This document shows, piece by piece, positions 1 through 64,000 of a stretch of DNA of 64,000 bases. The stretch spans positions 21,532,257 through 21,596,256 of the forward strand of contig NC_052516.1 in NCBI RefSeq assembly GCF_014356525.2. The letters are read 5' to 3'. Position 1 is the stretch's first letter. Each line of letters begins with the position of its first letter. The notes beneath the pieces were generated by a model that was given only the letters and a program-made list of their open reading frames with translations, had not been told where the DNA came from and made no database searches. The DNA comes from Nilaparvata lugens (Eukaryota > Arthropoda > Insecta > Hemiptera > Delphacidae). The position numbers and the translations under genes were made by a program.

Positions 1-519
1 GAATCACACAAATTATTAAGAATTTATTGTAACTGTAATGAACGTGATCTATCAAATACTTCTATTAAATAATAAAATAACTGAAGATTGTAAACTAAAT
101 TTATCAGATGTGAAATGCATATTAGCTGAACAATCTTCAAGACTTTTTAATATCCAACACAATACAATCTTCAAATAATATCCAATACTATTCCCTCAAA
201 TAGCTAAAACTAGAGGGATTAAAATATGTGTAAACTGTATTTATTGAAAATGTGTTTTGAGATAAATAAATTGAAATTGAAAAAAAAATTGAAATTAATA
301 CTAACACAACTATACTAATCATCAATATCAAAATACTAAGTATCAATACTAATGCAATTGAATGTTCTATGTTTGAATATATTGAATCGGCAAATATACT
401 TGAAAGGAAAGGATTCTATGCTATCTATTCTATTTTCGAGATGATTATTATTTGAAATGTTTTAAGTCAATTTTGAGTTGATTAATTATTTGTTGATTAA
501 CATATTGAATTGTTTGCAG
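1..519. other. AT-rich intron upstream of the first visible pumilio exon
   Basis: No coding signal or recognisable repeat. It contains A-rich and ATACTAA-like stretches, and ends in the TTGTTTGCAG acceptor of the 520 exon. The preceding Pum exon is outside the window. Confidence 0.6.
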
Positions 520-657
520 ACATCTTCAGACCAAGAAGGAAAGAAAGACAAAGAGAAGGCCCCCTCCTCTCCCCTATGACGGCACAAAGAAGGAACTCGA
601 AAACGGAGTCACTCAGAACGGAGTACAAAACGGACTCGACGATGACAAAGCTTTCAA
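520..657 (+). CDS. pum: pumilio internal coding exon (N-terminal region), with an apparent 1-bp frameshift
   Basis: Internal exon of a Pumilio-family post-transcriptional repressor, a cytoplasmic protein that binds UGUA-type elements in 3' UTRs. It starts after a pyrimidine-rich TTGTTTGCAG acceptor and ends at the GTGAGT donor at 658. From 520 in frame it reads SDQEGKKDKEKAPSSP and then hits a TGA at 577. The next frame over continues as YDGTKKELENGVTQNGVQN and ends LDDDKAF. The junction is the CCCC run at 571-574. Dropping one C gives one continuous peptide and changes the length from 138 to 137 nt. That leaves phase 2, exactly what the next exon needs (AA + T = Asn). From memory, human PUM1 has SDENDKGEKKNKGTFDG, then a short linker running into SRTPG, which matches this order. 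The frameshift is more likely an assembly or allelic indel than a pseudogene, because splice sites and downstream phase are intact. The exon's role is disordered linker, not the RNA-binding repeats. Confidence 0.75.
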
Positions 658-689
658 GTGAGTACTTACATCCAATAAGGAGGTATAGT

Positions 690-818
690 TATTATTAAAC
701 AAAAATCCAAATTAAATGCTGTAAATCTAGCTTTTTACCCTGTTGTCAATATCTGCAGTAGCAGAAGTTTTCGGGGTGACAGCATTTAATTTGGATTTTT
801 GTTTTATAATAATTATTC
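690..818. mobile_element. MITE family A, internally deleted copy
   Basis: Inverted ends: AAACAAAAATCCAAATTAAA on the left and its complement on the right, flanked by TA-rich sequence. It shares the termini and CTTCGGGGTG box with the 1482-1834 element but lacks the tRNA-like centre. It starts 33 bp past the exon donor. Confidence 0.6.
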
Positions 819-921
819 ATTAGCATTTTAATAAATGCAATATTCCAGTTATTCCCATCTGTATTCAGGTATAGTATTTATTGATGTCAAATTTCAGTTA
901 CTTTTATTTCCATATACTGAA

Positions 922-1008
922 TAGTTATTATTATCAAACGAAAATCCAAAGTTAAATGCTTTAAACCACCCCGAAGACTTCTGATGCTGCAAGTATTGAC
1001 AGCAGTTC
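922..1008 (+). mobile_element. MITE family A, solo left end
   Basis: Carries the family A left terminus through CACCCCGAAGACTTCTG and the AAGTATTGACAGCAG box, then stops. It directly abuts the left end of the large palindrome that starts near 1008. Confidence 0.5.
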
Positions 1009-1481
1009 ACAATTCAGAGCTGTAAGAGAGTAGTAAATATATCATAGACTATCTCCTGTTTCTCTATGATAGAGCTTTGATTAATGATTTGACTAATGAC
1101 AAACAATTATGGCAAACCAATGCTTATCAGGTAGTAGCTTTAAAACATGAATGTCAATATATATGTCGTCCACTTAGCTGATTTAGGACATACTATTGTG
1201 CTTTCAAATTATGTAAGTGATTAAGTAAGCGGAAAGTCCATGTTTATTCATATATTTATTTACAGTATTTATTTAGACACAAAATATTCAATGATTGGGA
1301 TAAACCAAGGCCTTTTCCATAATATAAACTTTCTTTAAAATTTGGTCATCATATTGAGGAATTCGCTGTACTTATTTACGTTTTATTCTGGGTTGCTGCT
1401 CTACTTACCAGTCAATTGCAATCATTATTAGGAAGATGGAAATTGTTGTGTAATTGCATTTGTTCGAATGCAAGGAATAAA

Positions 1482-1834
1482 TAATTATTATCAAACGAGA
1501 ATCCAAAATTGAATGCTATAAACCACCCCGAAGACGTCTGCCACTGCAAATATTGACATTAGAATAATCAGCTAGAAGGCAATCTGATGAGAGCTACTAT
1601 CCAAAAAATATTTGCCAGCCCGGGAATCGAACCCGGTATCACATAATTGCCAATCATTTGTGTGTTCATCGTTACACCCTTCGATTCCCGTGCTGGCAAA
1701 TAGTTTTTGGATAGTAGCACTCACCGAATTTCCTTCCAGCTGTTTAATCTGTTGTCAATATTTGCAGATTTAGCATAAGTCTTCGGGGTGGTTTACAGCA
1801 CTTTTTATTTTGGATTTTTGTTCAATAATAATCA
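1482..1834. mobile_element. MITE family A, full foldback copy with tRNA-like core
   Basis: Long inverted termini (ATCCAAAATTGAATGCTATA and CACCCCGAAGAC on the left; GTCTTCGGGGTGGTTTACAG and TTTTGGATTTTTG on the right). The arms continue inward through CTACTATCCAAAAA / TTTTTGGATAGTAG to an 84-nt centre that resembles a tRNA. TA-rich AATAATTA/AATAATCA-like flanks suggest a target duplication. It is inserted at the axis of a larger palindrome. Confidence 0.65.
1614..1697 (-). ncRNA. tRNA-like core of the foldback element (not a functional tRNA)
   Basis: On the minus strand it begins GCCAGCACGGG and ends GGGCTGGC, which pair as an acceptor-like stem. Near its 3' end is CCGGGTTCGATTCCCGG, a canonical T-arm with internal B box, and there is a weak A-box-like GGGTGTAACGATG. 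Anticodon and D arms are not convincing. Probably a tRNA-derived pol III promoter captured in the element. Confidence 0.45.
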
Positions 1835-2194
1835 TTTATGTCTTGCTTTTGAACGAATGCAATGTATCATAGTTTTCAATCTTCCTTATAATGATTAGAA
1901 TTGAATAGTAAATAGAGCAGCAAACTAAGAATGAAACGTAAATAAGTACAGCGGATTCCTCAATTAATTATTGATGACCGAATTTGAAAGAAAATTTATA
2001 TTATTAAAAAGGCCTTGCTTTCTCCCAATCATTGTATGTTTTGTGTTTAAATAAATACTGTAGTTAAATAGATGAAGAAACATGGACTTATCACATACTT
2101 ATTTACTCTTATTTACTCTGAAAAAAAAACACAATATATCCCACATTGTCTAAGTAGACGACGTGTCTAGAGTGGGGCTCACATTTAAAAGTTA

Positions 2195-2925
2195 GCACCT
2201 GATAAACCTTGGTTGTTTGCCTTCCTTGTCTGTCAGTAGTCAAATCATTAAGTCTAAAAATGAACTTTCTACTAGTGATATTTTTTCATAGTTTTTCGAT
2301 TTGTATATCATCAAGCTATCAAAATGAAAACGTTTTCCCAGGAAAACATTTTTTTTCGATCATTACTTTTTGAGATATGAGCGCTCAAAGTTCAAATTTT
2401 TGGCACAGAACATTTCAAATTCAGTAATAGATAAATCCATGAGATTCAGTGGATATATTATTCTTCATGGTATTGATGATTGAATTAAACAAAAATTTTC
2501 TAAAAATATCAATTTTTGATGAAGTTATCCAATTCACCAAAAATAACTTTTTCGAGTTATTTTTGGTCATTTTTAGTAAATTGAATAACTTTCTCAAAAA
2601 TCGATATTTTCTAATCATTTTTGTTTTATTCAATCAACAGTACCATGAATAATTTCTCCTCTGAATCTCAGGGATTTATCTCTTACCGAATTTGAAATGT
2701 TCTGTCCCAAAAATTTGAACTTTGAGCGCTCATATCTCAAAAAGTAATGATCGAAAAAAATGTTTACCTGGGAAAACGTTTTCATTTTGATAGCTTGATG
2801 ATATACAAATCGAAAACCTATGAAAAATATCACTAGTAGAAAGTTCATTTTTAGACTTAATGATTTGACTACTGACAGACAAGGAAGGCAAACAACCAAG
2901 GTTTATCAGGTGCTAACTTTTTAGC
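2195..2925. repeat. 730-bp near-perfect palindrome
   Basis: Left arm boxes GTTAGCACCTGATAAACC, TGACAGACAAGGAAGG (inverted), GAACTTTCTACTAGTGATAT and GAGCGCTCAAAGTTCAAATT all recur in reverse order and orientation on the right. The centre near 2540 itself contains opposed AAAAATAACTTTTT boxes. Confidence 0.7.
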
Positions 2926-3450
2926 CTTTGCTCAGCCCTTAATCGAAGCTCTCTATCTTAGAGAAAAGATAGCAGCTTATTCCATCTTTTCTCTATGGCT
3001 CTAACCTCTTCTAGCCCTGAATTGTTGCCAAATCGGTTGTATGCTATAAAGAAATATGATGAACTAACAAAATGTTCAATCTAAATTTATTTAAAAAATG
3101 TATTATGAAATTATTGAGAAAAATATTTTATTTTATTATGATATTGTCAAATAATGTATTTTGAGATATAAATGGTCGTAACGACTAGAAAAAAACAAGT
3201 AATATTAGATCATAATAGCGGGATAGTTTGAATCTCAGACTTTGGAAGGTGGTGAAAACTGGAGAGAGTGACTTTCTATAATTTCAATTGACTTTATAAC
3301 GTGAAACTCACTATAGCAACTTTGCAATCCATCCTAAAGTGTATGTGTACGTGTCCCCAGTCACTTAAAGTTAAATCAGAAAATAATTTGTTCAATAATA
3401 TCAAGAGGTGGCCTAATGGAGCAAAACTTTGTGACTTCTCCCATCGCCTC

Positions 3451-3690
3451 TTATAGTCTGTCCAAACTGCCATGAGCCCTGAAAGATTGAGCCGACCCTC
3501 GCTCCCTCACGCGCAGGCACACACGGCCGGCCTACCTGCGCCATTGATATACTATGTATACTACGTAGTATACAGGTAGGCAGACCGTCCCTTCACTCAC
3601 ACATACAAAAGGAGACTGCGCTTGTGTGTGTGAGTAGTAGGAGGGTCGGCCTAATCCTTCAGAGCTCATGCTTGTTTGGACAGAGTATAA
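3451..3690. mobile_element. MITE, GC-rich, TIR TATAGTCTGTCCAAAC
   Basis: Left TATAGTCTGTCCAAACTGCC and right end GTTTGGACAGAGTATA are inverted. The internal arms carry CCGACCCTC, CAGGCACACAC and ACCTGC boxes in opposed order, with a TAGTATACTACGTAGTATAC-like palindrome at the centre. No coding potential. Confidence 0.6.
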
Positions 3691-3846
3691 TATTGGAGAA
3701 TTCATATCAGATGTTGTAGCTTTACGCACAGTTGACACTTTGACAACTGTTAACACTGTTAACTGGTAACTGTTGACACTGTTAATTATTTAACTATTAA
3801 CTGTGTTGACACATTACAATGATTCAAACTGTGAGGGTCGTATTAA

Positions 3847-3975
3847 GTGTTTTTTAGGCGTTTTCAGACTGCGTTTTTAGAGTCGGCAGGGCAGGAAGCT
3901 CTCCGATTGGCAGATTGGGTTGTCTCACGAGAAAACGCTTCTAGTGCAATAGTTTTAGTGGTCTGGCCCCAAGCG
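3847..3975. repeat. diverged half-copy related to the 7569-7787 MITE
   Basis: Shares GGCGTTTTCAGAC, AGTCGGCA and GAAGCTCTCCGATTGG with the left arm of the 7569 element. No right arm of comparable quality. Confidence 0.4.
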
Positions 3976-4199
3976 CTTCTTGGGGTTGAAACATGTTGGA
4001 GCGACGAAGGTAGCTTCAGAATTGAGAGTTTTGAATGTATTCATATAATAGCGCACATGATAGGTCTCCTCCAGAATGCACAATCATCTATTTACATGCA
4101 TTTAATGCAGCACTCTTAAGCTTGAACTTACCTTCACTGCTCCATCATGATTCCAACCCTTATAAAATCATCACATTTTTGACTGACTATAGTTGTCAT

Positions 4200-4912
4200 T
4201 ATAAAGAGTGAGTCATATGGGTACCCTTCAATAAATTGGAGACTGTTATATATAACTGTTAAGTTATTGGTCGAATACACCACTTTTTGACGTACAACTG
4301 AATTTCAACCCCTTTCAAGGGGTTGACTTAGGTGTTGTAACTCTATACTAATATTTCAAATGTAAACACCCATTGTGTCGTACATAATTTTAAATGCCTT
4401 CTTAAAAACAAGAAAGATAGCATCAATAAAAATTTTCTATGATATATCTATCCAAAATGGCGGCTGATTGAAGTTTTAATTTTCAAAGAAATAATTGGAT
4501 ACAAGCCATTTCGGATACAAGTAACATAGAACATTTTTATTGATGTCATATTCCTTGTTCTAAAGAAGCCTTTGAAATGATGTACCACACAATGGGTGTT
4601 TACATTAAAAATATTTGAGTTACAGCCCCTCATTTCTTCAAAAACTGAAACTTCGATCAGCCGCCATTTTGGATACAAGTGTCATAGAACATGTTTATTG
4701 ATTCCATCTATCTTGTTTCAAAAAGGCCTTCAAAATGATGTGCCACACAATGTTTGCCACCCACTCATGAGGGGTCGAAATTCAGTTGTACATTAAAAGG
4801 TGGAGTACTCGACCAATAACTTATCCTGAAAGTCACAGTATTATATCTACAACAGTCTCCAACATATTGAGGGGCTTCCATGAACCCCTAGAAGTCATAG
4901 ACTCACTTTGTA
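4200..4912. mobile_element. ~710-bp foldback element
   Basis: Termini AAAGAGTGAGTCATATG and CATAGACTCACTTTG are inverted. GGAGACTGTT, TTATTGGTCGAATACACCAC, GTACAACTGAATTTC, CCATTGTGT and CCAAAATGGCGGCTGAT recur as complements on the other arm. Between the arms the GGATACAAGT..CATAGAACAT..TTTATTGAT module is also directly repeated. No transposase frame. Confidence 0.65.
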
Positions 4913-4930
4913 TATTATGTAGTCTGTGTA

Positions 4931-5152
4931 CCTAAAGCTGCGTACAGATATACGCGCCTCCAACCCGCTCCACGCACGCTCCGCCCTCGTTCCGCCATCG
5001 CTCCGCCACCACTCTGCACTAGCACCGATCATGAACGTTACGGGAGATGTTAGCTCTTCTCGCGTTCCACTCTTGCTTCCCTGTCGATCATCAATCGCTC
5101 TGCTCGAGTGACGTTCGGTTGCGGAGCAGAGCGAAAGTCTGTACGCACCTTA
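4931..5152. mobile_element. MITE family C, GC-rich internal variant
   Basis: Termini GCGTACAGATATACGCGCC and GTCTGTACGCACCTTA match those of the elements at 43276 and 62425, but the internal sequence is different: CGCTCCGCC-type GC-rich repeats. So one terminal family has two unrelated interiors. Confidence 0.5.
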
Positions 5153-5579
5153 ACGAAATACATTTATGATTTATTTGTGTAATAAACTTGAGAATTTTTT
5201 GTGAGTATGATATGTGATCTGTTGGTTGATGTTAAGCCCCCTCCGTGATATATTTTTTTTGGAATTAGCACATTCAATTAGAAACACGCGGTACATACAT
5301 TCACCGGCATGATGTAGTCTCTGTAATTCAAGACATTGTAGGTCTGAATCACAAAGCACTTTGCCATACTTGTTCAATTCTGATGCGTTCAACGATATTG
5401 ATTAAGATTGACTTATGCAAGATCATAAAGAAATACGAATTCCCAATTTTCATAATACCACGGGTGGTCTGAACAATAAGCAAAATATAAGATACTTTCT
5501 CGAATTCTCTTTTCAAAACAATCTTATTATTCTACTTAATTCTCCCATTGGTATTCACATAGTTATTGGCGTTTAATTT

Positions 5580-5710
5580 GTAAAATATTATTTTCCTACA
5601 GATACCCTGAAAAGTGACCATTTGTGCACTGATTGCAGGCTGCAAAGAATCACTTTTCCGCACTAGTGCGCAAAGTGAGTACTTTGCGTACTCCAGATTT
5701 GCAGCATGAC
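5580..5710. repeat. short palindrome with GCACTAGTGCGCAAAGT
   Basis: GTGCACTGATTGCAGGCTGCAA and TTGCAGCATGACAACGCAAA are loosely opposed around CGCACTAGTGCG. The GTGCGCAAAGT and TTGCAGC boxes are shared with the hairpin at 6006. Confidence 0.4.
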
Positions 5711-6005
5711 AACGCAAAATAGTTAGTAGGTTATATGGAGCACCAGTGCAGCAAAATCAAAATTAAGTTGGTAACAGTGACTGCTGTGGCTGCTATAGTG
5801 AGCAGAGGTGCAACGAAGCACAACGCGCTAATTATTAAGTAGATATTATAACCAAGGACAACGACAGCACAGTGCCACCACAGCACACACCACACAGCTG
5901 CCCCCCCGCCATTCAAACACACATACATTATTCAGGCAATTTTACCCATAATTACCCACTTTTCATATTCAATGGTAACTGTAGGAAAAATTTAATGTGA
6001 AATAC

Positions 6006-6116
6006 GTGCGCAAAGTTCGTTTGCTGCACTCATGAAACCATTCCGCCCTCGCCTACGGCTCGGGCGTAAACGTTTCTTTCGATGCAGCAAACTGTCACTT
6101 TGCGCACTAGTTGCAC
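6006..6116. repeat. 110-bp hairpin element, GTGCGCAAAGT termini
   Basis: GTGCGCAAAGTTCGTTTGCTGCA on the left pairs with TGCAGCAAACTGTCACTTTGCGCAC on the right. The centre contains the palindrome CGCCCTCGCC-TAC-GGCTCGGGCG. MITE-like, no coding content. Confidence 0.55.
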
Positions 6117-6599
6117 AAATAACTATTTCCAAGCTGATTTCCTCTTTATCTGACGATAATCTTACCATTCGATCTCAGTTTCTGGATGAGGGAACAAGAG
6201 TAAGTCGTTAGACTAGGACAAAGACCTTAATTGCTACACAGGCACAGACTTTAATATCATATAACTTTATGCATGTAATTGGTGTTTCTAAATGAATGAC
6301 TCGATTCCAGGTAATTTTCAGGGGAAAAAACTCAACATTAAGAGATCCCACACTCAATTAAAATTTATCACATTCTTGATTACTCACAAAATACTCAAGT
6401 TTATGAAAATGCTTCATATTGTTCAATAGGCTCTGTATTGGGTATACTATCGACATTCAAGTATTATATCGGTTAGTGTCCCAAATAGGATGGTTGATTA
6501 TTAAATTGCACTTTAATGTATTTCAATAACCATTATTTTTACATTTTTAATTTAGTTAAATTTGTTCATCCAAGAAAACGTCACTATTAGCAGAAGTGG

Positions 6600-6670
6600 T
6601 ACTATAATGAGCTGCGATGAGTCCACCTCAAGGGTGTCAGGTGAGCGGCGATAATGCCACCTAAGGGGTG
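6600..6670 (+). repeat. short tandem direct repeat
   Basis: Two copies of about 33 bp: GCGATGAGTCCACCTCAAGG and GCGATAATGCCACCTAAGG, each followed by GGTGTCAG. Confidence 0.45.
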
Positions 6671-6869
6671 TCAGTTCCGCTTTATTGGAAATTGAATACA
6701 TGGAAACTGGAGTCAATTATGGAATTAGTACGAGAGAGACTGTACCAAAATCAGTTCTCAAAAATAGTTCTCACTATTCCCACAAGAACAGTTAAATGTA
6801 CTAGAACAGTTTGAAATATATAAGCACACCAAACAACAGCCAAATAATATTCTAAATGACCAAATCAAC

Positions 6870-7072
6870 TTTTCCTCCCACACCCTGTTTGACAAACTCA
6901 TTTAAGTCCTCCTCCATTCACCGCCAAAACTCCCCTGCACCCCCACTCTGACCAAATTCCATCCTCATAACCTTAATTAGTTTCTGTTTGGCTTGAAAAT
7001 GTGCAATACCAGCACGAAACGGACGTCGCCACATCAAAGAATGTGAGTGTTTTTTCACTTTTAAAATTTTAT
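6870..7072 (-). repeat. dispersed ~200-bp repeat, inverted partner of 41585-41800
   Basis: CACACCCTGTTTGACAAACT, CGCCAAAACTCCCCTGCA, TCTGTTTGGCTTGA and GTGCAATACCAGCACGAAACG all recur as complements, in reverse order, at 41585-41800. The two copies flank the 11152 coding exon in opposite orientation. Confidence 0.6.
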
Positions 7073-7308
7073 TAAATACGATAGTATTAAATTGATACTG
7101 AAGCTACAGATACTAGCTTTCTGTCTATTTTACTTCAATTGAGTAATCCAAATACTGTAGAATGCTTGTATTTGATCATGAAAAGAACATGGATGGCAGA
7201 ACTTGGAACGCGTGACTGCTCTTTGTGTGCTCACAGCCTGATCTCTAATGAAACTTGTGGACTGATGCTGGTACAGGCTCTACGGTTTTTATGATATGAC
7301 TATCTTAT

Positions 7309-7539
7309 AAGGCCCGCCGCGAAGTAGACCCACGCTAATCCACGAAAAGCAACCCACGCCGTGGCATGTTTTGTAAACCATTGCTAGGCTTCTCCAGACA
7401 TCTGTGTAATACATGCAATGAATAATCCACTTGCCAGCTAATTGATTAAGAATAAATCTATAGCAATGGTTTACAGAACATCACACGGCGTGGGTTGCTT
7501 TTCGTGGATTAGCGTGGTTCTACTTTGCTGCGGGCCTAA
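7309..7539. mobile_element. MITE, TIR GGCCCGCMGCRAAGTAGA
   Basis: About 50-bp inverted termini. GGCCCGCCGCGAAGTAGA, CACGCTAATCCACGAAAAGC and AACCCACGCCGTG appear in complement at the right end, closing with GCGGGCC. TTA/TAA flanks are possible target sequence. Confidence 0.7.
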
Positions 7540-7568
7540 GGGTAGGTAACCGTAGTAAGGGTAACCAT

Positions 7569-7787
7569 AAGGGCAGAGAGAGACACATGAGGCGTTTTTT
7601 CAGACGAGTCGGCACTGCACAACAGGACAGAAAGCTCTCCGATTGGTTGATTCTCGATAATACACACCCAACCAGCTGAATGGCTGATTGGGTATGCGAT
7701 CGAGAATCCGCCAATCGGAGAAATTTCTGTCCTGTCGAGCTGTGCCGACTCGTCTGGAAAAAACGCCTCATGTGTATTGGCCCTAAA
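7569..7787. mobile_element. MITE, TIR ACACATGAGGCGTTTTTT
   Basis: ACACATGAGGCGTTTTTTCAG then ACGAGTCGGCAC on the left face GTGCCGACTCGT and AAAAAACGCCTCATGTGT on the right. Inside, CTCTCCGATTGGTTGATTCT and its complement lie around a GCTGAATGGCTGAT centre. It abuts the neighbouring elements on both sides, making a MITE tract from 7309 to 7950. Confidence 0.7.
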
Positions 7788-7950
7788 GGCGGATTCCCAC
7801 TCATCAGAGTCTGTGGCCGATACAGTGAACAAACAATTCTTATGAGTTCTAATGGGAGGGTTCTCAGCGAGTATGAATAGTCCCATTAAAACGTATGGGA
7901 ATAGTATTCTCACTGTACCGGACACGTCCACTGATACTGAATCCGTCTTA
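7787..7950. repeat. short inverted repeat with GGATTC ends
   Basis: AAGGCGGATTCCCACTCATC, GAGTCTGTGGCCGATACAGTG on the left pair loosely with CACTGTACCGGACACGTCC, ACTGAATCCGTCTT on the right. Probably a third MITE. Confidence 0.45.
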
Positions 7951-8383
7951 TGCGATGTGTGACTGCATATTTAATACTGCAGGGTCAGTAGAAAGTAGTA
8001 AATCTGCTGGGCGTCCTTATACAGTGGTGGTCCATCCAGAAATCGTATAATAGAGATTGTACCAGCATTAGTTCCCGCTTTCTGAGCTCTGTTAAGTGAC
8101 GTGATACAGCTTTGAGCCTTGGTCGTATCTCATTGAAGCTCTGTTGATCATGACAGTTCCCCATATTTGTCTCCTCCACTAATATTTCAAACAAACATCG
8201 AACTTTGATAATTTAACAAATTAAGAATAGTTGAAAATGAAAGCTATGTTGGAAATTTTATTTAGTTTATAGTCATTTAAAACCGACCATCCTTTTTGCG
8301 ATATTCCTTTATATAGAAACAAAATGGTGTTTATGGTCCCTACATACGTTTTAATATTGAAGCACTGTTTTGTTATTCTAATA

Positions 8384-8592
8384 CCGACATGCAGTCATTT
8401 ATTTGATGCAATAAACGATTTGTTTACTCACAGACTGAAGTATCTTCGGAATTCGTGAACTCATTTTTAAAAGTGGTGAAGATCGTTTGGACGGATGTGT
8501 TGAAAATGAGTTCATGAAACTTGAAAACAACGCTCCAGTCTGTCAGTAAACAAATCGTTCATTGCACCAAATAAATTACTATGCCGGTGTGT
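8384..8592. mobile_element. MITE, TIR with AAACGATTTGTTTACT
   Basis: Left: GCAATAAACGATTTGTTTAC then CACAGACTG. Right: CAGTCTGTCAGTAAACAAATCG then TTCATTGCACC. Internal GAACTCATTTT and AAAATGAGTTCATGAA are also opposed. Confidence 0.6.
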
Positions 8593-9198
8593 GATTGAAA
8601 AATTGTCTGTTAACACATCTCAGTTCGGAATGGATCAAGAAACAATCATCTTTTGATATTCAGTAACAGAATATCAATCAAACAATCATTTATTCATCTA
8701 TACAATTATTACAGTTATCTATAATAGATATCATAATCTGAAAGAGAAAAGCTAAGCTTAGCTTGTTTTATTCCTCATTAAAATTTCAATATCACATGAA
8801 GTAGCTTCAGTGGTAGTTGATTCCTTGAAACACACCTTGGGATGAATTGAAAATTTGCACTTGCAACTTTGAAAAGCTTTTTCAAAGCAAATCTCAGATC
8901 TAGAAAATTCCTTCATTAGTCTGATATAGGTTATGTAGGCTAAGTTTGATGAAATATTGGACATTCGTGTCGTTCATTTCAAGTGACTATTGAGCTTGTG
9001 ATTTGTTGATGTTCGTCTATTTAATTGATTGGAGGCACAAATCATACAAATTCCTCTTAAAACTCTAGTCAATTAATTTGATTCAATTACTTATTGAGAC
9101 AGGGAGTTGCATATGCATACTTAACTGGCAGATGTGAATCCATGAACTGAGATTTTCAGTTCGATGAACCGGTGTTTGAAGGGTAGACTCATGATATC

Positions 9199-9307
9199 TA
9201 TTGTGAGATTCAGTTTTAACTGTTGGCATTCACAAATTTTGTCATAAATCAAATCAATGCTTCTCTTTCAAATCAATTCTGACGGTTCAAAGTGAATCTC
9301 ACTATAG
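9199..9307. mobile_element. MITE family B (about 95-110 bp)
   Basis: Family termini TGAGATTCAGTTTTAACTGT on the left and CAAAGTGAATCTCACTATAG on the right, with the CAATGCTTC centre. One of nine copies I count in the window (others at 15712, 21131, 45858, 56384, 57800, 58167, 58262, 59633). Confidence 0.6.
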
Positions 9308-9321
9308 TCTCTCGATTTGCA

Positions 9322-9464
9322 GTCTTCACACTTAGCAACTTCTCGCTTACACGACTGCAGGAATGTCCTCCGATTGGTTAATTCTCACCAACAGCTGATT
9401 CTTGGCCAATTGGAGGACATTCTTGGTGTCTTGTCGGCGAGAAATCTGCTAAGTGTGGAAATGA
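9322..9464. mobile_element. short MITE directly adjoining a family B copy
   Basis: CTTCACACTTAGCA, CTTCTCGC and GGAATGTCCTCCGATTGG on the left are opposed by CCAATTGGAGGACATTC, GCGAGAA and TGCTAAGTGTGGAA on the right. The CTCCGATTGG box is shared with the 7569 element. Confidence 0.6.
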
Positions 9465-10635
9465 CCATTGAGTTGAGTGACAGAAATGAATGCCAGCCAA
9501 GGAGTTCCAAAGATTACATGTTTTCTCATGATAAGTTTGTGAATCAAGACAAGAAGTACTCGTGAATACGTCTTGCTCTTCACCAGCTTGAAATGAAGTC
9601 TGTGGTGTGTGTGAGTTTTATAAATAATAGATTGATTGATTATTTGCCTTTATTAGGGCGGAGTTAGGACTCCAGGTCCTCTCTGCCACACAACCCTTTA
9701 CAAAATAAAAAAAAAATATACATAAGAATACAAACATAATAGATAACATTATTATGTAATAAGATTACATAAGATTAATAGAAAGAAATGATAATCTTAA
9801 TCAAAATACAATCACATATGTAATAAAAGAGAATCTTTAACTTAATTCATAAATGCAATGGAAAACAATATTTCAAAACCACTTTTGATAAATCCTATGA
9901 GAAAATAGATACCGTATTAGATAATATTAATAGATAGATAGATGATTGAAAGATAGTTGAGGATTCAGGTACTTTTGTAGATTCCATTCCATAGGGGGGG
10001 TAACATGTCTCATAGGCAACCTGAGAAACGTCTCTGAGACAAAAATCGCGCAACTTATGTCTCCTAGTGTCTACTATAATCTGAATAAAAAAAAGTTTAA
10101 ACTTGGACAAAATATCCGAGTTACCGAATAGTACGAAATTCCAATCCTTCCATGCAAGTCTATAGAACTGGATATATCCCCCCACACACAGTATTGGTAT
10201 CCTTGTGGTTTTCTTCAGTAGTGGTATTCTTGTAATATTAATATGATTAAACTTTATTATAAAATGCATTTCGAAAAATAAAAAGTGATTTGATTCAAAA
10301 TGACATACAGTCGATGCAGAGTTGTCAATTTGAATATGATTTTTATTATTCATGTGAGCTTGCATGAAAAGATAGAAATTTTGCACTATTTGGCAACAGG
10401 GATTTAAGTTCAAGTCTGAACTTGTTCTATTCAGGGTATAGGCTTTACATACACCTCTAAGCTGAAACTGGAAACTGAACATCTGTTAATCTTTACAGCC
10501 TGAATTTATTATTCAATTCTTTAGTAACAACACTATCTAAACAATAGTCACACCTCATACATTACTATAACATTAAAACATGCTTATAATTTGTCAACAG
10601 TGTTGAGTGAGATGTAGTGATATTTATTCATATTG

Positions 10636-10812
10636 AAAAATCCCGGCCCGGGCAAGATATTTTTACACTCCCGTGTTCCGGATGAACACGTTAAGTTGTC
10701 GGTCCCGGCTGCTTTAAAGGCAGTAGTTAGGTCATGTTAGAGGCCCCGAAATTGATCAGTTCCGATCTGACACCAGACCGGAGCCAGCCAGGTCACTCGA
10801 TATTATTATATT
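10636..10812 (+). mobile_element. SINE fragment with GTCGGTCCCGGCTG core
   Basis: Contains CACGTTAAGTTGTCGGTCCC-GGCTG and then GGCAGTAGTTAGGTCATG. The same core and spacing occur on the minus strand of the 40 kb SINE. It ends in a TATTATTATATTG-like tail. No clear tRNA head. Confidence 0.5.
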
Positions 10813-11151
10813 GAATGCATATAATATTTATTCACATATATCATGCATTTATTTGGAGAAATACACAAACATGTATCAAAACATACAGTGACAACACTGA
10901 AGAGAACACCATTGATATAATGTTAGTACATGTTTGTGTTTTACTCTTGAAATATTCCTAATATTTGAATTCATCTTTGTGTTAATGTATAAAAACAATG
11001 TTTTGATGAATAATAAAACACAATTTAATTTCAGACCAAATTTGAAAACCTACTTGTATTCTTTATTAACCTTAGGCTACATAGAAAAAGTTTTATATTT
11101 CTGTTGATAAATTCGTAATTTATTTTCTAAATGAATGTTTGTTGTGTTTAG

Positions 11152-11500
11152 TCGTACTCCAGGCAGCCGCCAACCGTCACCCTCGGACGAGGATCTGACT
11201 AAGAACGGTGTGGGTCACCCAGTGGTAGTACTCGACCACCACTACGCGACACCGCCCCAGGGTGCCGGGGGGGCCGAGGGTGCTGCCGCCCCCTTTGAGG
11301 CGGCACCCCTGCACCACCATCATCAGCAGCATCACCACCACCCCCACCTGGACCCGAATGCCGCCTTCGACGCCTATCACCACCATCATGTGGCGGCAGC
11401 CGCGCCGCCCCCGCATCAACAGGCCAATGCCGCCTCTGCCGTATCTGCTGCCGCCCCCGCCAGCGACTCCATGCCGCCGCAGCAGTCCTTCGATGTTCAG
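11152..11500 (+). CDS. pum: pumilio coding exon with RTPGSRQPSPSDEDL motif and His/Ala-rich tract
   Basis: Second Pum exon, 349 nt. The acceptor is TTGTGTTTAG and the donor is CAG|GTAGGC at 11501. The first base completes an Asn codon from the previous exon, then 116 codons follow and the exon ends in phase 0. It opens with RTPGSRQPSPSDEDLTKNG, which corresponds to the SRTPG segment conserved between fly and vertebrate Pumilio. It continues through a Gly/Ala stretch, two His-rich runs (HHHHQQHHHHPH near residues 47-58 and HHHH near residue 72), an Ala/Pro-rich segment, and ends QQSFDVQ. The end is comparable to the FDYSGTQ exon end in human PUM1. The exon is strikingly GC-rich against an AT-rich intron background, as expected for real coding sequence. 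All of it is low-complexity N-terminal region, and the eight PUM repeats are not in the window. A LINE fragment begins only about 27 bp past the donor. Confidence 0.85.
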
Positions 11501-11526
11501 GTAGGCCGCTTACCTATTCGTTTCTA

Positions 11527-12165
11527 ATTCAAATGTTATTTACTCCAAGCAAAAGTTAACAAAATCACAAAGCTCAGCCAGATGAAAATAATGAGCTAAT
11601 AATATTACTTATTCCTCAGCTCTACAGGTCGTTAAAACCCTTGGCCTCCCTCACAAAGTCTCTCCATCTCTCCTGATCCTCCGCCTGCCTTTTCCAGTTG
11701 CTAACTCCAAGCGTTCTCTAATCCTGCTTCACATCACATAGATACATATATGAAAGTGCTTTATTGAAAAAAAAATTACAAGAAGTAATAAATGAAATAT
11801 TGTATACACTATACGGCTTGGTCTAAGACCGCCAAGTATAATTCAAGAGTTATTTTTACTCCAACAAAAAAATTATAAGCAAGAGATAACAAAATCACAA
11901 AGCTCAACGAGATCAAAATAATGAGCTAATATGTTACTACTTACTCCTCAGCTCTACAGATCGTTACAACCGTTGGCCTCCCTCACAAAGCCTCTCCATC
12001 TCTCTCGATCCTTTTCCTGCTTTTTTCAGTTGCGAACTCTAAGCGTTCTCAAATCCTGCTCCACATTAGATAGATATGTGCTTTATTGAAAAAAATACAT
12101 TTTTTTACAAGAAGTATTACATGAAATATTATATACAGTGTACGGCTTGGTCTAAGACCATCAGC
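11527..12165 (-). mobile_element. two tandem truncated LINE 3' ends
   Basis: Two direct copies of about 312-325 bp (11527-11838 and 11839-12165). On the minus strand each encodes the last residues of a non-LTR ORF2: copy 1 reads LGVSNWKRQAEDQERWRDF then VREAKGFNDL and a stop. Copy 2 has its own in-frame stops. In both, the coding tail is joined upstream to an ACTTGTAATTTTTTTCAATA-AAGCAC segment that looks like a separate polyadenylated end. So a chimeric unit was duplicated in tandem. Copy 1 starts 27 bp beyond the coding exon's donor. Confidence 0.65.
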
Positions 12166-12174
12166 CAGAAATTA

Positions 12175-12452
12175 CGAATAACTAAAATAAATGAACACCC
12201 ATTCTTCAAATCAAAAATTTGAACCACATTATCTGTCAATCTATCCCTTGGCCTTTCTTTTCTTCTTCTATTGTAAATTCTTTCCCTCCATGTAGTACAT
12301 TTGGCAATCCTTTCATCACCCATTCTCACCAAGTGCTCCATCCATCTTATCCTGGCAGCTTTAATAAATCGGAAGATGTCTTCACTCCCCAGGAAGCGCT
12401 CGATTTTGCTTTTTTTTCTCCTTTTACAAATTCCATTTTCGCAAAGACCCAA
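12175..12452 (-). pseudogene. LINE reverse-transcriptase ORF2 C-terminal relic
   Basis: The minus-strand frame includes RIRWMEHLVRMGDERIAK and RRKERPRDRLTDNV. This is the R-W-x-H-x-x-R-M ... GRPR..W..D/N-V pattern found near the C-terminus of many non-LTR retrotransposon ORF2 proteins, downstream of the RT domain. The RT catalytic motifs are absent. In an intact element it would run on into the VSNWKRQAEDQERW tail that sits separately at 11.6-12.06 kb, so it is broken. Copies of the same 3' sequence also start at about 12480. Confidence 0.6.
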
Positions 12453-12475
12453 TAATATTAGTAAGTAATTTAGAA

Positions 12476-12545
12476 TATTCCAACAACAAAATTACAAAGC
12501 TCAGCGAGATGGAAAATAATAAACTTATAATAGCCTATTAGTGAG
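12476..12545 (-). repeat. third copy of the LINE 3' end fragment
   Basis: AAATTACAAAGCTCAGCGAG and ATAATAAACTTATAATAG repeat the sequences at about 11560 and 11890. Confidence 0.5.
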
Positions 12546-12799
12546 TAATAATTTAGGATATTCCGACACTTCGAGCCGAACCCTCAAATTCCAAACCCTC
12601 AACTATACGAGAGTGATGCTAACGGCTCGAAATTTATATAAAAACTGGCACCATGCGAATCCCGCGCAACAATAATATAAGGGAAGCCACTCCTTCGAAC
12701 AAGTTTAGCTAGCTCCTATTAATTACAAATCTATATAGCGGGGTCTTTCAAACGCAAATCGCGTCAACAGCCACTCTCTCAACACTCGATGCATACGCA

Positions 12800-13215
12800 C
12801 TAAACCATCTAGTGTTCACCAAGAGTAAGACTGCAATTCCTATTCAGAGACTACTTGCTTCAGTCTATTCATGATAGAAGCTATAAGCTCTTGACATCAA
12901 GATTTTCAAATTTCAAAAAGTAGAGTTGACAACACATGAACTGAAGGAAAAAAGTAGAGTTGGCAGATAAACTGAAGGACGTTTTTCTTGGTCCTGGTGT
13001 TTCCCAAGAGTAAGATTGCAATTCTAATTCAGAGAAACTTCCTTCAGTTCATAAATTTTCCTCCAGTCTATCTGTCAACCATACATTTTGAAATTTGAAA
13101 ATCTCGACGTCATGAGCTTATAGCTCACCATACTCGTTGCATACCCAGTAAACCACCTACTGTTCTCCAAGAGTAAGACTGAAAATCTCATTCAGAGAAA
13201 CTTGCTTCAGTTTAT
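12800..13215. repeat. mixed direct and inverted repeat block
   Basis: CCAAGAGTAAGAYTG followed by ATTCAGAGA and CTTCAGT occurs three times (about 12818, 13013 and 13160). In addition, about 12885-12970 (AGCTATAAGCTCTTGACATC, AATTTCAAAAAGTAGAGTTG) is the inverted partner of about 13065-13130. Probably a rearranged foldback element. Confidence 0.5.
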
Positions 13216-15365
13216 TCATTGTATATGCCATCTGGAATACAGATAGTCTGCATCATCCCACCTTAGAGAATCACTGTGGGGAAAAGGTGTCTCTTCTCCC
13301 CATAAGGTTATGCACAAGGCTTCCTTCCGGCCTTGAAGGTCTCCACCTTCACCTGTGACCCTACCCAACGCTCCCCGACACCTCTCCCATCGACAGTTCA
13401 AGTAGTACTACAGAAACTTGACAGGAATCTGTTATTCTCAACAGAATCTTAGCAGGAAGAAATTTGAAATAAAGGTTCAAAATTTAGTTCCCACTTCTAA
13501 ATATGGTACATTCTATCCTTGTATGCTTATTGTATGTTATGGTTATAGCAATACCTTCTATTACTTAAGTAATAGTGGGTATTGGTTATAGGCCTTATAG
13601 CATCCAACAACAGCAAAAAAAATGATGAAATAATTTTATCGAAATAATAACTGGTCTGTATAAGCAATGTCCCAAGCGCTTTATTACATTTTAACAGTCA
13701 CAAAAATCCTTCCATAGCATAGTTCAAAAATCGAATAAATGGAAAATAAATTAATGAGATGAATTGTTTATCACATTCATTATAATATAGTATAGCATTT
13801 ACTATACGAACTGATTCGATATAAATTGACGAAGAGTATCATTCGATCTGAGCAGATTCATCTCAATTTTTAAAGACATTTGTAAATACGTATTTGTGAA
13901 GAGTATGACCTATCTTTCTCATTCAAATCATACACAATAATTATTTGTACACACCGGTAGTCTTTACTACAGTAGCTCTATAATCACAGTATGGCCATTG
14001 ACTGTCACGTGGTACAAATCCGCCATTATGATTCCAAACAAACTTTATAGTCCTATCTTATTGCATTGGAAATTTGGAACTTATCACTTCTTTTACCGAT
14101 TTGGGAACATATTTTGAACTTCCGATGAGTTATAATTCATATAGACCAATAAAGTTAATTTAAATAACACTAATAAAGCTTAAAACTGTCAAAAGCGGAC
14201 AAACATCAATTGGTTATAAGATATAATTACTGTAGTCTTTACTATGATGAGGTTTTTGTTGTAATGCGTGTTGCCTATACAGCTCCTTCCTACATTAAGA
14301 AATTGAAATTATTCAGAATATTAATAGGAGGTTTATTATTACACCGTATTGCGGCCTATGGCCTATGTTTTGACATCTGTCAATAAAGCTATCGATTTTC
14401 TAAAACTAGTTTCCAACTTGTCTTTATCAAGTAAATTGATAATTTTACCAGATATACATTGTAGGACACTTATAAAATCTGATGAACCTTTAATGTATAT
14501 GGTGAGATTCCTATTAAGTTAATAGTTAAGATAAAGATAAAAATTGTAAGTTTAATATAAATTGCTTATTAAAATAAATAAAATTCATTTCTTCTATAAT
14601 GAAATTTTTTAATATTAATTTAGTTATAGAATTTCGAGATTCTGATATTCAGAATTTATTTGGTATGAATAGTAAAATTAATATTAGAGAAATTCAGTTC
14701 ATAATCTTTGAATCTATAGGTCCATTAGATTTAAAAAGTGTTTTTAGAAACCCAGTCAAATTTTTGTTCATTTCACCACCAGTTTGTATTCAACACTACC
14801 TTTCCAATTAGTAAAGTTGTTTACTTGAAAGTATAGAGATGTCTGATGCCTATAGCCTATTTTTCCTGAATCGATATTAATAGAATATTCTATTATATAA
14901 TGTTATACAATAACTTGTATTGTGTTTTTTTTTTTTTTGAGGAAATAAACAGTGACTGAGTTTGAAATAAGTCTAGGTCCATTTTATTATACTGGAACAG
15001 AAACATAGTTTTCAACATAATATGTATAATGGAACATACTTTATAGAAGATAGTATTATAACATCATACACATAGCCCATTATAACATTGTAAAACAGGC
15101 TTAGCCCAAAACTGATATTCTCCTAAATATTATAAACAGTAGCAGCCATAAAAGATGGTTACATTCGACGATGAAAAATTGAAGTCCAATTTTCTAAATG
15201 TATTATAAATCGCCTCTTAATACCAATCTAAGTATGTAGAACATATTATCACACTATAAAACATGCACCAGTCTCTAATTTAATTATTGTTGTAAATAAA
15301 GAAATAATTTTAATCCATTTTCTAATTGGTCCCATTCTTTTTCAAGGTACAGAAAACTAGTGTAA
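13216..15365. other. intron sequence without identified features
   Basis: Mostly AT-rich. 13216-13400 is a more GC-rich patch on which I see no reading frame or repeat partner. Around 14920 there is a T15 run followed by GAGGAAATAAACAG. No exon or known repeat recognised. Confidence 0.5.
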
Positions 15366-15409
15366 GGGACTCCCCAGCAACAAAAGCCATACAAATTCAC
15401 TTTTCACTT
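15366..15409 (+). mobile_element. solo SINE 3' tail
   Basis: GGGACTCCCCAGCAACAAAA-GCCATAC is nearly identical to the minus-strand 3' end of the SINE at 40150-40387. Confidence 0.5.
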
Positions 15410-15711
15410 TTTTCAAGGAGTGGGAATCGTTCTTAGATCATGGATTACCCGCCATACAAGTGATAATAGCATTAGAACGTCCTGCAAATTTGTAAATCCT
15501 ATCCGATATGCATGGTCAATTTCGTTTCGTGGCCAGCGTTTCTTATAAGCTTTCTCTGCATGACTTAACAAAACGTGCGTTTCTGATTGTAATTTAATGA
15601 CTTTGGATTACATTTTCTTGCAAACGGTAGCATGGATTGAATCCGTGACTTGGGAATTACAACATGTTTGTTCCACACGGTCTGTTAAGCGCTCTTTTTC
15701 AATGCTCTACT

Positions 15712-15815
15712 ATATAGTGCGATTCACTTGGAAATATCAGTATTGGTTGAATGGGTAGCGGTGATGTTATTCACAAAGGATACTGACAGTTTGAAGTTGA
15801 TATTGTGTGAAGTAT
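15712..15815. mobile_element. MITE family B copy
   Basis: GCGATTCACTTGGAAATATC and TATTGGTTGAATGGGTAGC on the left; ACTGACAGTTTGAAGTTGA on the right. Diverged relative of the 58167 copy, which also carries GAATGGGTAGC. Confidence 0.5.
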
Positions 15816-15854
15816 GTAAAGCTGGTTTCACTCTAATTGTAGCAGGCGTCTGCT

Positions 15855-16075
15855 CTATAGTGAGGTCCACGTTATAATGACAGTGGATAAAGATAGAAAA
15901 ATAGCGATGCCGATTCTCTGAATTAATTAATTATATTTCTACACTGTCAAAAACATTATTGGCATCGTTGTGGACCTAGAAATGGATAGTACCACCGGCT
16001 TTGTCGAATGATAGACAAGGATATCAAAACCAAAGTTGATCAAATACTGTCATTATAACGTGGACCTCACTATAG
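15855..16075. mobile_element. MITE family D, TIR CTATAGTGAGGTCCACG
   Basis: Perfect outer ends CTATAGTGAGGTCCACGTTA and TAACGTGGACCTCACTATAG, extended by TAATGACAGT / ACTGTCATTA. The interior is unique, without coding. Same ends as 21756-22133. Confidence 0.7.
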
Positions 16076-16372
16076 ATTTCTTTGCTTCTTATGTTTGTTG
16101 GAGATCCTGGGCGAAATTCGTTGCAAATTTCAGATTTTAAATGAAGGTCCAGTAGTATTTATTCAAGTGACTGAAATATTCACAAAGTTACTTCATTTGA
16201 AGAAAGGTTATTTCGTTGTTGAAATTTAAATGAATTTTATTTTAATTTCCAATATCCATACCAATGATCTGTTTTTTACAAAAGTATTTTTTTTGTTATG
16301 TTTCAACTTATTTTATGATTGTATACCAACTACACTCAGATAGGTTTAACTACCAAAGAGAATATATAGCAT

Positions 16373-16623
16373 AAGAAGATATTTCCATGGTATGGGAAGT
16401 TCATGTTTCAAATTTCAAGCCGATTTTTTTTTGTTAACTCAAGCCGATTACTGTCTACTTCTGTCTATTATTACTGTTTTGGCCGGTTGAAAGTGTAAGA
16501 ACGGCACAATATGAGAGAATACCAGCGTCAAATAGCTTCACGAAAAATAAACACTAGGACTAACAATTTGAGTTGACATTGAAAATTGAAACATAAACAC
16601 TCAAGACCATGGGATATCTTCTT
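16373..16623. mobile_element. MITE family E, TIR near GATATTTCCATGG
   Basis: AAGAAGATATTTCCATGG and CCATGGGATATCTTCTT are inverted ends. The inner TCAAGCCGATTACTGT and ACTGTTTTGGCCGG boxes are shared with the 41190 copy. Confidence 0.6.
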
Positions 16624-17027
16624 GTCCTATATTTTCTACATGGTATAACATCTCTGTGGATGAATTTTATGTTTATTTATTTTGTTGTTTATAATTTTAT
16701 GTTTGGATTTTATTTATTGGTGCATAAAATCGGATAACAGACAAAGTACAAGTTGCATATGACGTGGATAACAGATTACAAGGAAATGAATGGAGAACAT
16801 GTCCCATGTTCAAAGTACTAGAAACTAGATAAAATCATGATATACAATGTAACTTGGCAATTTTTTCAGGATTTTTTGAAACGATATTTTTTTACAATTG
16901 AACCAAATATGTATTTGATTACAGAATTTAACTCTATTTCTAGTAAATTATAATGGGTTGTTTCATAGGTCGTTATTGATTGTCGTCATGAGTTATGTTT
17001 TGAGACGGATGATTCCATTCATTTTAG

Positions 17028-17178
17028 TACCGGTTGCACAAAAGCCGGTTAAATTTTAACCCTGATAAATTCCATGAGAACGATTCAGAGAAGCCGTCTT
17101 TTAAAAAAAGCCTTCTCTTATTGGTTCTAGTGGAATTAATAACTGTTAAAATTTAACCGGCTTTTGAGCAACCGGGTC
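17028..17178. mobile_element. MITE family F, TIR CCGGTTGCACAAAAGCCGG
   Basis: CCGGTTGCACAAAAGCCGGT on the left and ACCGGCTTTTGAGCAACCGG on the right, with AAATTTTAA boxes inside and a GAGAAG..CTTCTC centre. Sister copy at 48440. Confidence 0.7.
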
Positions 17179-18290
17179 ATAGTCGGAAAACCTATGTTAA
17201 TAGGTAAAACCTATGTTAGTGCATTAAGTGACACGAATGGTTTTATTTTATTAATACGTTTGAGTAATCATCCTCAGCAAACATAGGCCTTTTTATGTGA
17301 AAATATATTACCAAGATCAAAAATTATAAATACTGTTTATGAAATAGACCCATAAAAAAAATCCATTCAATTTATCCATCCTGAATTGAAAACACTTTAC
17401 AGTTTTGAATATGAATATCAAGCATAGTACAAAATGAGTAATTCTCAAAAATTTGATGCTAATGTGTAAAAATAAAATTAGGAGTGGATTGGGCAACATA
17501 AATTCAAATTTCAATTATCTCTCTTCTATGGAATACAATTTGTTACTCTTTATAGACTGTCGATCTGTCATAAATGAAAAGGTGGAGTGCAAAGCGCTTT
17601 ACGATATATCCCATTGACAAACTCATTATATTACAAGAGTTCCGGTTCTTTAAAATATCAGCTAGTCCACAATTTTGCCTGGTTCTTTTTATTTCTAATC
17701 CGAAGCAAAATGACATGTGTCATCCGTTATCATATTCCTGGTTGAAAAAAAGGCTTCAAACTCTCGATCGTTGCCTTTGTTGTGCAAATATTTCAACTGA
17801 GAGAGACAGAGAATGAAGGAGAGTATTACGTAGTTTTTAGTTGAAGTGCTCTGTATACACAGAAAGTTGTCTGTTGTGTTGTAGCAAATTATCCGAGCTG
17901 TCGTGCTGAACAAAGAACGTCGCATTTTCTTGTCGGGAAAATGGAGGAGTCGTTTTTCTGTCATCGTTAGGTTATCGACCTCTCTTTTCTCTGTCTTTTC
18001 ATTCTCACTTCCTTTCATTCTTCCTCATTCACTTCCTAACTCACTCTTTTCATGATCGAAGAGTGTTGGTCGCTTTTTAACGGGTGAACTCAGTTGCTGC
18101 ACGTAGTTCCCGCTTTTGCCGCTAGATGGCAGATACATGGCAAAGTCACTTCCAAGGTCTATAATACCAAGTTAGTAGACAGACTATAATAATAATATTA
18201 TTAACGTATAATACTTCCAAGGTTTCTATATACTTCAGTTTGACTGTCTTTTCGTTTTTGATCCTGAATAAATAAATGTTTTGATGAGTT
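17179..18290. other. intron segment with unique sequence
   Basis: No exon recognised. 17930-18060 is pyrimidine-rich (TCTTTTCTCTGTCTTTTC). 18060-18180 is locally GC-richer, with the CTCF-like motif. Confidence 0.45.
18119..18132 (+). promoter_or_regulatory. CTCF-like motif
   Basis: CCGCTAGATGGCAG matches the CTCF core (YAGRKGGCRS) in full. It lies in a non-repetitive patch (about 18060-18180) with higher GC than the surrounding intron. Insulator or loop-anchor function is an inference from motif alone. Confidence 0.35.
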
Positions 18291-18422
18291 GATAATTATT
18301 ACGAAACGAAAATCCAAATTAAATGCTGTAATTCACCCCGAAAACTTCTGCTACTGCAAATATTGACAACAGGGTAAACAGCTAGATGGAAATTCGATGA
18401 GCGCTTATTCAATGAGTAATTT
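18291..18422 (+). mobile_element. MITE family A, left half
   Basis: ACGAAAATCCAAATTAAATG, CACCCCGAAAACTTCTGCTAC, ATTGACAACAGGGTAAACAG reproduce the left arm of 1482-1834 up to GATGAGCGCTTATTCA, then stop short of the tRNA-like core. Confidence 0.6.
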
Positions 18423-18429
18423 CCATATG

Positions 18430-19889
18430 TTTTGATGAGTTAGAGTCGTCCATTTCCAAAGTAACTCTTGTCCATTTTTTTCAAAAATGAGATTTTGATG
18501 CCATATGATTCACAAGGCCTTTCTCTTCTAGTCGATCATCGATAATATTGATTACATTTAGAGCTACAGTACTCTTAGCATTTTTTGAATGGCCATTATA
18601 ATCTATATTATTATAAGTAATTCTGCCAGTTCAAATTGAAAATTCGAATATCCCACGATAGGAAATTCATTTTCCGGCGGTATTGTAGGATTAACAAAGG
18701 GCATCTTGATTGTTTATCGATTGTGAATTAATTTTGTGGAGTTTATTGTAGGATTTATAAAGGCAATACTGACATTATTTGTGTTGTTGAACTTGAGTAG
18801 AATGATGGGTGATTTTTATTGACCGGCAGCACAGAGTGGAGAAAGCACTACTGGTTGTCACTGGTTTATTCCGTGCCGGTAGTCTAATATCTTGAAGTTT
18901 TTGTAAAGAAATGGGAACCCTTTGTCATGTATGTATGTGTTGAATGTATACCTGATGTTGTTGTGATTGATTAGTCTAACTCTAATTCAAGTAGGTTGAA
19001 AGATTGAACGTTTCCCTTGAAATATGATTGAAACTGATGATTTGCTGTGCTTAGTAAAGAGGTATTAAATAGTTTTCTTTGATGGTATTCAAATTTGAAT
19101 TTTCAACGGATTGTGTATATATTATCGAATTTTTGGACGAGTTATAACATAAATATAAAAAAATGAATCTTTTCGAAAAAACTGTATATAACTTACTCGA
19201 TTTTCACTCTTAAAATTTTACACATATTTTTAATTTTAGAATCTAGATGGAATGAAATTTATGAGGTACATTTCAATCATTAGAGTTCTATATTATTTTG
19301 CTTTGTGAGAATCCATCTCATAAGAGTTAAGTTGGAAAATATTTAAGACATAAATGTGGGGCTGTTTCCAAAGATTAAGAGGATAACTACGTTATTCCTC
19401 ATAATGAGCAGAAATCCTGCCATAAGATGAAATACATAGGTACTCTACCACATATATGTATTTTCAAATTATATGACAACATAAATTATGAGAATTATTA
19501 ATGAGCAAACACAAGCAATGATTTTATGAAGTTTTCTCAACTATTTGGTGACTGTACCAAAGTTTTTCTGACAAAATAACGTCGAGGAACTGTTTTTAAT
19601 TAGCTACTAGAAATTAAACGTCACTACTAAATACCGTATCAGCATTTTGAAGTGCATTGCTGTTATTTTTAGTTGGGTACTTTGCTGACTCACCCCATGA
19701 TGCACTGCTATTTCGCGTATTAACCGCAGTAATTAACAGGTAACGGTTGTTGTCACAGTTCCATACATTGTGAATAACCGGTTAAAAATAGAACGGTGCA
19801 ATCTATATCGGTAACAGAAATGAGTCAATGTTGGACTGCTTTTTAGGGTACCCTGTTGTGTGACGTATTTTTAAACTTTGAAATCTCTG

Positions 19890-19890
<1 letters not shown>
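18430..19890. other. AT-rich intron, nothing recognised
   Basis: No exon, repeat partner or motif that I could support. Confidence 0.5.

Positions 19891-19892
<2 letters not shown>

Positions 19893-19949
<57 letters not shown>
19893..19949 (+). repeat. (AG)28 microsatellite
   Basis: Uninterrupted AG dinucleotide run of about 57 bp; also a run of GAGAG GAGA-factor-type sites. Confidence 0.9.
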
Positions 19950-19956
<7 letters not shown>

Positions 19957-21128
19957 TCCCTCGCTTCCTATTTCTTCATCTCTCTCACTCATTCATTTCT
20001 ACATTGATAGATACAATATAATTCTCAACTCATTATGAATGATTGGGGAAGGAACAACAGGCTTGAAGCCAAAAACTGTTCCATTCCCAAATTCAGATAG
20101 AAATTGTCCAAAAATAGGTTATGTTCACACTTCATAAGTTTTGTCCAATTTTGAGTCCAAAATATATATAAACTAGGAATTTAGAATTTAGACAAGTTGA
20201 AAACCAAATTAAATAAAAGTATTTTACTAAGCCATCACTGATAACTGGAAAATACTGTATTAAATTTTGAAAATTTTAAACATAGAATGAAACTTAGACT
20301 TACTTTTAAAATTAAAGCGTCTACAATTTATGTATGTATTGTGGATACAGATTGTATGATTAGTTGATTTTTTATATTTTTATAGTTCTTTTCGGTTTTG
20401 TATTATCAGTTTCCGTATTCAATTTCACGTCTAATCATGTCTAGTTTCGTTATTCAATTTTAGGAATTTTTATTCCTGTTATCTTGTTGTCAATTGATTG
20501 TTTTTGTTGAAATATATTGTGGCATTTCTCCATCAGTGTCTCATTTTTTTCAGTGTTGTCAATTCATTAGTATCTTGGTGTCTTTGAATACTTGAAAACT
20601 GTATATCATTCAAACCCAATAATTATTCACATTTTTTTATTTCAAAACGTTTTTCCTACTAATTTTCAACAATTTTTTCATCAACTGTCGGAAAGTAGTT
20701 GAGATGTCTAAAGAATTTAATCCATCTATGCTATTTCTCCTTCATCAAATCTGGGGATTTTATCGAGAGAAAATTTATGAAGAAAATCTAGTCGTTAATC
20801 ATCCAATTTCCTACATAATAACAGCCGAACTCAGTTGTTTATTTTTGAATGAGCTAGAGCTTAGTGGATGAGAGGTTTCCAACTCAGCAGTGGAAAATCC
20901 CTCTTGACATCCTTCAGTTTATTATTCGTTCTTAATGATTTCAGCTGTTCGCTTTCATCGTTTCCCTCTCTTTCCTAGTTCTCCAAGTCCTCCACAATTT
21001 CAAGTTCCCCACATCCCAATTCTTCCGTCTTTTCTATTTACCATCTAATTGCAACTAAATTATTCAAATTTAGTTCCCAGTATTTGAAAACTGTGTTTTC
21101 CTCAGTAGAGAGTCTCAACCCTTCAAGC
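19950..21128. other. AT-rich intron, nothing recognised
   Basis: Unique-looking intron sequence; no exon or repeat partner seen. Confidence 0.5.
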
Positions 21129-21130
21129 TT

Positions 21131-21229
21131 GTGAAATCTTCACTTTAAACTGTCAGCATTCCTTATAGATAACATCAATGCTTCCCATTTAACCATACGC
21201 TGCCAGTTTGAAGTGTATCTCACTAGAGT
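21131..21229. mobile_element. MITE family B copy
   Basis: CTTTAAACTGTCAGCATTCC and AACATCAATGCTTCCCATTT, right end TGCCAGTTTGAAGTGTATCTCAC. Close to the family consensus. Confidence 0.65.
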
Positions 21230-21755
21230 CTACTTCTGATTCCAATTTACACGTTTTTGGAGTGCACTTTCAAATTTGTTCAGCTCTTTAACCGGTAAAA
21301 CTGATTCCATTCCTGCACTCTACTTTGTAATGGAATCTTGAGAAATAAAATTGTCACATTTTAGAGCACTTAAGTCTGTATTCAGAAAATACATTAGAAT
21401 TAATTCGATTTGAGATGATATTCTTTGACTGTTTTATATAATCCTTGAATTTCTATGGTTTTGAAAGATTAGGGCTTTGGGAGGATTTTTAATGATGGAA
21501 AACGCGGTAATTTTGTGTGCAAATTATAAAATTTATGTTATTGTTTTTAATAAGATTTCAGGTAGGGTAAATATTAAAATAGAATAGAGTTTTTTATTTA
21601 ACGTTTCATGATGTAATGTGTTTTCATTCCTTCTATTGAGAGAACATCTATGTTCAAATTTAGCAACTATTCGATTAACAGTTACTATAAATTAATATTA
21701 CTATATTAATATTACTATAATTACTATTCGATTAATAGTTACTATATTAGTGTTA

Positions 21756-22133
21756 CTATAGTGAAGTCCACGTTATAATGGCAGTGTTTGATTATCAATG
21801 GTATTGCTATCCTTATCTATTATTCAACAAAGCGGATAGCGCTATCTCCTTCCCGCTTTGCTCTGTTGCCAGATCATTCTCTTAACAAACTATAATAATT
21901 AATGTATATTAATTAATTATTAATCATTAATTGACAAATTATTTCATTTTAATCATGAAAATTCATTATGAAGTTATTGAAAATATAATTTCTTGCCTAA
22001 TAAAATATAATTGATTATTTTATATCAATAAACCTGTATCAGCTACCGTCTATAGAAGGCATTGACAAGACAGAGGTCGGCAACGTTGTTCTCCTATATT
22101 TTTCCACTTCCATTATAACGTGAACCTCACTAT
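21756..22133. mobile_element. MITE family D copy
   Basis: CTATAGTGAAGTCCACGTTA on the left and TAACGTGAACCTCACTAT on the right match 15855-16075. The interior is longer and carries opposed GCTATCC / GGATAGC boxes and an ATTAATTAATTATTAAT-rich centre. Confidence 0.65.
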
Positions 22134-22358
22134 TTTTAGTATTACTGTTTCTAGAAGTAACAGTTGTATTCGGGTTGGATCCCAAAATGATTCCATTACA
22201 GTATACACATTCCAAATAGTTAGGATTATGAGATTTTTATAAATTAGAAGGAATAAGATTAGTAAACTTGGTCCACGATCATGACCTGCATTTTAATCTG
22301 GTTATTTGCATACGGTGGAGTACTGTACTATGGGATTCTTTGTTGTCTTCCTGGCTTA

Positions 22359-22361
<3 letters not shown>

Positions 22362-22402
<41 letters not shown>
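22362..22402 (+). repeat. (TC)20 microsatellite
   Basis: Perfect CT/TC run leading into the long pyrimidine tract. Confidence 0.9.
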
Positions 22403-22404
<2 letters not shown>

Positions 22405-22499
22405 ATCTATATCACTCTGTCTATGTTTCTCTTTCCTCTCTCTTTTCGCTCCTTCTCTGGCTGATTATGTGAAATTCCTTTCACTCCACGCTTGAATTG

Positions 22500-23850
22500 G
22501 CTGCCAAAATTCAACTCCAAAAACAATTGGGATGAACTGTTTGTTCATTCCCACTTTATTCTTCATTGCAAATCTTTTGTACCCTCTGCCTCTTCATTCT
22601 TTTCCATTTCTCTCTCATCTCCTTCTTCTTTATCCTTATCTCGATTCTTTCAACCATGATTACTTGATTTGTTATTTTTATGTCAGATGATGCATTTTTA
22701 AATATTGAATATTTTTCTCATTCATTGCATTATTTTTATTGTAATTAATCTTTTCTTCCTTTCACCAATTTTACTTTTCTTCTCTTCCTTTTTTCACTGC
22801 TTCACATTCTATCCTTTTCCTCCTCATTCAATCATTTCTCCATCATTTTCTTTCATCATATTTCTCTCATCATTTTTTCTCCATCTTTATTTTCATTCAA
22901 AATATTTTTGTTATTGCGTTATTGACATTGCAATATTCCTCTTTTTTCCAATTTTTTAATTTACCTCCTCTTGAACATATCTATTTCAGTTTTTCATCTT
23001 CTACATTTTTCTTTTTTTGACCATTCTTCATCTTCTTCCTTTTCTGATTCCTCCACTTATAAATTTACAACTTATTCTTTCTTCTCTTTTTTTTATTCTT
23101 CTCCTTTTCCATCTTCATCTTTCTTTTCTAGTTCTTGAGCTACTTCTCCCTCTTTCTCTTATTCATAATCTTTTTCTAGTTATTTCCCCTCTTCCTCTCA
23201 TACTTCATAATCTTCTACTTTTATGTAGTTGTTCATCCTCTTATTCCTCTTTTTCTTGCCATTCTTCCCATCCTTTCTACTTTTTCCTTTTTTTCTTTCT
23301 CTTCTTTTTCTCCCTCTTCTTCTTCTTCTACTTCTTCTTTTTCATCTTCATCTTTCTTTACTAGTTCTTGAGCTTCTTCTCCCTCTTTCACTTGTTCCCT
23401 CCATCATCTCCTTGTTCTAGTTATTTCCTCTCTTTCTTTTATACTTGATCCTCTTCTCCTTTTATTTAATTCATCATCCTCTTACTACTTATCTCTTGCC
23501 TTTCGTCTCATCCTTATAACTTTTTTCTTTCTCCACTTCTTCTTTTTCTCCTTCCTCTTTTTCTTCTTCTTACTTTCTCATTAGTATTTCTTCATTTTCT
23601 TAGTTTCTACTTCTTACTTTCTCCACTGTTTCTTATTTTCTCAGTTTCTCTTATTTTCCCTAGTACTCCATCTTATTCTTCCTTTTCTAGCTCTTCATAT
23701 TTTTTTTCTTCCCCACTCCTTCATCATCTTTCATTCTCCTTCCTTTGGTAGTTCTTCATATTCTCTTTTCTCTACTTTTTCCTCTTTCTTCATCCTTTTC
23801 TTAAATTTCTCCCTCTTCTTCTCTCTCCTACTTGTGTCAGTCACTTCTCA
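22500..23850 (+). repeat. 1.3-kb pyrimidine-rich tract with internal duplication
   Basis: Overwhelmingly C/T on the + strand. A unit of about 230 bp is repeated: TTCTTGAGCTACTTCTCCCT with CTAGTTATTTCC near 23130-23190 recurs near 23365-23425. Open frames here (Phe/Leu/Ser-only) are artefacts of composition. Confidence 0.7.
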
Positions 23851-24664
23851 CTCATCACCAGTGCACATCTCTCGGCACTCTGTTGCCTTCCTTGATACTG
23901 TAGTCAGTACTGTGAACTATGATCTTCATTTGTTGCTGCCATAGCTGTTGTTACATTACATACTTTGGCGTCCATTATCTTGTTGTCAGACTGTTTTTGC
24001 TCAACTGCCAACTAAAACTATTCGAGTCGAAATTATTCAGGTCAACTTTAACCTGTTGAAAATGATGTGTCGGAATGTAATTTGACAACTTGTACGCTAG
24101 AAATAAGGTGGCCGTCCTTCATTGTTTAGCACAGTTTAGTTATAGTTCAGTGTTTCTTAGTTGTAGCACAAAAAAAGAGAAACATATTGTTCCTCACTCC
24201 ACTGCTATTGGTATATGCCGGCTGATGACTTCGGCTAAGCCTAAATAACTTTTTTTTTACTTTGTCGAAAGAGAACATATCATGTTATTTTGAATTCATT
24301 TTTCAAACGAGGTGTTTTTGTGAATGAGTTTTCATTTTTTTTTGTATCATTTGAATTATGTTAGTAAAGTTCTATTCTATTGATATATGGTTAGTTATCT
24401 TAGTTATAGCTCAATGGTTCGTACTAGTCTCAGATAAATAGTTCGTGGGATTAGTTATATTTCAGTGGTAATTAGTTCAAATTCATAGTCAGTTGGACAT
24501 AAGTTTGATATTATTTATTCCTGTTCACTTGAATCCATCTTGAAAAATTAATTATATTCATCTCTCTTATGATTTCATTGTGGTAGAAATAATGAGTCAT
24601 GTTTGTTTTCATTGAATTTTACATTACATCACATTGTAGTGGAACTAGATACATCTAAGATACA

Positions 24665-24806
24665 TCTTTCATGAATATATCAGTTGACAACGTTCTCATT
24701 TTTGCCATAAAAATCCAAATAATAAATATATAATATCTTTCATGAATATATCAGTTGACAACGTTCTCATTTTTGCCATAAAAATCCAAATAATAAATAT
24801 ATAAAT
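24665..24806 (+). repeat. tandem duplication, 71-bp unit, nearly identical copies
   Basis: ATCTTTCATGAATATATCAG through AATAATAAATATATAA occurs twice with a 71-bp offset and almost no differences, so it is recent. Confidence 0.85.
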
Positions 24807-25602
24807 AATAGTTGAATTGATTAAAAATAATTTTTAGCACTTTTTTGTTTTTTAAAACTTTTTTTTATATAAAACACAATAATAATTATTTTCGGCATTT
24901 CCAATCATTTTTCAAAAAAAAGTTATACGAAAACTTGAAAAATGGATTGGACATGCCAAAACTTGTTGTTGTTGTTGTGTTCTATATAAAAAAGTTTTGG
25001 GAACAAAAGGGTACTATGGAATTACTTTTTTGTTAATCAACAACTATTAATCCAGTAGCCCCATTGAAATACTTTATCAATAAATACATCATTCTCATTA
25101 CGATGATTATGCTAAACTCATTTTACTCAGATTAGATTCCGTTGATCTTGTTCATATTATTGTAGACCTAATAATACCGTTCTATTGTATTGTAGAATAA
25201 CTAAATGGAAATTACTGTAAACAAGGAACTGTCACAATACACAGAAACAAACGGTATTCCAGTACAAGAAATCATTTGCAAATATTTTCCTATTCCATTA
25301 TTTTCTCACTCAGTGATTCTGTCAACTATGTCCACCGTTATTACGCCGTCGTTATTCTTTTTTCGTTTTTCTTGGTCGTTATGGTTGGGTTGAGTCATAT
25401 ATGTCTTGGATGGGAGGGCGTAGGTGTTTGAGTGTTGGATGAGGGGGGTGGTGGTTGAAAAATTAGAGGAAAGCAGAGAGAGAGAGAGTGAGAGAATTGG
25501 AGAAGAGAAGAGAAAATAGACTTGTTTCACGCTTAACGATCTGTCAACCAAACAGTGCACTTGCCAACAAACATAGATGACAGCTGATCAAAGTTAACCG
25601 TC

Positions 25603-25626
25603 ATCTTCTTCTTCTTCTTCTTCTTC
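25603..25626 (+). repeat. (CTT)n microsatellite
   Basis: Perfect CTT/TTC run within a longer pyrimidine-rich stretch extending to about 25860. Confidence 0.85.
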
Positions 25627-26621
25627 TCTTCCTTCTATATTTTCTTCTTCCTTAACCTCCATAGAAAGAACAGTCATATTACTCATTTTTCTCCCTTCTC
25701 CAAATCCACCTCAACTTTTCTTCTCGTTGGCTCTGCATTTGTCATTGTTTCTCTAGACTTCTTCATTCTTCTTTCTCTCTATCGTTCTTCTTCTCTTCAT
25801 CTTTTCCTCTCTGGTCCCTTTATCATTCACCTCTCTCCATCTACCCCAAATTTTTTCTTATCCTGCTATTTTCCAATTGTTATCTCCTCCTTTGATTTGG
25901 ATTCAAGCAATATAAATTCAAAATTTCTTGTTTTAAAATGTTGCACTGAAAATTGGACCGAAATCCACAAGCGAATGAAACATAGCCTACATTTTGGACT
26001 ACATTAACCAAAAATCGGGGAAGGAACAGCCCAGTTTTGGGCTGTGCCTATTGGTCCTTCCCCAATCATTTTAATGTATCTGAATAAATTAATAAATATA
26101 TTTTCTATTGTGAATTTTAATTACTTAGTGAGATTCAGTGCAAATGACTGGACGCACACTTGCCAATTTCCTGTCTCCACTGCCTTCTATGGTAGATAGC
26201 TGACTGATTAATTCAAGTTATCCCGGTATATCTGATAAAATATTTATTGTTAATTCTTGTTAATCATGATGATTCAACCTCAAATTTATTTATTTTTTTG
26301 CCAAAAAAATAGAAATTTTCATGATTTTTTTACAGTTTTATAATTGAGATTAAATATTCATGTAGTTCATCATATTAAATTTCTTCATAGCTACTTAACC
26401 TATTCCAATGTGACATGGTCATCTCAATCAACATAGCACTCAGAGTCTATTCCTCATTCTTTAGTGACACACTAGTGACATTTCAAAGCTCCTCCCCCCT
26501 CTTTGCAGTGTTGGCAAACAGAGACTCTCCTCCCCTCCCTCATTAGAACTTCCTCTCCCCTAGCCCTGTGTAGCGACCCCCTAGAAATTTACCCCTCCCA
26601 ACACCTGACCACACACGTCAC

Positions 26622-26623
26622 GT

Positions 26624-26661
<38 letters not shown>

Positions 26662-26698
26662 AGAGAGAAGGAGAGAGAGAGAGAGAGAGTGAGAGAGA
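26622..26698 (+). repeat. interrupted (GA)n tract
   Basis: GA run with single AGGA and AAGGA interruptions. It is followed by TTGATTGAGTACTTTATTTA, which resembles the start of reversed retroelement tails seen elsewhere (for example 9640, 12070). Confidence 0.85.
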
Positions 26699-27056
26699 TT
26701 GATTGAGTACTTTATTTATGTAGATTACAATATGTCCTGGCTTTTACACTTATATACAATAGCTTACAATACAGCAAAATATTATAGATGAATTTACATA
26801 ATATAGATGAAGAAAATGATTTCTGATCTGCATATGATTATGAAAAAAGCAATTGGTGATAGCTATAGATAATATTGTTATGCATCTACATAAATTGGCG
26901 GAACTTTGGACATATCGATGTCCATTCTTTGGAAAGAATTTTCAAAATATCCTTCCCACTAACTCTCTACCAAAACGTTAATTTCATTAATTCAACTAAG
27001 GATTAATTTGTAAATGAAAATATTGTAAAATTTTCAATAAATATGAAGATTTGAGA

Positions 27057-27115
27057 GAAAAAAAGAGAGAGAGAGCGAGAGAGTGTGTGAGAGATTGACA
27101 AACATAGAAAGATAG

Positions 27116-27152
<37 letters not shown>

Positions 27153-27275
27153 AAGAGAGAGAGCGAGAGAGAGTGAGTGAGTGAATTTGTGTGAGAGTGG
27201 GATGAAGAGTGAGGGAGGGATAGAGAGAGAAAGAGGATTGAGTGGGAGAGAGAGAGAAAGAAAGGTCAATACAGT
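27057..27275 (+). repeat. compound GA / (GT)12 microsatellite
   Basis: GAGA-rich sequence around a perfect GT run at 27119-27142, continuing as GAGAGAAAGAGAG. The Ser/Leu-rich minus-strand frames here are composition artefacts. Confidence 0.85.
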
Positions 27276-27651
27276 GTGACAGTACAGAGTGAATAGAGGG
27301 TTGTGCCAAATCTAGCTCAACTGAAATGTGTGTCGGACATTTTTGATGGGTGAAATTGCTGATGAAGTGACGCAGTGGATACAATTTTGTTAACGCAAAT
27401 CGATATTTTCATGTTGTACTAACACACACATAGTTTGTTCGACTATTTTGATGTTGGTGAAGCATTGGAAGATGTCAATAAATCAAAGATGTTATTTATT
27501 TTTTTCATTTCACCTTCACAACATTAAATTAATGGTTGGGAGGAAATCAACAGGATATTAATGTTTCTCTCCCTAATCTTGTTAATAAACTAGTCTAGAT
27601 TTGGTGATTTGTTTGTAGAAACTATTGAATATGAATTAAGTGACTAGTTAC

Positions 27652-27955
27652 TGTTTATCACTCAAGCCCGGTTGGTGTGATTCTTATTTAATTTAATGGA
27701 CCATTGAATCCATATAGAATCCATCAGTTGATGATCCATTAGATTTAATAAGTCTATGATGGACTATTAACAATAGATTTAATAATACTGTGCTGAAAAC
27801 CCTGTTTTATCACTCATAAGCCCGGTTTCTGTGATTCTTATTCAATTTAATGGACCGTTAAATCGATATCGAATCTATAAGTTGAATGATCCATTAGACT
27901 TAATAAGTCTGTGGACTATTAACAATAGATTCAATAATACTGTGTTAAAAAACCA
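27652..27955 (+). repeat. tandem duplication of about 150 bp
   Basis: TTTATCACTCAAGCCCGG to AATAATACTGTGCTGAAAAC (27652-27804) is followed immediately by a diverged second copy (27805-27955). Each contains opposed AATTTAATGGACC / GGACTATTAACAA-like boxes. Confidence 0.7.
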
Positions 27956-27959
27956 TGTA

Positions 27960-29625
27960 AACCTCAAAAAGCCTATAAATGTCAGAATATATACGAGGAT
28001 CAAAATAAAATAAACAGTTTCGTTTTACGCTTTGCGTAACATTCTGATTTGACAGGTTTTAATTTCCGAATCCCTAGACTATGGTTTTTCAAAGTAATTT
28101 ATTTATTCCTTTGATAGTATTTATCAATTCATTTCTTATTAGATTAATATGTTCTGTGGTGAACCTTGAAAACACTCTTGCTGTATGGTATAGAATGGTT
28201 TATCAGAGTAATATATTGATTCAACTTATGAACAGTAACTGTTGTGTGAACACTTCTATATCATGAAATCAAATAACTGCCTAGAATACAACTATGAATA
28301 ATTTACAGAGCCAGGAATAAGAATAATAATTTTTCTGTATATTTATATGGCTAATAACGTAGTCAATTATTGTTGCAGATGAATAAATTCTCAATTTCAT
28401 CAGTTTGAAAGTATAGTACATCTCAAATCAATATAGTTATACTTGGAATACATGCCAGTATCATTCACAGCAGATATAATCTATACTACAAAATAAATGT
28501 ATTCTCATGGTAAATAATACCGTAATGAATCCCTCCTAAATATATATCATTGTTCAGATGCACAGTATTTCCCAAATCAAATACAGTATTGTAGATAGAG
28601 TTCTACCTCCAATACAAATAAGTTTTATCTGCAGAGATTCAATAATAATACCTTGTGAATCTCAAATATGATTTGTATTATTTGTAATATATATTCAGAC
28701 TTGAATCAATAACAATACCTTGTGAATATATTTGTATAGCCCATTCCGCATGAATACATTTGTCTGTTTCATCAATAGCCAGGTCAGAGTAACTGAAAAC
28801 CAGAAACCAATATATCTGTGAACACATCATCACATCTCTGTACTGTGAGATTCATTGAACCGAGTACTGGAAATTTATAGTTACTAATGACGAACCACAA
28901 ATGCAATGCTCTCTTGCCATATGTAATGTGCATTGATTAGAATATACGTTAATACTGGTAACAAAGGAGAGGGTTGGAGAGTGAAGAAGAGAGAGATTGA
29001 TAAAATGATGAAGAGAAGAAGAGTGAGAATGTTGTAGAGAAAGAGTGAGAAGATATTAGAGAAGAGATATTATGATAGAGGTATTGAAATGCATGAAAAA
29101 TCATCCAGTAGTCCAGCAGCCTGTTACATTTTACTGATTCACAATATGTTTTCACTCATGAGATCCATTTTTAAATACAAATAGAATAAAGTAAACAACA
29201 TTGAATTGAATTTATTTTATTTGTATTTGAAAAAGGCTCTCATAATTTGTAACATGTTTTGAATTGTTAATATATGAAAGGGGACTGGATAACTTCTCTG
29301 GACTACTATTCTGGAGACAGAGAGAACAAGTGGATAAGAAATGAAAGAGAAATGAGTGAGAAAGTACAATTTTTGTTAAAGTGATCAATTGAAATAGATT
29401 GAATTTCTTTGTGCAGGTATCAATATATTACATGCTTGCTTATGTACTGATAGAGACTTCAATAGTAACAATGCAGCCAATTTGTAATATTTACTGAATT
29501 CGGAAATTTTGAACTGGGGAATTTTGAACTACGATATGATATTGTTTAATACTGTATCTACATAAATTGGCGGAGGTTTGAACAGATTATTGTTAAATGA
29601 TACTGGAAATAACCTATTGAGACTA
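27960..29625. other. AT-rich intron, nothing recognised
   Basis: No exon or strong repeat. 28970-29060 is GA-rich on the + strand. Confidence 0.5.
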
Positions 29626-29627
29626 CA

Positions 29628-29803
29628 CTTAGGCTCAACTCACACCTACGCGACTCAGGTCGAGAAGAGACTCGACTCTAGTCGAGAGCATGTGTTTTCA
29701 AATGGTGACGTCGCGGAGACTAGAATCGACTGTTCTGGTGACACTCATTTGGGAACACATGCTCTCGACTAGAGTCGAGTCGTAAGTGTGAGTTGAGCCT
29801 AAG
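29628..29803. mobile_element. MITE family G, TIR CTTAGGCTCAACTCACAC
   Basis: CTTAGGCTCAACTCACACCT and GTGTGAGTTGAGCCTAAG are matched ends. Inside, CTCGACTCTAGTCGAGAGCA and its complement are each self-palindromic (CGACTCTAGTCG). About 176 bp, no coding. Confidence 0.8.
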
Positions 29804-29959
29804 ACTACCCAAATAAAGAGAACATACAAAAATATTTAATTTTATTACATGAATTCACTAGTTCAATATTTTCATTTATTTATTTTTTGAGTACGGTAAT
29901 TCCACGTTATAAACTTCTAAGTAGCCCAATTGGAATATAGAAAAAATATTCAATGTAGG

Positions 29960-30250
29960 GTGATAATGAATGCGATAGATTCAGTGAGAGAGTATATGTG
30001 TGTGAGGGACAGAGACAGATAGATTTAACGAAACGGGAGAGTGTGATATGGAAATGGGAGAGAACAACTGATTGTAGGATAATGAGTGAGACAAAGAGCC
30101 AGAGATTTAGATTGTCTTCGTGAGAGAGAGAGAATAAATTCAATGATATTGTATTTGAAACAAAGAGAGTGATATAGAGTGTGTGTGAGAGGGATAGAAA
30201 ATTAGATATAGATAGAGAGTGAGAGAGATGACAGAATCGTGTGTGTAGGT
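29960..30250 (+). repeat. degenerate GA-rich tract
   Basis: GAGAGAG clusters mixed with GTGTGTG; the minus-strand Ser/Leu frame across it is compositional. Confidence 0.6.
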
Positions 30251-31993
30251 TTTGCGGCAATACACGTATGAGGTTTGCGGTCTGGAGAACCCAACCTAAC
30301 CCAGTCCCTAACCCAGGTTCATGAGTTGAGGTTTATGTGATGTTTGCCTGGTTGAATGTCCTGCTCTGTACCCAACCACATGTCCTATACTCACCTACCC
30401 ACCTACCCACTAATAAGCGATTCAGGCCTCTGCTCTGTCTCCTCATATCTACTGCTACTGCTTTCCTATAATGCAAATGGATTATTGAAATGGGTCTGTG
30501 GTCACAAGGTACAGGAAATGATGTCGAATTTTGTGGCTTGAATATGTGGACTATTCATGAGGATCAATGAAAGCCAAAGGACTAAAGTTTGGGTTTTGTT
30601 GATCTTTTCTGGATGAAAATCACTGCTCGTTGGTTGGGATTCCACCTTAAGCTTCATGTCTATTTTTATTTCTAAAGGTGCATTCTCGTATATTCGTAAA
30701 TTTCCGCAGTCGGCGACGGCAAGCATTGTTGACATTCATATTGTCCAAACTTCAAGTGTGCTAAAACAGCTGATCAAATAACTTTTCATTATTTGTCTTC
30801 ATTATTAAAGAATTGATCATTTCTAATAATATCAACATATTGCCATTAAAAGTATAAAAAAATATAAGCTCAACCTGCCCAATCAAAACATAATCGAACA
30901 TAATCTTCTAGGTTATGTAGAAAAATTGAAATCTACCCTATCTGAGATTCTCTCCCTGTCGTGTTATTATCATATTCTTACCTCACATTACTTACCCTTG
31001 CACAAGCGTATTGTTTTAAACAAGGAATCTAAAATGAAATGTGTTCCAGATTCAGTGAAAGATAACTAGATAGATTCTAGAAATATTTTAAATAAGTGAA
31101 AACTAGAACTATTTCTGTAAAAATTGGAAAAGTAACAGTTTTGAGTATGGACTTCAGTTTTTTACAATTAATTCATGTGATTTGAGAATGACATAAAATG
31201 TACAAAGTTAAAATATACAATGTAAAAATATTTTTGATTCTTAATAAAACCGATGTGATGTCTAGGGCTTTATTTTCAAGTGGTCATCGTACCATGTGAA
31301 AATAAAATGAATAATTCTGTCTTTGTCAATTCCCTTTTGATGATTGACCTACTTTGAACCAATTCCAGTTATCCCCCCCCCCATTCCCTAAGAAACAATG
31401 AAAAATAGATCATTGTTCCACGGGAAACGGTACTGTTAGGTTGAAAAATATGACTAGACCTCAACAGGAATTGATAGACATTCTGAAATCGCACTTCGAT
31501 TAAACGGAACTGCAATTATCAGAAACACAACGAAGGAAATATAATCGTCGGCTGCGATTAAAGTTGAAAAGCGTGTTGTTTGAGGCGCTTTCTGAAGTTT
31601 TTTCATTTCAATTTGTAATTGTGTAACGGCAGTTCTGCCCACAATTCATGAGTCGACGATTTTAATTCGTATGCTGCTGCATCCATGTTAACGTTTCTGT
31701 TTTTGTGCAAGATTATTTTTGTAATTGTGTGCAATTATTTGTCTCGCCTTTTACTGTAATTTCGGATGAATTATCTTTCACCACTAATTATTATTTTTGA
31801 CTTTTGAACTGGCCAAAAATCTTTTGCACAATAATTGTGGTCATATGTCGTGGTGAATTGTGAACTTAGCCTAGTTTTCAAACCTAAAGCTCTACACAAA
31901 ATCTACTAGGTATTTTCTTGTAATTATTTTTGGAATTGGTTTCATCCTTTCTGAGTTGTCCTTTCTTCTATTCCCAATCACATTTTTCATACA

Positions 31994-32150
31994 TATGTTC
32001 CATTTCCTCCATTATTTCAACGAAGTGTTATGAAAATAGCAAAGAATATAATACGTAGTCTTCACAATCTATCTATTATTTATACATAAATATGTTCCAT
32101 TTCCTCCATTATTTCAACGAAGTGTTATGCAATTAGCAAAGAATATGAAA
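31994..32150 (+). repeat. direct duplication, 97-bp offset
   Basis: TATGTTCCATTTCCTCCATT-ATTTCAACGAAGTGTTATG occurs at 31994 and again at 32091, followed in both by TAGCAAAGAATAT. Confidence 0.8.
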
Positions 32151-33786
32151 CAAAATCTTTAGAATCCTTAGGCTATGATCTGAATGATCCTTATTTACTT
32201 AGAATATGTATTAAACATTTTTGAATTATCAGGACGGTTAGTCAGAAGCATCTAAAATTGAGTTCCTTTCCCGACAAAAACAATTCAAAATCGTAAAATT
32301 ATAGAAAACCATGAATTATTTCCAAAGACTATATTCAGTCTATGATGAAAAATACATGATTAGTTCTTCATCATCCCACGATCCCCTTTCTTCTTCCATC
32401 ACTTTTTATATTTTATTTTCATTTTACAGCATTTCAACGACATCTGGAATATGTAACAGTCAAAATTAATGTTCTGCATCTTCCTTCAAGTAGAAAATAT
32501 TTTGTTCTAATTCTTTTTTCGTGTTGTCACATTAGTATTAAGTTGTCCAGCATGTGTTGGACATTGTTCTTGTTTATAATATGCTCACCTTGTGTTCCTT
32601 GTTTATTTCAATGAATAGATTGAAATATTTAAAATAAAATATGTTATCAGGATCATAATTTCGGAAATTTTTCCCTTTTTTCAATAATCATCCAGGTCTA
32701 TTCTAATTCTGTGGTTGACTGTGATTTTTTTTATAGAAAACACTTGTATTTTTATTGACCCTTGACGTCTAGATAGTTATGTTCTCCGTTCTAATTTTTC
32801 AATAGTGGGTGGGCTGTTGGAAAACGTTAAAATATTGAAGAAATTTCTTTATCTTCTGATATAAATTTTTAAAACTACGTTCACTAATCAAGTCCATACT
32901 TGATAGAACAATAATATTTTTTGTTAATTCTTAAAAAAAACTTATTGAAATATTCAAAAATCATAATGTTGAAAAGTTGATAATGAACGTCTCTTGTAAA
33001 TTTTCTTAAATTCTGGAATGTAATTGCAATTATCTAATGAACAAACAAAATCGGTCTTACAATATTATTATTGTTACACTAAATACAATTTAAATAAAAA
33101 TATAAATCTCAGTACCCTTTTAAATTATTTTGTCACAAAATGTTTCCGACATTAATGTCATTTTAATGGCATTTATATTAAATGTTATTTATATTAAAGA
33201 AGCCCTATAGAAAAAGAGATAAAATGATTGTATCTGATTTAAAATGTTGTATCAGTTATAATTTCATTGATCTGTGTTTCAAACACTGTCACCTCTATCT
33301 TATTTTAAATTACATTCTCAATTAAATTATAAATATACATTTATTTGGGAGTATCATTTATTACAGTACAGCAATCTCTTAGATTGCTTGTTATAGCTTG
33401 AATTATTGTTTGAATTCCAAAGAATATCCAACTTTTAACTCAATAATTAGTGAATCACCTAAAGATGTAACTGTATTAATTGACTTACAGTATATTAATC
33501 GACTGGAATCATTCAACTATGTGACAATTCTATGTAATTAACTAGTGAAAAACACACACATGAAAGTAGATTATTCAGGAATGAGGCATCCAATTATGTC
33601 GGTTTTCAATAATTATTGTGAATGGTTGGAAAACGTTGAACAACTCGTAATTAATTGGCCAATTAAGGAAAGTGGCTGTCAGTTCGATTTCTAAAATCTG
33701 GTCTGGTTCATTAGTACGATTCGCCGTCAAATTCGCCTAAACGATGCCAATCTAATTGCTCACATTTGAAAGCGAAGTTGATTTGA

Positions 33787-33876
33787 AAATAAACGTAAAT
33801 TTAAGGAAAGTGAAGCAAATAAACGCAAGTTTAAGGAAAGTGATGCAAATAAACGCAAGTTTAAGGAAAGTAAAGC
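33787..33876 (+). repeat. three 30-bp tandem repeats
   Basis: AAATAAACGCAAGTTTAAGG-AAAGTGATGC-type unit repeats three times with few changes. Confidence 0.85.
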
Positions 33877-34172
33877 CAATCTTAGTTATGTGAACAGTGA
33901 AATTAGTATTATTTGACGGTTTTTAACTGGAGTTTGATTTCCCTGATGAAAAATGGAATATTTTTGCATTGAATATAAATGCAAAATATTGTAGGTGGTG
34001 TATTAATTAATCAGTAGACATATTATTTTATCATTAGACATTGATTTATGATTGATGATATTGTGTATAGGCAACCTCCTTCAGCAAAAAATTAAGAAAA
34101 TATCTTGTTGATGATAATAATTATTATGAAAAATCTATGTACATGTAATTTCATTACTATCTGATCACTTGG

Positions 34173-34370
34173 CTTAAGCTGCGTTTAAACCAAAGTTATT
34201 AACATAATGTTAATATAACTTAATCCTTATAGATTCTATAAGATTGAACATAACTTATCATACTCATGATGCACATTATGTGTTTGTCAAGTTCCGTTCA
34301 ATCTAATAGAATCTATAAGGATTAAGTTATTAACAATTTGTTTATAACTTTGGTGTGAACGCAGCTTAAG
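34173..34370. mobile_element. MITE family H, TIR CTTAAGCTGCGTTTAAAC
   Basis: Ends CTTAAGCTGCGTTTAAACCA and TGGTGTGAACGCAGCTTAAG, then AACTTAATCCTTATAGATTC and its complement. About 198 bp. Ends 120 bp upstream of the ratchet site. Confidence 0.75.
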
Positions 34371-34480
34371 ATAGTTTAGCAATTTATTTTAAAAACTCCC
34401 AATAATCATACTCTGCCTATTCGGCTAATTGTGCTTATACAATATTTTCTGGATGTCTTTCATTAGTCTAATAATATTTC

Positions 34481-34500
34481 TTGTTTTTTACAGGTGAGTC
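34481..34500 (+). promoter_or_regulatory. pum: recursive (ratchet) splice site, zero-nucleotide exon
   Basis: The sequence is TTGTTTTTTACAG|GTGAGT: a strong pyrimidine tract and CAG acceptor fused directly to a strong GTGAGT donor, with the junction at 34493/34494. This is the known form of recursive splice sites used to remove long introns stepwise in flies. It sits about 23 kb into the intron after 11500. I scanned the window by eye for other AGGT junctions and found none with both a T-rich tract and a full donor. Use of the site in vivo is an inference. Confidence 0.65.
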
Positions 34501-34539
34501 TCATAGAAAATCTGCTACTTATTCTGTTTCTATCGAATT
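34494..34539 (+). other. possible 46-nt RS-exon or cryptic exon downstream of the ratchet site
   Basis: From the ratchet acceptor to a second good donor, GTAAGT, at 34540. It is 46 nt long, so inclusion would shift the Pum frame. In phase 0 it reads VSLIENLLLILFLSN, which resembles nothing in Pumilio. A short exon defined by a downstream donor is how vertebrate recursive-splice exons are recognised before the regenerated donor removes them. It could equally be a poison exon or noise. Confidence 0.35.
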
Positions 34540-34833
34540 GTAAGTACCTCATTACTCGAAAGATTTTTGTATCCAAGTATTATTACTAAATTATTACAAT
34601 ATAATTACAAGTATCATTCAGTATTATTACAAAATTTGTCAGGATTTCATATCTTGTTTCTTAACTCCAAATTAAACTAATGTAACTCCAATTATTCAAG
34701 GGGACTGATTCCACTTTCAAAAACTACTATTATAAATATTTATTCATTTATTATTTGATTGAATTATTATCAAATTCAAACAAAGTGTTTTTCCACTTGA
34801 AAGCTATATTAAAATACGATAGTATTAATAATA

Positions 34834-34862
34834 GTGAAAACAAGATGGATAACCAACAACGT
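34834..34862 (+). repeat. 29-bp block identical to 41755-41783
   Basis: GTGAAAACAAGATGGATAAC through CCAACAACGT is identical at both places. The upstream TACGATAGTATTAA also recurs at 7067, so this belongs to the same dispersed repeat as 6870 and 41585. Confidence 0.65.
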
Positions 34863-34989
34863 ATTATCAATAGTTATCAGCTTGTGGTTCATTTTCACAG
34901 CAAACTATTAGAAACTGATTTCAATGGATTTTCCTGTTAGTTGATTTATTTCGTCAGGAGCTGATTGTTGGAGATCTCAACTTGTGCTC

Positions 34990-36040
34990 TTTCTTACTGT
35001 AATCTCTATGATTGTAGTTCTCAATATCTTTGGATTTTTCCAGTACCATGTTATTTCCCATAATTTTGAAATACGAGGTTGTTATGAAAACAAAGTAGTA
35101 TTTGAAGGATTGTTGAAGAAAATTGTTTTTCTAATAATAAATAAGCTCGTGTTGCGCTGTTACACTTGTAAATTTTATTAACAATAAACTATTTTTATAG
35201 TTTTGTGTGGTACGCAAAGTGTGAAATTCAATTACATTTCATAACAAGCCGGCAGGTTATAGCCTACACTTTTTAATAATAGCACCTATTGTAACGCTTG
35301 TAAAATTGTAATAACACCCTATTATTGTGGGGAACATGAGCTGGGGAATTATTATGGGTTGGTGCAATGCTATCAGGTCCTGGATTATTAATTTTTCGAA
35401 AATTTGTGATTTGTTGAATATTTGAATACTGATTAATTCTGTATTTTAAATTTTTCTCTGCTGCTCGTGAACTACGCCTTGAAGCAATAATGGGCTGCCA
35501 TTAATTTATTATTCGTGTGAATTATTTATAATTTTTACACAGTAGCACTGATTGGGAGAGAAACTAAGGATAATCCTTGTACCATTTTTCTCCTAAATTT
35601 AGATAAAATTTTAAAAGTCCGAGCTAGGGTTATGGTTTCACTTTTCTGAAATTTCACTGAAAAAACAACATAAACTAAGATTTTTAAATTTTGATGGTTA
35701 AAAACAGAATAAAAAACAAAAATAACACACTCAAATCACCATTAATTGGAACATTTTTGCGTAATTTGACAAAATTTAGAGACAGAAAAAACACAACTCA
35801 CTATTCCATGATACACAATACACAAATCATTAAAATGGTTGGAGAAGGACCAACAGTCACAGAGTTATGGTTTCACATATTAGTTTCAATGTTATATAAA
35901 AATTCTCTCATCTTTTGGAACTAATAATTCAGTTTCTTATCGTTTAACAAATTCTCGCGACTTATGGTTCCCCTTTGCTCATAAACTTGAAAGTTTTAGG
36001 ACTTATTTCACGTTATTATTCTATCATTCCCTTCTTTTGA
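34990..36040. other. AT-rich intron, weak repeat
   Basis: 35570-35690 (TCCTTGTACCATTTTTCTCC, GTCCGAGCTAGGGTTA) is a diverged relative of the repeats at 38870 and 39672. Otherwise nothing seen. Confidence 0.4.
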
Positions 36041-36169
36041 CAATTCTCCTGTATTATTTCTATTTTCTTTTCCTTTCCTTCTTGATCTTCTTTTACCGCA
36101 TCTTTACTCTTCCCTTCTACTTCATCTTATCATTCTCCTCCTATTCACTTCTACATTTATTCATCCATG

Positions 36170-37060
36170 TCTAGGGCTTCCTCTTCCGTTTCTCCTTTTA
36201 TTGCTCTATCTGCTATAGGTTCTTGTTCTAATGCTCCTTCTTTTACTGCTTCTTCCACATTTTCCTTCCTTTTCTCTCTACTTTCTCACAATTTTCTTCC
36301 AGCTCCTCCTCCTCCTTCTCCTACTTATCCTCTTACTCTTTCACTGCTCCATCTTCCATTGGTTCTTCTTTAATGCTCCTTCTTTTACTGCTTCTCGCAC
36401 ATTTTCCTTCCTTTTTTCTCGACTTTTTCACAATCTTCTTCCTCCTCATCCTCCCCCTCCTCTTCTTCCTCCTCCCCCTCCTCTTCCTCTTTTACTGCTC
36501 CATCTTCTACTGGTTCTTGTTGTACTGCTTTTTCTTTTACTGATTCTTCCACATTTCCCTTTCTCTCTACTCTCTCACAATCTTTTTCCTCCTCCACCTC
36601 CGCCTCCTATTTATCCTCTTCCTATTTATCCTCTTCCTCTTTTACTGCTCCGTCTTCTATTGATTCTTCTTCCAATGCTCCTTCTCTTACTGCTTCTTCT
36701 TCCTCATTTTCCTCCCCTTCTCTCTACTTTCTTACTATCTTCTTCCTCCTCCTCCTCCTCCTACTTATCTTCTTCCTCTTTTACTGCTCCGTCTTCTATT
36801 GGTTCTTCTTCTAATGTTCCTTCTTTTACTGCTTCTTTCACATTTTCCTCCCCATTCTCTCTTCTTTCTCGCACTTCTAATTCCTCCTCCTCCTCCTCCT
36901 CCCCCCCTTCTCCTCCTCCTCCTCCTCCTCCTCCATCTTCTATTGGTTCTTCTTCTACTTCTTCTTCCACATTTTCCTCCCCATTTTCACTTCTTTGTCC
37001 TCGCTCCCCCCTCCTCCTCCTCCTCATTCTCTTCCCCTTTCTTCTCCATCAATCACTCTC
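36170..37060. repeat. pyrimidine minisatellite, about six units
   Basis: A unit of about 130-170 bp, recognisable by TTTTACTGCTCCATCTTCTA, TTGGTTCTTCTTCTAATG and CACATTTTCCTCC, repeats six times separated by (TCC)n runs. On the minus strand parts keep an EPxEDGAVKEEE frame; on the + strand a Ser/Pro-rich frame of 287 codons exists. Neither looks like a gene: frames change between units and no start, domain or splice context fits. Confidence 0.7.
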
Positions 37061-37229
37061 TCGTTCTTCAATTCTGACTGACACAAACCGTTGATCTGAC
37101 AAGTATAATACGATTGCCTTGTATGTTCTACACACCATATCAAGTGTTCTTTATTTCATGAGGTCGCCTCCCCTCCCCAACACACCGCACCCTCCTAATT
37201 TATCTGCCTACAGAATCTCAAGGCTGCTT

Positions 37230-37520
37230 CGTATTTATAAAGCCCGCCTCAGATTATAAGGATCTAATGGATTGAATCGCTTCAAGCAGAGATTGAAGCT
37301 CTATGATTCGGGAGATTTGTTGGTGAACGCGAAAGCATCTGCCACTGATCCACTCGTTCAACAAACCTCGCTTCAATTTGCGCCGTCATGTTGATTGATG
37401 TAGCAGCAGCGTCTCTAATCCTATCCACGCTTACTAAATTAGTTGCTCATTATTCACGTTGCAATGTCAGCATCAGTTGAATAGCATTTTATTCATGAGG
37501 AATGCAGTGGAGCTCACTTC
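37230..37520. other. balanced-composition intron patch, possible regulatory DNA
   Basis: Unlike its surroundings this stretch is not AT-extreme and holds no repeat. It includes TTGATTGATG and ATCTAATGGATTGA, which resemble TGAT-type PBC/Hox sites, and TAATTCTAATTT is absent. Function is a guess. Confidence 0.25.
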
Positions 37521-37599
37521 GATCAAATCTACTTCGATCAAATCCACTTCGAACAAAATTCACTTCGAACAAATTCACTTCGAACAAATTCACTTCTGA
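37517..37599 (+). repeat. short tandem repeat ACTTCGAACAAATTC
   Basis: Five to six degenerate units of about 15-19 bp, from CACTTCGATCAAATC to CACTTCGAACAAATT. Confidence 0.75.
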
Positions 37600-37699
37600 C
37601 TGTCGGCTTCGAATGGAAAGTATTGAGGATTTATGTAGGAGGAATGCTCACATTATGAAACGAATATTTATATAGATTGTTTTGTCTTTTTTCTTTAGG

Positions 37700-38865
37700 G
37701 CTACTTTCAATATAAATAAAACATAAATCTCAGTACCCTTTTAAAATAATTTAAGGGTGCTGTGATTTATGTTTTATTTATAGATTGTTTTCTTTGGAAT
37801 CAATCTTGGATGGATTGTTGGTTGAATGTTTTGTGCCCGTTTTCAGTCACATTACATATTCCTTCTTTCTATTTTGTGGTGTTGATCCAAAGCCCAATGT
37901 TTGAATTCAATTCATTCATATTGTTTAAGTCATTCAATTCCTTCTAATCTGAATTGGATTTGATCTACCCTGATTCTATCAATGTTTTAAACATTTCTAA
38001 ATTGATGTAACTCATTTCTCTCTCTATCTCTTTTTATCCCTCTTTCTCTCTCTCTCTATACCCTCTCTGAGAATGGACTTCTTAAGGTCCAAACTGCACC
38101 GTTTCATGTGAAAACATTACAGTAGTACCTTAACTTTTGCATATTTCATCATTATTCTTGCTCAATATTATTGTAAAACTCATCAGTTTAATATGATTCA
38201 CCATGTCATTTTACCGCTACTGGTATTTATTTTTAACGCTAGAACGTAAGTTGAATTATGTTTTGTTAAACACATTAATAAAGGAATCTGAATCTATCTC
38301 TCTTATCTTAGAGGACCAGGAGTTCTAACTTCTCGCTAATAAAGGCTAATAAAAATCAATCAATCAATCTCTCTCTATCAATTTTGTATGATTCATTTTA
38401 TTACTATATTAATTTAATTTTTCTATGTTATCTATGTGTATAAACATCGGTTTATTCGCCAAATTATTCTATTGATTTAAACAATGATTCTAGTTTTCCT
38501 GTTATTTGAAGGTAGTTAACTTTGTAAGGAATGTTTTACTAATGGGGGAAATTTTGGAACTTGATCACACTTTTGAAAAATAGGGATTCAGAGTTAGCTT
38601 GTGTCAAATTTTTACCACTTTTTTTTAGTAACTGTGTTATTCGACCAGAACTGTTTTCTAACTCTGATTCTTTCAGCTCAAAACCAATGGTTTTCCATTT
38701 TAATTTTCTTATGAGTAGGTTTAATAATTTTAATAATTGAAGAGACTTGATTGTCAAAAATCCACTTTAAAAAACATCAATATTCACTCTAGAAATTGAA
38801 TCTATTTTATTTTATTTATTTACAATGCAAATGACACTTATGTAATAACATTGGCAGATGAAATA
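37700..38865. other. AT-rich intron, nothing recognised
   Basis: 38310-38370 (CTCTTATCTTAGAGGACCAG, AATAAAGGCTAATAAAAATC) looks like a retroelement 3' end with poly-A signal. No exon seen. Confidence 0.4.
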
Positions 38866-38950
38866 ATAAGGTAGTCCTTGTGCTATTTTTCTTCCAAATT
38901 TATAGGTGACAAAGTCCAAGATAAGGTTAGAATTTCAAAATAAATAGATA
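38850..38950 (+). repeat. dispersed repeat, first copy
   Basis: TAGTCCTTGTGCTATTTTTC, TTCCAAATTTATAGGTGACA, AAGTCCAAGATAAGGTTAGA are shared almost exactly with 39672-39772. Confidence 0.75.
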
Positions 38951-39051
38951 GTCCAAAATAATTTTTTTTTATTGGAGTTATGTAAGAATCAGCGAGAGGA
39001 GATTGATTAATCAATTATATGCCTCTCTTAATACAAAGAGGGAGAGGGATA

Positions 39052-39175
39052 GATAGATAGATAGATTTTATTTTACAATCGTTACTAGGCTTGTCGCCTA
39101 TGGTAACATGGTTACAAAATTACAGTTTTACAAATCATCAGGGAGAGAGAGAGAGAGAGAGAGCGAAAAGAGGGT
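39052..39175 (+). repeat. (GATA)n and (GA)n with reversed retroelement tail
   Basis: GATAGATAGATAGATT, TTATTTTACAATCG then CTAGGCTTGTCGCCTATGG, then (GA)n at 39141-39163. Confidence 0.6.
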
Positions 39176-39671
39176 GTGAATGTTTATGAGTAATGAGAGA
39201 GAGTGTGACAGATACATCTGTTTAGAGACGTTTAATATTGTGAAAATCGGAGTGGATCAAATCCAATGCAAATTGGAAGTCAATGATTTCAAGGTCTATT
39301 TAAGTGGACTAAACACCGGTTATAAGGACGATTTAAAAGTAGCTGTTCCGATTAGATAGGAAGAGTGAACACAAACCAACCGGTTGAGAGAAATTGAAAT
39401 TTCTCCTGAAACGCAGCAACCGGAATTCGTCAAATGATCATAACTGCTCAAAGAAGCAGTCCTTGTCAAGGTAAATGAGCTCTGGTTCCGCAAAATATCA
39501 GAGAGAGATAGATAGATAGATAGATAGATATAGATAGAGAGAGTGATTCCTTTATTCATGTGTTTTCAACAAAACAAAGTTAAAATTTACTTTCTAGTGT
39601 TGGAAATAATATTATCAGGAGTAAGAGTAAAATGAAGCATATTTATCTATTCTCATTCACAACTCGAATTA

Positions 39672-39772
39672 CACTAATGTAATAACATTGGAAGATAATA
39701 AGATAGTCCTTGTGCTATTTTTCTTCCAAATTTATAGGTGACAAAGTCCAAGATAAGGTTAGAATTTCACGT
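39672..39772 (+). repeat. dispersed repeat, second copy
   Basis: Same orientation as 38850-38950 and nearly identical over about 95 bp, with a short indel near its start. Confidence 0.75.
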
Positions 39773-40149
39773 GTACAATTTTTATAAAATTTTAATCCAA
39801 AATAAACATGAAAACTATAAATTTTGAACTTAGATGGCTTGAATTAATAAATTGATTAGAAATATTCCACTCAATTACCACTTGTAACGAATAATATTGA
39901 GTTATTTAAGAAACTTTGGACCCATTCAAGAAGCACAAACTTTTAAACTTATAAACAATAGAAAAAAACGTGTGTTAATATACACTGTGATTAATTGATT
40001 ATATGTGAGGTGGTGAGTGGGAGAATTTGAAAATATTGAAAAAAAAAATTAGAAGAATTGATCAAAAAATGTAGAAAATAAATATTGTGAGAAAGAGGCA
40101 AGGATTATAAGAACAAGGATTGGAATGAAAATATCCAAAAATGAAGTTA

Positions 40150-40387
40150 AGGAATGAAAGTAAATTCGTATGGCTTTTGTTGGTGGGGAGTCCCTTGTGG
40201 GAAGGTCCCACCGCCTGAATATATAATTTAAGCCGTCAATGGGCCTTACGACTGTCATACTTCAGCCGGGACCGACAGTTTAACGTGCCCATCCGATAAC
40301 ACATGAGTGATATGGTTAAAAAACTTTTGGTTGTGTGTGGGATCGAACCCGGGATCTCTATGCTGCTATGCCACTAGACCACGGATG
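40150..40387 (-). mobile_element. tRNA-derived SINE, full length
   Basis: On the minus strand it starts TCCGTGGTCTAGTGGCATAG (A box TGGTCTAGTGG), then GGGTTCGATCCC (B box), then the core CACGTTAAACTGTCGGTCCC-GGCTG, then a 3' body ending GGGACTCCCCACCAACAAAA-GCCATAC. The pol III head, central core and 3' tail are all in the right order. A solo copy of the 3' tail lies at 15366. Confidence 0.75.
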
Positions 40388-41189
40388 AATATAAGGGAGG
40401 AGAGAGAAGATAAAATGTATGCGGAAAGAGAAGTCTTTCAAAAAGGAGAGACCCACGTAGGTAGAAGAGATCGTAACGGAAAAACTATAATAGAATCGGA
40501 TCAAAATTTAATACAGCATACGACCCACTTTGCAAGCTGTAATGTCGGATGAAAAGGCACGATTAGACTTTAATTCAACTCGGTGGCATCTTCATACCAC
40601 CAGCGGAATTCTTGTAGAATACTTTAGATATACGTACTTACTTCAGTATACTAATACTTTCTCCAGTACCTACAACATCATTACCACACGACTTTAGTAC
40701 ATTACTTTCATACTAGAATACTTTTATTAGATTGCTATAGAGTGCACCTATATCTGCTGCAAAAATGCGATTCTAAATTGCTTTACCATAGCCACAGCAC
40801 CTTATCCCACCTTATATAGTACAAAATTCACTGTTAGATGGGTATCTGTAGTTGGCCTACATCAGTTAGTACTTGGATCTCCCTTATCTCTGCCTACATT
40901 CATGTTTAATATTAGGTATATTATCACGGTATTACAGTAGTACCGAGAAATGTGGGGAGTCATATGAATTTTTCATTTAATTTCTAAAGTTCTTATAATG
41001 TGAGGAATTTGAATTGTCGGCTACATAGTTCATTGAAATATTATTATTTTCTTCAATATGGGAGAACTCGAGAAATTTTTATAATTTCTGGGTTTCAATG
41101 GAAACGCTTTCTAACTGCATTAATCTCCATAATATTTGAAAGACATCAACATCTAATATGATATTAGATACTACCATAGAGGAACATTA

Positions 41190-41407
41190 GCATAAGGTAT
41201 AGGGTGTTTATGTCGTAACTTTTTCTGTTATCTCAAGCCGATAGTCCACGTAGTTCTTTCCCATGAAGCTATGTGATGCTGGCAGTCTCTCATATTGTAC
41301 CGCTCATACAATCTCACCCGGCCAAAACAGTAAAAATCCACAATAATCGACAGTAATCGGCTTGAGATAACAGTAAAAGTTGCGACATAAACGTCCTATA
41401 CCATGGG
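41190..41407. mobile_element. MITE family E copy
   Basis: GGTATAGGGTGTTTATGTCG and CGACATAAACGTCCTATACC are the ends (one mismatch class). TTATCTCAAGCCGATAGTCC and ATCGGCTTGAGATAA are opposed inside. Ends in CCATGGGATATCT like 16373-16623. Confidence 0.7.
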
Positions 41408-41584
41408 ATATCTACTTACGCAATATTGTTTCTCTATGATACTACTATGATTTATTCAAAATATTTTTTTTTAAGAAATGTGTCTGAATCTTGAAAAGGA
41501 TTCTGTTCTTCATATTTGAAATTTCAACATACACGTATAATCTTCTATTACAATTGTATTTTAATAACTTTAAAGTGAAAAAAC

Positions 41585-41800
41585 ACATTCTTTTGTTGTG
41601 GCGACGACCGTTTCATGCTGGTGTTGCACATTCTCAAGCCAAACAGAAACTGAAGTAACTGAGGTTATTATGGTAGTTATTTGGCCAGAGTGGGGGTGCA
41701 GGGGAGTTTTGGCGGTTAATGGAGGAGGATTTAAATGAGTTTGTCAAACAGGGTGTGAAAACAAGATGGATAACCAACAACGTTTAATCTTTTGTACTAG
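41585..41800 (+). repeat. dispersed ~200-bp repeat, inverted partner of 6870-7072
   Basis: Contains GTGGCGACGACCGTTTCATG, CTCAAGCCAAACAGAAACTG, GGGTGCAGGGGAGTTTTGGC and GTTTGTCAAACAGGGTGTG, followed by the 29-bp block also found at 34834. Confidence 0.6.
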
Positions 41801-42542
41801 AAAACTATGGAGTGAGTTTTATTATGAAGGAGATATTATAATGCCATAGTATTCCGCATGGAGTAGATAAATAGATTTCCCACACCAATGCCAGAGCAAT
41901 ATTCATTTATAAGAAAAGGTATTGAGGAGAGAATTCCAGTATGTGGTTTTCCTTGTGTCCCAATTCTTACTTCGAAATTTCCCTATGGATTTTCTTCCCA
42001 TTTAATCATGGAAATCTGAAAACAGAGTTTCTGAATCCTGTGAAAATACCCTAACCTTACTTTTTATACACTTGGAACCTTCATCATTACTACTATGTCG
42101 ACGGGTTTTAATAGTTTTTTACGGGTTTTAATTATGTTTTTTATGCAATAATAATAATACTTCAATTCCAATAATAGACTTTTTGGCTTCAAAATGTTAA
42201 AGATATTTATGAAGTCGGTATTTATCAAGTATCTTCTATCAAAATACTATTTGCCTAGATAACATTTTTTCCAATCACAAATTCATTGAAATATCTAGAT
42301 AATACTCCTGGTTGTTACACGAGATCAATCTCTTATAAACGAACAGTGAAGGGCAGCATATCTATTGGTTGATGAACTTCCAATCAAGTTGAACGTCTGT
42401 CATTGGCCTAGACTAGTCACTTCCACAATGGGCGGTTCAACTGATTAGCTTGAAATTAGGCATCAAAATTCTTAATTTACCGAGGATAGTTCTTCAATAT
42501 TTTAGTAAGTCAAGTTTTCAGTTTGTCAAGTTAATAATTAGT

Positions 42543-42573
42543 AATCCCTGCGGAGCACTGGTTACTTACTAGT
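42543..42573 (+). mobile_element. possible degenerate Helitron 3' terminus
   Basis: CCCTGCGGAGCACTGGTTAC-TTACTAG then T. GC-rich terminal hairpin remnant followed by CTAG before a T, which is the Helitron CTRR|T pattern. No 5' TC end or helicase found. Confidence 0.3.
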
Positions 42574-43275
42574 ATTAAATAACAATCTTAGATATTCGAG
42601 TCTTTCCATCACGGAGAAAACTCATTCCTCTATCTAAAGCAAATTCTGACTGGGGTCAAAACAATTTTATTTGGGAAATATTTTTACTTCCCAAAATATA
42701 TTCAATGTAAACATCAATGTTTTGAAATAGAAGCGCTCCAATATTGATTGACGTGTCATATAATTTTTGACTAGGATGTTGCCAAAATATAGTAGCAAAG
42801 CTGTTATTACAGTAGAGCATAAATATATATGATGGAAGGATGAAGCCTTCTGAGAGGTGGGAGAGAGAGTGTGTGAGTGAGTGAATATGTGAGAGAGAGG
42901 GTGGGAAGAAGTGTGAGAAGGGTATCTTTAATTAAGGCTGTTGGTCGCAAAATAACAAATTTAGTTGTCAAAACCAGAAATAGACTTGTGGCTGTATTTT
43001 CTATATGGGGCTACTACGATGATTAATTGACCTATTTTTCGAGACCGGCTCTGGGGATTTGTGCGGGGAAAGTGAAATTCGGAGCGGGGATTTGCGGGGA
43101 ATACTGGGAAAGTGAAATTGATGGAAATTGTTGGAAAACCATGGATAATTAGTGACGAAAAGTCGTGCAGAGGTTTAGTAATTTTTCCGACACTAAGTTT
43201 ATAATATTATTGTCTCTTCCAATGAATTACGTTATGTTAGTCCAACGTTATTTCTACTGATAGTTCTATGTTAGT

Positions 43276-43448
43276 CTAAAGGTGCATGCAGATTTACGCG
43301 CCGCGAACATGAGCAATTCACTTTTAATCAGCTGATGCCAAGCTTTTTATATCTGTATCTTACCGTTTCTGTAAAAATACAGATATAGTCAGCTGATTAA
43401 AAGTGAATTGCTCATGTTCGCGGCGCGTATATCTGTACGCACCTTTAC
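43276..43448. mobile_element. MITE family C
   Basis: Nearly perfect 60-bp arms: GGTGCATGCAGATTTACGCG-CC, AACATGAGCAATTCACTTTT, AATCAGCTGAT and complements. The loop reads TTTTTATATCTGTATCTTAC-CGTTTCTG, reverse of the 62425 copy. Confidence 0.8.
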
Positions 43449-44280
43449 AGATCTGTCTACTAACGTTGATGTTAGTCCACATCGTTTCAATAGTATAAGT
43501 TATTACTAGTAAAACCCAAGATAATCCGGCCTATTTACTAAAATACTAAAAGAGAATATTCTGGAAATTGATCAATAGATAATGAAAGTAGAAAGTATAT
43601 TCTATAATACTAAGATTTTAATTGTATTCACTGACAACTGTATCTTCACAGTCTGAATTTTATTATTTGAAACACAGAATTTATCAATTTTTCATGCCTT
43701 TTCGAAACTTGATCCAGCATAATCCACACTTGATTCCGTGAATTGTGTAGCGATATTGGATTCAACAAGCGAGTTTTAGTAGATCAAGTAGAATCAACAT
43801 AAAATAGGAAAATGATTTTCATGGATAAAAAATCGAATGAATGATAAATTGATAAGTGCGATAAATAATAGGGAATTGAACAAAAAAAGTGAATTTCATG
43901 AAAATGTCTAGAGGAAGGACGAAAGGCAAGAAGTTATACAAGTAGAGAAAAATCAAAAGTAGACAAAAAACTATCAAGAAGAGAAAGGTAGAGGAAAAGT
44001 TGAAGAATTCTCGACGGATTTGATTGAAACTGAAACTAAACCACTACATCATGATAATTTCAAAGAAAAGGAAGTAGATATATAGAAGAAGATGAAATAA
44101 GAAGAAGTGAACCTGGATGTTGGGACTTCGATATCCGGTCGCCAAAGTGTGTCAAATTCACTGAAAAAGTGAATCGGCGAAACTTGTTCCAACATTTTAT
44201 TATAATCACATCGAGTTGGGGGGGAGAAGCCCCCACATGCAAACCAGTAATCAAATAGCGGCGACTCCAGTCCTCACGAT

Positions 44281-44855
44281 TTCTGAAAAGAGAAAGTACC
44301 CGTACAAAAAGTTGAAGAAGCTTCCAGAAAAAAGTTATTGCTTCCATGACATTCTCCATGAAATGTTTGAATGATTTGAATTTTGACACAGAAAATAACC
44401 CATACAAAAAGGTGATGCTTCCAGGAAACGTTATTGCTACCACATCATCCATGAAATTTTTGAATTTTGACACAGAAAGTAACCATACAAAAAGGTGAAG
44501 CTTCCACAAAGCGTTATTGCGTCGATAACATTTTCCGTAAAGTTTTGAATAAACTAAGATCTTGGTTTGAATAATTTGATTGCATGGAAGCTGAAGTTGT
44601 GATAGGTGTCACCATGAAACCTGGTTGTGTAATGTGAATTGGTTTTTGAATAAATATAGTGGTATTGACAACATCAACGTCGTATTATTTCAATTATGTT
44701 TGGTTTGTTTAATAAATATTCTTCAGTATGATGACATTCTGCATGAAATGTTTTCAATGATTTGAATTTCGACTCAGAAAATAGCCACCCAAAAAGGTTT
44801 CCTGGAGGTTCCACAAAACGTTATTGCTTGATGACAGTTTATGTGAAATTTAGTA
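44281..44855. repeat. minisatellite, ~90-100-bp unit
   Basis: CATACAAAAAGGTGAAGCTTCC, AAACGTTATTGCT and CCATGAAATTTTTGAATTT recur in three tandem units (44281-44545) and once more at 44735-44850. The 149-codon minus-strand frame is a by-product. Confidence 0.7.
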
Positions 44856-44859
44856 TAGA

Positions 44860-45855
44860 CGTATATACTTGGATTGATCCAACTGTTGGTTTGGGAGCAA
44901 TTTTCAAATTTGTAATGTAATGCTGGTATTGGTTACACAAAATATTAAAAATTTGGACTTTCGTTTAATAATAACAAAATATTAGTTCATCTTTTATTTG
45001 TTCGATCATTCAATATTCAATTTATAATATTGTCATTGTTGTATTGATATTGACATTGATATTACACACATGCATTTGATAGGGACTAGACATAATTATA
45101 TCACATTATGTGTCTCTGATGTATGATATTGTGGTTTGTTTGCGTATGTGTAATATAGACTACACCGTCATATATATTGCAAGGTGTTTCCTATGTTTGG
45201 GTATGATCACAGTCGAGATAAAAACTTTAGCCTACTTCATCAATGGTCCATTGTATGATGATGATAATTAATATTTCTTGATCATTATACAATAGACTAA
45301 ATAAATCTGAAAACATAATAATAATTTTGTAGAGGCTCTTTACTACGAATAGTGTTGGAATTACTGTACAAGAATCTGACAAATTTATGATTGTTGATGG
45401 TTTTTCCTTTATTTGAGAAAATCATATAATACTACAATAATATTTGAATTAAATGGATGAAGTACCCTTATTTGAACATTACAAATCTAGACTCTTGATG
45501 AAATTATATAATCTTTAAAAATGTTCTTGACTTATTGAAGAGAACATAATTATAAACAACTGTTGAACCTATTAATCCACTGTATCATTGAAAGAAATTT
45601 TTACTCCTATTTTATTCCCTGTTAACCCAGTAAACAGTTCGAAATTGAAGGTTTAGTAGTAAAGAGAGAAATTGACAGTTCTATCTCTGCCTAATAGAGA
45701 ATACATTTTTATTTAATTTCATTCAAAAAATGAAGGTAAGAGTGAAAGGATTGCGTGATAGTGTAAATTAAAGGAGGGAAAACAAATAATGATGTTGAAT
45801 ATTCTAAAACGCAATTTCCTCAGTTGAAATTCACACGCACGCGCACATTTGCAGG
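44860..45855. other. AT-rich intron, nothing recognised
   Basis: ACATTGATATTGACATTGATATTACAC-like short runs near 45040; otherwise unique. Confidence 0.45.
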
Positions 45856-45857
45856 AC

Positions 45858-45953
45858 CGCCAATTCACTTAAAACTGTCAGTATTCCTTGTAGATAACAT
45901 TGATGCTTCCCATTCAACTAATGCTGACAGTTTTAAGTGAATTACACTATAGT
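45858..45953. mobile_element. MITE family B copy, near-consensus
   Basis: CAATTCACTTAAAACTGTCA and AACATTGATGCTTCCCATTC, right end CTGACAGTTTTAAGTGAATT. One of the best-preserved copies. Confidence 0.75.
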
Positions 45954-46019
45954 ATATACGAAATTATAGCTTATGGCGGTCTCACTGAAGCTGAATGTCC
46001 ATTTTTCGCAGCGTCAATA

Positions 46020-46320
46020 AAGATAAGGCTCATAACCACTTCCTGCCCTCACGCTCTCTCACTCATTTATGGGGGAAGGGTTAAACCCTCTCTCTTTATC
46101 TTGCGAGGGGTTTTAAACCCCCTCTAGAGCGTAGTATCCCCACGGTGGACCCTTAAATAGCCCTACAATAGGCCCCACCCAGATTTAGGAGAGCCTTTCA
46201 ACTATGCAGTGTGTTTGGTGTCATTTAATACTGCAGTCCTAGGACAGTATGGGGCCGATAAGACTGTTTTAGGGGCCTCGGTGCGGGTTTATAGGGGGTT
46301 GATTGGTGCCTATCATACCA
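46020..46320. other. unusual GC-rich block
   Basis: Contains GGGTTAAACCCTCTCTC, GAGGGGTTTTAAACCCCCTC and CCCCACGGTGGACC, then GGCCCCACCC and ATGGGGCC. Far more GC than its surroundings and with local palindromes. I recognise no gene or element; likely an old repeat. Confidence 0.35.
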
Positions 46321-46369
46321 TCATATAATATATTGGTAAGGGGGTGGTGATGGTATGGATGGAGAAAGT

Positions 46370-47880
46370 GGATGAAGAGTAAGAGGACGAGATGAACGTG
46401 AGAAGAAGAAAAGCAGGAGAGGATGAGGAGAAGATGAGCGAGAGAGGAAGAGGTGAAGATAAACCAAAAATGAAGAGGAGTAGATGAAAGAGAGGATGAG
46501 GAAAAGATAAAAGAGAGAGGAAGAAGAAAAGATAAACTAGACAGGAAGAGGTGAAAATGAAAGAGGAAAGAAGAGTTTGAAAGAGGATAAGATAAGCAAG
46601 AAAGGAAGAGAAGATGATGAGCGGGAGAGGAAGAGGAGAATATAAGCGAGAGAGGAAGAGGATAAGTTGTACGACAGAGAAAAAGGAGAAGATAAGCGAG
46701 AAAGGAAGAGAAGATTATGAGCGAGAGAGGAAGAGGAGAAGATAAGAAAGTGAAGAAGATAAGCGATCGAGGAAGAGAAAGAAGAGAAAATAAGAAAGAG
46801 AAGAAAAAAAGCGATCGAGGAAGAGGAAGAGGGGAAAATAAGAAAAAGAAGAAAATAAACGATCGAGGAAGAGGAAGAGGAGAAGATAAGCGAGAGAGGA
46901 AGAGGATAAGATGTACGATAGAGAAAAAGGAGAAGATGAACGAGAGAGGAAGTGATGATGAGCGGTGGAGGGAGGGGAAGAGAATTGCATGTGAATAGAT
47001 ATTTGAGAAGAATAAGTTCATTTTGAAATAAATAGTAAATTAGAGTTCTAATAGAAGATTAAGGAAGGAGGTGGAGAACTTGAAGGCAATTGTGGGATGG
47101 GAAGAGGGAGAGAAGTGCATGTGAAAGGATGTGGAGAGAAGTGCATGTGAAAGGATGTGGGAAAGGAAATAGATAAGAAGGGATTGCAAAAATATTGACG
47201 AAGAAAAATTAGTAAGGAGGTTGAGTTTTGTTATTTTGTGAGGAAGTTGGAAAGTAGGGCAAAAGGATGAAGAAAGAAAACAGAATAATGAAGAAGATGA
47301 GGAAGGATGGAGAAACCTGTATAAAGAAAGATGGAGAAGGATGTAGAAAGGAGGGAGAATGAAGAAGTAGAAAGGAAGGAGAGGAAAGGAGTCAAAAAGG
47401 AGAGGAGGGAAGTAGAAAGGAAGAAGGGGGAAGAAAACAGGAACAGAGAATAGAAGATCAAGGAAGAAAGATGGGAAAGATGAGGAAGAGCAGAGAGATG
47501 ATGGAACAGGAAAAAAGAAAGCTGAAGAGATTAGGGCAATGGAAGAGGGAACTGTAGGATTAGTCGGAGATGAGATGTAGACATTGATGAAGGAAGATGC
47601 TAGAAGAAAACTATTGGATTGGTAGTCAGGTGGTGGACAAAGAAGGAGCAATGAAGAAAGAAGAGAAGAGGGAATGGATAGAAGAAAGGATAGAATTGAG
47701 AAACGATAAAGAAGAGGAAAATGAGAATTAAATTGTGAAACACTAGAAGTGTCGAAGAAGGAAAGAACCAAGATAAAATAATGTCGTGGAGAATACATTA
47801 GCAAAAAAACGAAATAAATAAGAAATAAGAAAATAAGTAGAGATCAATAAAAACAATTTTCAAAAAAGGAAAACAAGAAA
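46370..47880 (+). repeat. 1.5-kb purine tract (GA/GGA-rich)
   Basis: Almost pure A/G on the + strand, opposite in polarity to the pyrimidine tracts at 22.5, 36.2, 51.2 and 54 kb. Minisatellite-like: GCGAGAGAGGAAGAGG followed by AGATAAG recurs many times, and a longer block with TGTACGA near 46670 recurs near 46910. Long minus-strand frames (Ser/Leu/Phe) are artefacts. Confidence 0.75.
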
Positions 47881-48439
47881 GATGAATGCATTTGAGGAGA
47901 AAGATCAACAAAAGAATGAAAAAGAATATGAAGTAGAGGACTCACTATTTTAGGTGGCTCAGTTGAGATTTCGAAGGTTTAATGAACATTGGCTTTCATA
48001 CCATTTTATGTTCACATAAAATCTGAGAGAGTAGAGTACACACCCGAAGCTTATCGGTTCTCTATTTATTATCTTCATCGATGCTCAACTAACCTACTGG
48101 ATTTCATGGTGATTCCAGGTAGCTAAAGATTCCCAACAAGCTATGAACGGTTTAAAAGGGCGTCAAAGCCACATTTGTGGTGAAATTTCGAAGAGAATGT
48201 TTCTTCATATCAGGATTATTCATTGGTTCTAATTTTTGTTACTGTATTCATTGACCGAACGTAGTGAGCTTTATGTTTTAACTCCAATTTTCTTTTGTCG
48301 GTATGTAGCGCAATTACTGCCAAACGCGTTGATAGAATTCTATGAGATTTGGTCTACTGTTCACAGAACTACTAGTTTATTTAGCATACCAAAAATCCAT
48401 ACATTACAAAATAAAATCAATTGATAAGGAGTTGTCTAA

Positions 48440-48590
48440 GGTACAGTTGCACAAAAGCTGATTATATTTTAATCGTGATTAATTTCACTAGAACCAACCA
48501 GAGAAGACTTCTTCGAAAAGAAGGCTTCTCTGATTGGTTCTCGTGAATTTAGCACGATTAAAATTCAATTGGCTTTTGTGCAACCGGTAT
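48440..48590. mobile_element. MITE family F copy
   Basis: GTTGCACAAAAGCTGATTAT and CAATTGGCTTTTGTGCAACC ends, with TTCACTAGAACCAACCAGAG inside. Sister of 17028-17178. Confidence 0.7.
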
Positions 48591-49863
48591 TAAGGCACTC
48601 ATGAAGTGTTCTGGAAACTGGGCCCAAGTTTAGTAAAAACACATTGATTAATAAATATAAATAAATTGATGAAATTCATAGAATGATACAGAAATTAATG
48701 AATACAAATAAATTGATAAAATTCATAGAATGATAATGAAATCAAGCAAGAACATAATCTACATCATTACAAAAAGAAAGCGGCAAAAATAAGTTGAACA
48801 TGGAAATAGCTCAACATCACCTGACCTGACCCCTCCTGAATAATATTCCAAATACTGATGACCTACTTCTTCCCCTTCTGAACACCCCTACCCTTTTGAG
48901 AGGGATGGGGTAGGAGTTGAAAATCGCACGTGTATTTTGATGACGTCATCAATCTTTTTGTACATCAGTGGCAAGTTTAACATTTTTATTGCGGCAAGAG
49001 CCCGTCAACATGTTATAACGACAACATTAAAGGCTGCTGACAAATTGATGACAACGTTCACCTTAAATTGTCAGCATTAGTAGAATGGGAGGTATTTGTT
49101 TTACTTGCATATAACGAAAGCTTACATTTTGAAGTGAATCTGTCTGTAGAAACACCAGCCGGAAAGTCGGCCATTAACAACCGACAACACTCAGCTGTTT
49201 CTTACAAATTATCGTCATCTCTCCTCTCCTTTCTCTCTCAGCTCTGTGGATTACTATACTCTTTTCCCTTCAAGAGAGAGAGAGAGGGAGAGAGTGTAAT
49301 GTACATCAAAAATCCCCTTTTAGTCAACGTTCTGTCAGTTGCAAGTGATTCTCTGTAAAGCTCATTCTCTCTTTTGGGAAACTCTTCCCCGTCTAGGAAA
49401 GCCCTGAGGAAAACTGTGAAAACGGAAAATTATTCAGGGCTCCTCAGTAAGTGTCTGTTTATGTGGTTCTTGGGGAAGTTCTCCATGTTGTTCTCTTGCC
49501 ACCTACAAGCCTTTGCTTTGGTTCAACGTGAAAAGTTTTCTCCAACAACTAATCAGAATTCTTCTGTTGAGATTTATCACTATTTTGATGTATTTTTGCT
49601 ATTAAGTAATTTGTTGCTATCTTCGAGTTTAAGAATAATATTATTGTTGTATCTAACATTTTTCCGTTCTTTATACGTTAAATAGTCGAAAATGTTAAAT
49701 TTTGAATTTTCCCTAAGAGACACCTTATCAATTATTACTAAATTATTGTTAAAATCAGTTTGTAATCCACATACCTTATATTCCAATTTACATTATTTCA
49801 TTTACATTTCACTTTTTTTTATGAAGCACCAAAACTATTTTCGATTCTCAAATTAATATAAGT

Positions 49864-50292
49864 TAATATCGGGGGACCGAGCTTCGCCCGTTTTTTTTAT
49901 TTATTGATAAATAGAACACAATTCTCTAAAATGATCGTGTTTATATTTTACAGCTGGCTATACATCAGCTTATGAATTTCGGGGATGCGATATTTTGATT
50001 TTCCACAGAATCACTCGCTCACTTTTCACTATCCGCAGACGACAAAAGTCTCAGCTGTTTAAGCCAAGGATAAACTTTGCTTTTAATGTCGTTCAGTGAG
50101 TTTACCCAAGGATGAGACCTAGTGCAATCGAATTTTTATATCATAAACCTACTATGTTCCAAATTTCGTGAAAATCGTTAGAGCCGTTTTCGAGATCCAT
50201 TGAACATAAATAACCAGATAATCAGATAACCAGATATTAAAATATAAACAGATATACAGAAATTGCTCGCTTAATATAATAGGATAACCACC
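49864..50292 (-). mobile_element. non-autonomous element, possibly Helitron-like, copy 1
   Basis: Minus-strand reading starts TCCTATTATATTAAGCGAGC and ends in CGGGCGAAGCTCGG followed by CCCCGATATT. The GC-rich terminal hairpin and 5' TC are Helitron-like, but the CTRR end is missing. TTCGTGAAAATCGTTAGAGC and CCGTTTTCGAGATCC are shared with copy 2. Confidence 0.5.
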
Positions 50293-51199
50293 ATGTCCAA
50301 CTGTATAAATAGTATGATGCTGCATGTTAAATAAAATATTAAATAACTGATCAATATTCCCTAATAATAAGTATAAGAACAAAACAATAATTGAAGAATT
50401 TAAATTCTCAACTATATCTTGCCAATTTTTCTTCGCCTTTGATACAAAATCTGTTTATGCCACTAACCTTCTCGATTTTGTTACTCCACAAATAAGTGTT
50501 CTCTTTACTCTCTTTTTCCAGTCTCTATTTCACTCCCTCCTTCCATCTCTCTTTCTCTTAAACTTTACTTATTTCTCCTCCTCTTTCCATATTCTTCCTC
50601 CTTTCTTACATATTCCATTTTTCTCATTGTTGCATTAAATTTCCCAACCTAACTAACATTAACATTTAATCAACTTTAACGAACCGTATTCGTAATTCTG
50701 AAATAATCAAACAATTCAGAATAATACTAGCATATTGCCATTTAAAAATAAAGCCTCATCCCTAATCCAATTTCAACCTTCAATAAAATTCTCTCCAACT
50801 CTAATAATCCTAGCATCACTCTTAATCTTGTTCCCTTACTCTCCTATTCTTTCACTCTTGTTCCCTTACCTCTTCTCTCACTCTGCCTTATACTCTTATT
50901 TACTCTTCTCTTCTCTTACTGTGCCTCATACTCCTTTGTAATCTTCTTCCCTTACTCTCTCCTCTTCTCTTACTCTGCCTCACGTCCAGCGTTAAGCAGC
51001 TTGCAACGGTCTCGGCTGCATGAAGTTAGATAAGAGAAAGTAGCAGGGTATCGTTGGACAGTTGACATTGTTGGAGGTAAATTGAAACTGTCCTCAACAG
51101 CCCAACAAACATCTAGTGGGGGGGGGTGGTTAAGAAAACCCCCTATTTAATCCTCTCCTCCTCCCCCCCCCCCCCGACAACAAGCCAAATAGAAAGGTA

Positions 51200-51955
51200 A
51201 ATGAAATCTTCATTCAACCTCATACTCGTTACTTATCCTCATCCTCCTCATATTCCTCTACCAACTGCTCTTCCCCAACTGATTTTACTGCTCTTTCTCC
51301 TTTCCTTATTTGTTGTTGCTCTTCTTCTCCTTTTTCTTCTCTTTCCTCTTCTTCTTCTTCTTCTCCTCACCCTCTCATTCCTCATCCAACTCCTCTAAAC
51401 TCTTTATATTCTCCTCCTCACCCTCCTCCTCTTCTTCCTACTACTTCTCCATCCAAAACTCCTCCTTCCCCTCCTCTTCCTATCACTCCACCTCCTCCTC
51501 CTCTTCTTCCTCCATCTTATTCATTCCAAACTCCTCCATACCTTCTATATTCTCCTCATCTCTCTCCTCTTATTCCTTCTCCAACTCCTCTAAACCCTTT
51601 ACAATATAATTCTCCTCATTTAATTGTACCTTACACTCTTCTCTTGTTGTTCGTCCTCCTCCTGCTTTCCCGTCCTTTCAATCCTTCTGTTCCTCTCAAT
51701 CCTTATCCCCTTCACACCATCCCTTTGCACTCTTCTCTTCCTTTTTTTCCTTCTTCTTCTTTCATCTAACCTTCCACACTCTTGACAAATTCTCCATCTC
51801 ACTCTTCTTTTCTTGTTTTTCCTCCTCGTCTTCCTACTCTTTTTCTTGATCTCCTCCTCCTCCTCCTCGACCTCTAAACCTTTTATAATTTCGTCAACCA
51901 ATTTTTCACCTCTCATTCTCATCTCTTTCTCGTTTATTCTCATCCTCTATCCTTT
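51200..51955 (+). repeat. pyrimidine-rich tract (CTT/CTC)
   Basis: C/T-dominated with dispersed CTCCTCCTCCTC runs, preceded by a poly-C run near 51164-51175. No gene frame. Confidence 0.7.
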
Positions 51956-51999
51956 CTCTATTATTATCCTCTATTTTGTACCTCTTTTCGATAGCATGA

Positions 52000-52700
52000 A
52001 GTTTCGTTAGCAGTAGGAAATAAAAATGAAGTTCATAACATAGTGATCTAGCATAATGATAAGTACCAATTAATGATAAAAAATTGTTGAATATGAACGA
52101 AAATAAGAAGAAAAAGGGAGCAAGAGAAAATATAAGCAGTAGAAAGAGAAAGAGGAGGATAAGAAAATCATTCTCTGATGGGGATCCTATTTTCCTCGAA
52201 GGGTCAAGGATCTCTCTTTTCATTCAATAATATATCTCATACCTTCAGACCCTTCTACCGTCTGTGGAGAAATGATTTGGGTGGTAGATATTGGAGTCAT
52301 CTCTCAGTCAGTCTGTCTCTCTCTTGGCAAGGGATGATTTGGTATCAAGTTAATTGGATCTCAAGCTGGTCGAGATTTCTTATTGATCTCCAGACTGGAA
52401 ATGTCCCACTGAGAGTAGGCGGGCTATCATCGTTCGGGATTATTAGTGGTTTTCATAAGATTTTTTTCATATAAGCTTCAAAATTAGCTCGATAATTTTC
52501 CCAAGTTGCCTTCATTATGTGCTTTATTTTTCCTTCATCGCTCAATGGAATTCCACAATGAGAAACTTGTACCTAGACTTTCATGCTTGTCTGCTACATT
52601 TATCAAGAGTCTGTTTCTGTAGGAATAATATAGACGAATTTTATTCCTTTTAATATAATTAAATTTATGTTTTATTTCAAGTGTTTTTTTTTTCTATTTT
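52000..52700. other. intron without recognised features
   Basis: Unique-looking; 52080-52160 is A/G-rich. Leads into the nuclear-receptor-like cluster and the 52848 microexon. Confidence 0.4.
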
Positions 52701-52704
52701 TTTC

Positions 52705-52730
52705 TGACCTTGACCTTGGACTTTGACCTT
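52705..52730 (-). promoter_or_regulatory. cluster of nuclear-receptor half-sites
   Basis: On the minus strand this reads AGGTCAAAGTCCA followed by AGGTCA and AGGTCA. The first part is a DR1 that fits the HNF4/RXR consensus, and it overlaps extended AAGGTCA monomer sites of the FTZ-F1/ERR type. It lies about 115 bp upstream of the 52848 microexon and 1.2 kb after a pyrimidine tract. Binding is inferred from motif alone; similar TGACCT tandem runs can also be simple repeats. Confidence 0.3.
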
Positions 52731-52847
52731 GTCCCAGAACCGACAAAAGCTATCTACTGATGTGATTCTCTATTCATTATTATTTGTCGAATTGCGAATT
52801 TCATGATGATTTTACATGAACTGATCTATTTTTCTTTTTTTTTACAG

Positions 52848-52874
52848 GTTGGTCAAAACATTCGATTTCAATTT
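52848..52874 (+). CDS. pum: candidate 27-nt in-frame microexon
   Basis: A long T-rich tract (CTTTTTTTTTACAG) precedes 27 nt that end at a strong GTGAGT donor (52875). The length is nine codons, and in the phase 0 required by the 11500 exon end it reads VGQNIRFQF with no stop. Inclusion would insert nine residues after FDVQ without changing frame. I do not recognise this peptide from known Pumilio proteins, so it may be an alternative microexon, a lineage-specific exon, or a chance pair of splice signals. Confidence 0.45.
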
Positions 52875-52879
52875 GTGAG

Positions 52880-54000
52880 TAACTAAATATCCATCATTCA
52901 CTAACATCTGTAGAATTTATTCACTAGAAATTGCAGTTTCATTCTTCAAATTTCCTTCTGCTAATTAGTTCTTCGGTCAATATTTGCAGTAGCTGAAATC
53001 CTCAGCTCTATTTATATAGCTTTAATTAGATATTTGAAATAATTATTCCACAGTAATTCATTCACACTGTAGCAAATACCAACATTCTTACTTACTTTAT
53101 CAGTTCGATATTAATTTCAAAATTGCAATTTCCAATTAGTTGAGTGGTTTTGGAGAGAATTCATGATTTTTCATTCCATATTTCATTAGTTATGAGACAA
53201 CCCTTATCAAGCAATCTGGCTTTCACTAAATTTTATCAGAATGATATTGGCAAAGGTGAAACTAATTTCAAATAATATTGAATCCAATATTAATATATTC
53301 AAATACCGTTTTATCTCCTGTTTATAAATCAATTGATAGTGCTGGCGAATAGCAGATTAACCTTATGTTTTTCTATAGATTGTCACTACTTCCCCAGCCA
53401 TTTGAAGTTGAATTCTATTTTCAACGCATAATTTAATATAATTTTTATTCTGTTATTGTTCATGCGTAGAATTTAATCTGGAATAGAAAGCAGTATCATT
53501 ATGAGTTCGTATTTTATTTTAACTGCAGCATGGACAATTAATCTCCACGTTTTATATTTGGTATAAATACTCTTTCATCTCCATCCACAATCACTCCGAT
53601 ATTTGATTTGATTTTAAACTTCTTTATTTTGCCATAAGTTTACATACATGAAAAATTTACAAAATAATCATATTAACCTTCAGAAACAATAAAGACCAAA
53701 GGTACCTGATATTATAAAGTATATACTAAGGAGTAATATAATATACTAATAGAGGTTCAAAATAATAATATACTAAAGATAGTACGTAGTACGATAAACG
53801 GTTCAAGTCACTGGTCACTGGTTCAAACTCAGCCCACGTTTGATATAATCTTGTCGGTCAATAAAAGACTCCAATAAATATTGCTGTTCTCCCAGGAGGA
53901 AAGATTTTTAATGAGTTAGAATTTATGAGTTGTTAACTGATCAAGGTCATAGATGTACAAACTAGTATTGAACCACAACTAAACTAACCTAGTTATGGTG
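52880..54000. other. intron downstream of the microexon, nothing recognised
   Basis: AT-rich, no exon. 52980-52995 retains TCAATATTTGCAGTAGCTGA, a fragment like the family A MITE arm. 53620-53660 (AACTTCTTTATTTTGCCATA) resembles a reversed retroelement tail. Confidence 0.4.
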
Positions 54001-54019
54001 AGTCATCTACCTTTCATAT

Positions 54020-54614
54020 CTACCGCCATTTAGCACTACTCTCCCTCTGTTTCTCTCTTTCTTACTCTCTCACTATCTATTTACTCTTCTGTCTAGTATC
54101 TTTCTTTTGTTCTCTTTTTCCCCTCACATCACTTCTCATACTTTCTCTTCTCTCCCTCTATCTTTCTTTCTTACCCTTTTTCTCCTTATTTACTCCAACT
54201 ATGTCTCTTTCATCACTCTCATTCTTTCTCTCCTTGTTCTATCCTAATTTCCTTCGTAATATTTCCTTACCTCATTAATGCCGCATCATGTTTTCTATCA
54301 AGGATACTTAGTAAAACACATTCAGTTGGGCTGTTGAATTGTAACCAAATTATCAAATCCTAATCTGTATTTAGCTCTCTCTCTTTTTAATATTTGACCG
54401 ATGTTTTTGTACTCTTTCTTTTTTCTACCTTCTAACCCCATTTATTCATTATGAAATTATTACATACTGCTGAAATATGAAATGAATGGTAAAACACAGT
54501 TCGATTATGTTGAGTGATAATTGAATAATTTTTGCCAAACCTAATTCTTGCTCTCAGTAACCTATCTCTCTCTATTTCTTCTATTTTCCCTCCCTTAACT
54601 CTTCGTGTGAAAAT

Positions 54615-54668
<54 letters not shown>

Positions 54669-55190
54669 CTTTATCTTATATAAATGTCCCAACTCCGTCC
54701 TTAGGCAATCAATCAATTAATCTCTCTCTTTCACTGTCTCTTTTTCTCTCTTTTGTGGAAGGAAATATTGAAATTAACTCAATTACTGTTTTATGTATCC
54801 TCGATCTCTTTTCAATCTTTTTCAATTTCATCACTCCCTCACAGCCACTTCCTTTGCCTATTATCCTTGTCTATTTCTCTCTCCCAGTTTAATTTTTCTC
54901 TTGAGCCTACTCTTCCAGTCAGATTCTCTCTCACACACACTCCTAGATCCTCTTCAATATCCTAGGTTTAAATAACGGCAGCTAATCAATCAATCAATCA
55001 CATTCTCTATCGCATCTTTCTCTTTTCCATCTCTCTCTGTTTAATTCTTCTCTTAGCTTCTCTCTCTCTCTCCTACTCTAGTCCTCTTATAATATATTAA
55101 CTATGTATCTTTCAGATTCTCTCTCACTGTCCCCCTACCTTTCTCTTACTCACTCTCTTTCTTTTTCTCTGGTCCAGTTATATATTACTG
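54020..55190 (+). repeat. pyrimidine-rich tract with (TC)n
   Basis: CTCTC-rich with a near-perfect TC run at 54614-54664. Short frames here are compositional. Confidence 0.7.
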
Positions 55191-55194
55191 TAAC

Positions 55195-56380
55195 TTGTAA
55201 CAAGAAATTAAAAAATATACCTTATGAAAGTGGTAGTGGTGTAAAATATGAAGCAGCGTCTGTGTAAATCATGTAGAACATAGTGAACGTGTTGTGTTGT
55301 GCAGATTCCCATCACAGATAACCTTTTCAACCTTGTGTTGTATATGTTTGCCAGGCTGCCCTCTTTGAAACCAGTTCAAATCGGCAGTGAACTAGATAAT
55401 GACCTCTTTTGGAACGGTTGTTCACTCGAGGAACTGGTTCTGGTTCTTGTAGGCGGATTTGTATGTTGTGAGGGTGTTCGTTCATTCAGTTCAATTTTTG
55501 TTCTATTTATAGAATCCTCTAAATAAAAATAGAGCTCAAGATTTCTTTTCATAGCCTCCCCAATTATTTAACAAATAATTATTTATTTTCTTGTAACACT
55601 GTTGTTAATTGGTGGATAAATTTGATTTGAAAAAAGCTTGTTCCTTTGAAAAGCAATATTTCTTAATAAATTGAAATCAATGACATTGTTGAGAACATTT
55701 CTTTTTTATCAATCGTTTGAGTTGAAATTTAGCTTGCATTCCATGATTTTCTTTTGTTTGGTGTTTTCATGATTAGGAATTTCAATAAACCTCTCATATC
55801 ATTTTCGTAGATTACCAAGAACATGAGTTTTTTCAAATACTGAGGGTTTGAAATGGTAGAATTCTGTTTGTTTCTGAAAAATGTGTAATCTTTGAGTTTC
55901 TCCAATTTTTGAAAAGTAGGGAACACTAGTTACATGATCAGTTCATGTATATTATGTGGCTAGATGAACCGTTCTTACCGTAAGTTCATAGGTTCCGTTT
56001 TTTTTTTTAATTAATTATGTTTCCAAGGTAAGAGGGTGGAAGGTTAGGGAGACTAGATTATTCCTTTTAAATGACAATATGTTGGTTTCATTGGGAATGT
56101 TTGATAATTTCAAATATTTAAACACAAGGAAAAAACACGTTCACCAAACAACTGTTGAACTCAAATCTATATGATATAAATGTCACCCATAATATGAAGG
56201 ATAAATAATTCTACGGTACGTGTTTGATTCTTCAATGCTGATCTGAGGTTATCAATTTCTCTACTCTGTAATGAAATGAAGTCAACTTAGAATATCTTGA
56301 TATTCTCAGGGTATATACTCTTGATATATTGAAGAAGGAACTTTTCCCTGACTCAACTGGCACGCACTTGTTTAAGCAAG
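55195..56380. other. AT-rich intron, nothing recognised
   Basis: No exon, repeat partner or motif supported. Confidence 0.4.
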
Positions 56381-56383
56381 TAC

Positions 56384-56478
56384 ATTGAGATCCACTTTAA
56401 ACTGTCAGCTTTGTTTGAGTGGCAAGCGTTGATGTTATCTATTAGAAACACTGATAGTTCAGAGTAAATCTCACTATA
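56384..56478. mobile_element. MITE family B copy
   Basis: GAGATCCACTTTAAACTGTC, GGCAAGCGTTGATG, CTGATAGTTCAGAGTAAATC-TCACTATA. Orientation flipped relative to 21131. Confidence 0.6.
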
Positions 56479-56479
56479 A

Positions 56480-57795
56480 CATGTATATCTAGGTTTGTGT
56501 TTTCCCAAAGCGATAGGTATCTTGAGAAATTGAATGCCATCCAACTTTAAACTTTTTCGTGTGCAAGTTTGCATCAATCTGTTGAACTTTCTCTGGATAT
56601 GGCGGCGGTCTAGGATGATGGCTGAGGGTTGAGGGGGGGGGGGGCTGAGCCTACTTTGTGATTCATGAGTCGGAGTCGTGTGGATGCATAGGTAAGTTGG
56701 CATTATGCAAATAATTGTGTGGCTGTGTTCACACAAGCGGCAATGTGTAGCAAGCTGGAGGTAATGAGGGGGAAGAACTAGAGAGGAAGAAGAATATGGA
56801 AGACGATGATGGAGAAGAAGAAGAAGACTCAAATATTTGTTAAAAATTAAAGAAGACTTTAATTTTTGTTGAAAAATCCTGATTTTCTGAAAAAAATGTT
56901 CAATGGAAAACTTTAAAGAGTCTAATACACAATTATTCAAAAAATCTGGATAATTTCCTTATTTTTGTGTATTGGAATATGGCCTTAAGTACACTCAGCA
57001 TTGAATTTTCCATTTTTCGACCGAATTTGACTTATGATGCGTGATTTTTCACCGCCTTCACGAACCGAGAAGAATGAAGTGTAGTACGATGAAATCTGAG
57101 CATTGTGTCAAAAACTATAAGTGTATGAAATTCATATCCCTAATGTGTTCTTATGTTCGCCTCTCCACTAGGAAATACTGAAAGAAGTTCATCTAACGGG
57201 TGATTCTCATAGAACATAATCTCAAGAACTTATATTATTGTGTGAAATATCAATGTGAGACAATGTAGTTGGTGATGATGGTTGATGCTGAAAATTAGGT
57301 GTTTTTCACAATAAAAGGTGCATTGTTGTCAGGTGTACCTGGAAATCTATCTGAGATACTGTGCTCTACCTGATTGATCTCAGAATGCAGAGCACACAAA
57401 TATGCCCAGAGGGATTTTGAATTATACATCTTAGTGATGAAAATCGGAAGATATTGTTTATCAACGAATAAAACTCATCAAAATTAATTTTTACTTTAGA
57501 TTTTTCTCATTAACTCAGTCATCATTGGAGATAGAGAGTTCCGAATGATCTCACTTCATTCAGAATTCTATAATCTAGAAAAAAGGTGAGAACAAATTTT
57601 TCTTTCCGATCACTGGATTTGGAAATAGCTAAAAACTGGAAAATGAGCCGCAAAAAACGAGGCTTTTGAGCCACCCTGTATCTAGCACAAGGAAATTTTG
57701 CATGAAGAAATTGGTTCTGGACTTCTCTCTCATGTATCCAAATACAGTAATATATTTAAAAACTAGAACTACAATATAAATTGCAAGCACCAATG
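56480..57795. other. AT-rich intron, nothing recognised
   Basis: 56632-56643 is a G-run of about 12. No exon or known repeat recognised. Confidence 0.4.
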
Positions 57796-57799
57796 TATA

Positions 57800-57884
57800 T
57801 AGTGACTGGACTATCACTTCACATACTGTCAGCATTAGCTTTTCATGTTATCCATAAAGAATGTTCGAGTAAATCTCATTATAA
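57800..57884. mobile_element. MITE family B, diverged copy
   Basis: TACTGTCAGCATTAG, GTTATCCATAAAGAATG and GAGTAAATCTCATTATAA. Weak but in register. Confidence 0.45.
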
Positions 57885-58166
57885 TAACAAGTTTTGCTAC
57901 TACTTTTGTTTCTTAGGTACAGAAGCTGCAAGATTCTCGAAGCAAATTATCCATAGTTTTCATATTATCTCGGTCATGTTTGTTTACATTATTGCAACAA
58001 ATACTTTCACCGGTACGAAACAATAAACCAGCACAATATTGTTCTATGTCCACGACAATATTGTGCCCTGAAAGTATTGGCAACTGACAATAACAATGGC
58101 GAAAAGAGACCCGGCAACAATGAAAGCCATAATAAAGCAGCTACCCACCACATTAGTTGAGCAACT

Positions 58167-58356
58167 GACTGAGATTCACTTAAAACTGTCTGTATTGGTT
58201 GAATGGGTAGCATTGATGTTATTCATAAGGAATGCTGTTACTATAAAGTGTATCTCTCTGTAGTTAGATTCAATCAAGTCTGTCACCATTCCGTATAATT
58301 AACAGCTATGCTTCGCATCAAATCAATTCTGACAGTTGATTATGAACCTCACTATA
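58167..58356. mobile_element. two MITE family B copies back to back
   Basis: First copy 58167-58258 (GAGATTCACTTAAAACTGTC, GAATGGGTAGCATTGATG, GTGTATCTCTCTGTAG). Second copy 58262-58356 (AATCAAGTCTGTCACC, AACAGCTATGCTTCGCATCA, TGACAGTTGATTATGAACCT-CACTATA). Confidence 0.6.
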
Positions 58357-58752
58357 CATAGAAGCACATAGAAGTGGATTGTTTAAGTAAATAGGCGACA
58401 TACATACACCAATAAAAAACATGGCATTGTTGAACTATGACGATAACTACGAGTGGTTCAGTGCCACGGGTTTGAAATCTTGTAATTAAAAAGATTAAAA
58501 AATCAAAAACCTCAATTAAAATGCGTTATGTCTTCGATTATGTTTAATCGAGATTCGAATATTGGTAAAACAACTATTTTAATGAAAATACTCAAAACTG
58601 TCACAGCTCTCATTTATAATCAATATGGATCTGTTTTCTTTTTAATTTTTTTCATGATCAAATAATCATTTATTAGAAAATTCACCTATTGTAGAAATGT
58701 TGAAAGCTTTCATTAAAATTCAATCCACAATGTGAATTTTTTCTGCTGCGAA

Positions 58753-58796
58753 TGATGCCCACATGAGCTCTAGGCTTGTGCGTGGCTATTAAGACG
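58753..58796 (-). mobile_element. SINE 3' end fragment
   Basis: GATGCCCACATGAGCTCTAG-GCTTGTGCGTGG matches the 3' end of the SINEs at 61774 and 63042. Confidence 0.5.
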
Positions 58797-58869
58797 GACG
58801 TTAAGAGATATTCATGAACATATCAATGATTGGGAAGGTATCTCTGACAATTATTATCAAATTATTGAA

Positions 58870-59200
58870 ACGAATATAAAAGTAGTAAAATAATCAATAA
58901 AACCCATTCAAATGTAGGCATTTTCTCTACAGACTGCTAATAATAATTATAATTAATTTTAATTTCTCAATTATTGATAATTGAGATATCCCTGTTCTTT
59001 AATACTTATGATCTAGGGTCTCCGTTTGAATATTTAAATAGATTTTATACCCAAGCCTTCAATGCAATCTCCAGCCATGACCTCATACATTATACTTACT
59101 TATGAACGAATATAAAAGTATTAAAATATCAATAAAAACCATTGAAATGTAGGCATTTTTACTACAGACTGCTAACCTGTAAAATTCAACAAATACTATT
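58870..59200 (+). repeat. direct repeat
   Basis: GAACGAATATAAAAGTATTAAAATA-like sequence with AACCATTGAAATGTAGGCATTTTT and ACAGACTGCTAA occurs near 58870-58930 and again near 59103-59175. Confidence 0.6.
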
Positions 59201-59632
59201 TATCACACGCAATAATCGTATCATTATACAATTACAAATAATGAAAAAAGTCTTAAGCACAAAATATACAGACTCAAAATAGATAGTGCAAAAGTTTCTA
59301 TCCTTTTACTAGATTTTGATTTTGATGTAGGACGTTTCAAAAGGATATTATTTACAATATTGTAGGTTGTAGACCGACTCAATGAAGATTTCATCTCTGA
59401 ACAATCATCACAATCAATAAATTCTAGTTCGTGAATTGATAACCAATCATCAACTAATCTATCGATGTATCGATGACTATCATTGACCAGCGCTGTAAGA
59501 ATCAATAATTTATGTACAAGTCAAACCGGTCAAAATAGACGCGGATGAAAGTTGAATAAATTTTTTTCTGGATCAGCTACCTTTCTCCAGCGATTATATG
59601 TTATTAGTGACTAGCAAATTTTTAGTAGCTCC

Positions 59633-59736
59633 ATAGTGGGATTCACTTGTAACTGTCAGAATTCTTTTTAGATAACATGGATGTTTTCAATTTGAACAAT
59701 TCTGAAATTTCGAAGACAATCTCACTCACTATAGGT
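59633..59736. mobile_element. MITE family B copy
   Basis: TAGTGGGATTCACTTGTAAC, GTCAGAATTCTTTTTAGATA-ACATGGATG, then CAATCTCACTCACTATAG. A diverged copy. Confidence 0.5.
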
Positions 59737-59739
59737 TTC

Positions 59740-60975
59740 TTCAATCCAACAACATATTATTTTCAACATATTTTCAAGTTAGTAACTGATTTTCAACTAT
59801 TATCTTTCTGGTTTTATATCCGCAATACATTTCTAGTAAATGAATTTCTACGATTATCTGTGTGGTTGTATATATCTACAATACGAGAATGTATTCCAAC
59901 ACTATTTCCACGTTAGCAACTGATTTCCAACTATTATCTATCTGGTTTTATATTTTTCTTAGGTCTACGCACAGGTTTTACCTTGTAGGCTACTCCTTAA
60001 ACATAGATGGACATAAAAAAATATACTGCAGTTTTGGGATCATTTTATATATTTAATAGTATTTTTCTTGTATTATTTTTAGATGTTATAATATTAGATT
60101 ATTATAATTGTGTATGTTTTTTGAGAAATAAATTTGAATTTGAATTTGAAAAATGAAAATTGTTGTAACTGCTGGAAATCAAATAAATAAATATGAAACA
60201 TATATCCCCAACATATCTTCTAGTAAATGAATCTCTACGATTATCTGTGCAGTTGTATATCTATATTATTTCTACATTATTTTCTAGTTAGTAACTAATT
60301 TTCTACTTTTATCTGCACACAAAGCCAAGCAACGTTTATCTATGCTACAATAATATCATTCTTGATGTTTTGCTCATCTTCTTTCAATATCGGGGCACCG
60401 AGCTTCGCTCGTTATTTTTATTTATTGATAAACAAAACACAATTTTCTAAAATGATTGTGTTTATATTTCACAGCTGGCTGGCTATATGTTGTCATCTTA
60501 TGAATTTCGGGGATGAGATATTTTCATTTTTCACATACTCACTCGCTCACTCACTTTTTTACTATCCACAGCTGTTTAAGCCAAGGATGAATTATCCTTT
60601 TAATGTCGTTCAGCGAGTTTTCCCAAGGATGAGACCTAGTGCAATCGAATTTTTATATCATAAACCTACTATTTTCCAAATTTCGTGTAAATCGTTAGAG
60701 CCGTTTTGGAGATCCGTTAAACATAAATAACCAGATATAAAATTATATTTACACAAATATACCGAAATTGCTCGCTTAATATAAAAGGATAACCGCAACA
60801 TATTTTCTAGTAAATTAATTTCTACGAATATCTGTGTAGTCGTATTGTATATCTATAATATATTTCAACATTATTTTTACGTTAGTAACTGATTTTCTAC
60901 GATAATCTGCACACAAAGATAGGCAACGTTTATCTCTACTACAATAATCCTTCTTGAATGTTTCGCTCCTTTTAA
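59740..60975 (+). repeat. diverged tandem array interrupted by a mobile element
   Basis: AACATATTTTCTAGTAAATK-AATTTCTACGATTATCTGTG and GTTAGTAACTGATTTTCTAC units of about 110-170 bp recur near 59760, 59890, 60205 and 60795. Units at 60205-60385 and 60795-60975 share TCTGCACACAAAG and GCAACGTTTATCT and flank the inserted element. Confidence 0.55.
60386..60794 (-). mobile_element. non-autonomous element, possibly Helitron-like, copy 2
   Basis: Same termini as 49864-50292: CGAGCGAAGCTCGG then GCCCCGATATT at one end, and TTAAGCGAGCAATTTCGG-like at the other. The stem-loop CGAGC-GAA-GCTCG is perfect. ATGAGACCTAGTGCAATCGA and AATCGTTAGAGCCGTTTTGG are conserved between copies. Confidence 0.5.
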
Positions 60976-60999
60976 GGATCAGCCATTGTTGGAGTTTTA

Positions 61000-61770
61000 T
61001 TCGCGTTTATCCTTCCAGATCTGGTTTGTTCCCTTTGCCTTGTATGGATTAATGATGTTCTACATCCTTTTGCAAAGCAATGGAATACCGTTAGTTGGAA
61101 TTCTTTATGTTTGGGACAATTTTCTTCTTATTTTGCCAACTTGGATTGAATCTGAAACAAAAATATACAATGCAGTGTTGTTTTCATCAGACCTTTTTGG
61201 GTTAAGAAAATCTTAATTATGATAATAATCCTTGTAATTTAATAATAAAATTAATTAATAATAATCTTTATCTAAATTATACTGATAATCTCCATTATAA
61301 GAATTATCTCCATCATAATAATCCTTGGATGAAAATTCAAATTCGATATCAATTCAATTTACAAATTCATGATCGATTTTTGTTACATGATGATTGTTGT
61401 TGAATCATGCCCCTGGTACTTCCGTTGGAAGGGTGACCGCTTGAGGTACTCCTCCTAATATTATTCATGAGTTGTAAAATCGCTTTCCGGTGGTTTGCAA
61501 CCCACCTAATAAAACTGTAGGTCTATTCATCTCTCATTATCATCCACTTTATTACCCACGCTCAAGCCTAGAGCCCATGTAGGCATCAGCTTCGGAAAAA
61601 TAAATAATTAAGGAAATACATTTACCACTTAAATATAGTGGTAAATACATTATATACTTTACCTAGTAGGCCTATACATTAACACTAATATACATTTACC
61701 ACTACATTTAAACCATTTACCACTTAAGAATCTTGAGATCTGCAATACAATTTAATAATGATAACTTCGA
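61000..61770. other. AT-rich intron, nothing recognised
   Basis: 61230-61330 is AATAATAAT-rich with scattered AATAATCC motifs. No exon seen. Confidence 0.4.
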
Positions 61771-61773
61771 AGT

Positions 61774-61891
61774 TGATGCCCACATAAGCTCATAGGCTTG
61801 TGCGTGGGTAATGAATGAGAGGGATGATGATGAGAGATGACTACTTTTCAGGTAATCGGGACCGACGGCTTATCGTTTCCTCCGAAAGATA
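61774..61891 (-). mobile_element. SINE 3' half with conserved core
   Basis: Minus strand: AAACGATAAGCCGTCGGTCC-CGATTACC core, then TAGTCATCTCTCATC, then TTACCCACGCACAAGCCTAT. No tRNA head. Confidence 0.6.
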
Positions 61892-62424
61892 TACATTTAC
61901 GTTATTGACTATTGTCATCACCACCATCAGTCATAATCATCATCATCATCAATGACATTATCACAAGATAATTAATATTGAATTTTCCATCATGCATTTG
62001 AGATTACTTAAATATGAATAAGCTACTCGTCCTTCAGGTTTTGTTATAATTAAATGGAACCCTATGTCGTCTCAACATGCAACTACCCTCCACATACTCT
62101 TCCAAACATTACTTAATTAAACTCTAAAAAAATAGTAATTTGGTAGAAAGTTAATGGAAGTGAGTTGAAAACGCATAGGAAAAGGTCATGAAGTGACGTG
62201 TGTGGAAGTTGGTCTCAAAGGAGAGTGCTTCGGTCATGTCCCAATTAATTATATCTCGTGAGGAAGATTGCGCCCTTGCTGTACTGGGCTAATCTAATTA
62301 TAAAGTTATTTGCAAATGTCAGTCTGAAAGGAAAGTGAAACTGACCCCTTCAGTGATAGGACCTGTATTATAATTTTAAATATAAAAATATAGAATCACC
62401 AGTAGGGCTACCTTTTTCATTTTC

Positions 62425-62595
62425 TTAAGGTGTGTACAGATATACGCGCCGCTAACATGAGCAATTCACTTTTAATCAGCTGATTATATCTGTATTTTTA
62501 CAGAAACGGTAAGATACAGATATAAAAATCTTGGCATCAGCTGAATAAAGTTAATTGCTCATGTTCGCGGCGCGTAAATCTGTACGCACCTTTAG
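62425..62595. mobile_element. MITE family C, opposite orientation to 43276
   Basis: Ends GGTGTGTACAGATATACGCG-CC and GGCGCGTAAATCTGTACGCA. Arms carry AACATGAGCAATTCACTTTT. The loop TATATCTGTATTTTTACAGA-AACGG is the reverse of that at 43276. Confidence 0.8.
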
Positions 62596-62599
62596 ATGA

Positions 62600-63040
62600 C
62601 GCGACCTGTTTCGGCTATCCATGTAAGAAAATAATTAGGGTACTATTGATACAATTTTGTGTAATAAAGTGTAACAGGTAAACCTAAACAAATAAATTAA
62701 AAATATTAGTAAAATATCCAACTGATAAAATGGTTTCATCGTATTATATTTCATAGTTTTTTGGTTTCTTCCTAGTATTTAGGTCGATGTGATTGGCAGT
62801 TCTTGAACAATTCTTTTTCCATTTTCATGTTTGATTTTGATTGTAGAACAATTTCCCATTATTAGAAATTCGCAATTGGATGAGTGTATTGTTGTGTTTT
62901 TATAAAGCAAAAATCTAATCAATTTATTCACAGATCAAAGACAATATAATGAAAAAATATACAAAACAAAATTGTGAATTTCAAATCCACATAGACGAGT
63001 CTGTGATTGGGGAAAAGTTCTACATAATAACATAATATTA
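62600..63040. other. AT-rich intron, nothing recognised
   Basis: No exon, repeat partner or motif supported. Confidence 0.4.
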
Positions 63041-63041
63041 T

Positions 63042-63296
63042 AATAATACTTAGGATGAGGCCCACATAATCTCTTAGGCTTGTGCTTGGGTAATGAGTGA
63101 GAGGGATGATAATGAGAGATGACGACTACTTTTTTTAGGTAATCGGCACCGACGGCTTATCGTCTCCTCTGGAGAACCCCGGCCGTATCTATGTGATTGT
63201 GCTATAGTCAAAAACTTTTGTCCCGGTCGAGATTCGAACTCTGGTGCTCTTGATTATTAGATACGCGCGTTATCACTTACTCCAACGAGCCACCCT
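63042..63296 (-). mobile_element. tRNA-derived SINE, full length
   Basis: Minus strand: GGGTGGCTCGTTGGAGTAAG (A box TGGCTCGTTGG), GAGTTCGAATCTC (B box), core GACGATAAGCCGTCGGTGCC-GATTACC, 3' body ending CAAGCCTAAGAGATTATGTG-GGCC, then a TAAGTATTATTATAATATTATG tail. Different head from the 40150 SINE but related core. Confidence 0.75.
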
Positions 63297-63299
63297 TTA

Positions 63300-64000
63300 T
63301 ATAAATGAGATAAATGGTTAAACGATGAATGTTAAATTATTTATTATAAATAAATTAGGTAAATGATTAAACTTTAGGATATCATTAACATCAATACCAC
63401 ATATACCGTCTTTGTCTAATACCTATAAAATCTATACCTAATACCTATTAAATCTAATTAACCATAAATTTAATGATTCAGCAGATTTAATAAATAGTGT
63501 CCTAGAAATAGATCCTAAATCTCATCTATTGGAGAAACTAGAATACTGTATAGATAAATATTAGGAATTGATTTTCCAGTCGGAAAAATATCCTTGATCT
63601 TTCTGTGTCAATGACTACAGTTAAGTTTTAATTTCTATCAAAATTTGAAAAAGAATATTAATTATATTTTTCGTAGTGTTTACATTTTGATACAGTAATT
63701 CTAATTTGACACCATAACACAGCACACCATAATGTTTGTGAATTTTCATTTTCATCATACTCAAACCCATATTGCTTTCACCAGCTATAATATTTGCCAA
63801 TTTTCTCTGCAGAATATTATCAGGGTTGGCACTTTTCCCATCATGTTCTCCTCATTCAAAATTAAACGTAAACCTGACCTAACAGCGAACAAACACAATC
63901 GCCTTTTGAACCCTTGTCCTAATCTCTATAACACTTCAGTCCCTTGACGGTACACACACACTGACCTCTCGCCCTTTAAAAGGGACGATGTCGATGATAA
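63300..64000. other. AT-rich intron to the window end
   Basis: 63370-63470 contains short ATACCTAATACC-type repeats. Near 63985 CCCTTTAAAAGGG is a small palindrome. No Pum exon recognised. Confidence 0.4.

Follow-up and report, generated by a model that had tools for sequence, protein, structure and literature searches.

A Drosophila-type ratchet point, i.e., a zero-nucleotide recursive splice site, very probably lies at position 34493 of the 64,000-nucleotide stretch of Nilaparvata lugens DNA analysed here (the window), and it appears to be the first of a long series by which a 366-kb intron of the pumilio gene would be removed stepwise. The probability of this reading can be put at roughly 0.88. 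An earlier note on this DNA, which had taken the site for a recursive-splicing ratchet site, was very probably right in that interpretation, and the site is probably the first of a series. Recursive splicing is known from flies, and ratchet points were worked out in Drosophila. The intronic ratchet points in Ubx, kuz, Ten-m and other Drosophila genes share with the site described here a fused site of the (Y)nNCAG/GTRAGT type in a very long intron of a developmental gene and a strand-specific enrichment (PMC8605326, PMC6110457, PMC2773006). They differ in that the Drosophila sites are supported by RNA, whereas those of N. lugens are candidates proposed from sequence; furthermore, the insect is a hemipteran here, and two pairs of cassettes are mutual duplicates.

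The gene, its strand, the donor at 11500/11501 and the species group, a planthopper, had all been recognized correctly: the exons in the window are those of 'pumilio homolog 2 [Nilaparvata lugens]' (P0001), with which segments 521-657 and 11152-11500 align without gaps. The features at the 5' side of the intron are:

521..657, plus strand: 5' pumilio coding exon (3' part as matched), 100% identical to residues 284-328 of P0001, followed by a donor GT at 658.
11152..11500, plus strand: pumilio exon abutting the giant intron, corresponding to residues 329-445 of P0001 and identical except for the split first codon.
11501..11506, plus strand: donor of the giant intron, CAG/GTAGGC, 8.5 bits, U1 duplex -10.8 kcal/mol.

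The split codon, AA/T, has its donor side at 657 and its acceptor side at 11152, and the second exon ends in phase 0 (...GAT GTT CAG). The 116-residue exon piece alone had no match in the protein database, and a padded query did match; no relatives of the exon were found among prokaryotic contigs. P0001 reads FDVQ/QLFRT across the junction of the giant intron, and the QLFRT exon is absent from the window and from the next 200 kb downstream. A genome search with P0001 located the next exon at C13:21909323 (residue 442 of the query), C13 being the contig on which the window lies, and the DNA at the 3' border of the intron reads gcag/cagctgttcagaact, which places the first base of the exon at C13:21909335. 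As this is where the annotated protein continues, the intron comprises C13:21543757-21909334, i.e., 365,578 bp, or 11501 to 377078 in continued window coordinates, and the annotated protein splices 11500 straight to 377079.

The intron is thus far longer than the minimum of 41 kb given in the earlier note, which was the distance from the donor to 52848, the start of a plausible in-frame microexon of 27 nt. As the next constitutive exon, 52848-52874 can be rejected, since the annotated protein skips it and continues at C13:21909335. The same exon position rules out the mid-intron location that had been assumed for site 34493, which lies 22,993 bases (6.3%) into the intron, near its 5' end. A single ratchet site tends toward the middle of its intron, a tendency rather than a defining property (PMC6110457). 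Site 34493 does not follow it; if there are several sites in an intron, the first one is expected earlier than the middle. The pumilio gene has been named among genes with extremely large introns, with reference to UniGene and Burnette et al., 2005 (PMC2767349). Farther upstream in the N. lugens gene, the exon positions indicate a second very long intron of ~128 kb (C13:21385746-21514371). Residues ~150-283 of P0001, judged by eye, are unlike the conserved insect Pumilio segment (IAPSAKKLWGVEE... to ...VKMVEYVLGTSP) and appear out of frame; probably, this is a gene-model or assembly error.

At the site itself, the fused sequence TTGTTTTTTACAG/GTGAGT stands exactly where it had been reported, with the AG ending at 34493, and so does the second donor, GTAAGT, separated from the first by a stretch of 46 nt. 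The complete cassette consists of:

34468..34472, plus strand: branch point consensus CTAAT, with the putative branch point A at 34471, 22 nt before the junction.
34480..34493, plus strand: acceptor half of the ratchet point, CTTGTTTTTTACAG, 12.1 bits.
34494..34499, plus strand: donor half of the ratchet point, GTGAGT; regenerated CAG/GTGAGT, 12.1 bits, U1 duplex -12.3 kcal/mol.
34494..34539, plus strand: cryptic RS-exon of 46 nt, frame-shifting if included.
34540..34545, plus strand: donor of the RS-exon, less strong than that of the ratchet point: ATT/GTAAGT, 7.4 bits, U1 duplex -6.8 kcal/mol.

No AG is present between -20 and -3. Within the window, CTAAY in a wider interval precedes 102 of the 3395 AGs, and six acceptors on the plus strand are as good as the one at 34493. 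The regenerated donor also exceeds the original donor of the intron, as scored from the sequence (12.1 versus 8.5 bits). The earlier note had raised the possibility of a downstream RS-exon of the vertebrate type. A short cryptic exon can be delimited downstream of the junction, but this arrangement is not specific to vertebrates, as it is also found at fly ratchet points (PMC8605326). In flies, the cryptic RS-exons measure ~50 nt, are generally out of frame and have a weaker downstream donor (PMC8605326), and from the donor competition described there it follows that the ratchet donor should win and that no exon should be left. Vertebrate RS-exons likewise have a second donor after the ratchet donor, with exon definition expected and donor competition setting inclusion (PMC8605326). 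However, many mammalian RS-exons are expressed, some being kept by the exon junction complex (PMC8605326), whereas the annotated protein of N. lugens lacks the 46-nt exon, the donor of which is weaker than the ratchet donor.

Given this complete exon anatomy, 34494-34539 might alternatively be a cassette or poison exon, of which the acceptor and the 34540 donor are used, which is sometimes retained in the mRNA and in which the GTGAGT at the start is coincidental. The comparison of Pumilio proteins offers some support for this idea. Among 53 such proteins (from arthropods where named), the FDVQ...QLFR junction was found in 48, and it is free of inserts in 47 of them. The remaining one, 'isoform X4' of Cimex lectularius (P0010), carries the insert VSGDSKYDALLTNFLAK(Q) of 17-18 residues at the same junction. 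It begins with V-S, which, judged from the protein sequence alone, can be encoded by GTRAGT, and it may represent an RS-exon that is expressed from this intron in a second hemipteran, the bed bug. Against a cassette exon at 34494-34539 stands the regenerated donor, which is much stronger than the exon donor (12.1 versus 7.4 bits). Moreover, a coding cassette should keep the frame and be free of stops, and a length of 46 nt, not being divisible by three, shifts the frame; the exon is also missing from the one annotated N. lugens isoform compared. An early stop after its inclusion is not supported, as the following exon is open in all three frames. Finally, a cassette exon leaves the fused donor at 12 sites in the intron unaccounted for. 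Altogether, this explanation is improbable, and a ratchet point remains the preferred reading.

A further question is how easily such a sequence could arise by chance. Under the 20-position splice matrix used here, site 34493 reaches 20.8 bits, the top value of the 310 AGGT cores in the window (156 and 154 on the two strands). The runner-up is 52847 with 16.9 bits, and the best core on the minus strand scores 11.1. At this near-perfect strength, the site is thus unique in the window, as had been claimed. In the 52.5 kb of intron in the window, on one strand, 0.0033, 0.0033 and 0.0024 equally good sites are expected under Markov models of order 1-3, 0.0025-0.0043 when calculated from the observed halves if these are independent, and 0.0068 if they are re-paired. 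With looser consensus patterns, the number of matches in the window does not differ significantly from chance, being seven (up to 2 mismatches) versus 5.8 expected and, in another count, three versus 1.84 expected. What is unusual in the window is therefore the near-perfect match alone, and not the loose consensus matches. In the window, all Rfam families stayed below their gathering scores.

The intron was scanned over 252.5 kb of its 365,578 bp, i.e., the window part and 200 kb beyond the window. On the sense strand, 12 fused sites score 15 bits or higher, at 34493, 52847, 76256, 103032, 132566, 146302, 170336, 189140, 203876, 221418, 238656 and 253787, versus none on the antisense strand, where the best scores 14.8. 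With a threshold of at least 18 bits, the numbers are eight and zero. By chance, 2.4-2.8 sites and 0.23-0.30 sites, respectively, are expected on the sense strand. The density, ~3 sense sites of at least 18 bits per 100 kb versus 0 antisense, can be compared with that reported in Table 2 of PMC2773006 for large introns of fly, mosquito, bee and beetle, where RP sites occur at 0.48-2.2 per 100 kb on the sense and 0-0.12 on the complementary strand; the sense excess is of the same kind, although that table was made with a different matrix and threshold and without a hemipteran.

The anatomy seen at 34493 recurs along the series. The stretch from -20 to -3 is free of AG at all 12 sites, and a CTAAY branch point ~18-28 nt upstream is present at seven, versus 1.4% of AGs. 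Any position necessarily has some best donor 20-80 nt downstream; at all 12 sites it sits at 27-63 nt, it is GTRAGT at eight and GGTATGT at four, and its scores rank among the top 0.4-17% of those at random positions (P 2e-8 when combined by Fisher's method, and 9e-7 when one of each duplicated pair is counted). The regenerated ratchet donor is stronger than the downstream donor in every case (12/12), with a margin below 1 bit at 52847, 103032 and 170336. In 11 of the 12, inclusion of the cryptic exon would cause a frame shift or a stop, the exception being 52848-52874:

52821..52880, plus strand: weaker second candidate of the series, with the putative branch point CTGAT (A at 52824), an acceptor to 52847, the fused donor GTTGGT and an exon donor GTGAGT at 52875.

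The 27 nt enclosed here are in frame and encode VGQNIRFQF, which is not in P0001. The acceptor scores 14.5 bits, and since the ratchet donor and the exon donor are nearly equal (5.9 and 5.1 bits), the sequence could be either a weak ratchet point or a microexon that is used alternatively. Of the 12 sites, four score below 18 bits (52847, 103032, 132566 and 146302), and the weakest anatomy is found at 52847 and 103032, with the fused donors GTTGGT and GTTAGT. As 2.4-2.8 chance sites are expected at 15 bits, individual weak sites may be false members of the series, most of all 103032 and 52847, and by motif alone ~2-3 of the 12 could be due to chance. The sites are spaced 20.2 kb apart on average (range 13.7-29.5 kb). 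This spacing is even (CV 0.25, P 5e-6), but the evenness is given little weight, because the 15-bit threshold was set post hoc and the evenness hinges on the four weaker sites.

The pattern extends to the rest of the genome. The motif TTTTTTNCAGGTRAGT occurs 111 times, versus 14 times for the same pattern read backwards, 19 for a pattern with the donor half scrambled and 15 for the scrambled pattern read backwards, an excess of ~six-to-eightfold over these controls. Flanks were examined for 45 sites out of the 111, namely the first 30 in the list plus 15 picked for close pairing; 40 of these 45 are distinct. GTRAGT is found 25-75 nt downstream in 14 of the 40 (background 2.2%, P 1e-13), and CTAAY at ~18-28 nt in 10 (background 1.5%, P 4e-10). 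The first 30 in the list comprise 27 distinct sites, eight of which have the GTRAGT donor; therefore, the picking of pairs is not the source of the excess. Since 26 of the 40 lack GTRAGT at 25-75 nt and 30 lack CTAAY, not every motif match need be a ratchet point.

Among the 100 sites listed of the 111, adjacent sites within 100 kb are on the same strand in 13 of 13 pairs and those within 150 kb in 15 of 16, whereas sites more than 2 Mb apart share the strand in 24 of 58 pairs. A random scatter of 100 sites over 1 Gb would give ~1.5 pairs within 150 kb. Four of the 16 pairs are near-identical copies (L016/L017, L020/L021, L023/L024 and L059/L060), L020/L021 being the lone pair on opposite strands. 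Without these four, 10 of 10 pairs within 100 kb and 12 of 12 within 150 kb, again among the 100 listed, share the strand. Two of these 12 distinct pairs have site L062 in common, which is flanked on both sides by the 80%-alike L061 and L063. The cassettes L061 (C8:5903737) and L063 (C8:6012906) share a strand and are separated by 109 kb, and the distinct L062 lies between them; possibly, the three belong to a second ratchet series, in another gene. Overall, the genome carries, in many places, what looks like a recursive-splicing footprint.

These results also bear on the possibility that site 34493 is an unused, splice-like chance match in a very long, AT-rich intron. A giant genome must contain perfect matches, as the 14-19 occurrences of the control patterns of equal composition illustrate, and the looser consensus counts are at chance level. 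However, a chance match has to be set against an expectation of 0.002-0.007 sites in the window's part of the intron, the eight sense sites versus no antisense site at 18 bits or more, the genome-wide excess of the motif and the independent presence of a branch point and a second donor. Chance is thus a very improbable explanation. The interpretation as a ratchet point is supported by the other 11 fused sites within the 252.5 kb of intron that were read, as well as by the strand bias, the branch points, the downstream donors and the genome-wide pattern.

Two pairs of cassettes within the intron resemble each other. Those at 132566 and 146302, 13.7 kb apart, are 81% alike over -30 to +54 (L038:8530-8620 and L040 near 2302), and those at 189140 and 203876, 14.7 kb apart, are 80% alike over -37 to +58 (L044:5100-5200 and L045 near 9876). 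In both pairs, the match at the site extends from about the branch point to the second donor or slightly beyond it. Within 5 kb on each side, the first pair additionally has in common an inverted block and a roughly collinear block of 247 nt, 74% alike and ~2.5 kb upstream, which may be the remnant of a larger duplication, or a repeat; the second pair has one non-collinear block in common. The simplest reading of the pairs would be duplication within the intron combined with selection on the whole cassette. That the series consists merely of transposed copies carrying splice-like sequence, so that the enrichment stems from repeats and not from splicing, is extremely improbable: the near-identical genome sites and the two ~80%-alike pairs would fit, but a 201-base query spanning site 34493 has a single match in 1.085 Gb (in a search that skips very common words), so that a transposon origin of this site was rejected, the 189140 cassette has only two matches in the genome, i.e., itself and its partner in the same intron, 40 of the 45 examined genome sites are distinct, and the match at the site within each pair ends close to the borders of the cassette.

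A number of repeats and compositional features are present in the surroundings of site 34493:

34173..34370, no strand assigned: MITE-like foldback element, the ends of which form long inverted repeats (I1 and I2), without a second copy in the window.

This element lies ~120 bp upstream of the ratchet junction and is not part of the site. Also upstream, at 33784-33880, three tandem units with a spacing of 30 nt are 86% alike, and a stretch at ~34778-34868, 280 bases downstream of the site, has short repeat matches elsewhere in the window. Strand-asymmetric pyrimidine/purine tracts, containing degenerate CTT/CTC-type repeats and with a GC skew of ~+-0.5 to 0.6 in 2-kb windows, are found at 22000-24000, 36000-37100, 46200-47900 and 50900-52000. 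Such long tracts generate long spurious open frames.

The sequence, the intron borders, the strand-specific series in 252.5 kb, the cassette anatomy and the genome-wide enrichment are observed directly; the use of the sites by the spliceosome, their order and the competition between donors are what we infer from them. In the mechanism thus proposed, the intron would be removed in steps of ~14-30 kb. In the first step, the donor at 11501 would be joined to the acceptor at 34493 via the branch point A at 34471, presumably aided by exon definition, in which the donor at 34540 would act across the cryptic exon of 46 nt. This would create the junction CAG/GTGAGT, which, being stronger than both the original donor and the donor of the cryptic exon, should be spliced on to the next ratchet point, either 52847 or 76256. 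Ratcheting would continue to the coding exon at 377079 and leave zero extra nucleotides in the mRNA. A more far-reaching proposal combines this with the origin of the sites: a multi-step ratchet of at least 12, perhaps 15-18 stations if the remaining 113 kb are alike, ~20 kb apart, in which new stations arise by duplication of a ~90-nt cassette (branch point, acceptor/donor, cryptic exon and second donor), after which the whole cassette, including the interior of the exon, is under selection whilst the flanks decay. This combined proposal is tentative and falls a little short of even odds.

No report of recursive splicing in Nilaparvata or Hemiptera was found in the open-access literature, to which the search was confined. 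As far as that literature shows, the footprint in a hemipteran, the length of the series and the duplicated cassettes within one intron are new. N. lugens offers a genome in which such introns can be far longer than those of flies. Its footprint, in a hemipteran genome of 1.1 Gb, suggests that stepwise removal of giant introns also takes place in insects only distantly related to fruit flies, and that ratcheting is an old means of coping with such introns that is general among insects. From the pumilio sites, specific junction reads can be predicted for total RNA of N. lugens. With a dozen or more stations in one intron, some of them duplicates, the origin of ratchet points becomes directly testable, and cassette duplication, if true, would explain how introns can continue to grow in giant insect genomes.
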